From positions 1 through 47,385 of IMG/VR virus record IMGVR_UViG_3300037189_008601: a stretch of 47,385 nt of DNA; one strand, given 5' to 3'. Shown here piece after piece: positions 1-47,385 of this stretch (positions within the stretch are counted from its first letter, which is position 1; each line of letters starts with the position of its first letter). Both the position numbers and the translations under genes were made by a program. Under the pieces are notes generated by a model. It had not been told where the DNA came from and ran no database searches. It saw only the letters and a list, made by a program, of their open reading frames with translations. Source of the DNA: a virus.

Positions 1-220
1 ATCAGGGATTCCAAGGATTCCAAGGATTCCAAGGTAATCAGGGAAATCAGGGAAATCAGGGAAATCAGGGAAATCAGGGAAACCAAGGATTCCAAGGATT
101 CCAAGGATTCCAAGGATTCCAAGGTAATCAGGGAAACCAAGGCTCACAGGGAATTCAAGGCTCACAGGGAATTCAAGGTCTGATTGGTCTTCAGGGAAAT
201 CAAGGGGATCAAGGGGATCA
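1..220 (+). repeat. 9-bp tandem repeat coding for collagen triplets
   Basis: Near-perfect 9-bp units (GGATTCCAA and GGAAATCAG variants) are repeated head to tail from the first base. They encode Gly-Phe-Gln and Gly-Asn-Gln triplets. Runs of identical units (at about 1-34 and 97-124) would be prone to slippage and would defeat short-read assembly, which probably explains why the window starts here. Confidence 0.85.
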
Positions 221-1169
221 AGGACCTATAGGAAACTCCCCCGGTCCCGGTTACGCCTACAACAGTGCCAGCATCACGGACAGTAGGCCGGGAGCAGGAC
301 AATTTAAGTTTAATAATGCAAACCCCGCCAGTGCCACTATACTTTACATAGATAGGGACGATACTACGGGCACTAGTATTGGTGGATTACTTTCTGGTAT
401 CAATAATTCTACAAATACTACAAAGGGAATTATTAGCTTTTACGATCCTAACTCTTCCGTTGCGTATTTAAGGGTAAGTGGGGCAGTAACAAATGCTAGT
501 ACTTACTATAAAGTTCCCGTCACTTACTTGAGTGGAACTTTTAATAACGGCAATCCCGTAATTATGCAGTTTTCCCCAACCGGTGATGTAGGCGCTCAAG
601 GGGCACAGGGTGCTCAAGGGGCACAGGGTGCTCAAGGAGCGACGGGGCTTAGTTCTCACGTTCTCTTGGCTGCCAATACTACGACAACGACTGTAAACAC
701 AACCGTCAAGCAGGCCCTACTAAGTACTACAATAGGTGGGTCAACTTACCCAGTAGCAGCCGGTGACGTTTACGTCCTTAAAGCATGGGGTGATGACCAG
801 AACAGTGGTGGCGCAGTTAACCAAACTATAGAAGTGGTATTTGGTACTACGTCAGTATTCGCTTCAGCAGCAACAAGCGCCACTCAAACTACTGGCGGCG
901 GTAAGAGGAGATGGTGGGTAGAGATTGAGGTTGTGCTCGCTAGCTTAACGAGCCAAAACTTGGGAATGTTTATGAATCACTCTTCCCAAAGTACAACCAC
1001 TTTTAACCTTGCCACCAACTCTGGTGGTGGTGTAGGCGCAGGAACTGCGGCAGAAGATATGAGCGCAACCAATGCCTCTAAGACACTGGCTTTAAATGTT
1101 ACCTTAGGCAGTATCTCCGGTACTACAGAATTCCGGTGTCTTGGGTATACTCTTGTACGAATCCGATAA
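1..1169 (+). CDS. Collagen-like fibre protein, 5' truncated
   Basis: The reading frame is open from base 3 to the stop at 1169 (at least 388 residues), and the real start lies outside the window. The first ~70 residues are uninterrupted Gly-X-Y triplets of the types GFQ, GNQ, GSQ and GIQ, the hallmark of phage collagen-like trimeric stalks. A non-repetitive, Thr/Ser/Gly-rich beta domain follows, then a second short stalk of GAQ repeats (591-650), and finally a ~170-residue C-terminal beta-rich head ending in CLGYTLVRIR. The stalk-head-stalk-head plan is typical of host-recognition fibres or head fibres. It lies just upstream of head-tail joining genes, so it could decorate the capsid rather than the tail. 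The fibre assignment is solid; the exact virion location is inferred. Confidence 0.8.
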   Translation, partial: QGFQGFQGFQGNQGNQGNQGNQGNQGNQGFQGFQGFQGFQGNQGNQGSQGIQGSQGIQGLIGLQGNQGDQGDQGPIGNSPGPGYAYNSASITDSRPGAGQFKFNNANPASATILYIDRDDTTGTSIGGLLSGINNSTNTTKGIISFYDPNSSVAYLRVSGAVTNASTYYKVPVTYLSGTFNNGNPVIMQFSPTGDVGAQGAQGAQGAQGAQGATGLSSHVLLAANTTTTTVNTTVKQALLSTTIGGSTYPVAAGDVYVLKAWGDDQNSGGAVNQTIEVVFGTTSVFASAATSATQTTGGGKRRWWVEIEVVLASLTSQNLGMFMNHSSQSTTTFNLATNSGGGVGAGTAAEDMSATNASKTLALNVTLGSISGTTEFRCLGYTLVRIR

Positions 1170-1182
1170 TTAGGAGAATAAA

Positions 1183-1326
1183 ATGGATATTGGTGTTGAC
1201 TACCAAGTAATAATTGATGAGCTTCTTGAACGAAACAAGATTCTTACTCTTGAAAATATTGTTCTTACAAAAGCCTTTGAGCGCCTCCAGAATCCCCCCC
1301 AAGACCCTTCGGCTGAGGCCGACTGA
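1183..1326 (+). CDS. Small acidic hypothetical protein, 47 aa
   Basis: A short ORF starts with ATG at 1183, six bases after a strong AGGAG ribosome-binding site (1172-1176), and ends 17 bases before the next gene. The product begins MDIGVDYQVI, is predicted mostly helical, and ends in a Pro/Asp/Glu-rich tail (NPPQDPSAEAD). No family is recognised. The strong ribosome-binding site and the tight fit between two genes support it being translated. Confidence 0.6.
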   Translation: MDIGVDYQVIIDELLERNKILTLENIVLTKAFERLQNPPQDPSAEAD

Positions 1327-1343
1327 TAAGGTACTATAGGTAT

Positions 1344-2156
1344 ATGACATCCTTGGCCGAAGTCTCATCAGTAGCGCGTAAACTAAGCAGGGATTTCGGA
1401 TCATTTTTCGAGATCAATTTCGCTACTGTTGGATCAACGTTGCGTTTGCCGCAACCCAATATTGAGCCTACGTCAGTATCGGTCATTGATAATACGGATA
1501 GTTCTCCGGTAACGGACTTCGTTGTCAACTCCAGAAACGGTCTCCTGAAGATACAAAACCCCAGTCAATACACTGACGGGCTGTATGTGTCAGGGTTGTA
1601 CTATCAGTGGTTCCTTGACGAGGATCTTGACTTCTTCGCTCAAATCATAATTACAGAGCACCTCCATCATCGACCCGGCGTCGATCTGGAATCGATTATG
1701 GGCGCTGAAGTAGAAGTAATGGGTATAGGTACACTTGTGGGGGCTTTGTGGTCCCTACTGGCTGAGTTCGCCACAGACATCGATATTGCATCTCCTGAAG
1801 GCATGAGCATTCCTGTTCACCAGCGATTTCAGCAGGTACAGGCTCTTATCGGCTACTGGGAGAAGCGATACGAAGAGAAGTCTGCAATGCTCAATGTCGG
1901 TCTCAAGAGGATCGAGATGCATACCCTTCGCCGAATCTCTCGCCTTACCAACCGGTATGCTCCCCTGTATCGTGGTCGTGAGATTGATAATCCTCGTCCG
2001 CCAATCCGTCTGCGACCTCTCATTGATCCTGAAGAAAACGTTCCATTTGAGGATGAGGAAGCGTTCTGGGGTTCTCAGGACCAAAACCTTGTAACTGAAT
2101 CTTGGGACTTCGGCTATGGCGGCTGGGGTACTATAGGTACTGGCGGCGCACCGTGA
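1344..2156 (+). CDS. Putative head-tail connector/adaptor protein
   Basis: This is a 270-residue protein with an N-terminal alpha/beta region followed by a long helical part (about 150-230) and an acidic Pro/Gly-rich tail. No confident family signature is readable. Its place directly before a 167-residue protein, a tail-completion-like protein and a tail-terminator-like protein, all upstream of the sheath, is the usual position of the head-tail adaptor or neck proteins in contractile-tailed phages. The stop codon overlaps the next start (TGATG). The function is inferred from order only. Confidence 0.55.
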   Translation: MTSLAEVSSVARKLSRDFGSFFEINFATVGSTLRLPQPNIEPTSVSVIDNTDSSPVTDFVVNSRNGLLKIQNPSQYTDGLYVSGLYYQWFLDEDLDFFAQIIITEHLHHRPGVDLESIMGAEVEVMGIGTLVGALWSLLAEFATDIDIASPEGMSIPVHQRFQQVQALIGYWEKRYEEKSAMLNVGLKRIEMHTLRRISRLTNRYAPLYRGREIDNPRPPIRLRPLIDPEENVPFEDEEAFWGSQDQNLVTESWDFGYGGWGTIGTGGAP

Positions 2157-2659
2157 TGGATACCCGTCGAGAAGTAAACCATGTATTCAAGGAACTTTCT
2201 CGATATCAGAACAAGATCGGTGAAGCCGTAATCTGGTTCAAGTTCGATGTCGACTCATCATATGACCGAGTTTATGACGAGGGTGGCAAGAATTATCTGA
2301 ATGGTATTGCTGTCCCTGTGCTCTGGGTAGACCAGTCAGAAGCTCAGGAAGCCTATGCAGGTGAAGGGCGTCGTCCTACTCAGAGAATCCATTTCGCCTG
2401 CTCTGCCCGCTCTATCAATGAAGCCGGTATCGACGCTACTGAAGCCCACGGCGGTCGGCTCTGGGATACAAAGCCTGTGGGCAAGCCTTGGTGGGATGAT
2501 CGTCTGAACGATATCATTTATTATGACGGTCGATTCTATGAGGTGAGTGATTTCCAGATCACCGGTCGTGCCCGACAGGACGTAATTGTCGGAGTATCTG
2601 GCATCGAGACCCAGCCCGAGGATGATCGAGTATTCGATCTGTTTCCCACTATTGTTTGA
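2156..2659 (+). CDS. Putative neck/head-completion protein, 167 aa
   Basis: ATG at 2156 is chosen because it overlaps the previous stop by one base and gives a protein beginning MDTRREVNHVFKELSRY; an in-frame extension upstream would lie inside the connector gene. The C-terminal half is beta-rich, with a YYDGRFYEVSDFQITGR stretch that resembles the small barrel of phage head-closure proteins, and it ends VFDLFPTIV. The size and position between the adaptor candidate and the tail completion genes suit a head-closure or neck role. No catalytic motif is seen. Confidence 0.55.
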   Translation: MDTRREVNHVFKELSRYQNKIGEAVIWFKFDVDSSYDRVYDEGGKNYLNGIAVPVLWVDQSEAQEAYAGEGRRPTQRIHFACSARSINEAGIDATEAHGGRLWDTKPVGKPWWDDRLNDIIYYDGRFYEVSDFQITGRARQDVIVGVSGIETQPEDDRVFDLFPTIV

Positions 2660-2670
2660 TAGGACTTTAA

Positions 2671-4233
2671 ATGGCAACTTCTTCTAACGCCGCAAGTAAA
2701 CCTAATGGCGATGTTCTATGGATCGACGGTAGTGATAACTGGACCAAGAACGATGCATACTGGATCAATGATCGTCTGGTCGTTCGGGTACCGTCTGTCC
2801 CTCCGACCGTGGTCACAGAAGTGTCACGGGATACCGGTACAACCGTACGTAATATCAATGAGGGCCGGGTCTTTTACGACACTACGAATAACCGTCTTTC
2901 CGTCAGTACAGACGGCACTACAGATGGTTTCAAGAACGTAGCAGCCTCTAAATACTTAGCAGTAACTGATAGTACGTATTCCACTGACGGTACGAGTGTA
3001 ACTATTGGCCACAGTTCTTATGACGGTATAATTTTTACTCATGATTCAACCAATGGATCAGCGGTAACGCTCCCCAATATAACCGGTAATATCAGTCTCG
3101 TAGTACCATCAAGTGGTCTCCCTACCACCTTTACCGGTAATATCGGATCGTTTGATACCGGTCTTAAAATTGATACGACATCAATAACATACCCATATAA
3201 CAGTAGTATTCCCACAAACGTACCTTCCGGGTCGATTAGCTACGACCGACCGACTGGTACTCTAGTCAGGCTATATAACGCTACCGGCAACCTAAGTGGT
3301 TATCAGAAGTTATGGAATCAACCTTGGGGTACCCTTAGTCGTACTGAATTAAGTTCAGACGTAACTATATCGAGCACGAATACAACGTTCAGCGTTTCTA
3401 ATAAATCCAGTACCATATCATCTGGGGTTGTAACAGCTATTCTTACCACGACCGCTTCCCATGGCTATTCCATAGGTGATCATGTTGTGGTCTCAGGCGT
3501 TTCTGGAAGTTCTACTACAACTGTGTTTAATGGAGCTTTTACCATTACGGCTGTAACCACTACGACTTTTGGTTATGTCACCACTGGTGCTGCCGCAGTC
3601 ACCAGTACGGCTGTTTCACCAAATGGGGCGGTTACAAAGTTCTCAGATGTAACCGGATTATCCCCAAGTTCTATGGCTCTTCGATCTGATCGAGATTATC
3701 GTGTATCTATAAATCTCGCCCTTGCTCAATATGGAGGGACAGCTACGGTTACATCATTTACCCTAACAAACGGTGCCTATAGTTTGCTGTATGCCCGACT
3801 CCCCGACATAGCCGTAGGTGCCACAGATTCTGCATCCTATTTTGCTACCGCTACATTCAATGGGGCGGCAGGCGCTGCGATTAGGTTGAGCTATAACCAG
3901 AGTGCTTCGTCTAGCGTAAAAATTCTCGGTACTGACCGTAACTCAGAAATGGTTATTACCGACATAGGTCCGGCTACTGTACTAGTTACCAACAAGCAGC
4001 GATCGGGTAGTACGACTTATACTTTGACTACGGTATCTCCTCATCCATTTGTAGTTGGAAAAACCATAGTCGTCACTGGTGTCGATGCATCGGGAACCAC
4101 TACCACCGGGTTTGATGGGGTTAAAACGATTACCGCAGTGACAAGCACTACAGTTTCATGGACTGGAACTTCTGGGACAAATGTAAGCTACGCCACCGAT
4201 GGTGGTGTGGTCTCAGCAGGCCCACCTAGCTGA
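2671..4233 (+). CDS. Ser/Thr-rich beta-repeat virion protein
   Basis: This is a 520-residue, strongly Ser/Thr/Gly-rich protein with almost no predicted helix. The N-terminal ~100 residues (DVLWIDGSDNW, GRVFYDTTNNRLSV) resemble the attachment regions of phage fibres. Two copies of a ~65-residue module occur at about residues 247-312 and 435-510. The first has HGYSIGDHVVVSGVSG, FNGAFTITAV and TTFGYVTTG; the second has HPFVVGKTIVVTGV and FDGVKTITAV. The same module recurs in the sheath, the J-like protein and the gpI-like protein. It is probably a neck/head fibre or decoration protein. A structural role is likely, but the exact one is unknown. Confidence 0.65.
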   Translation: MATSSNAASKPNGDVLWIDGSDNWTKNDAYWINDRLVVRVPSVPPTVVTEVSRDTGTTVRNINEGRVFYDTTNNRLSVSTDGTTDGFKNVAASKYLAVTDSTYSTDGTSVTIGHSSYDGIIFTHDSTNGSAVTLPNITGNISLVVPSSGLPTTFTGNIGSFDTGLKIDTTSITYPYNSSIPTNVPSGSISYDRPTGTLVRLYNATGNLSGYQKLWNQPWGTLSRTELSSDVTISSTNTTFSVSNKSSTISSGVVTAILTTTASHGYSIGDHVVVSGVSGSSTTTVFNGAFTITAVTTTTFGYVTTGAAAVTSTAVSPNGAVTKFSDVTGLSPSSMALRSDRDYRVSINLALAQYGGTATVTSFTLTNGAYSLLYARLPDIAVGATDSASYFATATFNGAAGAAIRLSYNQSASSSVKILGTDRNSEMVITDIGPATVLVTNKQRSGSTTYTLTTVSPHPFVVGKTIVVTGVDASGTTTTGFDGVKTITAVTSTTVSWTGTSGTNVSYATDGGVVSAGPPS

Positions 4234-4325
4234 GTACTATCGTATACTTGACTTCGTAGTGTATGATATATGGGAAGTCAGCTGAGCGGCTGTTTTCTCA
4301 TAAGTCAGCGCCATGGAGGCATAGT

Positions 4326-4706
4326 ATGAAGAAAGACCTGCACATAGGTGCAGATTTTTTCTCTGCTTTGGGTAAACACGCCCAAGCGGTCAGTCATGCT
4401 GCCTATCAAGCCGCCATTGAGGGTATGTCTGAGCTTGAATCATCTGCCCGAAGTATAGCTAAGCAGAATCCTGCTTGGGGAGATGCTGCTGACCATATCG
4501 AGACTTGGTACGACCCAGACGACAGTCAAGTCTATGTGGGAGTACGCAATCCACAATATGTGGATAAAGCGATTTTTGCTGAGTACGGCAAGGACGAGGT
4601 TCCCCCTGCTCCCGTTCTCCGACATATGCCTGCGGCTAAGGCGAACATGAATGCCCGTATCAATCAGGTCATGGTTGATCATCTCGGCCCTAAGGCTGGA
4701 TTATGA
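4326..4706 (+). CDS. Putative tail-completion (HK97 gp10-like) protein
   Basis: The start is set at ATG 4326, six bases after a strong GGAGG (4315-4319); an earlier in-frame start at 4263 has no such site. The 126-residue product begins MKKDLHIGADFF, has a long N-terminal helix, then a beta region (ETWYDPDDSQVYVGV), and ends with FAEYGKDEVPPAPVLRHM. The FxEYG...PAPVLR pattern matches the HK97-gp10-type neck/tail-completion family. It overlaps the next gene by four bases (ATGA), as expected for a tail-completion/tail-terminator pair. Confidence 0.7.
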   Translation: MKKDLHIGADFFSALGKHAQAVSHAAYQAAIEGMSELESSARSIAKQNPAWGDAADHIETWYDPDDSQVYVGVRNPQYVDKAIFAEYGKDEVPPAPVLRHMPAAKANMNARINQVMVDHLGPKAGL

Positions 4707-5497
4707 GCGTCGATTGGGATTACGATCTCGCTGCGGGAGAGGTCGATCATCAGCTTCATACAGGTCTGATCCTTGCCGAAGACGATGCTCTCAAAGAGCA
4801 TCTGTCTGGCATAACTGTTCCTGACCGTAACGGAATGATCCCAGTGGATGTCTGGTTCCGTTTTCCAGAGGGCGAACGGCGTTTGAAGTATCCGTTCATA
4901 ACAATCGATTTCATCGCTATAACGCCTTCTTATGACCGTTGGACAAGTGTTCATAAGGTCTACTCAGATGATGCCTCATTCGAAGATTCAATCACGGGGC
5001 AAGAAGTACGTACGGGTATGTACGTGCCTTCCACTTCGTCAACCCTTCCCGAACTGAGCAGTGACGGTATGAACTATGAGATCGAGCAGTATCTCATGTA
5101 CGTACTGACATATCAGGTGACTGTGTATTCTCGTTCGGCCATCCATGACCGGTATCTTCTGAGCCGTTTCATGACAGATATATTTTCCCCTCGCCCGTTC
5201 TGGATCGGTGTTGATGCCGACAGCACTTGGCGACGATGTGAGCTAGTGGGTATGCAGCCTGCTGATAGTACCGAGACTACTGAGTCAGGTAACAAGCGCA
5301 TATTCCGAAAGGTCTACACAATCACCATGGACGCCGAGATACCGCAAAGCCGGGTTTCGGAAATCGAGAAGGTCATGCGGGTCCATGCTGATATCTATGC
5401 TCAACCCATTGAGCACAAAGAGTCTACTTCGCATCTGTATAACGCCGTTCATACTTTTGCGGAACCGGTCACCGTTGAACCGCCGTCTGGTACGTAG
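4703..5497 (+). CDS. Putative tail terminator/sheath terminator protein
   Basis: This is a 264-residue alpha/beta protein translated from an ATGA overlap with the preceding tail-completion gene. It contains YPFITIDFIAITPSYDRW, a conserved-looking beta hairpin, and YLMYVLTYQVTVYSRS followed by RFMTDIFSPRPFW, the 'beta strand then helix' layout of T4 gp15/lambda gpU-type tail terminators. It lies immediately before the sheath gene, the normal place for this function. The assignment rests on order and fold-like pattern. Confidence 0.55.
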   Translation: MSVDWDYDLAAGEVDHQLHTGLILAEDDALKEHLSGITVPDRNGMIPVDVWFRFPEGERRLKYPFITIDFIAITPSYDRWTSVHKVYSDDASFEDSITGQEVRTGMYVPSTSSTLPELSSDGMNYEIEQYLMYVLTYQVTVYSRSAIHDRYLLSRFMTDIFSPRPFWIGVDADSTWRRCELVGMQPADSTETTESGNKRIFRKVYTITMDAEIPQSRVSEIEKVMRVHADIYAQPIEHKESTSHLYNAVHTFAEPVTVEPPSGT

Positions 5498-5514
5498 AAG
5501 TATCCAAGTTCTAC
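5494..5514 (+). promoter_or_regulatory. Short hairpin upstream of the sheath gene
   Basis: GTAGAA (5494-5499) and TTCTAC (5509-5514) form a perfect 6-bp inverted repeat with a 9-base loop over the stop codon of the upstream gene. It sits in the 60-base leader of the sheath gene. A strong AGGAG (5544-5548) and an A/T-rich spacer precede the sheath ATG. It could mark an mRNA processing or stability element for highly expressed tail genes. No convincing promoter boxes with correct spacing are seen. Confidence 0.3.
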
Positions 5515-5557
5515 TTATTGATTTTCCCTAGTACTTAACCTTTTAGGAGTTTTAAAA

Positions 5558-7990
5558 ATGTCTTTTGATTATCGAAAGCCCGGAGTGTATGTGGAGGAGT
5601 CGCTGCTCGTTAACAGTGCCGATACTGCTTCCGCTTCCTCAATTGCCATGTTTGTCGGTGCTGCTAATATCGGCCCGACCGATCAACCAGTACGCTGTGA
5701 TACGTGGTCTGACTATGTCCGCTATTTCGGCAGTTTTGAAGATATCTCCGTAACCTACGGGGCAATTACTTCGACTTACAAGTCATATCTTCCGTATGCT
5801 GTGTACTCATATTTCCAGAATGGTGGAAACCCCTGCTATGTGCAGCGGGCTGTTTCAACCAGTACTTCGGTTGGCAACAACGCCTACCTCTTTGTGCCTG
5901 ATGCTAGCAAATCCGTTAGCTCCAACACAATCACAACTCGTCAGATAGATACGAGCGTAGCTGTTACCAATAAGGCTAAGACCGGCGGTGTTGCTACGAT
6001 TACTATTCCTAACCATCCTTTTGTAGTTGGTCAATCCGTTACGATTGCAGGAGTTGCGACAACAAACAATGGTGACGGATTTGACGGTACGTTCACGATC
6101 CTGAGCACAACCACAGGTTCATCAGGTACCATTACCTACGCTATTACTTCTGGGAGTGTTTCTTCTATAAGCGCTTCTGGTACTGCGACACTTGCATCAG
6201 CTAGTAGCCTTGTGACTCTCACAGCTAATGCACTTGATGGCGTAGTTACGTCAGTAACAAATGCGACTGCTGGCTATGCTTCTTCTACAACTACCGTAAC
6301 GCTTACCGTTCCTACAGGGCACGGATTTACCGCTGGACAAAGTGTAGTTGTTGAAGGAATAAACTCTTATCCCCTCAATACATCGACTACCACTAAGTTT
6401 GATGGTACGTTCACGTTGACGGCTGTTACCGACACATCCCTTTCTTATGTATCTACCGGTCCGTCCACTCCTACTACTGTCTCGGACTTCACTAACGCCA
6501 GCGTTCGACTTGCATCAGCAAAAGCCTTAGTAGAGGGCTTTACGTCAACTGACGCTGCTGTCAATGGGGCATATGTAATAGTTTCAGTCAGCAAGGCGAA
6601 CAAGACCATCAAGTTTGAAGTTGCTAATCTAGTTAGCAGTATGCAGACAGTCGCCTCGTCGGTTGCAGTAAATGGCAGTCCTCGACTTACTTCTAATGCG
6701 AATATAGCGTTTGAGGTTCAGGCCCGAAGCATCGGAACTGCTAATAACACTACGGCATCCACCCTTACCGGACTCAAGGGCCTTTCATTAGCGCTTACAG
6801 TTATTGATACGACCAACGGTATTTTTGATCTTGTCGTCTACAAAGACAATGTAGAGGTCGAGCGTTTCTCAGCACTTTCCATGCTCGGAAATGTATCCGG
6901 TACGAAGCGTGCTGATATCGCCATCAATGATCCATACTCTGGGTCTTCGTATATACGCATAGCTACTTACGACGCTTCTGCCACGCTTCCAGCTACTGTT
7001 GTAAACAGTCTTACTGCAAGTGCTCCTGCGGTTGCAGGAAAGTTTGTTGGTGGCACAGATTCAGGAGTACCCGGAAGCATCGACTATCAATCAAGCGCTC
7101 AGCTTGCAGTTGGTAGGGTTCAGGGTCCCCTGCTTCTCAACCTTGTCGGATATACGACTGACGTCAATGATCCCACAAAGTTTATTGCCCCTACAGGCGT
7201 ATCTTCCTCCACATTCCCAGACCGTGGCGATGTATTCATCATCAATGATGCTGTCCGTGCTCGAAATTACGGCGAAAGCTCGGCAACGTACAAGGGCATT
7301 GTCAGCGCAGCGCTATCGGTCTATCCCGGTGACGCATATGTCGGCGCTTTCACCCCATGGATCATTACTCCTAATCCTCAGCAGTCCGGTACTACCATCA
7401 CGATCCCACCGGGTGGTGCGGTAGCTGGCGTCATGAGTCGTGTGGATAACACCATCGGCGTATTCCGAGCACCAGCCGGAATGATCGCTGGTATCAGCAA
7501 CGCTGTCGGTGTTGATGCGAAGTGGTCGGATGCAGAGCTTGGAGATTTCAACTCCGGCAATATCAATGTCATCCGCCCAGTTCCCGGGGCAGGCATTTCC
7601 ATCATGGGTGCCCGTACTCGTAAGAGCTATGGTGCCGATCGCTACATCTCAGCCCGCCGTACTCTGATCTACATCAAGGAAAGCCTGCGGCAGTCGACGC
7701 AGTTCGCTCTCTTTGAGAACAACGATCAGCGTCTGTGGACCCAGCTTCAAATGACGGCTGAGCGCATTCTCCGTCCGCTCTGGGAAGCTGGCGGTCTCCG
7801 TGGTGCTAACGCATCGGAAGCATATTACATCAAGTGCGATTCCACTGTTAACACCCCATCAGTCATTCAGTCTGGTGAGGTTCGACTGGAAATCGGTGTC
7901 GCACTTGAGTACCCCGCTGAATTCATCGTGATCCGTGTCAGTCAAATCGAGAGCGGCGGATTCGCTGCTGAAGTTCAGCCACGAGGCTGA
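5558..7990 (+). CDS. Contractile tail sheath protein
   Basis: The 810-residue protein begins with FDYRKPGVYVEES, the classic sheath N-terminus, and ends with the conserved sheath C-terminal domain (about 680-805). That domain includes RRTLIYIKESLRQSTQFALFE, LWTQLQMTAERILRPLW and YYIKCDSTVNTP. Sheath subunits polymerise around the tube and contract during DNA delivery. It is longer than T4 gp18 (about 660), and the excess is in the middle. Two copies of the shared beta module (about residues 136-200 and 229-304) are followed by a Ser/Thr-rich region, presumably surface-exposed insertions. It has a strong ribosome-binding site. The tube gene follows 15 bases later. Confidence 0.97.
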   Translation: MSFDYRKPGVYVEESLLVNSADTASASSIAMFVGAANIGPTDQPVRCDTWSDYVRYFGSFEDISVTYGAITSTYKSYLPYAVYSYFQNGGNPCYVQRAVSTSTSVGNNAYLFVPDASKSVSSNTITTRQIDTSVAVTNKAKTGGVATITIPNHPFVVGQSVTIAGVATTNNGDGFDGTFTILSTTTGSSGTITYAITSGSVSSISASGTATLASASSLVTLTANALDGVVTSVTNATAGYASSTTTVTLTVPTGHGFTAGQSVVVEGINSYPLNTSTTTKFDGTFTLTAVTDTSLSYVSTGPSTPTTVSDFTNASVRLASAKALVEGFTSTDAAVNGAYVIVSVSKANKTIKFEVANLVSSMQTVASSVAVNGSPRLTSNANIAFEVQARSIGTANNTTASTLTGLKGLSLALTVIDTTNGIFDLVVYKDNVEVERFSALSMLGNVSGTKRADIAINDPYSGSSYIRIATYDASATLPATVVNSLTASAPAVAGKFVGGTDSGVPGSIDYQSSAQLAVGRVQGPLLLNLVGYTTDVNDPTKFIAPTGVSSSTFPDRGDVFIINDAVRARNYGESSATYKGIVSAALSVYPGDAYVGAFTPWIITPNPQQSGTTITIPPGGAVAGVMSRVDNTIGVFRAPAGMIAGISNAVGVDAKWSDAELGDFNSGNINVIRPVPGAGISIMGARTRKSYGADRYISARRTLIYIKESLRQSTQFALFENNDQRLWTQLQMTAERILRPLWEAGGLRGANASEAYYIKCDSTVNTPSVIQSGEVRLEIGVALEYPAEFIVIRVSQIESGGFAAEVQPRG

Positions 7991-8005
7991 GAAGGAGAAT
8001 AGAAA

Positions 8006-8605
8006 ATGGCAGCAAGTATTAAGGAACGGACTCGTCTTGCGGCAGATCCGCTTCGTAACTTTAAATTCCAAGTGGAGATCTTCCATTCCAATGGGGAGCT
8101 TCAGAGTGGAGTCGGCAAAATGGGATTCACTTCGGTGGAAGGACTCAATATGTCCACCGAGATGATTCCCTACCGTGAGGGTGGCTGGAACACCAACCCC
8201 CACAAGATGCCCGGTATGACTGATTTCTCGCCAGTCACTCTGTCGTCGGGTGTCTTCTATCAGAAGCCCGGTATGTGGAACCTCGCTAAGCAGATGTTTG
8301 CTGTTCAGTGGGGCAACGGGAACATCGGACTCAATGATGACTATCGTTTCGATATGCTCATCCGAGTGTTCGATCATCCCGTCACAAAGGGTCCGGGTGC
8401 GGCAGTTCGTGGAGACACCAGCAGCGCTGTTCTCGCCTTCCAAGTTTACAACGCTTGGGTTGCGAACGTAGCGTTCTCTGGCCTCAATGCTATGGACAAT
8501 GCGATCATGGTTCAAAACATGACCATCCATCATGAGGGTCTCGACGTTTTCTGGGGCGTTGGTGAAACCACCGCTCTTCGTAGTAACAGCATACTTACTG
8601 CTTAA
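8006..8605 (+). CDS. Tail tube protein (T4 gp19-like)
   Basis: A 199-residue protein with the characteristic tube N-terminus: DPLRNFKFQVEIF, then FTSVEGLNMSTEMIPYREGG and TLSSGVF. These match the T4 gp19-like conserved tube family (beta-barrel subunit that stacks in hexameric rings inside the sheath). A GGAG site (7993-7996) precedes the ATG. Its position right after the sheath is the standard contractile-tail gene pair. Family membership is clear by motif. Confidence 0.93.
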   Translation: MAASIKERTRLAADPLRNFKFQVEIFHSNGELQSGVGKMGFTSVEGLNMSTEMIPYREGGWNTNPHKMPGMTDFSPVTLSSGVFYQKPGMWNLAKQMFAVQWGNGNIGLNDDYRFDMLIRVFDHPVTKGPGAAVRGDTSSAVLAFQVYNAWVANVAFSGLNAMDNAIMVQNMTIHHEGLDVFWGVGETTALRSNSILTA

Positions 8606-8640
8606 TAGTAAGACATTCCCACTTACAGGAGAACAAACCG

Positions 8641-9468
8641 ATGTCATTTACCGATCTTGATGCTACCGATATCCCCACCGTTAAGGAACAGGATATTCAG
8701 GACGCCAACGCTGCAATTATTGGAGAGGTCCCCCGTATCGGGGAATCCCCCAATGTAATAATCACCCTTCCTCGGGGCCGTCTAAACGGCTCAAAGTGGG
8801 AAACAGAAGTGGAACTTCGTGAACTTACGGGAGCCGATGAGGAGAAGTTGGCTCGGTTTAAGGAATCTGCTGACTTCTTCAATGGAGTCATAGTTCTCGG
8901 CACGTCTCGAATTGGATCTACGGATCTTGAAAGTTTGAGTTTTGCCGAGCGCCAGTCCTTCCTTGCCGACCTCCTCATCGGTGAACGTGAGCAACTGTTC
9001 CTCAATATTGCACGAGTCACTTATGGTGACGAGAAAGAACTTGTCCATACCTGCCCAGCCTGTGCAGTGGAGAATGAGACCACCCTCATCATCTCCGAGG
9101 ACATCAAGTGCAAAGAGATGGAAAACCCATCTCAGGTCACATACACCCTGACGACGAATAAGGGTGATGAGATCACGTATCGGCTGGCTACTGGGGCCGA
9201 TCAGATGTACATCGTAAATAAAAAGGGTGCCAGCACCGCCGAGCAAAACACACTCATGATCAGTGAGTGCGTTATGCAGGTAAATGGCAAGCCGGTGATT
9301 GACCCCATGTCAACTGCACGAAGCCTTTCCATGGGAGATCGTCAGCGGCTAATCGATAGTCTTGTCGCCAATCAGCCCAGCCCGCAACTTAACTTAGAGA
9401 TCACTTGCGTGGGCTGTGGTTTCGACATGATCCTACCCCTCTCGTGGGGTGACATTTTTCGTCCTTAA
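8641..9468 (+). CDS. Zinc-binding baseplate/tail assembly protein
   Basis: A 275-residue protein lying between tube and tape measure, where tail assembly chaperones or T4 gp26/gp28-like baseplate hub assembly proteins are found. Two Cys pairs, HTCPAC (about 139-143) and TCVGCG (about 257-262), probably form one split zinc site. The N-terminal region has PRGRLNGSKWETEVELRELTGADEE, typical of this family in many myophages. The protein ends LSWGDIFRP. A T5 run just before the stop (9455-9459), in a region where another frame opens, raises the possibility of a programmed frameshift into the downstream ORF. Preceded by an AGGAG site. Confidence 0.75.
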   Translation: MSFTDLDATDIPTVKEQDIQDANAAIIGEVPRIGESPNVIITLPRGRLNGSKWETEVELRELTGADEEKLARFKESADFFNGVIVLGTSRIGSTDLESLSFAERQSFLADLLIGEREQLFLNIARVTYGDEKELVHTCPACAVENETTLIISEDIKCKEMENPSQVTYTLTTNKGDEITYRLATGADQMYIVNKKGASTAEQNTLMISECVMQVNGKPVIDPMSTARSLSMGDRQRLIDSLVANQPSPQLNLEITCVGCGFDMILPLSWGDIFRP

Positions 9469-9610
9469 TATAAGTAACCTATACCTATATTACGACATAC
9501 TCTCAAAGGAATACCCGGGGTGGGGGATCTCAGAGATAAAGAATTTAACGAATAGAGAGCGAACGTTCTGGCTCAGTCTATTGAAGTGGAGACGAGATAG
9601 TCATGGATGA
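9449..9610 (+). CDS. Short tail-assembly ORF or frameshift extension
   Basis: A second reading frame is open through the 134-base gap between the zinc-binding protein and the tape measure. From the in-frame GTG at 9449 it gives 53 residues including YDILSKEYPGWGISEIKN and RERTFWLSLLKW. The aromatic/ER...WL pattern recalls T4 gp26/gp51-type small baseplate assembly proteins and tail-chaperone C-terminal extensions. The GTG has only a weak GGGG upstream and lies 18 bases before the upstream stop. The frame is also reachable by a -2 or +1 slip on TTTTTC (9455-9460), where re-pairing of tRNA-Phe would be perfect. The stop overlaps the tape-measure start. The coding look is convincing; the mode of expression is open. 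Confidence 0.6.
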   Translation: MTFFVLNISNLYLYYDILSKEYPGWGISEIKNLTNRERTFWLSLLKWRRDSHG

Positions 9611-12317
9611 ACCAAGTACAGCAGGTAATACTTCCGGTATACTCGGAATGCCTACTCCGTTCGCTCCCAGAAATGCTGCTCCTAGCATTGCTGTTCCCGA
9701 TCTCTCAAAGCTCATAGAAGATGTTAATAACCTTGAAAAAGCCTTCAGGGGATTAGAACATCGCATAGAATCTCTTGCCAGCAGTAGCTCTTTGGCTAGG
9801 TTGAGTAAACTCCTAGAGTCTACAATACCTGCTGCCACCGGCACCTACCGAAGTGCTGGAGGTGGCGGGAAAGCGACAAAGCCTGAGACTGCGTGGGGTG
9901 ATCCGAAAACCCGCAGGCGTGCTACAGGTGACACCAGCGAAGAGGGTGGCCCTAAGCGGGAGGTTCGAGAAGCCACGACGTGGGAACGTGCCACGGACAT
10001 GATGCGTGCTCTCGATTCTGGTAACAGAGCACGTATGTACAGTGGCGGCGGCATGAAGGCCGGAATGGCTACGGTAGTCAACTCCTTCGGTCTTAACGGT
10101 AACCGTTTTGCTGATACCGGTGAACGGGTAGCTGATATTGGAACCGCCGATAGTATCGGATCTAATCTCTCTGGTGCCGTAAATACTTTCATGAAAGGTA
10201 TTACTGGCCAAAGTGGTATTGGTGGACTCCTCATGTCCGCCTTCAATGGCATTTCCCAACTCTACGGAGCTATTGCGGGCGGCGGCATTCAGTATGCCTA
10301 TAACCGAATCAATGGTCCCGGTGGTAACCAGAACGCCATGCTTCAGTTGGCGCAGGCTCTTGCCCCTAATGCCACCATGATGTCTGCCGCTACAGGCAAG
10401 TCCATGGGCATGAATCAGATGGTAGCCGGTCTAGCACAACGTATGCCGATCATGGGTACTCAGCAGGATATGCTTTCTACAATCCTTGCTGGTCAAAGTG
10501 TTGGCGCACTCATGACGGGCACACCCCAACGTAATGGATTCTTTGAATCTGCTCGCCAGATGCAGATCCTTAATCCGGGTGCTGCACCTGCTCAGATCTC
10601 AGGAGGTCTTGCTAACTATATCGGTAATACCCGTTCTCAGCAGATGGGTATGATGATCGGTGAAGGTGCCTTCACAATGATCGGCAAGGGCGGTCGGTAT
10701 AAGAGCCTTGCTGAATGGGCTGTAGGCATCATGAAGTTCTTTGAGCAGCATCGTCCCGGTAGTGCTCAGGGCAAAGCATTTTCTGCTGAAGACCTTATGG
10801 CCCAGAACTTTCCGGGATCAAATATCAACTCTTGGTTCCAAGCCATGGGTGTTCCTCAGGACATGGTTGATTACTGGTGGCAGTATGCCCTCACCACTGC
10901 TGGTAAGGAAGCTGGGCCAGTAACCACAGACACTTTGAAGAAAATGGTTGATAGCACCCGAGGTATAAACCTCGGGTATGAGCGTCTTCGAAATGTCACT
11001 CAAGGTACAAAGAGGGACTATCTCATGGGTGGCCAGATGTACGGTATGTACGCTGCCCGTGAAAGCGCCGATCGGCGATTCAATGTGGCAATGCAGGGAA
11101 CGGATAAGACTCTAGCTACCACGCTTCGTACTACGAACGCTGGTCGCTTATTGTCACTGCTTCCAACGCCCATCATGGAGATGATTATGCCTCTCCTTAC
11201 CCAGCTTGCCACAAGCCCGCTTGGTGGAGCGGCTGCGGCAGTTGGCGGATTAATGGGTGCTGGTAATAGCATTAAAGATAGCTTGATGCCTGCCAACGAT
11301 CCAATCCCGTATGGCGATCCTATGCCTTACGGGGCACCAATGGCCTATAAAGATACTGGTATGTCTAGGGATACCTACAATGGGCCTGCCGGTGACCGTG
11401 GACTAGGCCATTTAGCTCCTGACCTTGCAAGTAAAGTATCAAAGATGCTCAGGGCTAACCCGAATCTTAAAATATCTTCCAGCTACAGAGATACCGTCAC
11501 CCAGAACCGCCTCCGACGTAACGGTAACACTGGGGTAGGTCACCCATCTCGTGGTTCTCATGCTCGTGGATGGGCAATTGATATTGGACCAATGAGCCAG
11601 ACAGGTTGGTTGAAGGCCAATGCTGGTAAGTTTGGTCTTCAGACCGCTGCTGCTCAAGGGGAGCCTTGGCACATTCAGCAAGCTGGAACTATGCCTGTAG
11701 GCGACCCTATGCCTTTTGGCAGCCCATCTGGAGAGGCGATGCCATTCGGAGGACTCCTCGATTTTGCTACCGGTGGTATAAGCGGCATATTCAGCAAGGT
11801 CGGTGATTTCATTATCAGCGCCCTTGGTAAAATTGTTAAGCCGATCATGGAAGCAGCTATGTCTCCTATGACCAGCTTGATGCAGATGTTCATTGGATCT
11901 GGCTCTGCGTCCGCCATGATTGATACTTCTATTGCCACATACTCTAAGGTCATGACTGCACCCTTAAGTGGACTCATGCAGCTATTAGGCCCAGCTAAAG
12001 ACAATCCTAAAGAGCTTCAGGATCTCATAAACCAGAGCGCAACAGTAAGCGTGCCAACATCTACATATGCAGGATTCACTTCTAGTGGAAAGAACATAGA
12101 TTCTGGTCAACAGATCTTTGGAGATCCGGTGGCATACATGAACAGCGGTGGCGGTGGCCCGACGATAAACGCCAACATCAATCCGCCTATCATTTTCAAA
12201 GCCGATATAACGCTGAACGGCGTTGGTAATAATGCTGCTGATGCTCGACGAGCCGCTTCAGTAATCGTCACTCATATGGCCGACGAGGTCAATAAGAAGA
12301 AGTGGCTGGTGACCTGA
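9603..12317 (+). CDS. Tail tape measure protein with M15 peptidase domain
   Basis: This 904-residue protein sets tail length and lines the tube before DNA ejection. It has an N-terminal coiled-coil (about 30-75), then Gly/Ala/Met-rich hydrophobic stretches. Residues ~597-697 form a peptidase M15/VanY-like domain: SSYRDTVTQNRLR, then SHARGWAIDIG (Zn ligands His and Asp in the SHxxGxAxD pattern) and EPWHIQ (the ExWH motif). An embedded cell-wall peptidase would let the ejected tape measure open cross-links in peptidoglycan. MPYG/MPFG-containing repeats flank the domain. The start at 9603 has GGAG at 9588-9591. At 904 residues the predicted tail is of medium length. Confidence 0.92.
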   Translation: MDEPSTAGNTSGILGMPTPFAPRNAAPSIAVPDLSKLIEDVNNLEKAFRGLEHRIESLASSSSLARLSKLLESTIPAATGTYRSAGGGGKATKPETAWGDPKTRRRATGDTSEEGGPKREVREATTWERATDMMRALDSGNRARMYSGGGMKAGMATVVNSFGLNGNRFADTGERVADIGTADSIGSNLSGAVNTFMKGITGQSGIGGLLMSAFNGISQLYGAIAGGGIQYAYNRINGPGGNQNAMLQLAQALAPNATMMSAATGKSMGMNQMVAGLAQRMPIMGTQQDMLSTILAGQSVGALMTGTPQRNGFFESARQMQILNPGAAPAQISGGLANYIGNTRSQQMGMMIGEGAFTMIGKGGRYKSLAEWAVGIMKFFEQHRPGSAQGKAFSAEDLMAQNFPGSNINSWFQAMGVPQDMVDYWWQYALTTAGKEAGPVTTDTLKKMVDSTRGINLGYERLRNVTQGTKRDYLMGGQMYGMYAARESADRRFNVAMQGTDKTLATTLRTTNAGRLLSLLPTPIMEMIMPLLTQLATSPLGGAAAAVGGLMGAGNSIKDSLMPANDPIPYGDPMPYGAPMAYKDTGMSRDTYNGPAGDRGLGHLAPDLASKVSKMLRANPNLKISSSYRDTVTQNRLRRNGNTGVGHPSRGSHARGWAIDIGPMSQTGWLKANAGKFGLQTAAAQGEPWHIQQAGTMPVGDPMPFGSPSGEAMPFGGLLDFATGGISGIFSKVGDFIISALGKIVKPIMEAAMSPMTSLMQMFIGSGSASAMIDTSIATYSKVMTAPLSGLMQLLGPAKDNPKELQDLINQSATVSVPTSTYAGFTSSGKNIDSGQQIFGDPVAYMNSGGGGPTINANINPPIIFKADITLNGVGNNAADARRAASVIVTHMADEVNKKKWLVT

Positions 12318-13699
12318 TGGCGTGGGATGTGCAAACAAATGTATGGAGTAAGAACATTACTACCAAGCAGACATTTGTCGACATAGCCCCTATCGGAGTT
12401 ACGGAGACTCAATACGCTCAGGATAGATTTCTCAAAACTTCTACCAGTCTCGCTAATCCTAATTTCAGACTTACTGGAACCTTCAACAAGGTAGAAGGTG
12501 CGAACGGTCAAATAAGTCGAGGGTACATACGTAGGTCCGACATTGATCCTGCTGATCCCACAAGTCCTTACCGCTTGTACTTCATGTACAACCCTGAGAT
12601 CATACGGCGTAGCTACATAGCCTATTTAGATCAGCAATCTTTAGATCCATACAATGCCCTTTATGGCTCAAACAACATGGTGGCCCCTCCCGGCATCCTT
12701 GATTTCTCGTTTGAGCTATTCTTTGATCGGCAGATCGAAGTAGCTTCTGATCCAAATCACCCGGGTATCAAAGTTGATTATGATTACTTCGACATAGTTG
12801 TTAGAGGCGTAGTACCTGATTCCAACGAAAACGGAAATGCCATTCCTGATAACGGAATTATGATGGTGAATCCAAAGAACGTAACAGTTGTATTCGGATC
12901 AGATTTATCCGTACAGGGCCGTCCTTACAATGCTTCTGTAAGTTTCGACAAGTTCAACAATAAGATGACGCCGACACGTATGCGTTTATCTATTGCAATT
13001 AAAGCATTCTATATTGGTCCGGTTCAAACTGTTCCAAACTACGCACAGTTTGTATCGGAAAATGTGTATACCGCTACAGTCCCGTACGATGAGTCAATCA
13101 AATACACCACTACGACTCAAGAAGTAAGCACCACTCAGCTAAAGCTCAACACCGAGTCTTCAGCTTTTACGTCTCTATTTTCTACACCAGCATCCAATGC
13201 TTCCGGTCAGTACTCTGGGCCAGCAGGTACACCTCCAGCGGATATACCTCGGGGGCCATTCGGCCTTCGGATAATGCGTACAAGTAACAATACGCTTGCC
13301 ACTCCAGACCCCAGTATTCCGGCGATCGAACTTACTGGTCAGCAGATTATCTCCCTTCTTGCAGCACAAGGATGTCCTAAAGAAGGTGCCGCATTCCTAT
13401 GGGCATTAGCTAAACGGGAAAGTCATTTCGTAGCAAACGTAGCTGGCATAAATGATAACAACACCACCGATGTTGGGCTTTGGCAGATAAACAGCTGCAA
13501 CTGGGCGGGAGCTAGTGGTGAGCAGATGGCAGATCCATGGACCAATGTAAGTACAGCTATGCGTTTATCCAATAATGGAACTAGCTTCATACCGTGGCAG
13601 ACATCTGGTAACTATAGTACTCCTGATGGTTCTCATCTAAAAGCGGTGGATATGGATGAAGCTTATGCTTTCTTCAATGAAAATGGATACCCCATCTGA
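12317..13699 (+). CDS. Baseplate-associated protein with lysozyme-like domain
   Basis: The start is placed at ATG 12317, overlapping the tape-measure stop by one base; the GTG at 12302 lies inside that gene. Residues ~60-240 form a beta domain (YRLYFMYNPE, DFSFELFFDRQIE, NGIMMVNPKNVTVVF) shared with the next gene. After a Pro/Gly linker, residues ~340-455 form a soluble lytic transglycosylase/lysozyme-like domain: AAFLWALAKRESHFVA with the probable catalytic Glu in KRESHF, then GLWQINSCNW (the GLxQIN motif). It probably cleaves glycan strands during tail penetration. The 460-residue protein ends exactly at the next start (TGATG). Confidence 0.85.
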   Translation: MAWDVQTNVWSKNITTKQTFVDIAPIGVTETQYAQDRFLKTSTSLANPNFRLTGTFNKVEGANGQISRGYIRRSDIDPADPTSPYRLYFMYNPEIIRRSYIAYLDQQSLDPYNALYGSNNMVAPPGILDFSFELFFDRQIEVASDPNHPGIKVDYDYFDIVVRGVVPDSNENGNAIPDNGIMMVNPKNVTVVFGSDLSVQGRPYNASVSFDKFNNKMTPTRMRLSIAIKAFYIGPVQTVPNYAQFVSENVYTATVPYDESIKYTTTTQEVSTTQLKLNTESSAFTSLFSTPASNASGQYSGPAGTPPADIPRGPFGLRIMRTSNNTLATPDPSIPAIELTGQQIISLLAAQGCPKEGAAFLWALAKRESHFVANVAGINDNNTTDVGLWQINSCNWAGASGEQMADPWTNVSTAMRLSNNGTSFIPWQTSGNYSTPDGSHLKAVDMDEAYAFFNENGYPI

Positions 13700-15288
13700 T
13701 GCCTACGAATAACTACACCACGTACAATCAGTTCTCACCGATACTATCGTCATTAGATCCTAACGGGCGTTCTGTTACTCCTGACCTTTCCTTGGATAAC
13801 CTGCTTAGTGCAGAGCGTAATTTCTCTACGTTGCTCAAGCGACATTCATACGATCGTCTTGATGATCTTGGATTAGCCAGAACCAACCCGCCTTTTGATG
13901 CAAGCTCAGCGGGTCGGCTGACTACAATCATGTCAGATACAAACGCTCGCATTGTGCGGGGGTATATACGGCGAACGGCTAATAGCAACAACGACCCAAC
14001 GAATAGCTACCGCTTGTATTTCATGTACAACCCTGAGAGTATCAAGCGTGACTATGTTTCTTATCTTGATCAGGGTGCCCTTGATCCGTTTAATACGATC
14101 TATGGATCGAAGAATCTCGTCGCTCCTCCCGGTGTTCTTGATTTCTCATTCGATCTTCTATTCGATCGACAGATTGAGAACGCCAACGGAACTATGCCTC
14201 GTGGTGTTCTTGTGGATTTTGACTACTTTGATCTAGTAGTCCGAGGGGTTGTTCCAGACAACCAGAATCCTTCACTTCCAGATAATGGCATCATGATGGT
14301 TAACCCTAGGAACATCACTGTGGTATTCAGTCCACAGTTCTCTGTACAGGGTCGCCCCTATTCGGCATCAGTGGCATATGAGAAGTTCGATCACAATATG
14401 CGACCAATCCGCATGACAATAAGCATTTCTATGAAAGCATTCTATATCGGTCCAGTAAGGCCCGAGTTTGATTTCGCTGTGGCAAAGGAAGAAGGGACCT
14501 TCACCGCCACTATTCCATATGATGAATCTATCAAGTATTCAGTCACTACCGAAGAAGTAAAAACGGCTACTCTGAAATTAAACTCAGAAGATCCTAATTT
14601 CCTAAAAAGTATAGGTATTGATACCAGTTCAGTTACATCGGGAGTTGGTAGCGCTTATCAACAAGTAACAGCCATTTCTGATATAACCAGCGCCCCTAAT
14701 GTTCTAATCCGAACTACTGCCCTACAGACAGCAATGTCACTTGGGGAATACGACGACTCCGCTAGGATTAGTAATCCCATTCCCTATGACCAGATACGGC
14801 CAGTTCCTGATGACCCTCACAGAGGAATTGATTGTTCAGGGCTGGTGTACTGGGCCTACAAGAACTCCGCTGCTGGTGGAGGAGCTTTAGCAGCTATAGG
14901 AATGTCAGACGATGGCGCTTGTTACACCGGAAGTCTTATTGAGGCTTCTAAGCGCTTGGGTACTCTGGTAGCTGGACCTGAAGGTTCCGGCGTTCCTGCA
15001 TTTGATGAAGGCTTTCTCAATTCACAGGTTCAACCGGGAGATCTTCTCATATCTAACGAACACGTGGCGTTTGTTCAAGAAGTAATAGCCAGTGATCAGA
15101 AAGTAAAGACTTACGAGTCCAACCCTTCTCCCGATGGGTGGAGGACTACACGAAGCGGCCCACGCACCCAATACACAAACTATTATGGATATAGCTGGGC
15201 AATTTTTGGAAGTAACGGATATACCCACGTTATCCGTCCAGCTATAGCTGGCAACGATTCAATTGCAACATTCCCGTTCAGAGTTTAA
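13699..15288 (+). CDS. Baseplate-associated protein with NlpC/P60 domain
   Basis: A paralogue of the preceding gene. Residues ~85-255 align block for block (YRLYFMYNPESIKRDYV, DFSFDLLFDRQIE, NGIMMVNPRNITVVF, MKAFYIGPV). The C-terminus differs: residues ~375-510 are an NlpC/P60 cysteine peptidase with GIDCSGLVYWAY (catalytic Cys about 378), QPGDLLI and HVAFVQEV (catalytic His). This enzyme type cuts gamma-D-Glu-diamino-acid bonds in stem peptides. The tandem arrangement suggests duplication followed by replacement of the hydrolase module. 529 residues. Confidence 0.87.
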   Translation: MPTNNYTTYNQFSPILSSLDPNGRSVTPDLSLDNLLSAERNFSTLLKRHSYDRLDDLGLARTNPPFDASSAGRLTTIMSDTNARIVRGYIRRTANSNNDPTNSYRLYFMYNPESIKRDYVSYLDQGALDPFNTIYGSKNLVAPPGVLDFSFDLLFDRQIENANGTMPRGVLVDFDYFDLVVRGVVPDNQNPSLPDNGIMMVNPRNITVVFSPQFSVQGRPYSASVAYEKFDHNMRPIRMTISISMKAFYIGPVRPEFDFAVAKEEGTFTATIPYDESIKYSVTTEEVKTATLKLNSEDPNFLKSIGIDTSSVTSGVGSAYQQVTAISDITSAPNVLIRTTALQTAMSLGEYDDSARISNPIPYDQIRPVPDDPHRGIDCSGLVYWAYKNSAAGGGALAAIGMSDDGACYTGSLIEASKRLGTLVAGPEGSGVPAFDEGFLNSQVQPGDLLISNEHVAFVQEVIASDQKVKTYESNPSPDGWRTTRSGPRTQYTNYYGYSWAIFGSNGYTHVIRPAIAGNDSIATFPFRV

Positions 15289-15297
15289 GGAAACCTC

Positions 15298-15630
15298 ATG
15301 TCTGCTGTAACTGGAGATTCTCGGTACGCTAGTGCTGATTACGAAAATGCTTTAACACATACGTACGACGCTATAGGCGTACCTGAATATAGCGATGTCC
15401 AATCAACAAAGCTCATAGAGCTAAGTCGATCTACTTCTTATGTCCTTACAACTGGGCAGGCGTCTAAACCTCCTCATGCCTATATGGCTAAGGTGACCGA
15501 CAATATGCAGTTACTCGCATATCGAGTTTTACAGGACCCCACTCGTTGGTGGGTAATTGCCAATGGTAATCCTCATATCCGGTATCCATTGGATCTCGGA
15601 ATGGGTGACATGATCTATTTACCGGAGTAA
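15298..15630 (+). CDS. LysM-like baseplate protein (gp53/gpX-like)
   Basis: A 110-residue protein whose C-terminal half reads MQLLAYRVLQDPTRWWVIA, then NPHIRYPLDLGMGDMIYLP. This is the short LysM-like fold of phage tail protein X and the T4 gp53 region, in which a helix-WW...ANxN-helix-GxxIxLP pattern is diagnostic. Such proteins connect baseplate wedge and hub or bind peptidoglycan. It starts 10 bases after the NlpC/P60 gene with an AAGGAA site and is followed 4 bases later by the hub gene. Confidence 0.8.
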   Translation: MSAVTGDSRYASADYENALTHTYDAIGVPEYSDVQSTKLIELSRSTSYVLTTGQASKPPHAYMAKVTDNMQLLAYRVLQDPTRWWVIANGNPHIRYPLDLGMGDMIYLPE

Positions 15631-15633
15631 TCG

Positions 15634-16929
15634 ATGCCTACTGCTATTAATAATCCAGCGCTCAGTACTCTTCAAAACATACTTGTATACAACATACAGG
15701 TCGATGGGATTGCGCTTAACCTATCTCCTTCAGAACTTAAAAAGGTAGAGGTAGAGAATAAGGAGAATCAGCATGAGGCCGCCCTTATCACTACTCAACT
15801 TACTAAGGCTCAAATCAGTAAGTTTGCAGGTAAGAGGATTCAATTTACGTACGGTAAAAAAACTTCGCCAGCTACGTTTTACGGGTACATCCTGACAGTT
15901 ACTCCAAGCAGTGAATATCAGCAAGACACAGTTGTAGATCTTCTATGCATTGGCCCGACTTGGCCATTACAGGGCGGAAGTCCAAAGTTCGAAACAAACC
16001 TTACAGCCCAAGATATGTTTGTAAAAATAATCAAGGGCGTTAAGGGATCTAATGCTTCCAACAGTTACTATGAGGGTTATTCGCTTGGAGTTCAAGTAGA
16101 CCGCAATGCTTCTGATTTCGTATGGCCTGCGCTTGCCCAGACCAATGAGAGTGATTGGGAATTTCTGATCTGTTTAGCAGAACGGGTCGGTTATTGCATT
16201 TACGTCTATAACGGAGTTATCCGACTCGTCAAACCAATACGGGTGCTCACTCGTACGAGGCCGGTAACTTCTAGTTTCATAAAGGGCGATGATGTTCTTG
16301 ATCCTACAAGGGCACTTTTAGAGTGGAATGCTACTACTCAGTCCTTGGAAATCCGAGACAACATCCAGCCATCCTTTGGCTTTTTTGATGAAGATAATAA
16401 GGGCGCTTTTAGTAAGCTGCCAACTCCAAACTCTCCATTCAGATTTGTAGCTGATACGCCTAGCAAAAGCCGTGCTATGGCGGAGCAATACGAGAATGCA
16501 TCATGGATAAACCGTATTGATTATTGGAATAATCAAGCTACAGCCCGAGTAAATGGTAATGCTGCGCTTGTTCCGGGAACCACAGTTCCCATACAGGTAA
16601 GCGGAGTTGCAGGAACTGCCTCTAAGAATGATTCAGACGGTATCTGGCTGGTACGAGGTGTCCATCATATTCTTACCCATAACTCATTTCAGACAGAATT
16701 AGATCTTGCTAGGGATACCAACACGCTTCCCACAAATCTTATTGCAAGGAACTTCTGGGAGCCTAAGGTAAATAGCGGATCTCCAAAGATGTCATGGGAT
16801 TACGAGCATGAGCGCTGGGTATCTTCATGGTCTCAGGTAGAATATGTATCAGAAACTTTGATAACAGATACCTATGTCAACGGAAACATTACGGCCACTA
16901 CTGCCCCTGACATGGTACCTGTACGATAA
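15634..16929 (+). CDS. Baseplate hub protein (gpD/gp27-like)
   Basis: A 431-residue protein with the features of the phage late-control D/gp27-type hub: an N-terminal barrel with VEVENKENQHEAALITTQL and IQFTYGKK, then a second region (about 120-200) with AQDMFVKIIKGV, QTNESDWEFLICLAERVGYCIYV and IRLVKP. The 'W.FL..La.r.Gy...v' stretch is characteristic. It ends with GTASKNDSDGIWLVRGVHHILT, the usual hub C-terminal barrel. The hub trimer would anchor the spike and connect the tube to the wedges. Neighbours on both sides are baseplate genes. Confidence 0.82.
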   Translation: MPTAINNPALSTLQNILVYNIQVDGIALNLSPSELKKVEVENKENQHEAALITTQLTKAQISKFAGKRIQFTYGKKTSPATFYGYILTVTPSSEYQQDTVVDLLCIGPTWPLQGGSPKFETNLTAQDMFVKIIKGVKGSNASNSYYEGYSLGVQVDRNASDFVWPALAQTNESDWEFLICLAERVGYCIYVYNGVIRLVKPIRVLTRTRPVTSSFIKGDDVLDPTRALLEWNATTQSLEIRDNIQPSFGFFDEDNKGAFSKLPTPNSPFRFVADTPSKSRAMAEQYENASWINRIDYWNNQATARVNGNAALVPGTTVPIQVSGVAGTASKNDSDGIWLVRGVHHILTHNSFQTELDLARDTNTLPTNLIARNFWEPKVNSGSPKMSWDYEHERWVSSWSQVEYVSETLITDTYVNGNITATTAPDMVPVR

Positions 16930-16939
16930 AGGATTTAGA

Positions 16940-17332
16940 ATGATAGCTTTCTCAAGCCCATTAAGACTATCCAATCATAGCCTTGGCACAACATCTAGCT
17001 ATGACCAGATCGTCAAAGACCAACTTATTGATGCCCTTACCACTAATCAAGGTGAACGGGTTATGCATCCAGATTGGGGATGCAATATCCAGTCGGTTCT
17101 GTATGACCCTTCATCAGCCCTAGAACGCCACGATACGGCAGCATATATACGTGATAGACTTATCCATCTAGTGCCGATAGCTCTGATAAAGAATGTATCG
17201 GTCACATCCTCTGATAAAGAACCCAATGTGGTTCATATCGATGTTTCTTACAAAGCGTCTAGCTACTCCACTGATTCATCCGTCTCGGTGGCTCTCAATA
17301 TGTCTAATACCGTCACTGGAGGTCAGCAGTGA
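16940..17332 (+). CDS. Baseplate wedge protein (gp25/GPW-like)
   Basis: A 130-residue protein. ATG 16940 follows an AAAGGA site (16928-16933); an in-frame extension upstream would overlap the hub gene. The sequence TSSYDQIVKDQLIDALTTNQGERVMHP, followed by WGCNIQSVLYDP, is the signature of the T4 gp25/P2 gpW lysozyme-like wedge family (no enzymatic activity expected). It overlaps the J-like gene by four bases (GTGA), the standard gpW-gpJ pairing. Confidence 0.93.
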   Translation: MIAFSSPLRLSNHSLGTTSSYDQIVKDQLIDALTTNQGERVMHPDWGCNIQSVLYDPSSALERHDTAAYIRDRLIHLVPIALIKNVSVTSSDKEPNVVHIDVSYKASSYSTDSSVSVALNMSNTVTGGQQ

Positions 17333-20175
17333 GTACGACCAACACTTCCGTAACTACATCAAAGCGTCAAGTACTTGACTATACCAGTCGGGATTACAAG
17401 TCCATCAGGACAATGCTTGTTGGTCTGGCTAAGGGATACCTGCCTGATTGGCAGACAGTAGGTAACACTGGAGATTTTGGCACACTCCTATTAGAGCTTT
17501 ATGCGTATGTCGGCGATGTCATGAACTATTACATCGACCGTGTGGCTGCTGAAGCATTTCTTGGAACAGCTGTTCGACGACAAAGTGTGCTTTATATAGC
17601 CGATATGCTTGGCTATCGGCCAATGGGACAGAGGGCTGCTACTGTCCCAGTTACATTTACATGGACTTGGGATACTGAGAATCTCACCAATGGTCAACTT
17701 CCTGTGTATACCTACAACGTAGATACAGTGAAAATCGATTCCGGTACCGTGATGCTTTCAATCACTTCGCTTACAAATACTTTGACCGTAGGCCAGACTG
17801 TCAAAGTCCCCACTACGATTGCTGCCCAGTTAGATCCTGCCGCTCCCACAATAAGTGGTTATCGGGTTTTAACCTCAGTGGTCTACACCGGAGATCATGT
17901 AGTTGCTACCTATGATGTAGATAGCACGAGTTCTCTTGATGAGACTAACGTCAGCAATATCACTATTGAATCGGGAAATACGGTAGTGATACCAAAGGGT
18001 ACTGTGGTATCTAGTTCGCCATTAGCCGATGGTAGTGTCGTAACGTTCGAAACCGATACAGCTGTTGTCCTTGATACTCAGAATGGTCGTCAAATTTCTG
18101 ACGGTTCTACTACATTCTCCCTATCTGTTCAGACAACTGCTTCTGAGGGTACTACTATAAACCCGTATCTCATTGGAACTAGCAAGGGTATTCCTAATGC
18201 TGAGTTTGTTATCAGCAATGCTGGAGTCATTGACCGGACGGTGAAAATCTTCACCAAGGAGGGCGGTCAGGTAATCACATGGGATAGCCTCGATAAGATC
18301 TCACTGGCTACGCCTACTCAATCAGCGTTCTCCACTTATGTGGATGACAATAACTACACTCACGTTCTTTTTGGTGACAAGACTTCAGGACGGATACCTC
18401 CGACAAACGTAGAGATATATGCTAGTTATCGATACGGGGTTGGAGCAGCTGCGAATGACCTGACTATAAATAGCATTGTTTCTCTGAACAATGATTATGC
18501 CAATACGTTAGGGATAACTGTCACCAACAGTAAGGCTCCTGCTGGAGGATCTGACGTTGAGTCAATTGACTCTATGCGTTATTCGATTCCCCGAACCACT
18601 GCTTTGAACCAACGAGCTGTTTCTTTGGAAGACTATGTGACACTGGCTCTTCAGGTTCCCGGAATAACAAAGGCCATTGCTTACGGATCAAACTACACGT
18701 CAGTGTTTGTCCGTATCGCCGCTAATGCTGAATCATCGGCAGCTATTACACGAACTATTACTGGTATCCGTAGTAACAGCGGTGTGGCGACAATATCTAC
18801 AAGTTCAGATATACAGGTTTCCCCGGGGCAACAAGTTCTTATAGCTGGTATTGACAACTCATATACAGCCTTAAATGGTCAACAAACGGTAGGAGCGAAA
18901 GTCTGGAAGACGACTAACCCTCTAAACCTTATTTATAAAACTTTTATCAAGAATAACCAAGGCATACTGTCAGCGACTTTATCGTCCGGTTCTTCTACCT
19001 TTACAGTCCCATCAGGCTCTACCATTTTGACTCTGCCGCTTGGAACAAGCATAGAGCTGGGCAGCGAGCAGATGCAGGTAACCAACATAAGTGGTACCAC
19101 CATAACTGTGGCTCGCCCTAATACTCCTGTAGCCCATAATGTCATGACCATAACTCGTAAGGCCAGTAGTGTTACTAGTGGAGTAACTACTGCCACTCTT
19201 ACTACTGGAACTACCAACCACGGATATGCAGTAGGCGACGTAGTCACGGTATCAGGAGTTTCAGGAACGGCACCATCAACGGTATTCAATGGCACGTATA
19301 CCATTACAGCTGTAACCACTACGACATTCAGTTACGTAACAACTGGTACCGCTGTTACTAGCGCTAACTCAACAGGAAGCGTTTCCCCTACCATCATTGC
19401 TGATCCTATTGCCACTCTTACTACTAGTAGGAGTCACGGTTTCACCCCCGGTCAGTTAATAAACGTAAATGTCGATGACGCTACATCCAACCCTTTCAAC
19501 GGTACACACGTCATACTCAATACTCCGAGCGCTACGACGTTGCAGTTCAAAGTGCTGTCGTCCGTAGAGGCGGCTACCACTACAAATATTGATGCGGCTA
19601 TTACAAGCCTTTCAGCACTTGTTAAGGGTGCTCCCGGATTTACTATAGCCGGAACATATCTAGATACTGAGTGGACTAGTGCTGTACTCACAGCAACGCC
19701 TTATGTGAAAACAACAGATCCTGAGACTCAACTTCTCATAACTTCTTTGGAATCATATCTATCTGATAAGAAGCTCATAGGTTCAGTTGTTTATGGAGAA
19801 GGCGTTGAATGGACTGATGCCGATATCAAGGTCAGTCTGAACGTACTGCCTCTGTACAACCGAGCAAGCGTTCAGGACGCTGTAAAAACGGCGATCTTAG
19901 ATGTGTTCAAATATGACAACGTTGATTTCGGTAAGCGTATAACTGCTGGAGATGTGTACCGATCGATACTCTCGGTTGACGGCGTTGACTATGCTACTAT
20001 CACATTGTTAGCGGAAGCGGGAAGCTATACAAGTCCTGTGGTAGGAAATATAAACGACCCTCTTATTGACGCTGATAACGCTAAACGTATTCCTAGAATT
20101 AATCCACTTATAGATATCGTGTATCCGAGCGGCTGGATTACCGCTACGGGTGGACTTGTACATAAGGTACTGTGA
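17329..20175 (+). CDS. Baseplate J-like wedge protein with inserted beta modules
   Basis: A 948-residue protein. The N-terminal ~100 residues (VLDYTSRDYKSIRTMLVGLA, TGDFGTLLLELYAYVGDVMNYYIDR) and the RRQSVLYIADMLGYRP motif are typical of J-like/gp6-like wedge proteins. The C-terminus (TDADIKVSLNVLPLYNRASV, GKRITAGDVYRSILSVDGVDYATI) is the conserved end. Between them, residues ~470-750 hold an insertion containing up to three copies of the shared beta module. The best copy is at about residues 611-681 (HGYAVGDVVTVSGVSG, TYTITAVTTTTFSYVTTG). The start is GTG at 17329, overlapping the gpW stop. The insertion makes it considerably longer than P2 gpJ (about 300) or T4 gp6 (about 660). Confidence 0.92.
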   Translation: MSTTNTSVTTSKRQVLDYTSRDYKSIRTMLVGLAKGYLPDWQTVGNTGDFGTLLLELYAYVGDVMNYYIDRVAAEAFLGTAVRRQSVLYIADMLGYRPMGQRAATVPVTFTWTWDTENLTNGQLPVYTYNVDTVKIDSGTVMLSITSLTNTLTVGQTVKVPTTIAAQLDPAAPTISGYRVLTSVVYTGDHVVATYDVDSTSSLDETNVSNITIESGNTVVIPKGTVVSSSPLADGSVVTFETDTAVVLDTQNGRQISDGSTTFSLSVQTTASEGTTINPYLIGTSKGIPNAEFVISNAGVIDRTVKIFTKEGGQVITWDSLDKISLATPTQSAFSTYVDDNNYTHVLFGDKTSGRIPPTNVEIYASYRYGVGAAANDLTINSIVSLNNDYANTLGITVTNSKAPAGGSDVESIDSMRYSIPRTTALNQRAVSLEDYVTLALQVPGITKAIAYGSNYTSVFVRIAANAESSAAITRTITGIRSNSGVATISTSSDIQVSPGQQVLIAGIDNSYTALNGQQTVGAKVWKTTNPLNLIYKTFIKNNQGILSATLSSGSSTFTVPSGSTILTLPLGTSIELGSEQMQVTNISGTTITVARPNTPVAHNVMTITRKASSVTSGVTTATLTTGTTNHGYAVGDVVTVSGVSGTAPSTVFNGTYTITAVTTTTFSYVTTGTAVTSANSTGSVSPTIIADPIATLTTSRSHGFTPGQLINVNVDDATSNPFNGTHVILNTPSATTLQFKVLSSVEAATTTNIDAAITSLSALVKGAPGFTIAGTYLDTEWTSAVLTATPYVKTTDPETQLLITSLESYLSDKKLIGSVVYGEGVEWTDADIKVSLNVLPLYNRASVQDAVKTAILDVFKYDNVDFGKRITAGDVYRSILSVDGVDYATITLLAEAGSYTSPVVGNINDPLIDADNAKRIPRINPLIDIVYPSGWITATGGLVHKVL

Positions 20176-20181
20176 TAGGCG

Positions 20182-22107
20182 ATGGCATGGGATACCGGAT
20201 TTGAGGTAGATGTCGATAGCGTTCGCCCGCTACGTTATCTGATTACTAAGTACTCCTCCACAACAACTTCCGCAACCATTACCGTTGCTTCAGGTCATAA
20301 GATAGCAGTCGGATATACAATTCATGTTGAAGGTATAAGCAGCACCTTCGATGGACAGTTCACCGTAATCTCTGTTACTTCTACAACGATTGAGTATGCT
20401 CTTTCCGGTACTGCTACAGCCGAAAGTACCGCTCCTGCTGGGGCCGCTGTTTATACTCCCAACTCTGGTTTCCTGCGGTATAACACGTTTGATACTGTTC
20501 TGGACTCAATTGCAAAGACAACAACGTTCTATGCGGAACCATGGGATTACCACACCATTCGTATACTTTGTGGTTTCGATTCAACAATCGATCTAGCAGT
20601 ACGTAGAGATTTACAAAGAAATCTCACGCCTAGAATTGCTATCTGCCGTTCGGCGTTTGGGTACCCGTCCACGCCTATTGATGGTGAAAAGATTGTTGAT
20701 ATTGCATATGAGGACTTGATTCCGTACGGAGACAACACAAAGGTCATCAATTACATTCAGATAAATGATACTGAGACGTATCCTGACGGTAGCTACAAGC
20801 GGCCAATACTTGACGTTCAAGGTATTTACGATAGGAATCTCCCCTCAGGCCGTTGGTATTACTATACGTTATTCGTTTTTGCTACTAATTCTGCTGCGGA
20901 TACAAATCAGATTTGGATTCCCATAAAATCGATCGATGCTTTGACGCCGATCGATTATGGACATGGCGAACGTATGTACGACATGATTCCTCCGTACCAT
21001 CAGTACAAAGATGAAGAGTTCACGTACGGAACCGGACAGCAGGGTGTTCTTAAAAGTTTGCTTGATACCATCGGCTTTGAGATTGATTATACGAAGACGC
21101 TTGCTGAAGGCGTGGAAAACACCTACAACATAGACTATGTTCATGACGATCTTCTCTACGCCCTTGGTGAAATGAACTTCGGAGTTCATAAGGAAGACAG
21201 TCTTGGTGATATTCGATACCGAGCAATATTGTCGACTGCTAGCAATCTGTACGACTTGCGGGGAAGTGCTTACGGTATTCAGAAGCTAATCTCGGCGGCT
21301 TCTAAATATAGAACAAAGTCTCTAGAAGGCATCAATATCCTCAATCTTACTGACGATGCCGAGTTTGCTAGCGGGACGGGATCTTGGGGAGATTTGCATG
21401 ATAAGTACAGCACTTTCGTAACTAGCGCTGCCCCTAATGGATGGGGTACAGATACTAACAAAGCGGTGATCTCTCGCAGCCCTGACGCTTTTAAAACTAC
21501 TACTTATCCTATAATTACCGATCCTAATGATCCTCAATATTCGCTTGTTCCACGACAAGGATCTATGATTCTGGAAATCGGTAGCAATACTTCATTACCT
21601 ACGATCATTGCGTGCGGACTGGGTACGGGATCAGTAACTGGCCGTAATCACGAAGAAGTATCTACCCAGTTCTACCCAAAGACTAATGGGGTAAGGTGTA
21701 CGTCGGGTAAGGTCTATACATTCTCATTCTATGCTTCAACAACTACACTTCCTGATACTTGTCAAGTGGCGGCAGGAGTAATGTGGTTTAACGATACTGA
21801 CAATTTCGTAATAAGTACAGATTTTCTCAGTAGAAACCAATCAGTCATAGATAATATATCTACTGATATGACGAGATACACAGTAGATTCCGAGGCACCC
21901 ATTTCCACTGTGGTCGGTAGGGACAGCGTTTATGCTGTTCCTTATATCTATTTTAGTAATTCAACATATAAGAAGCGCATTTCAGCGTGTATGTTTAATA
22001 TTGAAACCAACTCGGCAGCAGATTACGTTTTGAACACCGATGTCTACATTACTCTTAATTCTAGTACTGAGACTATCGGATCGCAGTACATCATAGGAGT
22101 GGACTGA
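20182..22107 (+). CDS. gpI-like tail protein with beta module
   Basis: A 641-residue protein immediately after the J-like gene, where P2 gpI-like tail proteins sit. Residues ~18-82 are another copy of the shared beta module (IAVGYTIHVEGI, FDGQFTVISV). The middle (about 85-370) contains AICRSAFGYPSTPIDGE and GQQGVLKSLLDTIGFEIDYTK, the helical core seen in gpI-like proteins. The C-terminal part from about residue 390 (LNLTDDAEFASGTGSW) is beta-rich and resembles a carbohydrate-binding jelly roll. It probably links the wedge to receptor-binding parts. It overlaps the next gene by one base. Confidence 0.72.
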   Translation: MAWDTGFEVDVDSVRPLRYLITKYSSTTTSATITVASGHKIAVGYTIHVEGISSTFDGQFTVISVTSTTIEYALSGTATAESTAPAGAAVYTPNSGFLRYNTFDTVLDSIAKTTTFYAEPWDYHTIRILCGFDSTIDLAVRRDLQRNLTPRIAICRSAFGYPSTPIDGEKIVDIAYEDLIPYGDNTKVINYIQINDTETYPDGSYKRPILDVQGIYDRNLPSGRWYYYTLFVFATNSAADTNQIWIPIKSIDALTPIDYGHGERMYDMIPPYHQYKDEEFTYGTGQQGVLKSLLDTIGFEIDYTKTLAEGVENTYNIDYVHDDLLYALGEMNFGVHKEDSLGDIRYRAILSTASNLYDLRGSAYGIQKLISAASKYRTKSLEGINILNLTDDAEFASGTGSWGDLHDKYSTFVTSAAPNGWGTDTNKAVISRSPDAFKTTTYPIITDPNDPQYSLVPRQGSMILEIGSNTSLPTIIACGLGTGSVTGRNHEEVSTQFYPKTNGVRCTSGKVYTFSFYASTTTLPDTCQVAAGVMWFNDTDNFVISTDFLSRNQSVIDNISTDMTRYTVDSEAPISTVVGRDSVYAVPYIYFSNSTYKKRISACMFNIETNSAADYVLNTDVYITLNSSTETIGSQYIIGVD

Positions 22108-23615
22108 TGAGCAATATTACTAACTTGATGGTGACTGATTGGTTTAAGTCGAATTACGCCTCTACAGGTTTTTGGACATCAAATAGAAAAGTAGGGGTCA
22201 AGCTCTACGCTCGCTCTCCCCGGGTAACATCTCTTTCAAACAATACGTTTAAAACATACACGGCACTGGCGGGGCTTAGTAATCATCCAGAGTGGGTCCC
22301 TGTTTCGGCGACCATTACTATGTACCCATCAGATATCTATCTTAAAAGGGTAGTAGATGGCGATACTGATTATCTTCAACTAGTTTTATCCAATGGAACG
22401 GATGCAAGTGTTGATAATGTCGTCCCAGCTGGCTGGCGATTCGACCCTACATCTCCAAATGTCTATTCTCAAGATGCGGTCTATGTAGCGGTATTCTATT
22501 TTATTGGAACCATAGGAAGTGTTGTCAATCCCATAATATGGGCCACAAGCCAAGGCATAGGCGATCGAACAATTGTTCACAATGGTTCTGTTTATGGACA
22601 GGCATCCACAAATGCTGGTAGCCACCCACACGTAGTTAGAGTAAGTAACACTACTGCTATTACTGTTGACACGAATAACTTTGAAGCTGGTCTGCTTTAC
22701 CTAAAGCCATCTCCACCGGTTTGGGAAAACGCTCACGCTTTACATATCTGGGTGGAGCCTCAGCGGATCAATTACATTGCCAATCCTTCTTTTGAGGGAG
22801 GGACATTTGGATGGCGAAGCAACTCTACTATGGCAGTGGTTACTGGTGGCCTGAACACATCTACGTCTAGAACGAAGTGCCTTCATTTACAACAGAGCGT
22901 TCAAGGAGACGTGATAGTCCTTGAATCGAACTTATTTCCGTTCGATAGTCAATGGATGTCAGTAAGTTTCAACATCTCTGGTACTGGGAATGTCCGATTT
23001 GGATTAGTAAATTTCGATTCCTCATATTACGACAAAGCCTATCTACGCTCAGAATATGTACATATCTCTGGAGGATCGGCTACTGGAGGATTTACTAAAT
23101 TCACCGGGCTTATACCTAGAACCGATTTCACAGTTGAGTCACTTTTACGAATAGAAATTTCGAACCCAACTGATGGAACCGGTAGTTGGGTAGCTAATGA
23201 TGTCTGGATAGACGATGTCTTAGTAGATCCCCATGAGAGTCAATATGAGTACTTCGATGGTGACTCAAATGATGGTCTAGTTAATGATTTTCGATGGGTA
23301 AAAAATCTGGCTAACCAACATTTCTCAGTGTGGTACAACAACTACGACAACACTAGAAACCGTCTTATGGGAGGACCGGACCAAACCGATACTTTCACTG
23401 ACGCCAATGGGGAGCATCCGAAATACAAAGAGGGGCTTGTTGATGAGTGGATGCCTACCGGAGCTAATATCGTAGTTCACTGGGATGCGGTAAGTTCTTA
23501 CACGCCGAACAACTGGCTCGGTGATGCTTATTATCCCATCTCAAATGTCAATGGCACTACGGTGACCTCCGCTGGGTCGCTTAAGCATCTCAGCTTCACA
23601 CTAGTACCTTACTGA
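22107..23615 (+). CDS. Minor tail/receptor-binding-like protein
   Basis: A 502-residue beta-rich protein. After an N-terminal region following on from the preceding tail protein, residues ~225-375 read INYIANPSFEGGTFGW, with WVANDVWIDDVLVDPHES at the end. This is the typical opening and closing pattern of CBM4/9-like carbohydrate-binding jelly rolls in tail proteins (the 'NPSFE...W' motif). A further domain ends HLSFTLVPY. It is likely a host-surface-binding component distal to the baseplate. Sugar specificity cannot be predicted. Confidence 0.65.
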   Translation: MSNITNLMVTDWFKSNYASTGFWTSNRKVGVKLYARSPRVTSLSNNTFKTYTALAGLSNHPEWVPVSATITMYPSDIYLKRVVDGDTDYLQLVLSNGTDASVDNVVPAGWRFDPTSPNVYSQDAVYVAVFYFIGTIGSVVNPIIWATSQGIGDRTIVHNGSVYGQASTNAGSHPHVVRVSNTTAITVDTNNFEAGLLYLKPSPPVWENAHALHIWVEPQRINYIANPSFEGGTFGWRSNSTMAVVTGGLNTSTSRTKCLHLQQSVQGDVIVLESNLFPFDSQWMSVSFNISGTGNVRFGLVNFDSSYYDKAYLRSEYVHISGGSATGGFTKFTGLIPRTDFTVESLLRIEISNPTDGTGSWVANDVWIDDVLVDPHESQYEYFDGDSNDGLVNDFRWVKNLANQHFSVWYNNYDNTRNRLMGGPDQTDTFTDANGEHPKYKEGLVDEWMPTGANIVVHWDAVSSYTPNNWLGDAYYPISNVNGTTVTSAGSLKHLSFTLVPY

Positions 23616-23626
23616 ACGGAACAATC

Positions 23627-23881
23627 ATGGAATACCTTTTCATGGCCCTAACGGTCTTTTCTGTCATTCGCTTCATTCAAGTGTTCGTCAATGCGCCGTC
23701 TTGGCTGTGGCAGCTTGCAACCTTGGCCCTGTCTGCTATGGTTCTTCTCCCATGGCATTCAGGAGGTCAGTGGTTCATGCCTCTAGCCGTGGCAGGAATG
23801 GTCACATTCCTACAGTTTTTGGAGAACATCCTCATTGCTAAGTCTGATGAGGCACTGAACGCAATCATGCGACGACGATAG
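23627..23881 (+). CDS. Small membrane protein, holin candidate
   Basis: An 84-residue protein with three hydrophobic stretches: about 1-20 (MEYLFMALTVFSVIRFIQVF), 25-45 (SWLWQLATLALSAMVLLPW) and 50-67 (WFMPLAVAGMVTFLQFL). It ends in a short charged tail with NAIMRRR. Two or three transmembrane segments with a basic C-terminus are consistent with a holin or a phage membrane protein. It lies at the end of the tail module. No endolysin is adjacent, so a lysis role is tentative. Confidence 0.6.
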   Translation: MEYLFMALTVFSVIRFIQVFVNAPSWLWQLATLALSAMVLLPWHSGGQWFMPLAVAGMVTFLQFLENILIAKSDEALNAIMRRR

Positions 23882-23890
23882 GAGCACTAG

Positions 23891-24691
23891 ATGTTGTACA
23901 CACTCGTTGGAAATGGCGACGCCAACAAGAAAGAAGTACTCGCTACGATCGAGAGCCTTGCATCCTCGGTCCATGGTTACGATGACTTCTGGATGGTTCT
24001 CTGTGCCGAAAGCCAGCCCTCAAAAACGGTGACTGCGATCGTTCAGTACCTGACCGACATGGGGGTTTACTTCGAGATCATTGCGGAATCATCTGACATG
24101 ATTCCTGCGATCTACGATGCTGCCCAGCAGATTCATGTCACCAATGATCTTCTTAAGAAAATCGTCGTAGTCAGCAAGAAGCGGGTTCAGCCTGACGAGA
24201 AGTCAGCCATTCTTGTGATGGACGACAACTTGGATGAAAATAAGTTTCTCATGGACGTGATCTTCACTGCTACTGATGCGGATATTCCGGTGTACGAACT
24301 CGGCGGTCAGATGGTTCAGATCGTTCTTGAAGGCTCAGACGATCCCGTCATTGAGGAAGATCTGACTGTTGAAGAGGCTGAACCGATTGTCATTGAGGAA
24401 ACGATCATCGAAGAACAGTACGAGCAGGAGTTCCTCAAATTCCATCGTCCTGATCTAGAGGAACTGACGCTCAACGAACTTAAGGTTCTTGCCAACAGTC
24501 TCAACCTTGTTCCACGAGATATTCGGTCGAAGGAGTCCATCATTGAGGCGATCCTCTCTGAGGAGGCACCCATTGCGATCGAGTACGTGGAACCGCCAGT
24601 TGTTGACGATAACAAGTATTACCTGATGATCCTTAAGCCTGACGGATCAATCACGGTCAATCCGGTCGACAAGGCCACCATCCCAGTCTGA
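23891..24691 (+). CDS. Unknown protein with C-terminal HeH/SAP-like domain
   Basis: A 266-residue acidic protein. Residues 1-140 look like an alpha/beta (Rossmann-like) domain: LYTLVGNGDANKKEVLATI, DDFWMVLCAES, LKKIVVVSKK. An acidic Glu-rich linker (about 150-190) follows, then residues ~195-235, LEELTLNELKVLANSLNLVP...SKESIIEAIL, which matches the helix-extension-helix fold of SAP, LEM and Rho N-terminal domains. Such domains bind nucleic acids or mediate assembly. Its position at the end of the structural block, before a long non-coding stretch, gives no firm function. Confidence 0.6.
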   Translation: MLYTLVGNGDANKKEVLATIESLASSVHGYDDFWMVLCAESQPSKTVTAIVQYLTDMGVYFEIIAESSDMIPAIYDAAQQIHVTNDLLKKIVVVSKKRVQPDEKSAILVMDDNLDENKFLMDVIFTATDADIPVYELGGQMVQIVLEGSDDPVIEEDLTVEEAEPIVIEETIIEEQYEQEFLKFHRPDLEELTLNELKVLANSLNLVPRDIRSKESIIEAILSEEAPIAIEYVEPPVVDDNKYYLMILKPDGSITVNPVDKATIPV

Positions 24692-24862
24692 GGATAAGAA
24701 CATCTCCAGTACATTCTTGAGATCATGAGCATCTCGTCTAGACATGGAGATGTTCAATACCTTGCCACTACTTTTGAACGCCAAGGTCACCGCTCTTTCA
24801 CTTGTGTAACGAGCGGTGACCGGGGTGTTCTTATCGTGTAGATGGCAATAGGTCACAGGCAA
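24647..24862 (-). CDS. Possible minus-strand small protein, doubtful
   Basis: A 71-residue minus-strand frame runs from TTG 24862 (or GTG 24856) to 24647 and overlaps the 3' end of the preceding gene by 45 bases. The protein (YTSERAVTLAFKSSGKVLNI, then DAHDLKNVLEMFL) could fold as beta-beta-alpha. It would be divergent from the replication operon, with an operator-like palindrome at its start. However, no ribosome-binding site is visible and most of the frame consists of strong inverted repeats. A non-coding role for this region is at least as likely. Confidence 0.25.
   Translation of the reverse strand: MPVTYCHLHDKNTPVTARYTSERAVTLAFKSSGKVLNISMSRRDAHDLKNVLEMFLSSDWDGGLVDRIDRD
24785..24821. 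repeat. 11-bp perfect inverted repeat (hairpin)
   Basis: GGTCACCGCTC (24785-24795) is the exact reverse complement of GAGCGGTGACC (24811-24821), with a 15-base loop. It is the strongest stem in the non-coding region. It is not followed by a T tract, so it is not a classical intrinsic terminator. Confidence 0.75.
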
Positions 24863-24902
24863 ACATTAGTATAAGTTTGCAATCGGTGCAATTACTTATA
24901 GT
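24859..24902. promoter_or_regulatory. Operator-like palindrome and weak promoter
   Basis: GCAAAC (24859-24864) and GTTTGC (24875-24880) form a perfect 6-bp inverted repeat around ten A/T-rich bases, a typical repressor-site layout. Overlapping it, TTGCAA (24877-24882) and TATAGT (24897-24902) resemble -35 and -10 boxes, but the 14-base spacer is short. The site lies 21 bases upstream of the first replication gene and would suit control of early transcription. It is inferred only. Confidence 0.4.
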
Positions 24903-24922
24903 ACTTTTCGAATGGAACAATC

Positions 24923-25984
24923 ATGGCAGAGAAACCGAATTATCGGACAATTGATCTATCCAAGGCAATAGCCTTTGGATGGACAGCCCATCATGACCTG
25001 AACGCTGCTGAGATTCAGGTTTTCATGTTCATGGCAGCAAGAGGGAAGACCAACGAAGAAGGCATGGCCTTCGCTTGGTTCCCCATGGGCGGTCAAGAGT
25101 GGTGGGCAGCACAAATGGGTATGACCATTGGGAGGCTCAAGAAGGCCCTTGTAGGGCTGCGTAAGCGCCGCATGGTGGTCAATATGGAGGGGAGTACCGC
25201 AACGCCCCTGTACGGCGCTGTGAAGGGGTACGGAGTGCCTGAAGGGGTCATGTACAACGCCTACCAGTGGTACAAGGAGCGTGAGGACATCCGCTTCCTG
25301 AAGGCACCAAAGGATGCCAGCAGCATCGTTAACGATTCAGATGGAATCCTTAACGATTCAGATGGAATCGTCGACGATTCAGATGGAATCGTGGGCACCC
25401 CCTCTGAGCTGGGCTTTCGCGATACATACCCATGTAATAAACCCGGAGAAAATACCCAACTGTTTACACAGAGCACGCCCCCTTCGGGGTCGCACTCGGT
25501 TCTAACCTCAAAGAAGGATCTTGATGTGAAATACGAAGATGAGTGGTCGGTACCGAAAGATGCAAAACCGGTTAGGTCCAAGAAACCTCCCGTGGATGAA
25601 TTCCTAGTCCCGAAGGATTCTCATGAAGGGAAGGTCCGTCCAACTTCACCAGTCAAGAATCTTGCGGATGAGTTCTACGCCCAGTGGACACAGGCTCGGG
25701 AAGTGAAGACGATGCTGCCAGTTCCGTGGAGCAGCAAGCAGGCGTTCTACGCACGCATGAAGGACCTGCTGGGAACCCATTCCGAGGAACAGATCATCGA
25801 GATGTTCAAGACGTTCTTCCGAATGGTTCTTGCTGGCCGAATCAATCCGAAGGGGAATGAGCTTTGGAAGGATTTCTGGAATAACCGGGCATCCATCGCA
25901 ACGTCCGCACGAATGTCGACGAAGGAAGTACCTGCTGATCAGCAGACCGAACTTGAGAACTGGCGAAAGAAGATCCGTCGATGA
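24923..25984 (+). CDS. Replication initiator-like protein (winged-helix, O-type)
   Basis: A 353-residue protein. The N-terminal ~110 residues (TIDLSKAIAFGWTAHHDLNAAE, WWAAQMGMTIGRLKKALVGLRKR) have the appearance of the winged-helix domain of phage replication initiators and DnaD/O-like proteins. A low-complexity linker at about 135-160 is a 7-residue repeat (NDSDGIL, NDSDGIV, DDSDGIV) encoded by palindromic 21-bp iterons. The C-terminal region (about 240-345: FYARMKDLLGTHSEEQIIEMF) may contact the loader. It overlaps the DnaC-like loader by four bases (ATGA), the lambda O-P type arrangement. The initiator role is inferred from architecture and context. Confidence 0.72.
   Translation: MAEKPNYRTIDLSKAIAFGWTAHHDLNAAEIQVFMFMAARGKTNEEGMAFAWFPMGGQEWWAAQMGMTIGRLKKALVGLRKRRMVVNMEGSTATPLYGAVKGYGVPEGVMYNAYQWYKEREDIRFLKAPKDASSIVNDSDGILNDSDGIVDDSDGIVGTPSELGFRDTYPCNKPGENTQLFTQSTPPSGSHSVLTSKKDLDVKYEDEWSVPKDAKPVRSKKPPVDEFLVPKDSHEGKVRPTSPVKNLADEFYAQWTQAREVKTMLPVPWSSKQAFYARMKDLLGTHSEEQIIEMFKTFFRMVLAGRINPKGNELWKDFWNNRASIATSARMSTKEVPADQQTELENWRKKIRR
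25334..25390. repeat. Three 15-bp palindromic iterons, candidate replication origin
   Basis: GATTCAGATGGAATC occurs exactly at 25334-25348, 25355-25369 and 25376-25390, phased at 21 bp (two helical turns). Each unit has GATTC/GAATC inverted arms around AGATG. They sit in the middle of the initiator-like gene, as lambda's origin iterons sit in gene O, and a moderately A/T-rich stretch (about 25425-25465) follows. The repeat is seen directly; the origin function is inferred. Confidence 0.65.
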
Positions 25985-26547
25985 TCCGCTCCCCTGAAGG
26001 ACAGTTCTCTCCCGGCTCCCCTGTGCCCTATTCGTACCCGGTCAACCTGTCTGAGAACTTCATGGTGCAGGAATATCTCCTCAGTGCAGCGTGGGAAAAC
26101 GGGGGCGGAATCCTGCTTCTGGGATTTGCTGGAACAGGAAAAACGGTAACCGGTATTGCGATTCTCCGAGAACTTGCTAAGGTCTCGCCCCTTGAGATGA
26201 TCTATTGGACCGAGCACGACTTCCTCGCCGACCTTCGGAACCTGTGGCGACTCGAAGAAATGACTCAGAAGTTTTCCCGAGACGATGCTCTGTGGGCGGA
26301 CTATGTGGCATGGGAACGAGCGTTCTGGGATCTGAAAGAAGCTCCGTTCTTGTTCCTCGATGATGCCTGTAGGGGGTACACCCCAATGCAGTACTACGAA
26401 GTTGAAAATCTGTTACGCCTTCGTGAGGCAAAGTCTTTGCCAACCATCGTGGCAAGTCAATCGCTTCAGTGGGAAAACGCAGCACCCGGACTTACGTCCG
26501 TTGTTGAACGCAACAGCTTGATCATTAGAGTCGATTCGAAGGAGTGA
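25981..26547 (+). CDS. DnaC-like helicase loader, AAA+ ATPase
   Basis: A 188-residue ATPase with Walker A GFAGTGKT (residues 48-55) and Walker B FLFLDDA (123-129), plus a sensor-like region IVASQSLQWEN near 160. The size and motifs match DnaC/DnaA-type loaders that deliver the replicative helicase to the origin. The genes on either side (initiator-like, then DnaB-like helicase) support the role. It starts at an ATGA overlap and is followed two bases later by the next gene. Confidence 0.85.
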   Translation: MIRSPEGQFSPGSPVPYSYPVNLSENFMVQEYLLSAAWENGGGILLLGFAGTGKTVTGIAILRELAKVSPLEMIYWTEHDFLADLRNLWRLEEMTQKFSRDDALWADYVAWERAFWDLKEAPFLFLDDACRGYTPMQYYEVENLLRLREAKSLPTIVASQSLQWENAAPGLTSVVERNSLIIRVDSKE

Positions 26548-26548
26548 C

Positions 26549-26983
26549 GTGGAAAACGGAGACTTGGAAGCATGGATGGACAACCGAATTGTGGTGGTGC
26601 TAGAAGGTATCCTCGCTCAGGTTCCCCCTCCTGAAGTTCATAGGTCGGGACTCCTTGGTCGTAACAAGGAAACCGAATGGGTGTCTGCGGATAACTGGGG
26701 ATGGAGCAAGCACGCCATCAAGATAATCAATGACAAGGCTTACCGGATGAACACTCCGATTGATGTAGTGACGTTCCTATCTCCTGAAGTTGGAGACATG
26801 GCGGCGGACTGGTTGGATAAGTACGAGGTCCGAGTCTCATCATGTGAGTATTCGGATTTTGAAATGTTCTGCGAATCCCTATCATGGCGTCCCAATGTCC
26901 ATCATGTGATCGACTCGGTTCCTGATCGACTTGATCATTACGGAATTCGTGCTTACGAGACTCAGTTTGGAGGGTATTTCTGA
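26549..26983 (+). CDS. HAD-fold-like protein lacking the usual nucleophile
   Basis: A 144-residue protein with a GTG start. It reads like a small HAD-superfamily protein: an N-terminal strand NRIVVVLEGILAQ where motif I (DxDGxL) is expected, then TPIDVVTFLSPEVGDMAADWL near motif II, and HHVIDSVPDRLDHYG near motif III. The catalytic Asp pair of motif I is replaced by Leu-Glu, so it may be inactive as a phosphatase, or the resemblance may be superficial. It sits inside the replication operon, and its stop overlaps the next ATG. Low certainty about function. Confidence 0.5.
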   Translation: MENGDLEAWMDNRIVVVLEGILAQVPPPEVHRSGLLGRNKETEWVSADNWGWSKHAIKIINDKAYRMNTPIDVVTFLSPEVGDMAADWLDKYEVRVSSCEYSDFEMFCESLSWRPNVHHVIDSVPDRLDHYGIRAYETQFGGYF

Positions 26984-27192
26984 TGAAAAGTAGGAACATG
27001 GGCAGTGACTGGCTAAAGCTGCTCAAATCTGCAAAAAGCAGGGGCTGGGAAGAGATTAGGATTAGTAGTAACCATCATCTCATCCTCTTGTGGCCCATCA
27101 CCGGCAAGAAAGTGACCGTCAGCGGTTCCAAAGATCCGGGTGCCATCAAGCAGGCCCAAAGGCAGATGGCGAAGATCGAACAGGGGTTCTAG
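26983..27192 (+). CDS. HicA-like small protein without a HicB partner
   Basis: A 69-residue basic protein: SDWLKLLKSAKSRGWEEIRIS, then SNHHLILLWPITGKKVTVSG and a final helix. The layout (helix, strand, His-containing strand, strand, helix) fits the double-stranded-RNA-binding-like fold of HicA mRNA interferases, with the His of SNHH in the expected place. No antitoxin gene follows; the helicase gene starts at the stop codon (TAGTG). It may be an RNA-binding regulator or a host-takeover RNase. Moderate confidence in the fold, low in the role. Confidence 0.6.
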   Translation: MKSRNMGSDWLKLLKSAKSRGWEEIRISSNHHLILLWPITGKKVTVSGSKDPGAIKQAQRQMAKIEQGF

Positions 27193-28520
27193 TGGATACA
27201 CAGAACGCTTGTCTCTCAAAGATCGTTCTTGAAGGGGAGCTTCTTCCTTTCATCGAATCAAAGATCAATAGCCAGTTCTTCACTGACGAACGCCATTGTC
27301 AGATATGGGAAATGGTTCTTGATCATTACAAGAAGTACGGTAAGCCTCCGTCTGAGGACGTGATCCATAAGGCTTACCCCACTTACGATTTCAATAAGTA
27401 CCCCGAACCGGCTTCGTACTATCTGAACCAACTTAAGCAGGACCGTAAGAAGGTCATCCTCACCACAGTAGTTCAGGAATACATCCAGCGAGTTAATGAT
27501 GAGGAAGGCCCTCACATCGGAGATGAGCTTGAGTTCATTCTCCGAGACGGCCTGACCAAATCTGCTCATGAAATATCTCAGGGTAGGGATACAGACTTCT
27601 TCCTTTCACACGAACGCATTATCGATCGTCTAAAGGAGCGTCGGGACAATCCCGGATATCTTCGGGGCATCACGACTGGGCTTGATGGTATCGACAAGCT
27701 GACCGGAGGTCTTCAGAAGGAACAGTTGATCACAATGGTGGGTACGCCGAAGGCTGGTAAGTCAAGCCTCTTGCTCAAGTTGGCATTCAACGCTCATCGA
27801 AATGGCAACTCTGTTCTCTTCGTCACCTTCGAGATGGGTACTGAGGAACAGGAAGACCGACTGGTCTCTCTTATCTCTGGCGTTGGTCTCACAAAGATTC
27901 TCACCGGTACGTTCACTCCTGTAGAAGAGAAGAAAATACGAATGGCCCTCACTCTTCGAAAGGATATGCAGGGGTTTACCATCACCAGCGATGTATCCAG
28001 TGCAATCACCGTTTCAGGTGTTCAGGCAAAGATTCAGCAGTACCAGCCAACTCTGGTGATCATCGATGGTGTCTACCTCATGGACGACGAGGCCGGTAAT
28101 GACAAAGGAACACCGCAGGCCCTCACTAGCATTACCCGAGGTTTCAAGCGGCTGGCACAGACCCTTCGCATCCCGATCGTGATCTCCACTCAGGCAATGC
28201 TTTACCGTTCCAAAGGTGGCCTGAAGATGGAGTCCATCGGTTACTCGTCATCATTCGCTCAGGACTCAGATATCGTCTTTGGTGTAGAACCTCACGAGCA
28301 GCTTCAAGGTGTGTCTAAATTCAAGGTCATCGCTTCTCGCTCCAGTCCGAAAGGGGAGGCCCACGTTCGGTTTGACTGGAACAACGGAATCATTGAAGAA
28401 ATCAAGGATGACGACTACGAGCAGATGGTGAACATGGCTATGCCAATCGCCTCTAGTAGCGCCCCTAAGCCGTCATCACTTAGAAGTCATTGGGAATCGG
28501 AGGATGAAGGTGCAGCTTGA
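27192..28520 (+). CDS. dnaB: Replicative DNA helicase, DnaB-like
   Basis: The start is GTG 27192, overlapping the preceding TAG by one base; this gives VDTQNACLSKIVLEGELLPFI, the expected N-terminal helical domain, whereas a longer frame would run through the upstream gene. Of 442 residues, ~1-110 form the N-terminal domain and ~165-420 the RecA-like ATPase with Walker A GTPKAGKS (184-191), VLFVTFEMG, and Walker B LVIIDGVYLM. It unwinds DNA at the fork as a hexamer. Neighbours are the loader upstream and the primase downstream. Its 3' end overlaps the primase gene by 17 bases. Confidence 0.94.
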   Translation: MDTQNACLSKIVLEGELLPFIESKINSQFFTDERHCQIWEMVLDHYKKYGKPPSEDVIHKAYPTYDFNKYPEPASYYLNQLKQDRKKVILTTVVQEYIQRVNDEEGPHIGDELEFILRDGLTKSAHEISQGRDTDFFLSHERIIDRLKERRDNPGYLRGITTGLDGIDKLTGGLQKEQLITMVGTPKAGKSSLLLKLAFNAHRNGNSVLFVTFEMGTEEQEDRLVSLISGVGLTKILTGTFTPVEEKKIRMALTLRKDMQGFTITSDVSSAITVSGVQAKIQQYQPTLVIIDGVYLMDDEAGNDKGTPQALTSITRGFKRLAQTLRIPIVISTQAMLYRSKGGLKMESIGYSSSFAQDSDIVFGVEPHEQLQGVSKFKVIASRSSPKGEAHVRFDWNNGIIEEIKDDDYEQMVNMAMPIASSSAPKPSSLRSHWESEDEGAA

Positions 28521-29412
28521 TCTTGAAGTAATCCTTCACGGTATTGGTGTAGAGATCATAAGGGAGTACGGGGATGAACTACAGGGGCGTTGTCCGTTGC
28601 ACGTTGCACGTACGGGTAAGGAAGATCGACACCCGTCGTGGTCGATCAATACCAAAACCTACGTCCATCACTGCTTCTCTTGTGGATACGCAGGGACGCT
28701 CACGTCCCTTTACCGAGACCTCATGGGAACCGTTCCCGAGGACTTGGAATGGGAGCTTTCCAAGCAGTCCTTGCGGGCATCCTTGGACAAGCCGTTACCA
28801 GTAGCAAAACCCGATGGCCCTAAGGTGGATGAGTGGGTGTTACAGAATTACGCTGATCTTCCTGATCCACTTATTGAACGGCGTCATCTAACCAGAGACT
28901 CTATTGATTTCTTCGGCATTAGATGGGACTCGACGAACAAGGTATGGGTGATTCCGATCAGAAACCCCAACGGTGTTCTCATGGGATTCCAGTTCCGGCA
29001 GAAGGGTGCGGTGATCAACCATCCGGCCGGTATGGAGAAGTCCATCACCATGTTCGGTTTTCATCTGTTCAGAAATCAAGATCGCATAACCGTGGTGGAA
29101 TCCCCTCTTGATGCCGTACGGTTCCATTCGGTTGGGGTACCGGCTGTATCGACGTTTGGTGCCTCCATCAGTAGTTCTCAATTGGAGCTTCTCGCTAGAA
29201 ACTTCAGGTATGTAATAGCGGCAATGGATAATGACTCACCCGGAAAGAAAGCAAATGACATTCTTCATAGAAATCTCAGTAAGCGTGGTTGCGTTGTGTT
29301 TGATTTTGAGTATCTCGGGCTTGACGCTAAAGACCCGGGAGACATCGAATCCGATGAAATCCTACTTCGAACATGGCAACGAAGCGTCCTAATCGACATA
29401 ACTACTTTGTGA
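28504..29412 (+). CDS. DNA primase with CHC2 zinc finger and TOPRIM domain
   Basis: A 302-residue protein. The N-terminal zinc finger has Cys30, His33, Cys57 and Cys60 (RCPLH...HHCFSCGYAG), the CHC2 primase type. The TOPRIM domain (about 190-270) has ITVVESPLDAVRF with the conserved Glu, and IAAMDNDSPGKKA with the DxD-like acidic pair. It makes RNA primers at the replication fork. It is shorter than bacterial DnaG (about 600) because no separate helicase-binding domain is present; it resembles compact phage primases. ATG 28504 lies inside the helicase gene. Confidence 0.9.
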   Translation: MKVQLDLEVILHGIGVEIIREYGDELQGRCPLHVARTGKEDRHPSWSINTKTYVHHCFSCGYAGTLTSLYRDLMGTVPEDLEWELSKQSLRASLDKPLPVAKPDGPKVDEWVLQNYADLPDPLIERRHLTRDSIDFFGIRWDSTNKVWVIPIRNPNGVLMGFQFRQKGAVINHPAGMEKSITMFGFHLFRNQDRITVVESPLDAVRFHSVGVPAVSTFGASISSSQLELLARNFRYVIAAMDNDSPGKKANDILHRNLSKRGCVVFDFEYLGLDAKDPGDIESDEILLRTWQRSVLIDITTL

Positions 29413-29418
29413 GGAATA

Positions 29419-29595
29419 ATGGAAGCTGAAAAGGTTGATGAGTTTGTTGAGTGGCTCAATTATGGGATCGCTCGTAAGTGGTGTACTGATGTCGTGTGCT
29501 CTACGCATGACGTGGTTGAGATGACTGAGGAAGAAGAGCAGGAATGGGAAGAGGGTTTTGATCCCTGTATTTTTGTGACCCGAGTCTGGGCATGA
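29419..29595 (+). CDS. Small acidic hypothetical protein, 58 aa
   Basis: ATG 29419 follows a GAGGA site (29411-29415) and the frame ends at 29595 in an ATGA overlap with the next helicase gene. The product (MEAEKVDEFVEWLNYGIARK, then EEEEQEWEEGFDPCIFV) is very acidic in its second half and has three cysteines. No family is recognised. The ribosome-binding site and coupled stop argue that it is a real gene. Confidence 0.65.
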   Translation: MEAEKVDEFVEWLNYGIARKWCTDVVCSTHDVVEMTEEEEQEWEEGFDPCIFVTRVWA

Positions 29596-31145
29596 GCCTT
29601 CCACCACTTCGCCCATATCAAGAAGAAGCTGTTCAGCAGGCCCTCTCACGAGGGAGCCTGCTTCTAGCCATGACTATGGGGTCCGGTAAGACTCGTACGG
29701 CTATCGAAGTGGTGGAGCGGCTTGCTTCGGAGAACAAAGTTACGGCAGGGTCTGTATTTGTACAGAACTCTACAAAGTTTCAATGGAAGCGTGAAATCGA
29801 ATACTGGTCTTGCGCCTCCGCAACCGTCATTGATGGAGACAAGAAAGTACGCGCCGCTCAGTACCGTAATGCTCACAAGTACCGTTATACGGTATTGAAC
29901 TATGAAGCTCTGATCCATGATTGGGAATTCATCAAGGAATATCTCCCAATCGACTTTGTCATTGCTGATGAAGTAACAAATATCAAGAGTTTCAAGGCAA
30001 AGAAGTCTCGCAATTTAAAAGCGATTGGAACACATACCGAATACAGGATAGGTATGTCAGGTCAACCTGTAGAGAACCGACCGGAAGAGTTGTTCAGCAT
30101 CATGGAGTTTGTAGATTCCAGTGTTCTTGGTACGTTCCATAGGTTTGATAAGACTTTCATCCAACGAGACAGTTGGGGTCGTCCTAAGTTTTACAAAAAC
30201 TTGAACACTCTTAAAGAATCCATGTCGCAGTGTATGTTCCGCAAGAATCGGGCGGATATTGCCGAGTTTCTTCCTAAACTTATGACAATGGACACACCGG
30301 TCAAGCTGGACTCGTGGAGTCAAGAGCTATACAACGAGATGAAACTAAGTCTCCTTGATCTGATTGATATGGCTCTAGCTGCCGGTATGGGCGGGTTCGA
30401 TCTAATGGCTAACTATGGTCGAGGAGACGATTCCGACGGCAACCCTTTTAAAGGGCTAATTATGTCTAGGGTCACAGCTATGCGTCTTCTATGCGATCAT
30501 CCCGCATTGCTGTTCAAGAGCGCCGCTGACTTTGATGATCCTGATAGTGCTGGTGGTTCTCAGTATGTGTCAGAACTCAATCAGTCGGGTCGTCTGGCAA
30601 AAGCACCAGATACCTCAAACAAGCTGATAGCACTTATGGATACAGTTAATGAGATCCTTTCAGAGGATAACTTAAACAAAGTTGTGATCTTCTCAGGCTT
30701 TAAGGCGATGCTTGATTTGATCTCGGTAGAACTTAAAGCAAAGAAGTACGGTCATACCCTTATCTCTGGCGGTATCCCAGCAGCAGTTAGAGATGAGCGT
30801 ATTGTGAAGTTCAATTCCGACTATACTTGTCGGGTTTTCCTGTCAAGCGATGCCGGGGCATATGGTGTAAACCTAGATGCCGGTACGCATCTAATTAGCT
30901 ATGATCTTCCATGGTCAGCAGGTTCTTTTGCTCAACGAGTTGCTAGAATCGATCGAACCTCATCCAAGCACGAATCCATTGTGATAAACTCGATGTTCTC
31001 TCATAACACTATTGAGGAACGCCAGCACGAGATGCTGATCCAGAAGCGCAAGATCAGTGAAGCATTTCTTGATGGGCAATTTGACGAAAAGGGGCAATTG
31101 GCGCTAGATCTGTCAAGTCTTCGAGAGTTCTTGTTAAATAACTGA
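29592..31145 (+). CDS. SNF2-like superfamily 2 helicase/ATPase
   Basis: A 517-residue helicase. Motif I is MGSGKTRTA (GSGKT at 30-34). Motif II reads DEVT at residue 126, in place of DEAH/DEAD, followed by NIKSFKAKKSRNLKAIG, and then motif III MSGQPVENRPEEL. The second RecA-like domain includes VVIFSGFKAML and motif VI QRVARIDRT (about 448-456). This is the SNF2-like layout common in phage replication/recombination modules, possibly acting in branch migration or recombination-dependent replication like T4 UvsW. Starts at an ATGA overlap. Confidence 0.88.
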   Translation: MSLPPLRPYQEEAVQQALSRGSLLLAMTMGSGKTRTAIEVVERLASENKVTAGSVFVQNSTKFQWKREIEYWSCASATVIDGDKKVRAAQYRNAHKYRYTVLNYEALIHDWEFIKEYLPIDFVIADEVTNIKSFKAKKSRNLKAIGTHTEYRIGMSGQPVENRPEELFSIMEFVDSSVLGTFHRFDKTFIQRDSWGRPKFYKNLNTLKESMSQCMFRKNRADIAEFLPKLMTMDTPVKLDSWSQELYNEMKLSLLDLIDMALAAGMGGFDLMANYGRGDDSDGNPFKGLIMSRVTAMRLLCDHPALLFKSAADFDDPDSAGGSQYVSELNQSGRLAKAPDTSNKLIALMDTVNEILSEDNLNKVVIFSGFKAMLDLISVELKAKKYGHTLISGGIPAAVRDERIVKFNSDYTCRVFLSSDAGAYGVNLDAGTHLISYDLPWSAGSFAQRVARIDRTSSKHESIVINSMFSHNTIEERQHEMLIQKRKISEAFLDGQFDEKGQLALDLSSLREFLLNN

Positions 31146-31156
31146 AAAGGATAGAA

Positions 31157-31585
31157 ATGTCGTTTGCCATCAGCGTCTCAGACCACGGTCCCGAAGAGGC
31201 CATTCATCAGTACCTACAGTTTCGTCGAGCCAAAGAGAAATTTGATAAGAACTCTGAGATTCTGAAAAAGGATTTACTGTCATTTCTTGAGCGAAAAGGC
31301 GAGAAGGACGATAGAGGTAGCTCGTATTACTGGCTTGAAGAGCCAGACGATGAGGTTCAAGGCATTAAGCGAGAGTGTCGCACCAGTCAGGCTTTTGATG
31401 AGGAAGCTGCCCTTGAACTGATCAAGAAGTACGGCTTGGAAAATGAGTGCCTAGAGACCATCACAGTGATCAATGAAGACGGGCTACTCGCTGCGAATTT
31501 CGCCGGTCTGATTCCTGATGCAGAGGTCAAGGCCCTGTACACTGAGAAAGAATCCTTTGCCTTTATTCTTCTCAAGGGAAATTGA
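31157..31585 (+). CDS. Hypothetical helical protein, 142 aa
   Basis: A 142-residue protein rich in Glu and Lys. An N-terminal helix (EEAIHQYLQFRRAKEKFDKN) leads into a possible nuclease-like or DNA-binding core (YYWLEEPDDEVQGIKREC), then ALELIKKYGLENECLETI and a C-terminal helix. An AAGGA site precedes the start. No family is recognised. It is embedded between helicase and ssDNA-binding genes, so a replication or repair accessory role is plausible. Confidence 0.7.
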   Translation: MSFAISVSDHGPEEAIHQYLQFRRAKEKFDKNSEILKKDLLSFLERKGEKDDRGSSYYWLEEPDDEVQGIKRECRTSQAFDEEAALELIKKYGLENECLETITVINEDGLLAANFAGLIPDAEVKALYTEKESFAFILLKGN

Positions 31586-31590
31586 TTCGG

Positions 31591-31746
31591 GTGATTTCCT
31601 TGCACAAGCCAAAGTCTTCGATTAAGTTCTCACCCGAGGAACTTCTATTGCTTCAGCACGTTCTCCGCAGCTATCCGGCCCCGCAGAATATTCAACTTGA
31701 TGTCTTCGATCTCTACGAGAAGATAACTAGGTTCTTGGAACAATGA
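31591..31746 (+). CDS. Small hypothetical protein, 51 aa
   Basis: A short frame from GTG 31591 (with an alternative TTG 31582 overlapping the previous stop) ends in an ATGA overlap with the next gene. An AAGGGA site (31574-31579) lies upstream, at better spacing for the GTG than the TTG. The product (FSPEELLLLQHVLRSY, DVFDLYEKITRFLEQ) is two predicted amphipathic helices. No family is known. It fills an otherwise empty 160-base gap within the operon. Confidence 0.55.
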   Translation: MISLHKPKSSIKFSPEELLLLQHVLRSYPAPQNIQLDVFDLYEKITRFLEQ

Positions 31747-32198
31747 ACACAGCAGACCCTATTCTTGATAGATTTTCTGACCTGAATTGGCCCGGTAAGC
31801 GGAAGCCTGTTAACCGAGATCTGACTCCAGTTACTGATAAGACAGACCAAGGTTGGGACGAAAAACCTACGACCTACACGGTCAACGGTGCTCCGATGGA
31901 ATTTTTTACCATCTCGCACTTGTCAGCAGCACTCGGACGGTCTATAGTGACCATCCGCTCGTGGGAAAAGCGTGGATTACTTCCTCGCACTCCCTACAGT
32001 TCTCCCAAACCAAAGGGAGATTCACTTCCCAATGTAGTCCGAAAGGGGCGACGGTTGTGGACACGGGATCAGATTCTCGGTATCCTTGCCATCGCCACTG
32101 AGGAAGGAGTAATCCTCAATGGGAAGCCACCCACCGAGAAGTTCGCTCTGCGGGTTCTCGAACTTTACAAAACACTAATCCAGAAGGAAGCGCAATGA
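31743..32198 (+). CDS. MerR-like HTH DNA-binding protein
   Basis: A 151-residue protein whose residues ~38-110 read FFTISHLSAALGRSIVTIRSWEKRGLLPRTPY, the MerR-type winged helix-turn-helix, followed by RLWTRDQILGILAIA, the wing and following helix. A short C-terminal helix (ALRVLELYKTL) replaces the long dimerisation coil of true MerR regulators. It may act as a small transcription factor or an excisionase-like protein. It overlaps both neighbours by four bases, so it is co-translated with the ssDNA-binding gene. Confidence 0.75.
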   Translation: MNTADPILDRFSDLNWPGKRKPVNRDLTPVTDKTDQGWDEKPTTYTVNGAPMEFFTISHLSAALGRSIVTIRSWEKRGLLPRTPYSSPKPKGDSLPNVVRKGRRLWTRDQILGILAIATEEGVILNGKPPTEKFALRVLELYKTLIQKEAQ

Positions 32199-32917
32199 GT
32201 TACGAAGATTACGAAGACGAAGAGATCACTCCACGTCCTAAGACCATGAACCGTCGACCTGATGTTGAGGAAGACACCCCTGTTTCGGCACCTGCTGTTT
32301 CTGAAGACGAGGACACCGAACAACTCACCATCGGTAGTGGCTGGACTGCTGGCCAGCGTGTCATGGAGGCATCCTCCGATTACGCTCAGGCCCTCCGTCT
32401 TGATACCAACCTTCAGATCATCAAGTTCATTGATGATCAGCCCTACGCCAACTACCGTCGCCATTGGATCGACCGCATGACTGCTAACGGTCCGTCGAAG
32501 CGTGCGTACACCTGCCTTGAGACGCTGGGCAAGACCTGCCCTCTCTGCGCTATCGCAGATCGCCCGCAGGCTGTCTCTGCCTTCAACGTCGCTCTTGTCG
32601 GCGATGACGGTCAGGTCGTCCTGAAGTCATGGGATGTCGGTGCCCGTCTGTTCAACGTGCTCAAGGCTTACGCCAACGATCCGAAGATTGGCCCGCTCTC
32701 AAAGGGCTACTTCGCCGTTAGCAAGACCGGCGTGAAGCAGAACACTCAGATGAACGTCATTCCTGTGCGTGAGAACGCTCTTCGGGAGGACTACGACATC
32801 ACCCCGCCCACTCCTGCTCAGATCCGAGCAGCCGGTAAGTATGACCCGTCAATCATTCAGATCCCTAAGAAGTCTGAGCTTGACGAGATCGCTCAGGAAA
32901 TCAGCAGCTACGACTGA
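32195..32917 (+). CDS. Single-stranded DNA-binding protein with zinc site
   Basis: A 240-residue protein with an acidic N-terminal tail, then a core containing NYRRHWIDRM, YTCLETLGKTCPLCAIADRPQ (Cys107, Cys115, Cys118: a zinc knuckle), FNVALVGDDGQVVLKSWDVGARLF, and YFAVSKTGVKQNTQMNV. This matches the gp32-type/OB-fold ssDNA-binding proteins of many actinophages. It lies directly upstream of the DNA polymerase, with its stop overlapping the polymerase start (TGATG). A strong GC-rich hairpin just downstream may protect the 3' end of its mRNA. Confidence 0.8.
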   Translation: MSYEDYEDEEITPRPKTMNRRPDVEEDTPVSAPAVSEDEDTEQLTIGSGWTAGQRVMEASSDYAQALRLDTNLQIIKFIDDQPYANYRRHWIDRMTANGPSKRAYTCLETLGKTCPLCAIADRPQAVSAFNVALVGDDGQVVLKSWDVGARLFNVLKAYANDPKIGPLSKGYFAVSKTGVKQNTQMNVIPVRENALREDYDITPPTPAQIRAAGKYDPSIIQIPKKSELDEIAQEISSYD

Positions 32918-34917
32918 TGTCCGCTAACAGCGTTGGAGGGGGAGGGCTTCGGCCTTCCCCCTTTGTCATCCGTACACAAGAACAGCTTGATGAGGCTGTT
33001 GCCCACGTCTCATCTTTTGATGAGTTCGTTGTAGACGTTGAGACCAACTTCGCTCACCCAAAGGTCAATGAGATCTCTTGGATCGGCCTTGCTGTGCCTG
33101 ACCGAGTAGTGCTTATCCCAATGGGTCATCCTAAAGGTGTGCTACTTACACCTGCCTACACTGAGAAGCGCATCCCCCCTGACGAGGAACGCAAGGTTCT
33201 TAAGAACGGTTCCCTCAGCAATCTGAAGAAGCCATTTACGGTTCCGGCAACATTCGCTGACCCGGGACCGCAGCTTCGTCAGGATGCTGTGTTCGCTACT
33301 CTTGAACCATTGTTCTTCAGTGAGCGCACGAAGATTGGTCATAACCTCAAGTTTGATCTTGAATCAATCGCTAAGTATTACAGTGGGTGGATTCCTCCGG
33401 GACCCTATGTAGACACCATCCTTCTCACTCATGTCCTTGACGAGAACCTTGATCGTTATGACCTCAAGAGTCTGGTCATGGACTGGTTGCGAGTTCCTCC
33501 AAATCCTGAGGTCCGTAAGAAGTTTTATCCCAATTTGGGCAAGATCGGTGTCAATGAGCAGCCGATAGACGAAGTCGCTCAATACCTCGCTAAAGATGTG
33601 TGGTATACGCTTCTTTACTACCGAGAGCACATCAAGCTGCTCAAGGCGGAACCGGATCTTGTCAACACTTTCAATCTGGAAATGGAACTGTATCCAGTAC
33701 TTATGGATATGGAACTGACCGGTATTCGGATCGATACAGACCTTCTCAAACGCCGAGGTGAAGAGCTTGAGCAAGAACGTGCAGCCACTGCTGGGCGTAT
33801 CTGGAGCATCTGCGGGGAGCAGTTCCCCATCTCCAATCCTTCTATGAAGCGTAAATATCTCTTCGGTCCTAAGAAGGAGGGCGGTCAGGGACTAAAGCCC
33901 CTTACCTTCACTGCTAAGACCAATGCCCCTCAGCTTAATCAGGCCACTCTTGAGCACTACGCTCAAGAGAACGAATTGGCCCAGATGATGCTGGAGTGGG
34001 CTGAATGTGACAAGGTCATCAGTACGTTTATTGATGGTCTTACGGACAAGCTGGTCAAGGGTCGACTGCACACATCCTTCAATCAGCACCGTACGGTTAC
34101 CGGTCGACTGTCCAGCGCCAACCCAAACCTCCAGCAGATTCCCCGAGGGGACCTCATCCGTGACGCCTTTACAGCGGACGATGGATGTCTACTGGTTGTA
34201 GCTGACTACGATCAGGTCGAACTTCGCTGTGCTGCGTATCTTTCCAACGATATTGAAATGGTTAGAGTCTTTCAAGACAACCTCGACATCCACGCAGAAG
34301 CGGCATCAGCGATGCTTGGGATACCTCTTGATGAGGTAACAAAGGATCAGCGTCAAGTAGGCAAGACTCAGAACTTCGGCACCCTGTATGGAGCGGGTCC
34401 CCAGAAGATTGCCACCGTAGCTGATTGTTCCATGGACGAAGCTCAGGAATTCATTTCCCGATACTTCGAACGCTTCTCGGGCCTGTCCTCATGGAAGGAC
34501 AATATGATCCTCAAAGCTAGAAAGACCGGTAGTAGAAACGGAGATAAGATCCCGTTTGCCGATGTACCACCCTTCGGTCGTCGCCGTAGGCTTTCAGACC
34601 TTTATGCAATTGAGATCAAGGATCGAGCTAGGGCCGAGCGGCAGGTTATCAATAGTATTGTTCAGGGATTTGCTGCAAACGTAATGAAACTTGCTATGAT
34701 CAATCTTTACGAACGGTCAAAGGATACCGATATCGATATCCTGCTCAATGTTCATGATGAGATCATTGTGCAAGCTCCCGAAAACTCTGTCGAAGAAGCA
34801 CAGACCATCGTCATTGAGGCTATGGAAAGCGTGACCTATAATGGTCAACCTGTACTTGGCCCGGTGCCCTTGACGGCAGATTCGGGAATTGGTAGAAAAT
34901 GGTCGGAGGCTAAATAA
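32917..34917 (+). CDS. polA: DNA polymerase I, family A, with 3'-5' exonuclease
   Basis: A 666-residue replicative polymerase. The exonuclease domain carries motif Exo I DVETN (D40, E42), with HNLKFDLESIAK later as Exo II. The polymerase domain has motif A DYDQVELR (about 430-437), motif B RQVGKTQNFGTLYG (about 479-492) and motif C NVHDEI (611-616). There is no 5'-nuclease domain, as usual for phage family A enzymes. The first 15 codons contain a strong hairpin (32937-32962), so a start further downstream cannot be excluded, but ATG 32917 is the only good start. Confidence 0.96.
   Translation: MSANSVGGGGLRPSPFVIRTQEQLDEAVAHVSSFDEFVVDVETNFAHPKVNEISWIGLAVPDRVVLIPMGHPKGVLLTPAYTEKRIPPDEERKVLKNGSLSNLKKPFTVPATFADPGPQLRQDAVFATLEPLFFSERTKIGHNLKFDLESIAKYYSGWIPPGPYVDTILLTHVLDENLDRYDLKSLVMDWLRVPPNPEVRKKFYPNLGKIGVNEQPIDEVAQYLAKDVWYTLLYYREHIKLLKAEPDLVNTFNLEMELYPVLMDMELTGIRIDTDLLKRRGEELEQERAATAGRIWSICGEQFPISNPSMKRKYLFGPKKEGGQGLKPLTFTAKTNAPQLNQATLEHYAQENELAQMMLEWAECDKVISTFIDGLTDKLVKGRLHTSFNQHRTVTGRLSSANPNLQQIPRGDLIRDAFTADDGCLLVVADYDQVELRCAAYLSNDIEMVRVFQDNLDIHAEAASAMLGIPLDEVTKDQRQVGKTQNFGTLYGAGPQKIATVADCSMDEAQEFISRYFERFSGLSSWKDNMILKARKTGSRNGDKIPFADVPPFGRRRRLSDLYAIEIKDRARAERQVINSIVQGFAANVMKLAMINLYERSKDTDIDILLNVHDEIIVQAPENSVEEAQTIVIEAMESVTYNGQPVLGPVPLTADSGIGRKWSEAK
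32937..32962 (+). promoter_or_regulatory. UUCG-tetraloop hairpin at polymerase 5' end
   Basis: An 11-bp GC-rich stem (32937-32947 with 32952-32962, one G-U pair) is closed by a C(TTCG)G tetraloop and followed by TTTGTC. It lies 20 bases inside the polymerase ORF, right after the ssDNA-binding gene. It looks like an intrinsic terminator/attenuator with a weak U tract, or an mRNA 3'-end stabiliser. It may lower polymerase output relative to ssDNA-binding protein. Confidence 0.6.
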
Positions 34918-35309
34918 TGTCTAGTGATTCTGGTTGGTGGGCACGTCGTCTGGGTGAACAACCTCAGCAACGCCAGACGCCTATCTATCCGCAGCCACAG
35001 TATCCCAACCCTCAGTATCAGCAGCAGGCTCCTCAATACCCGCAGCAGGCTCCTCAACAGCCTCAATATCAACAGTCCCCGCAGCATCCGCAGGTGACTG
35101 TCGATAACCTCTTTGAGGCGGCTATGACATGGCAAGGTGGCCCTGCTGCTCGCACAGAGACTCAACCTTGCCCGCAATGCGGTGGAGGTCACTACTTCTC
35201 TCGCACAAATGGTCCGTCTAGAGGCCCAGCACCTGCTCCCATGTGCTATGACTGTGGGTACAACGGAATGTTCATCCAAGGTGATCCGTCTACTTGGCAA
35301 AGTATGTAA
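34917..35309 (+). CDS. Pro/Gln-rich protein with C-terminal zinc ribbon
   Basis: A 130-residue protein in two parts. Residues ~16-60 are low-complexity Pro/Gln/Tyr (YPQPQYPNPQYQQ-type repeats). Residues ~78-120 form a zinc-ribbon-like domain, CPQCGGGHYF and CYDCGYNGMF, with two CxxC pairs. No enzymatic motif is present. The first 16 residues include SGWWARRLGEQP. It lies between polymerase and recA and begins at an ATG overlapping the polymerase TAA. It may be a nucleic-acid-binding or scaffold-type accessory protein; the function is unknown. Confidence 0.7.
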   Translation: MSSDSGWWARRLGEQPQQRQTPIYPQPQYPNPQYQQQAPQYPQQAPQQPQYQQSPQHPQVTVDNLFEAAMTWQGGPAARTETQPCPQCGGGHYFSRTNGPSRGPAPAPMCYDCGYNGMFIQGDPSTWQSM

Positions 35310-35317
35310 AGGTAGAA

Positions 35318-36334
35318 ATGTCTACAACAATCGAAGAAATCATCGCACGGGTAAACAAGCAGTATGGTCGAGATACTCTCGTCAAGGGAGATGAACTCAA
35401 CAGCGTGGTTATTCCCCGCTGTACTACCGGCTCTGTAGCGTTTGACGTTATGCTCGGTGGTGGTTGGCCTCTTAATCAGTGGAATGAACTGATCGGTAAT
35501 GAATCCAACGGCAAGACAGTTATGGTGCTCAAGACCATTGCTGCTAACCAAGCGCTTAACCCTGACTACCAGTGCCTGTGGGTAGCTTCCGAGGAGTTTG
35601 TACCCGACTGGGCGTCGGCCCTTGGGGTAGACCTGAGCCGGATCACTCTTGCTACGACAAACGTAATGGAAGAGGCGTATCAGATCGTCATCGATACCCT
35701 CGACGCTCGTGCTGTCGATGCTGTAGTAATCGACTCACTTCCAGCGCTTGTACCCGGTGAGGAAGATGAGAAGACCATGGAGCAGTTCGCTGTCGGACTC
35801 GGCGCTCGCCTTACGGGTAAGTTCATGCGTAAGTCTTCTAAGGCTCAAAAGCGGTCACTGGTAGAAGAGGACCGAAACTGTCTTGGACTGATTATCAATC
35901 AGTGGCGTGAAAAGATCGGCATCGTTTACGGTGACCCCCGAACCACCCCCGGTGGTAAAGCTAAGAACTTCCATTACTTCACTCGGGTCGAAGTAGCCCG
36001 TGATGAATGGATTGAAGCTGATAAGAAGAAGGTGGGACTAGCTATCAAAGCTCGTACACTTAAGAACAAGACCGCTCCCCCGCAGCGGCAAGGTGTAGTG
36101 GATTTCTACTTCGACGATAGACTTCCCTTCCATAAGGGAGACTACGACACGACGAAGGAAATCTTTGGTTTGGCCGTGGCTAACGACCTCGTAACACGCC
36201 GGGGGGCGTATTACGAATACAAAGGGCAGCGCTGGCAAGGCAAAGAGGCCGTCCTTGCCTCGCTCCGTGAGGAAGTCGACCTAGCCACGGCCATGAAATC
36301 TGAAGTAATGGACGTACTGACCAGTGGGATCTGA
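35318..36334 (+). CDS. recA: RecA-like recombinase
   Basis: The start is set at ATG 35318, preceded by AAAGGTAG; an upstream TTG would lie inside the previous gene. Of 338 residues, Walker A is GNESNGKT (60-67) and Walker B AVVIDSLPAL (about 134-143). LGLIINQWREKIGIVYGDPRTTPGG covers the L2/DNA-binding region, and RTLKNKTAPPQRQ matches the RecA core C-terminal strand. It promotes strand exchange in repair and recombination-dependent replication. It is close to full bacterial RecA length (about 350), but its C-terminal domain is divergent. Confidence 0.93.
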   Translation: MSTTIEEIIARVNKQYGRDTLVKGDELNSVVIPRCTTGSVAFDVMLGGGWPLNQWNELIGNESNGKTVMVLKTIAANQALNPDYQCLWVASEEFVPDWASALGVDLSRITLATTNVMEEAYQIVIDTLDARAVDAVVIDSLPALVPGEEDEKTMEQFAVGLGARLTGKFMRKSSKAQKRSLVEEDRNCLGLIINQWREKIGIVYGDPRTTPGGKAKNFHYFTRVEVARDEWIEADKKKVGLAIKARTLKNKTAPPQRQGVVDFYFDDRLPFHKGDYDTTKEIFGLAVANDLVTRRGAYYEYKGQRWQGKEAVLASLREEVDLATAMKSEVMDVLTSGI

Positions 36335-36345
36335 GGAGGCTTGAC

Positions 36346-37542
36346 ATGATCAGCGTATTTACTCCTACCCATAGAGATATCTATCTTCGACAGGCTTACG
36401 AGTCGCTCAAAGCTCAGACCTACGAAGACTGGGAATGGGTAATCCTTGCCAATGGCTCTGTGCGAATCCCTAACTTCAACGATTCTCGTGTAAAGGTTTT
36501 CTATACACAGGAAACCGGTAAGGTCGGCACTCTGAAGCGGCTGGCTTGCTATAAGTGCACTGGCGACTATCTCGTTGAGTTTGATCATGATGACGAGTTG
36601 ACTCCTGATTGTCTTGAGGAGATCAGCAAGTGCACTGAAGACTTTGTTTATAGCAACTGCTATCAGGTCAACCAGAACTGGGAACCTTACCTTTGGGGAG
36701 AAGGTTACGGGTGGGAATGGCGTCAGTCTGAATACAAGGGTCATATGCTATGGGAGGCCATTTCTCCAGAGCCATACCCTTCTAACCTTGGGCGTATTTG
36801 GTTTGCACCTAACCATGTCCGAGCATGGAAGCGTGAGTTCTATGAGCGCATCGGTGGCCACTCGGAGATGAAGATCTCTGATGATCATGATCTTGTTGCA
36901 CGTAGCTACTTAGAGGGCACTGTTAAGCACATCAACAAGCCTCTATACATTTACCGTGTTCATGGTGAGAATACTTGGCTACAGGTCACTCAAGAGATTC
37001 AAGACACCATGTGGGACAACTACGACAAGTACTTTTTCCCAATGCAGGAGAAATGGTCTAGGGAGAACAAACTCCGTATCATTGATCTTGGTGGAGCTAT
37101 TGACTCTCCTGAAGGCTATGAGACCTATGATCGTCACAATGCAGACATTGTCGGCGATCTTAATGAGCCGTGGAAGCTCAAGGATAATTCCGTAGGTCTT
37201 CTTCGGGCACACGACATCCTTGAGCATCTCAAAAACCCCATCCATGCTATGAATGAAGCATGGCGTGTTCTCAAGCACGGTGGTGTGATCGATATTCTCG
37301 TACCTAGCACAGACGGGGCTGGGGCATGGTGTGATCCTACTCATGTATCCTTCTGGAATAGTAGAAGTTTCCGCTACTACACTGAAGCTGAGATGCGTCG
37401 GTACATCGAGCCAGAATGCGTCTGCCGCTTTCAAGTTGTGAAACTTTCAGATATTCAAATGTACGAAGGCATCCCTTATGTTCAAGCGCATCTTCTGGCC
37501 GTAAAGGATGACTTCCGTTACCACGGAGCACTTCTTATATGA
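36346..37542 (+). CDS. Fused GT2 glycosyltransferase and SAM methyltransferase
   Basis: A 398-residue two-domain protein. Residues ~1-235 are a GT-A family 2 glycosyltransferase (MISVFTPTHRDIYLRQAYESL, metal-binding DHDDE at 80-84, IYRVHGENTW). Residues ~240-390 are a class I methyltransferase (LRIIDLGGAIDSPEGY as motif I, LRAHDILEHLKNPIHAMNEAWRVLKHGGVI as motifs II/III, and HVSFW). The fusion suggests transfer of a sugar and its methylation, or modification of host glycan or phage DNA/protein. It sits in the recombination block. It overlaps the next gene by four bases. Confidence 0.88.
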   Translation: MISVFTPTHRDIYLRQAYESLKAQTYEDWEWVILANGSVRIPNFNDSRVKVFYTQETGKVGTLKRLACYKCTGDYLVEFDHDDELTPDCLEEISKCTEDFVYSNCYQVNQNWEPYLWGEGYGWEWRQSEYKGHMLWEAISPEPYPSNLGRIWFAPNHVRAWKREFYERIGGHSEMKISDDHDLVARSYLEGTVKHINKPLYIYRVHGENTWLQVTQEIQDTMWDNYDKYFFPMQEKWSRENKLRIIDLGGAIDSPEGYETYDRHNADIVGDLNEPWKLKDNSVGLLRAHDILEHLKNPIHAMNEAWRVLKHGGVIDILVPSTDGAGAWCDPTHVSFWNSRSFRYYTEAEMRRYIEPECVCRFQVVKLSDIQMYEGIPYVQAHLLAVKDDFRYHGALLI

Positions 37543-37895
37543 GTGAGTACACAACGATTAAGACCGGAGAGCCGGAGAAGTTTGAATCCGGGGCTATTCG
37601 GGATACCAATCGAGGTAAGCCACGGTATGACCTGATTCCCCCTGAGCCTCTTCGCCGTCTGGCCATGGTGTACTATCGTGGCGGCAAGTTGTATGGCGAT
37701 AATAACTGGGCACAGGGAATCCCTTGTACTAGATTTTTAGCCTCTGCTGAGCGACATCTTCAAGCCGCTAAGCGGGGGGATAAAGATGAAGATCATTGGG
37801 CGCAGTTGGTATGGAACATCATGTGTCTAATGCACTTTGAAGAGACTGACTGGAATGACCTACCAGACTGGACTCCGCCTCCTAGACGAGTGTAG
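37539..37895 (+). CDS. dNTP-hydrolase-like protein (DUF5664-type)
   Basis: A 118-residue protein: GAIRDTNRGKPRYDLIPPEPLRRLA, GKLYGDNNWAQGIP, ASAERHLQAAKRGDKDEDHWAQLVWNIM, HFEE. This is the small family annotated as dATP/dGTP diphosphohydrolase-like (DUF5664) in many phages. The His and acidic residues of the ERHLQ/DEDHWAQ helices probably form an HD-like or MazG-like metal site. It would adjust the nucleotide pool. Activity and specificity are untested here. Overlaps the glycosyltransferase gene (ATGA). Confidence 0.78.
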   Translation: MSEYTTIKTGEPEKFESGAIRDTNRGKPRYDLIPPEPLRRLAMVYYRGGKLYGDNNWAQGIPCTRFLASAERHLQAAKRGDKDEDHWAQLVWNIMCLMHFEETDWNDLPDWTPPPRRV

Positions 37896-37925
37896 GATAG
37901 ACACCCCTGTCTTAAGGAGTCTCCA

Positions 37926-38147
37926 ATGCTCATCGCTTCAGTCATTATCCTGATAGCCGTTTTTTCCTACATCAGCTTTCTTCTCGTACTCAAGCTCATT
38001 CGAGATGAGCTTACGAGCATCCGCAAAGAGACAATACATCTCTACGCTGAACTAAAGCAGGGCTTGTCTCAGCAGAAGCTGGAAGTAGAAGTACTCAAGC
38101 ATCGTTTCAAAAATATCGTCTCTACAAAGCGTAAAGAGGAAAAGTGA
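37926..38147 (+). CDS. Membrane-anchored coiled-coil protein, 73 aa
   Basis: Residues 1-24 (MLIASVIILIAVFSYISFLLVLKL) form one transmembrane segment, followed by a charged coiled-coil (IRDELTSIRKETIHLYAELK...) and a basic tail (RFKNIVSTKRKEEK). A strong AAGGAG site (37914-37919) precedes the ATG. It has the single-TM plus coil layout of inner-membrane accessory proteins or i-spanin-like proteins, but no partner is seen and its location is in the recombination block. Function unknown. Confidence 0.65.
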   Translation: MLIASVIILIAVFSYISFLLVLKLIRDELTSIRKETIHLYAELKQGLSQQKLEVEVLKHRFKNIVSTKRKEEK

Positions 38148-38471
38148 ATGTCCGAGCAGATGAAGCGTTCCCAAGCCCAAGAAAAGCGGGTAGCGAAGGC
38201 TACTGGGGGCAGTCGGAACGCTGGTTCTGGAAACGGGTGGCAGAGGAAACACGACGTGCGGTCCGGAGGCCGAGAAGGCTTCCTATGGGAGATGAAACGC
38301 ACGGACAAGAAGCAGATTACAATCAAGGCTTCTGACTTAGACTCAGTACGTAAGATCTCATGGCAAGAAGGACGAACTCCCGTCTTCCATATTGAACTTG
38401 ATAATCGTAGATATGTCATGCTCGAAGAGTTTGACTTCATGGAGCTAATCGATGGAAAACCCGAATCTTAA
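38148..38471 (+). CDS. PD-(D/E)XK Holliday-junction-resolvase-like nuclease
   Basis: A 107-residue basic protein: RSQAQEKRVAKATGGSRNAGSGN, then DVRSGGREGFLWEMKRTDKKQITIK. The Glu-x-Lys (EMK) after a hydrophobic strand, with the upstream Asp, is the PD-(D/E)XK core, and the GGSR/GSGN segment is typical of phage Holliday-junction-resolvase-like families. An AGAGGA site precedes the ATG. It lies beside a RecB/Cas4-like nuclease and overlaps it by 20 bases. Probably cleaves branched DNA. Confidence 0.7.
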   Translation: MSEQMKRSQAQEKRVAKATGGSRNAGSGNGWQRKHDVRSGGREGFLWEMKRTDKKQITIKASDLDSVRKISWQEGRTPVFHIELDNRRYVMLEEFDFMELIDGKPES

Positions 38472-39429
38472 GAACTTCAAAGACACCTATAAGCGTCGAG
38501 AGATACTGCTCCCGCAGATAGAACGGCACGTTCTTAAGAAGGCTCAAGAGCCGTCTGATAGGCGCTCAGATATCCTTCATCCATCCGAGATGGCTAAGGT
38601 ATCGTGGTGCCCTCGTCATGACTTCTATCGTTTGACAGAGGTGCCTGCCAACTACAAAAAGCGTGCTCCCTCTTTCAAGCTGGAGAACGTCTTCGATTAT
38701 GGTCATAGTGTCCATGCTAAGTATCAGCGCTGGCTTCAGGAGATGGGCATTCTCTTCGGTAAGTGGCGGTGTAAGGAATGCCTCAATCAATGGGAAGGGT
38801 ATGCTCCTGAGCATTGTCCTTCATGCTTGAGCCGTAAGGTTGTCTACAAGGAAGTATCGCTTGTAGATGAAGACCTTATGATCGCTGGTCATAGTGACGG
38901 CATCGTCAAAATGGGCGATGACAACTACATGATCGAGATCAAGACTATTGGTTACGGTAGTCTTCGGTTTGAGGCGCAGACACTATTTGAGAAATCTCAA
39001 CAAGAGAACTGGACAATTGAAGAACTCTGGTTCCAGATCCAGCGTCCTTTCTCTTCACACATTCGACAGGGTCAGATATATTTACATCTTGCTAAGAAGG
39101 CGTATCCCGATCTGAATGTCGATAAGATCATCTACATCTACGAGTGGAAGCCAACTCAGGAAGTAAAAGAGTTCGTCATAAGCTACAATCCTGAGTTCGT
39201 TCAGGACAGGCTCGATCTCGCAGCAGAGATCGCCAATCATGTAACTAACGGGACTGAAATGGAACGCCCTTCATGGGCTGATCCAGAGAAGAAGACCTGT
39301 TCATCGTGTGAATATCGTAAAACCTGTTGGGGAGAAGCTAATGGAAGTTCGAAAGATATCGAGACCAAATCCATCATCCGAATCAAAAAAGCAGACGCAG
39401 CTAAACGACGCCGAGTTGTTCGACCCTAA
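38452..39429 (+). CDS. RecB/Cas4-like PD-(D/E)XK exonuclease
   Basis: A 325-residue nuclease. A zinc ribbon (WRCKECLNQ, HCPSCLSRK) lies at about 103-126. The catalytic core has AGHSDGIVKM (about 144-153) and NYMIEIKTIG (about 158-167, the D...ExK signature). The C-terminus has TCSSCEYRKTCW, the cysteine cluster that holds an Fe-S cluster in Cas4/AddB-type nucleases, probably with a further Cys elsewhere. It likely processes DNA ends for recombination. It begins inside the preceding gene and overlaps the following gene by 89 bases. Confidence 0.82.
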   Translation: MENPNLKNFKDTYKRREILLPQIERHVLKKAQEPSDRRSDILHPSEMAKVSWCPRHDFYRLTEVPANYKKRAPSFKLENVFDYGHSVHAKYQRWLQEMGILFGKWRCKECLNQWEGYAPEHCPSCLSRKVVYKEVSLVDEDLMIAGHSDGIVKMGDDNYMIEIKTIGYGSLRFEAQTLFEKSQQENWTIEELWFQIQRPFSSHIRQGQIYLHLAKKAYPDLNVDKIIYIYEWKPTQEVKEFVISYNPEFVQDRLDLAAEIANHVTNGTEMERPSWADPEKKTCSSCEYRKTCWGEANGSSKDIETKSIIRIKKADAAKRRRVVRP

Positions 39430-39829
39430 GCCTGAATATGAAGTCCCGGAGCTACCGTGGGATATCACCGACGTATCGGATGCTCTCCTCATGGAGCATT
39501 TCTCGAAGCAGCTTGCTTGGCAGAACTTTTTTGCCACACAGGTCGCTCAGGCGGAGATTGACGAAGCCGACGCCGAAGCGCATCTTAAAACTCAAGAGGC
39601 TGTAATCATGCTTACGGGTAAAAAGGTCACTGAAGCCCGGGCTGAGCGTGATGTAAACGAAAACGTAATTGCAGCACGAGATGCTTACTTGGTAGCACGG
39701 GCTAAGCGAAAAATGCTGCAAGTGACTATGGAGAATAGGGAGCGATGCGCTAATCTAATCTCCCGAGAACTCACCCGGCGAGTCGGGCGAGAAGGAAACC
39801 AACGTAGGAGCGATAGATGGACACCCTAA
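39341..39829 (+). CDS. Helical hypothetical protein, 162 aa
   Basis: The start ATG 39341 directly follows a GGAGAAG site, although this lies 89 bases inside the preceding nuclease gene. The product is Ala/Glu/Arg-rich with a long central coiled-coil (QAEIDEADAEAHLKTQEAVI, then VTEARAERDVNENVIAARDAYL) and ends in a basic tail. Proteins like this accompany RecB-like nucleases in actinophages, but no function is known. The large overlap is unusual in this genome. Confidence 0.65.
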   Translation: MEVRKISRPNPSSESKKQTQLNDAELFDPKPEYEVPELPWDITDVSDALLMEHFSKQLAWQNFFATQVAQAEIDEADAEAHLKTQEAVIMLTGKKVTEARAERDVNENVIAARDAYLVARAKRKMLQVTMENRERCANLISRELTRRVGREGNQRRSDRWTP

Positions 39830-40074
39830 TCATTAACCCACTGGTATCTGACGGAGAATCAGTTCTCATCCGTCTTACTGACGTGCCTGACGACTGGGCA
39901 GTTCGAGAGTATGACATCCACGATAAGTGGGTCATTGCTTCCGAAGTTCGATCAGACCACCATCCTTTCACCATCTTTGAGGCTAAGCCTTTCGACTCAG
40001 ATGTTTCTTGGGAATGGTCCGACGCCGGTCAGCCTCCTTATGATGCTACAGCTGAACCCGCCCCAACCGCTTGA
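39817..40074 (+). CDS. Hypothetical protein, 85 aa
   Basis: A small acidic, beta-rich protein (ESVLIRLTDVPDDWAVREYDIHDKW) with a Pro/Ala C-terminal tail (GQPPYDATAEPAPTA). ATG 39817 follows TAGGAG (39805-39810) and overlaps the end of the preceding gene. No family is recognised. Confidence 0.6.
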   Translation: MDTLIINPLVSDGESVLIRLTDVPDDWAVREYDIHDKWVIASEVRSDHHPFTIFEAKPFDSDVSWEWSDAGQPPYDATAEPAPTA

Positions 40075-40231
40075 CACTCCCAAAGGTCCAGCATGGGCCG
40101 TAGTCCTCATCGACTACGGCCCTGACTGGGACCTTTCATGGGTCTGCTTTCTTAAAGATAGTGGCGAATGCTGGACCTTCAGTAACTCTGAAGTTCGTCA
40201 GCCGTCCAACTACACTTATGGACGGCCCTAG
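40043..40231 (+). CDS. Small conserved-looking phage protein, 62 aa
   Basis: ATG 40043 begins inside the preceding gene and the stop overlaps the first base of tRNA-Leu. The core, AVVLIDYGPDWDLSWVCFL then GECWTFSNSEVRQPSNYTYGR, has the 'DYGP..DL.WV' and 'W...N.EVR...N.T.GR' pattern that I recognise from small proteins common in actinophages; no function is assigned to them. The first part of the gene (40082-40136) is also a large perfect hairpin, so coding and RNA structure coincide. Confidence 0.6.
   Translation: MLQLNPPQPLDTPKGPAWAVVLIDYGPDWDLSWVCFLKDSGECWTFSNSEVRQPSNYTYGRP
40082..40136. repeat. Nested perfect hairpin upstream of the tRNA cluster
   Basis: GGGCCGTAGTC (40095-40105) pairs perfectly with GACTACGGCCC (40112-40122) over a 6-base loop, and AAAGGTCC (40082-40089) pairs with GGACCTTT (40129-40136) outside it. 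Total 19 bp with one internal loop. There is no U-rich tail. It could be an RNase processing site, a terminator-like pause or a protein-binding element. Confidence 0.55.
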
Positions 40232-40312
40232 CGGGTATGGCGAAATAGGCATACGCAGGAGACTTAAAATCTCCCGTCTTCGGACTTGTGGGTTCAAGTC
40301 CCACTACCCGCA
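40231..40312 (+). tRNA. tRNA-Leu (anticodon TAA)
   Basis: Acceptor GCGGGTA pairs with TACCCGC (40305-40311). The anticodon stem GGAGA/TCTCC encloses CTTAAAA, giving anticodon TAA. The long variable arm (CGTCTTCGGAC) and T arm GTGGG-TTCAAGT-CCCAC complete a class II tRNA. CCA is not encoded. Confidence 0.93.
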
Positions 40313-40317
40313 CCGAG

Positions 40318-40359
40318 GGGAGCGTAACTCAGTTGGTAGAGTACGGTATTCTTAATCCC
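40318..40359 (+). pseudogene. Truncated 5' half of a tRNA-Lys (CTT)-like gene
   Basis: GGGAGCG, then TA, a D arm (ACTC-AGTTGGTA-GAGT), an anticodon 5' stem CGGTA and loop TTCTTAA (anticodon CTT) are all in place. The 3' anticodon stem that should follow (TACCG) is missing, and the HNH gene starts at 40360. No matching 3' acceptor (CGCTCCC) is found nearby. It appears to be a remnant cut at the anticodon loop by insertion of the endonuclease gene. Confidence 0.7.
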
Positions 40360-40755
40360 ATGACTTTTAAAAATAAACAAGAATACAACAACTACATGAA
40401 ATCCTATATGCGTGAGAAATACCATAAGCGTATGTCTGACGCTAAAAATTTATTTGGTAATTCTTGTTATATATGTGATAGTTCCGATTCATTAGAGTTT
40501 GATCACATTGATCCAGACACCAAAACATTTACTATCGGAAAAATGTGGTCTGCTTCCGAAAGTAAATTTTTAGAAGAATTATCTAAATGTCAACTTTTAT
40601 GTAAAAAATGTCATGTTGAGAAACATAAAAGTCAGAAAGAATGTGGAACTCCTCAAAAGTACTGGCTAGGATGCCGATGTTTTTCTTGTACTAATGCAAA
40701 TTCAATTCATAGTAAAAACTATAAAAAGTCACGCCTCTCTGGCGCAAACGGTTAG
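40360..40755 (+). CDS. HNH homing endonuclease
   Basis: A 131-residue HNH nuclease with zinc Cys36/Cys39 (CYICD), the catalytic FDHIDP (48-49 Asp-His), Cys81/Cys84/His85 (CKKCH) and a distal zinc pair GCRCFSC. It is markedly more A/T-rich than its neighbours, as expected for a recently acquired mobile gene. It begins directly at the broken tRNA-Lys half. Its last 7 codons run into the tRNA-Lys(TTT) gene (40733 onward). The direct repeat TGACTTTTAA (40361-40370 and 40762-40771) brackets most of it. ATG 40360 has no clear ribosome-binding site. Confidence 0.9.
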   Translation: MTFKNKQEYNNYMKSYMREKYHKRMSDAKNLFGNSCYICDSSDSLEFDHIDPDTKTFTIGKMWSASESKFLEELSKCQLLCKKCHVEKHKSQKECGTPQKYWLGCRCFSCTNANSIHSKNYKKSRLSGANG

Positions 40756-40806
40756 CGCAGGTGACTTTTAATCACAAGGTTCTCGGTTCAAGTCCGAGGA
40801 GAGGCA
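40733..40806 (+). tRNA. tRNA-Lys (anticodon TTT)
   Basis: Acceptor GCCTCTC (40733-40739) pairs with GAGAGGC (40799-40805). The D arm GCGC...GCGC, anticodon arm GTGA-CTTTTAA-TCAC (anticodon TTT) and T arm CTCGG-TTCAAGT-CCGAG are all recognisable. The 3' end of the HNH gene overlaps its first 23 bases. No encoded CCA. Confidence 0.88.
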
Positions 40807-40810
40807 CCAC

Positions 40811-40886
40811 CCGGCAGTATCGGCTCACTCTTATACAGTGTTGAAACCGTAGTTGGTACACGGTGGTTCAATCCCACCCTGCCGGA
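40811..40886 (+). tRNA. Atypical tRNA-like element
   Basis: This 76-base element, four bases after tRNA-Lys, has a perfect 7-bp acceptor (CCGGCAG/CTGCCGG) and T arm (GGTGG-TTCAATC-CCACC). Between them the order is odd. The best anticodon-like stem is CACT-CTTATAC-AGTG (candidate anticodon TAT, Ile), only 8 bases after the acceptor. A D-loop-like AGTTGGTA follows it, inside ACCGT...ACGGT. No canonical cloverleaf can be drawn. It may be a degenerate, rearranged or structurally unusual tRNA; the decoding identity is uncertain. Confidence 0.45.
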
Positions 40887-40910
40887 CTAACCGACGTAAG
40901 GATAGATTTA

Positions 40911-41447
40911 ATGCATGATGAAGCCCATAGCTTCTGTGGAAAAGCTATAAGTGTCATAAACAGCGAGTCGTCCACTGGACACTCAGTCGTGCTCGATGTC
41001 GGCGGTAGGGATATCAATGGTTCTATACACTCCTTTTTACAGGACTCGACACTATTCATCTCTGACATCATTGATGATGAAGGCGTTGCATATGTCGTTG
41101 ATTTTTCAGACTATGATGCGGTGTATAACCTCGGTCTAATCGATAAGTTCGATATCTGTATCTCCACTGAAGTTCTGGAACATTCAGAGAACTGGCGAGG
41201 TATTGTTCAGAACATGGTTTCTGCCACTAAGAACGGTGGTTGGGTACTTATTACTTGTGCTACTGATGGGCGTTCTAGGCACTCTGCCATCGACGGCCAT
41301 CTTCTAGAAGAGCACGAGACTGAGTATTATCAGAATGTATCTGAGTCTGACTTTATCTCTTGCGTGTCTGGCCTAGATGTGGCAGTACGCCTCTTTGAAA
41401 TCAATGAGGATTCTTGTGATCTATATGCCCTTTTGAGGAAACTTTAA
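40911..41447 (+). CDS. SAM-dependent methyltransferase
   Basis: ATG 40911, after AAGGA (40898-40902), gives 178 residues; a longer frame would overlap the tRNA-like element. VVLDVGGRDINGS is motif I, FDICISTEVLEHSENWRGIVQNMV is motif II, and ATKNGGWVLITCAT is motif III of class I methyltransferases (UbiE/type 11 type). Directly followed by a glycosyltransferase, it mirrors the fused glycosyltransferase-methyltransferase at 36346-37542. The substrate is unknown, perhaps a glycan. Confidence 0.82.
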   Translation: MHDEAHSFCGKAISVINSESSTGHSVVLDVGGRDINGSIHSFLQDSTLFISDIIDDEGVAYVVDFSDYDAVYNLGLIDKFDICISTEVLEHSENWRGIVQNMVSATKNGGWVLITCATDGRSRHSAIDGHLLEEHETEYYQNVSESDFISCVSGLDVAVRLFEINEDSCDLYALLRKL

Positions 41448-42128
41448 ATGGGCGGGAAAATCAGCGTAATATTGACGGTTTACAACAAGCCCAAGTGGCT
41501 CAAACAATGTATTGACTCAGTCATAGCCCAGACCTACACCGACTGGGAATTGATCATTCTTGAGGACAACTCCCCTGATCCCGAGATACGTAACATACTT
41601 TCTGAATACGAGAATAACCCCAAGATCAAGATCTACTATTCTCACATATCAGATGCTCGCCGTTACGCCACTGCTCGGTATGCGACACTGATCAACTACG
41701 GGGTAAGCGCAATTTCTACGGGTGACTACATCACGTATCTAACGGACGACGATTACTATTACCCGGATAGATTTGAACGTATGGTCAGTTATCTGGAAAG
41801 CTCGGACATTGAGATTGTGTACGGTAGCCAAGATCTGTTATCGGCAGATGATCAGCTTATAGGACAGCGGCCTACTTATGGCATTTTGAATAATGCTTTT
41901 TCTGTCGTTGACCACAACTCTGTGATGCATGAACGCCATCTCTTCTTTGAGGCCGGTGGATGGTCGGACGAACCCCATGTGTGGCTCTGCGCCGATGCAT
42001 TCTTCTGGAAGAGATTGACAGATCGAGGAGTACTGTTCTATCCAGTGGAAGGTTCTCCCACTGAGGCAAAACGGATGCACGAAGATAGCGTGCAGCATCT
42101 GATCTACAGTAATCAATTCAACGTCTGA
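41448..42128 (+). CDS. Family 2 glycosyltransferase
   Basis: A 226-residue GT-A enzyme: KISVILTVYNKPKWLKQCIDSVIAQTY, WELIILEDNSPD, and YITYLTDDDYYYPDRFERMV carrying the metal-binding DDD. It resembles capsular/teichoic-acid-type sugar transferases and may alter the host surface (superinfection exclusion), the virion or a nucleotide-linked product. It starts one base after the methyltransferase stop, so both are co-translated. Confidence 0.85.
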   Translation: MGGKISVILTVYNKPKWLKQCIDSVIAQTYTDWELIILEDNSPDPEIRNILSEYENNPKIKIYYSHISDARRYATARYATLINYGVSAISTGDYITYLTDDDYYYPDRFERMVSYLESSDIEIVYGSQDLLSADDQLIGQRPTYGILNNAFSVVDHNSVMHERHLFFEAGGWSDEPHVWLCADAFFWKRLTDRGVLFYPVEGSPTEAKRMHEDSVQHLIYSNQFNV

Positions 42129-42138
42129 GGAACATATT

Positions 42139-42297
42139 ATGTCAGCACGAGAACTCACACAGGCAGAATCACAAGATCTTGTCACACTTGTCCTTCCTCG
42201 TGTTATAGTCGAAGCTCTCGCCAACCCAGACGGGGAATTCTATGACGGCGAAGTATTTGACGCCGCCTGTGAAAGAGCGCTTAAGCTCTACGACTGA
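42139..42297 (+). CDS. Small hypothetical protein, 52 aa
   Basis: ATG 42139 follows a GAGGA site (42127-42131) and the frame ends at 42297, just before the next gene's AAGGAG. The product (ELTQAESQDLVTLVLPRVIV, then FYDGEVFDAACERALKLYD) is predicted mainly helical. No family is recognised. It has a good ribosome-binding site and tight spacing on both sides. Confidence 0.6.
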   Translation: MSARELTQAESQDLVTLVLPRVIVEALANPDGEFYDGEVFDAACERALKLYD

Positions 42298-42308
42298 AGG
42301 AGACCACC

Positions 42309-42731
42309 ATGCAGACTTTTCTACCCAGCGATAACTTCATCCTTTGTGCCCGAGTGCTGGACCGTCAGCGGCTCGGTAAGCAACGGGTCGAGACGCTTCA
42401 GATCATGCAGACTATCGCCGGTCTTAGCAAGGGCAAGGGCTGGATCAATCACCCAGCCACAAAGATGTGGATCGGCCATGAGAAATATCTCATGGCTTAC
42501 CAAGCTGTGATTATTGCAGAATGGACCGGTAGGGGCTACAAGGACACCTGCTTGACGAAGACTGAAGAAGCCTTCCGTGCAATCACTTCTCCTTCCACCT
42601 ACCCTGAGTGGCTGGGCGATCCTGCCTTCCACGCTGCACACCGCAGCAATCTTCTCCGCAAGGACCCGGTACACTATTCTCAATTCGGCTGGACAGAGCC
42701 TGACAATCTCGAATACGTTTGGCCAGTCTGA
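42309..42731 (+). CDS. MSMEG_6728-like, predicted pyrimidine-dimer glycosylase family
   Basis: A 140-residue protein with the family pattern MQTFLPSDNFILCARVLDRQRLGKQRVE, then GWINHPATKMWIGHEKYLMAYQ, and HRSNLLRKDPVHYSQFGW near the end. These match MSMEG_6728-type proteins, grouped with T4 endonuclease V (pyrimidine-dimer DNA glycosylase) in Pfam Pyr_excise; activity for this branch is a prediction. It may repair UV damage in the phage genome. It lies between the glycosyltransferase and tRNA-Met. An AAGGAG site precedes it. Confidence 0.8.
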   Translation: MQTFLPSDNFILCARVLDRQRLGKQRVETLQIMQTIAGLSKGKGWINHPATKMWIGHEKYLMAYQAVIIAEWTGRGYKDTCLTKTEEAFRAITSPSTYPEWLGDPAFHAAHRSNLLRKDPVHYSQFGWTEPDNLEYVWPV

Positions 42732-42741
42732 ACTGATTCAA

Positions 42742-42815
42742 GCGCCTATAGCTCAGTTGGTTAGAGCAGCGAACTCATAATTCGTCGGTCCTAGGTTCAA
42801 GTCCTAGTGGGCGCA
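42742..42815 (+). tRNA. tRNA with CAT anticodon (Met or Ile2)
   Basis: Acceptor GCGCCTA pairs with TGGGCGC (one G-U). The D arm is GCTC-AGTTGGTTA-GAGC, the anticodon arm GCGAA-CTCATAA-TTCGT gives anticodon CAT, and the T arm is CTAGG-TTCAAGT-CCTAG. Elongator Met and lysidine-modified Ile2 cannot be told apart by eye. CCA is not encoded. Confidence 0.93.
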
Positions 42816-42819
42816 CTTT

Positions 42820-42891
42820 TCGGGGATGGTGTAACTGGCAACACTGCTGGTTTTGGTCCAGCCATTCGGGGTTCGAATCCCTGTCCCCGAG
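42820..42891 (+). tRNA. tRNA-Gln (anticodon TTG)
   Basis: Acceptor TCGGGGA pairs with TCCCCGA. The D arm is GTGT-AACTGGCA-ACAC, the anticodon arm GCTGG-TTTTGGT-CCAGC gives anticodon TTG, and the T arm is CGGGG-TTCGAAT-CCCTG (one end mismatch). It begins four bases after the preceding tRNA. A TATAAT hexamer at 42893-42898 follows, but no good -35 accompanies it. Confidence 0.93.
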
Positions 42892-42924
42892 CTATAATTC
42901 ATACCCTATCCAAAGTGAGGAATT

Positions 42925-43296
42925 ATGAAGAAAGATATTGTTGACGTGATCTACGACTGGGATCATGGCGTCGGCCAGAAAGGGATCACTCAGTTCGGCA
43001 AGGACGAGGTGATCAAGCTGAAGTACGCAGTCAAGGCGGCAGATGAGATCGTCAATCTTCGCTGGGAAATTTCAGACCTCAAAGAACATATTGAAAATCT
43101 GAATATGCGGCTTGAGGCTGAATACGCTGAGTGGGATGATCTCTATAACGATCTCGCTAAGGGCCGTGTGAAGATAGACAAGCTCAAGATCAAGATCAAG
43201 AACAAGGATCGTCAGATTCGGGCGCTCAAGGACACGAACGAACTTCTTGAGTTTCTGATTGATCTGATGGGCAACGAGGAGCAAGAAGAGCAGTGA
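42925..43296 (+). CDS. Coiled-coil hypothetical protein, 123 aa
   Basis: A Lys/Glu/Asp-rich protein (KYAVKAADEIVNLRWEISDL, then LKIKIKNKDRQIRALKDTNELLE) predicted to be one long coiled-coil from about residue 30 to 115, ending in an acidic EEQEEQ tail. GTGAGGA precedes the ATG. A TATAAT box 27 bases upstream of the start may be a -10 element without a recognisable -35. No family is known. Confidence 0.7.
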   Translation: MKKDIVDVIYDWDHGVGQKGITQFGKDEVIKLKYAVKAADEIVNLRWEISDLKEHIENLNMRLEAEYAEWDDLYNDLAKGRVKIDKLKIKIKNKDRQIRALKDTNELLEFLIDLMGNEEQEEQ

Positions 43297-43370
43297 GAGA
43301 TCTTACTTTGAGAGCCATGATATCTATTAGGTCGTTTGTGGATAGGCTGCTGTTTAAGATGTTTCAGTGA
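43293..43370 (+). CDS. Possible 25-residue coupled microprotein
   Basis: GTG 43293 overlaps the previous stop (GTGA), and the frame ends at 43370 in a second GTGA overlap with the start of the deaminase gene. The peptide (VRDLTLRAMISIRSFVDRLL, then FKMFQ) is a basic amphipathic helix. It exactly bridges two genes in the chain of coupled overlaps, which suggests translation, at least as a relay for ribosomes. It could equally be chance. Confidence 0.35.
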   Translation: MRDLTLRAMISIRSFVDRLLFKMFQ

Positions 43371-43747
43371 GGCATTTAAAATATCTGCGCCTTGCTGAAA
43401 TGCAGGCTGCAACTTCAAGCTATGAGCGATGGCCGGTAGGGGCTGTTCTTGTGCGAGGGGGGAGAGTGTTGGCAGGTGCGTCCAATTCTCTCAGGAATCC
43501 GGCCAACATGGACGGCATTCAGTATGAAGAGTGTTCTACGCACGCCGAAGTCGCTACGCTGAAGCGGACGAAGAAAACGCACGGAGCTACTATTTATGTG
43601 GCTAGAATCATGCGTACTGGAGAACGAGGACTTGCAAAGCCTTGTTCAAGATGCCAGACTGACCTCATCGAAGCCGGAGTGCGACAAGCCATCTGGACTA
43701 TCGATGCCAACTCTTACGGGACCACAATCTTTCGAGGAATGAAGTGA
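43367..43747 (+). CDS. dCMP/cytidine deaminase-like protein
   Basis: A 126-residue enzyme with HAE (59-61) and PCSRC (92-96), the zinc-binding and catalytic motifs of cytidine/deoxycytidylate deaminases, and WPVGAVLVRGGRVLAGASN at the start of the core. GTG 43367 keeps the conserved N-terminal helix RHLKYLRLAEMQA; an internal ATG would remove part of it. It would supply dUMP for thymidylate synthesis or deaminate free bases. No thymidylate synthase is in this window. Overlaps the next gene (GTGA). Confidence 0.88.
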   Translation: MRHLKYLRLAEMQAATSSYERWPVGAVLVRGGRVLAGASNSLRNPANMDGIQYEECSTHAEVATLKRTKKTHGATIYVARIMRTGERGLAKPCSRCQTDLIEAGVRQAIWTIDANSYGTTIFRGMK

Positions 43748-44070
43748 ACAGCGACGAACTACCCAATCTCCTTCGCACCATGGCCGAGGATCATGGCCCT
43801 GAGTACAGTACTGCCTATTGGCAGGGATGGTCTGATGCCATCGGTTCACACGTCTCTACCTTGACTTCTGCTGCTGACGAGATCGAGCGACTGCGAGCCG
43901 AGATCAACTCGGGCAATACCGAGATCCTTCGGCTTCGCCGCCTCATCACCGAATGGGCCGACGTGGCCGACGTGGCCAACCTATCCAACGACGCCTGTAG
44001 CGAGTGGTGCCGATGCCGTGGGCCGATGTGTACCGCCACCCGAGCACTCCGTAGGGCAGTCGGACGATGA
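43744..44070 (+). CDS. Hypothetical coiled-coil protein, 108 aa
   Basis: Starts at GTG 43744 overlapping the deaminase stop. The sequence is N-terminal YWQGWSDAIGSHVSTLTSAADEIERLRAEI, a coiled-coil, then a Cys-rich end (CSEWCRCRGPMC). The second half is more GC-rich than its neighbours. A paralogue-like pattern (coil with 'IE.LRAE' and Cys) is also seen in the following gene. Function unknown. Confidence 0.6.
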   Translation: MNSDELPNLLRTMAEDHGPEYSTAYWQGWSDAIGSHVSTLTSAADEIERLRAEINSGNTEILRLRRLITEWADVADVANLSNDACSEWCRCRGPMCTATRALRRAVGR

Positions 44071-44369
44071 CAGAAAATCCCGACATCGGTAGCGATATCG
44101 ACGGAATGCCGAAATATTCTGACATTGTTGAAGCGTTGCGTAGCGAGTGGACTGTCAACGAGTACGCCACTCATCACTCTAAGTGCTGGATCTATCACCC
44201 AGCCTGCGCTGTGGATGTGGCTACTGCCGAGATCGAATATCTGCGGGCAGAATGTCAGAAACTTGCTAACTATCTCATGAGTGAGTTAGTGTTCGTACAC
44301 GAACGGCTCATTGAAGAGGTGGACACCGCATTAGTCCCCTATCTAGGTCATAGTACACTCTTAAAGTAG
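44067..44369 (+). CDS. Hypothetical protein, 100 aa
   Basis: Starts at an ATGA overlap. Contains CWIYHPACAVDVATAEIEYLRAECQKLANYLM, so it shares the 'IE.LRAE' helix and Cys residues with the preceding gene product. The C-terminus is helical. No family is recognised. Confidence 0.6.
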   Translation: MTENPDIGSDIDGMPKYSDIVEALRSEWTVNEYATHHSKCWIYHPACAVDVATAEIEYLRAECQKLANYLMSELVFVHERLIEEVDTALVPYLGHSTLLK

Positions 44370-44377
44370 GTACGATT

Positions 44378-44539
44378 ATGAGTTCTTGTAAACTCTGTAA
44401 TGGTAGCGGGTGGTTTTACCCGGACGATGATGGTGGCGCACCGGAACCTTGCGATTACTGCAATTATGACGACGACGAAACCCTTGATCAATGGGCTGAT
44501 AACTATTACGGTGTAGTAGAGTTTTCTTATGAGTCTTGA
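44378..44539 (+). CDS. Small zinc-finger protein, 53 aa
   Basis: ATG 44378 begins MSSCKLCNGSGWFYP and later has EPCDYCNYDDDE. The CxxCxGxG plus CxxC arrangement is the DnaJ-type zinc-ribbon half site. The tail is very acidic. The stop overlaps the start of rusA. No strong ribosome-binding site is visible (AAGTAGG lies 11 bases upstream). Function unknown; perhaps a nucleic-acid or protein adaptor. Confidence 0.6.
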   Translation: MSSCKLCNGSGWFYPDDDGGAPEPCDYCNYDDDETLDQWADNYYGVVEFSYES

Positions 44540-44966
44540 TTTTGGTAAAATGTTTGAGTTCAGAGTGTACGGTGTTCCTGCTCCGCAGGGTTCTAAGACA
44601 GCCTTCGTGCGAGGAGGTAAGGCAGTTGTCGTTGATGGATCTTCAACAACTGGTAGGCAGAAGCTGTCGTCGTGGAGGGCTGAAGTTGCTAGAGAAGCTC
44701 TTAATGTGGCTAACGGGGAACCCCTCTCTGGACCTATCGGTATCGAGATCAATTTCGTCATGCCCAAACCAAAGTCAGCACCAAAAGGAAAACTATGGTG
44801 CGACAAGAAGCCTGATATTGACAAGCTCGTCCGCTCCACGTTCGATTCCATAACAGGAATCCTGTACAAGGACGATTCGCAGATCGTTCAGATCCGATCG
44901 TCAAAGGTTTATGCATCACCGGACGAGCCGGCTGGTGCCCTTATCCGTATTTACGTAAAACCATAG
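44529..44966 (+). CDS. rusA: RusA-like Holliday junction resolvase
   Basis: A 145-residue protein: FRVYGVPAPQGSKTAFVRGG, FVMPKPKSAPKG, then KKPDIDKLVRSTFDSITGILYKDDSQ. The conserved Asp residues at about 95-120 (KPDIDKL and YKDDSQ) bind the catalytic metal in RusA. It resolves Holliday junctions before packaging. ATG 44529 overlaps the previous gene; MFEFR at 44550 is an alternative start. A second resolvase-like nuclease is encoded at 38148-38471. Confidence 0.93.
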   Translation: MSLDFGKMFEFRVYGVPAPQGSKTAFVRGGKAVVVDGSSTTGRQKLSSWRAEVAREALNVANGEPLSGPIGIEINFVMPKPKSAPKGKLWCDKKPDIDKLVRSTFDSITGILYKDDSQIVQIRSSKVYASPDEPAGALIRIYVKP

Positions 44967-45007
44967 TTCTGATATCATTTTTATACTGTCCTAACAAAGG
45001 TAAGAAA

Positions 45008-45295
45008 ATGACTGAAGAACATAACGACGATACGGTTCTCCGTGTTTCCTCATCTAGCGCCCCACAAGCAGTGGCAGCGGCTATTAGTAAATGCATAAGC
45101 GAGAGCCATAAGTATCCTACCCTCCGTGCTATCGGTCATGGTGCCGTTGGTCAGGCCGTAAAGGCTCTTGCTATTGCACGAGGATACGTAGCTCCAAGGG
45201 GTACGGACCTCGCCTTTGTGGTAGGGTTTGACACCATAGAGAACGCTGAGGGCAAGGAGATATCCGCCATCGTGTTCAAAACCTTTGCCCGATGA
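45008..45295 (+). CDS. SpoVS-like (stage V sporulation protein S) homologue
   Basis: A 95-residue protein matching the SpoVS family over almost its full length: LRVSSSSAPQAVAAAISKCI, IGHGAVGQAVKALAIARGYVAP, DLAFVVGFDTI, and AIVFKTFAR. SpoVS folds like Alba nucleic-acid-binding proteins and affects sporulation and division in spore formers; it is widespread outside them too. Here it may bind DNA or RNA. A TATACT hexamer (44982-44987) and an AAAGG site precede the ATG. Its stop overlaps the spike gene's start. Confidence 0.87.
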   Translation: MTEEHNDDTVLRVSSSSAPQAVAAAISKCISESHKYPTLRAIGHGAVGQAVKALAIARGYVAPRGTDLAFVVGFDTIENAEGKEISAIVFKTFAR

Positions 45296-46023
45296 CAGCA
45301 TCAGGTACCACGGTATATCCGGGTATATACAAGGCATACTGCTTCAAAAAGCATGGTCAAGAGATAAATGCTTATGTACCACAGCTTTTCGGATCAGTAG
45401 CCATAACCATTAGGGATTCCATAGGCTTTCTTCCAAACGCCGGTACATACGGATACGTATCATTTGAGGGAGGAGACCCCTCATATCCTGTATGGCTTGG
45501 AACATTAGCCAGCGTAAATTCTTCTCTTATAGGTCCTCAAGGTCCACAGGGCGCTGTCCCCACTTCATATTATGGAGCCTTTGAGTATACTGGAAGACAA
45601 GCTATAACTAGTACAACAACTGCTTATGCCATGCCCTTTGATACTACCGACTTTTCTTCAGGGGTAACTATATCTAACACCTCTCATATAAATATTGTTA
45701 ACGCAGGTATTTACAATATTCAATGGAGCGGTCAATTCCAAAATACAGATAATTCTACTGAAGATATACAAATATGGCTTCGTGTAAATAATGTAGATGT
45801 TCCCGGAAGTACGGGGTTCGTTTCGATTCCAGCGAAACACGCTGGCGAGAACGGCCACACGATCGTCGGTTGGAATTACTTCTTACAATTCAACGCAAAC
45901 GATTATTTTGAAATAATGTGGGCGGCGACGAACACTACTGTGTCGATTGAGTCATACGCAGCAGGGACTACCCCCACCACTCCTACTACAGCCGCTATTA
46001 TATTAACGGTATCAATGGTATGA
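45292..46023 (+). CDS. Spike/fibre protein: OB-like, collagen linker, C1q-like head
   Basis: A 243-residue protein in three parts. Residues ~1-80 (YPGIYKAYCFKKHGQEINAY, FEGGDPSYPVWLG) resemble the OB-fold of the gp5-type baseplate spike. A very short GPQGPQG collagen linker follows at about 82-88. Residues ~95-243 form a C1q/TNF-like jelly roll (YNIQWSGQFQ, IQIWLRVNN, YFLQFNANDYFEIMW) common in phage fibres. It may be a spike tip or receptor-binding protein. It starts at an ATGA overlap with the SpoVS-like gene. Confidence 0.75.
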   Translation: MTASGTTVYPGIYKAYCFKKHGQEINAYVPQLFGSVAITIRDSIGFLPNAGTYGYVSFEGGDPSYPVWLGTLASVNSSLIGPQGPQGAVPTSYYGAFEYTGRQAITSTTTAYAMPFDTTDFSSGVTISNTSHINIVNAGIYNIQWSGQFQNTDNSTEDIQIWLRVNNVDVPGSTGFVSIPAKHAGENGHTIVGWNYFLQFNANDYFEIMWAATNTTVSIESYAAGTTPTTPTTAAIILTVSMV

Positions 46024-46035
46024 TTAATAGTAACT

Positions 46036-46560
46036 ATGGCCTCATTCTCCAACTCACTTTCTAGAGATTATCCACAGAGTGACACACCTTTCCGCGCAGC
46101 GGAAACAGGTGGACCGAATCCATTTTTCCATGATCAGCTAGATCAACTACGCTCTCAATGGCGATCTACCCCAGAAGCTACTTACCCAGACGGCTATTTA
46201 GGTACTATCAATACTCGACGACAAGATCGTCTTTTAAACGGCCTGAAGCAACGTTCAGGTGCTAAGCCCTATACGAGGGGTATTCATAAAGGTGAACGTC
46301 GGGACCCCAGCGACTATATGTGGCCCGAAGAGTTCAATCTATTTACTGGACTAGAGCTTCAGTCGTCTAAGAATCCTGTCAAGTTCACACCTCCCGGTCT
46401 GGGCCTTGAGGTCGGTCAGCTACTTGTTAATGATGGTAAAAATCCCGATGACTGGAAGCGTCATGGTTCTGATCCTGATCGCACTGAACATCTCAGAAGA
46501 ATGGCCCCTCCGTGGGCCGGAAGAGGCATGGGTATGGCCATCGCATACCCGGGACGATGA
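46036..46560 (+). CDS. Hypothetical protein near right-end structural genes, 174 aa
   Basis: A basic, Pro/Arg-rich protein (FRAAETGGPNPFFHDQLDQL, then PDRTEHLRRMAPPWAGRGMG). It has no transmembrane segment and no recognised motif. It sits between the spike protein and the holin-like genes and overlaps the next gene (ATGA). It could be virion-associated, but this is only context. Confidence 0.6.
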   Translation: MASFSNSLSRDYPQSDTPFRAAETGGPNPFFHDQLDQLRSQWRSTPEATYPDGYLGTINTRRQDRLLNGLKQRSGAKPYTRGIHKGERRDPSDYMWPEEFNLFTGLELQSSKNPVKFTPPGLGLEVGQLLVNDGKNPDDWKRHGSDPDRTEHLRRMAPPWAGRGMGMAIAYPGR

Positions 46561-46760
46561 GTTTAGTAGTATCTAGAGAGTTACACCCTAGGCGGCTGAT
46601 TGAGAATCACTCCAGCCGTATAGAGAACCATGCAATAGACAAGCTACAAGAGCTACAAGGTGAACAGCGCCGTTTAGGCCACGTGAATCCATGGATACAC
46701 CAACAGATAGAAGCGCTTAGAAATGGACACGTTATCCCTAGCGGGAGGTTTAAACGATGA
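46557..46760 (+). CDS. Small basic hypothetical protein, 67 aa
   Basis: ATG 46557 overlaps the previous stop (ATGA), and an alternative upstream start lies inside that gene. The product (LVVSRELHPRRLIENHSSRI, then QEQRRL-type helix and GRFKR end) is rich in Arg and His and probably helical. Function unknown. Confidence 0.55.
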   Translation: MSLVVSRELHPRRLIENHSSRIENHAIDKLQELQGEQRRLGHVNPWIHQQIEALRNGHVIPSGRFKR

Positions 46761-46776
46761 TTAAAGGAGAGATCTG

Positions 46777-47034
46777 TTGATCAATTCAGGCAGTGCTGTC
46801 ATTGTGGCCGCTTCGATAGGTGCCTTAGGCACTATCATTGCCGGTCTTATAGGTGTTATCCGCTCTATTCATGAGATGCGGAATCTTAATTCTAAAGACC
46901 ACGGTGTGGTTCAGGAAAAGCTACAAACCATAAAAGAAGATGTCCATGAGATCAAACAGGACGTGAAAGCTCTCGATTCACGCATTGATGGTCATCTCAT
47001 TTGGCACATGGATAAAGAAGGCGAAAAAGTATGA
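46777..47034 (+). CDS. Holin-like membrane protein with coiled-coil
   Basis: TTG 46777 follows a strong AAAGGAGAG site (46763-46771), so the non-ATG start is credible. The 85-residue protein has one transmembrane segment (SAVIVAASIGALGTIIAGLIG, about 5-28) and a charged coiled-coil (VQEKLQTIKEDVHEIKQDVK). This layout matches DUF2746-type holin-like proteins of actinophages. It overlaps the following membrane gene by four bases, suggesting a lysis pair. Confidence 0.7.
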   Translation: MINSGSAVIVAASIGALGTIIAGLIGVIRSIHEMRNLNSKDHGVVQEKLQTIKEDVHEIKQDVKALDSRIDGHLIWHMDKEGEKV

Positions 47035-47385
47035 TCACTATTGATGCGATCTTTGTCACAGCAATTATCGGTGTAATCATTCCGGTAGTTGTAGGCACAA
47101 TAACTCATCTAAAAGCTAGTTCATCCCTTAAGGCGATACTAAGTATTGTTCTTAATGCTATTCAAGCGCTCATAGTTTCGTCCGTAATTGACAACGGGAG
47201 CGCTGTAATATCCAAAGATACCTTTATCCTGTGGATAACTGGTCTCGTCATCAGTGTTGCCACGTACTCCGGTGTGTACAAACCTACTGGGATAGTTGCT
47301 AAACTTCTTCCTAACATTGGGTTAGGTAAGCCATCCAATGATGTGCCTACTGATGTGCCTACTGATGTGCCTACTGATGTGCCTA
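47031..47385 (+). CDS. Holin-like membrane protein, 3' truncated
   Basis: The frame from ATG 47031 stays open to the end of the window (at least 118 residues). Two hydrophobic segments (AIFVTAIIGVIIPVVVGTI and a second at about 66-80, FILWITGLVISVATY) flank an amphipathic stretch; the C-terminal tail has KPSND followed by repeated DVPT. The size and topology suit an actinophage holin. It is paired with the preceding holin-like gene. The stop lies outside the window. Confidence 0.65.
   Translation, partial: MITIDAIFVTAIIGVIIPVVVGTITHLKASSSLKAILSIVLNAIQALIVSSVIDNGSAVISKDTFILWITGLVISVATYSGVYKPTGIVAKLLPNIGLGKPSNDVPTDVPTDVPTDVP
47338..47385 (+). repeat. 12-bp tandem repeat at right end
   Basis: GATGTGCCTACT is repeated four times (the last copy incomplete) up to the final base, coding for (Asp-Val-Pro-Thr)n in the holin-like protein. 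The copies are identical, so the true copy number is unknown and the window probably ends where assembly could not cross the array. Confidence 0.85.

Follow-up and report, generated by a model that had tools for sequence, protein, structure and literature searches.

A probable replication origin made of 21-bp-spaced dyad iterons within the initiator gene of an uncultured phage

Introduction

Replication origins located within the gene for their own initiator have been described in phages and in plasmids. In phage lambda, inverted-repeat iterons lie in the middle of gene O, and the origin encodes the linker of the O protein (PMC7466680). In SPP1, oriL is in gene 38, and the products of this gene and of those for the loader and a phage DnaB-family helicase are known as gp38, gp39 and gp40 (PMC6316719). 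RepA_N plasmids, for example pSK41, encode an initiator with a DnaD-related winged-helix N-domain, and the Rep boxes are central in rep, where the linker encoded by the origin is dispensable (PMC5703833).

Here, we examine an array of three iterons found inside a gene of an uncultured phage. The window, i.e. the whole stretch of DNA that was analysed, is 47,385 bp long. Based on the repeats, their symmetry and spacing, their conservation in homologues, the predicted layout of the protein and the gene order, the segment 25334-25491 is very likely to be the replication origin of this phage, embedded in its own initiator gene.

The initiator gene and its neighbours

The replication initiator gene (24923-25984, plus strand) is an ORF of 353 aa with homologues in other viral contigs. 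The model (AlphaFold2, six sequences) predicts a winged-helix DNA-binding domain at about residues 8-126, a disordered linker at 125-239 and a helical C-terminal domain at 243-331. The pLDDT of the N-domain block is mostly 75-87, with weaker loops, and that of the C-domain is 76-93. A sequence-only reading of this DNA had called the gene winged-helix initiator-like and the repeats a plausible linker; both descriptions agree with the model, in which the iteron-encoded residues 138-157 fall in the predicted disordered linker. Fold matches to the N-domain include the DnaD N-domain (2v79) and the RepA_N initiators 4pta and 5kbj (Z 6.8-7.7), with which MarR regulators and other winged helices tie (Z about 7-9 over all). 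For the modelled domain, these matches indicate a winged helix and pick out no one family.

No match to the initiator was found in Pfam or PHROG at E values up to 1, including Phage_rep_O (PF04492) and the O-like PHROGs; lambda O, used as a control, matches the PF04492 family at 5.7e-36. One homologue (L012) has a weak match to a DnaD-like PHROG (E=0.03). Searches of the phage collection with the initiator and loader (tblastn) and a first scan of viral contigs with the single initiator sequence returned no match, and a sequence search of solved structures returned chance matches only. As the initiator falls outside the Pfam and PHROG families, we liken it to lambda O, SPP1 gp38 and RepA_N in its working and do not claim membership.

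The genes that follow are also on the plus strand. A DnaC-like AAA+ helicase loader (25981-26547; PHROG_50, E=5.8e-9) adjoins the initiator gene, and is followed by a conserved 144-aa protein with no family match (26549-26983), which is syntenic in the relatives checked, a DnaB-family replicative helicase (27192-28520; PF03796, E=1.1e-27; PHROG_19, E=1.8e-59) and a DNA primase with a zinc ribbon and Toprim (28504-29412). An SSB-like protein, a DNA polymerase and a UvsX-like recombinase are encoded farther downstream. The initiator gene had been placed directly upstream of both the loader and the helicase genes; this is correct for the loader, but the helicase is two genes farther on. Tail sheath and baseplate genes identify a contractile-tailed phage, apparently a myovirus, and polymerase, helicase and primase are all encoded by the phage itself. 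At 40231-42892, amid HNH endonuclease, methyltransferase and GtrB-like genes, there are four genes for tRNAs (Leu-TAA, Lys-TTT, Met-CAT and Gln-TTG).

The iteron array

The 15-mer GATTCAGATGGAATC is present in three exact copies in the window, at 25334-25348, 25355-25369 and 25376-25390 (plus strand), with start-to-start distances of 21 and 21 bp, and the array begins 411 bp into the ORF. These coordinates and this spacing reproduce those of the sequence-only reading, which had reported three exact GATTC/GAATC copies inside the gene. Each iteron is a dyad with 5-bp arms and a 5-bp spacer, as in GATTC-AGATG-GAATC of iteron 1, for which all relatives have a counterpart dyad; in iterons 2 and 3, the arms extend to ACGATTC/GAATCGT. 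The pattern GATTC-N5-GAATC occurs three times in the 47,385 bp, each time in an iteron, and 0.07 occurrences are expected from dinucleotide shuffles. A second array was sought within the window and none was found. The gap that precedes the initiator gene contains a strong imperfect inverted repeat (24776-24830; 23-nt arms, 9-nt gap). In two relatives, L004 and L006, the initiator gene is preceded by a different hairpin, a perfect one around GAGAGGCCCCTCAG.

Such repeats might reflect selection on the protein only, if slippage has lengthened a flexible linker of Asp, Ser and Gly and the DNA repeat is a by-product. That the region encodes a disordered linker is compatible with this, recent duplication can yield exact DNA copies, and a near copy of the 15-mer with two mismatches is found at 16630 in a tail gene. 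However, simple slippage does not predict palindromes, and recoding of the peptide rejects this explanation. When each peptide was recoded synonymously 100,000 times per genome at the codon usage of the phage itself, none of the 100,000 recodings of the window gave three identical copies with full dyads. The joint P for dyad score and copy identity was <1e-5 for the window and for L004, L006, L007 and L016, and 7e-5 for L012. Together with the evidence from homologues and from unrelated phages given below, this makes a repeat maintained only at the protein level highly unlikely.

Homologous initiators

Relatives were reached through the helicase and then with profiles, and a profile of the initiator added one more; a scan of genome contigs yielded no relative. 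The five distinct homologous initiators are those of L004, L006 (identical to L005), L007, L012 and L016. They are 31-41 % identical to that of the window, and the helicases are 76-84 % identical. All five genes contain three or four tandem dyads with a 21-bp period in the matching place. The dyads are TGTGAC-N5-GTCACA in L006 and L007, GTGCC-ATCTG-GTCAC in L004, TGTGAAATATAGTCACA and TGTGAACATAGTTCACA (GTGAA/TTCAC arms) in L012, and TTGTCCTCAGGACAA (TTGTC-N5-GACAA) in L016. As the imperfect left arm GTGCC is found in all three L004 copies, strict symmetry is not needed.

The peptides encoded by the dyads vary, namely DSDGI in the window and VTSGHI, VPSGHI, VKYSHM or VKYSHT/VNIVHT, and VCPQDN in the homologues. 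Conservation within the protein is lowest in the linker, with 21-26 % identity between the window and L004, L006, L007 or L012 and 15 % for L016, against 34-50 % for the flanking domains. In the sequences compared, what is preserved is the arm length, the 5-bp spacer and the 21-bp period, whereas the DNA words and the residues differ. Alignment of homologues had been proposed as a check on the array; the homologues do not retain the 15-mer itself, but they do retain the dyad architecture, while the peptide varies. Because the dyad geometry is kept while the encoded peptide changes freely, the constraint acts on the DNA, which contradicts the protein-level explanation. Retention of the layout with a change of letters among related phages is the mark of a replication origin, of the known lambda/SPP1-like kind.

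The 144-aa protein is 78-85 % identical to that of most relatives and 51 % to that of L016. Compared with the helicase and, in most relatives, with the 144-aa protein, the initiator has diverged far faster, and these identities suggest that initiator and origin have either been exchanged or changed rapidly together.

Dyad arrays are also typical of centromere sites, and a parS-like partition site or an incompatibility site, serving plasmid-like maintenance and not replication initiation, would have this appearance. However, the array accompanies the initiator gene in every relative, the window proteins scanned with PHROGs (a subset of the ORFs) include no match to a partition protein, and a myovirus-like phage with its own polymerase, helicase and primase is a poor fit to such a role. 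We consider a partition site extremely improbable.

Elements downstream of the iterons

Further elements follow the array on the plus strand. The conserved element TACATACCCATGTA (TACAT-ACCC-ATGTA; 25423-25436) lies at +32/+33 from the last iteron. L004, L006 and L007 have exactly the sequence of the window here, although the codon frame in the window is shifted by one base relative to the others. A match as long as TACATACCCATGTA was obtained in about 1 % of synonymous recodings of the window.

Three ACCC-N9 units at 25428, 25441 and 25454 form a ladder with 13-bp steps (25428-25466), each unit in a different codon phase. The period is 13 bp in the window (+38, +51 and +64) and 12 bp in L004, L006, L007 and L012 (+37, +49 and +61). 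The approach and both ladder steps are thus each one base longer in the window, three bases in all, which restores the frame. The P value of the ladder given the peptide is 0.009-0.047 per genome; with random codons, it is about 5e-5 or less. The initiators of RK2 and F bind short repeats of the DNA unwinding element (DUE) on one strand (PMC4081077), and we infer that the ACCC ladder may plausibly be a site of this type, as a candidate set of unwinding or single-strand binding repeats.

A hairpin, GCCCCC-TTC-GGGGTC, with five of six pairs formed, is found at 25477-25491 (+87), at the site where the relatives have perfect stems. L004, L006, L007 and L012 have a 6-bp stem with a 3-nt loop at +84, and the stems show compensatory changes (GAGATC/GATCTC, ACGACC/GGTCGT and GCGACC/GGTCGC); L016 has two longer hairpins. 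The P values for the hairpin given the peptide (0.0004-0.03) are modest when taken singly, as are those for the ladder. No Rfam family was found in this region.

Dyad arrays elsewhere in IMG/VR

IMG/VR was also scanned by DNA pattern alone. A search for three GTGAC-N5-GTCAC dyads with a 21-bp period returned the relatives and one further sequence, L020, where an O-like gene (PHROG_678, E=5e-30) contains the array and a lambda P gene (PF06992, E=1e-26) comes next. The two-copy pattern was found in 14 stretches. For 9 of the 11 that are not relatives, the array is within an ORF that matches replication-initiation, O-like, DnaD-like or replisome-organizer families. These nine are L020 (2229-2358), L043, L044 and L047-L052, with GC contents of 37-63 %. 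Depending on the codon phase, the dyad encodes VTxxHP or GDTxSP, and both phases are found within one gene in L020, L048, L049 and L052; an identical dyad in two frames of the same gene also argues against a repeat of the protein only. From its distribution, GTGAC-N5-GTCAC is possibly a widespread phage iteron word. The other two of the 11, the related viral contigs L045 (1350-1480) and L046 (5061-5191), carry five such dyads, spaced 22, 22, 21 and 51, outside recognised initiator genes, and these arrays could be an origin or an operator that lies apart from the initiator.

GATTC dyad pairs with 21-bp spacing elsewhere in IMG/VR were in no recognised initiator gene, but in a tail tube gene, in a small ORF or outside recognised genes. 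PHROG matches were checked for the representatives L028 and L031 (the L030 protein is that of L028, and those of L034, L035, L037, L038 and L041 are that of L031), and the remainder had no recognised initiator ORF. Hence, GATTC is not a general iteron word.

The Streptomyces phages pSt2308 and GiJojo encode a related helicase and a loader annotated as DnaC-like, but this loader is not preceded by a dyad array. A stand-alone protein of about 150 aa is encoded there before the loader (L026:6559-7014 and L027:6450-6926), and neither a winged helix-turn-helix nor iterons were seen. The 151-aa protein bears a faint resemblance to the C-domain of the initiator (hhalign probability 20 %, E=1e-3), and homology is not claimed.

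Base composition and regulatory signals

There is no clear AT-rich tract beside the iterons, with 30, 45, 60, 65 and 25 % AT in the successive 20-bp segments that follow them; by the identical measure, the tract of lambda is clear (70 and 85 %). Within the region, stability is lowest in a 40-bp stretch just upstream of the initiator gene. GC skew, which had been named as a check, is weakly compatible with an origin at 25.3 kb, but the shift is weak and the minimum is nearer 20 kb, so this measure is not decisive. A promoter scan around the initiator gene performed no better than on shuffles, and no terminator was found there.

The position of the least stable stretch would suit an arrangement in which the dyads are an operator, bound by the protein chiefly to repress or tune transcription of its own replication operon, and replication starts at another site, such as the AT-rich gap at about 24865-24922; the resemblance of the winged helix to MarR-type repressors points the same way. 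However, the dyads are 411 bp into the gene and away from any recognised promoter, and further conserved elements follow them. Homologous and unrelated phages keep the dyads in initiator genes, some beside loaders, and in lambda that layout is the origin. An operator in place of an origin is thus unlikely, and the two functions are not exclusive.

Proposed mechanism and significance

If 25334-25491 is the origin, the winged-helix domain of the initiator would bind each dyad as a dimer, and dimers two helical turns (21 bp) apart could stack to form a nucleoprotein core. The core would open the adjoining stretch containing TACATACCCATGTA and the ACCC ladder, perhaps gripping one strand at the ladder. 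The helical C-terminal domain of the initiator would then recruit the phage DnaC-like loader, which would place the phage DnaB-like helicase, with the phage primase and polymerase acting next. The downstream hairpin may mark an entry site or a priming signal.

We tentatively suggest, at somewhat less than even confidence, that the window represents a new family of initiators, with a self-sufficient replication module that also comprises loader, helicase, primase and polymerase. On this view, a change of initiator went together with a change of iteron word (GTGAC to GATTC, and TTGTC in L016) while the 21-bp frame stayed fixed, unwinding depends on a sequence-specific 12/13-bp ACCC ladder and a hairpin and not on an AT-rich tract, and GTGAC-N5-GTCAC is an iteron word that recurs across unrelated phage initiators. 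The locus provides a testable origin for an uncultured myovirus family with an initiator that escapes all family models. The homologues with swapped iteron words are a natural experiment on how the site of a winged-helix initiator can change along with the protein without loss of coding by the gene. The 21-bp dyad-array search, which led to the initiator genes of unrelated phages, is suggested as a general route to phage origins.

Comparison with known systems

The O-like and DnaD-like initiator genes of L020, L043, L044 and L047-L052 share with the window the dyad geometry and the 21-bp steps inside the gene. Their dyad word is that of L006 and L007, GTGAC and not GATTC/GAATC, and they differ from the window in having unrelated initiator sequences and variable array lengths and spacings (15-66 bp between some copies). 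The RepA_N plasmids resemble the window in having repeats centrally within the initiator gene, where the linker is encoded. The modelled winged helix matches the RepA_N structures 4pta and 5kbj at Z about 7, and MarR and other winged helices tie with them. However, the RepA_N initiators belong to a plasmid system in which the C-domain binds host DnaG, and the window protein has no sequence match to the family.

Lambda oriLambda resembles the window in its in-gene inverted-repeat iterons about two helical turns apart, its origin-encoded linker and the loader gene that comes next. It differs in having four iterons of 18 bp each (spaced 20, 24 and 23 bp), a strong AT-rich tract and an initiator that matches PF04492. 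Lambda also relies on host DnaB and an unrelated loader, P, whereas the phage studied here itself encodes helicase, primase and polymerase, and its loader is of the AAA+ DnaC-like type. The sequence-only reading had proposed a lambda-type origin, and the homologue dyads, the synonymous nulls and the model with a winged helix and linker support this in the sense of layout and mechanism, with origin activity as what we infer from them. It does not hold in the sense of O family membership or of an AT-rich tract, as the protein has no match to the O family models and no tract was found; 'lambda-type' therefore names a layout and mechanism, not a family.

SPP1 is the nearest in overall logic, because it also encodes a loader and a DnaB-type helicase of its own. 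The array or origin is inside the initiator gene in both phages, a likeness that rests on gene order in the window and on the published description for SPP1. SPP1 differs in its second origin, oriR, its AT-rich unwinding element and its use of host primase and polymerase. An origin with iterons inside the initiator gene is a kind already known from lambda, SPP1 oriL and RepA_N plasmids, and the placement of the window as a further member is, by layout, well supported by the sequence comparisons.
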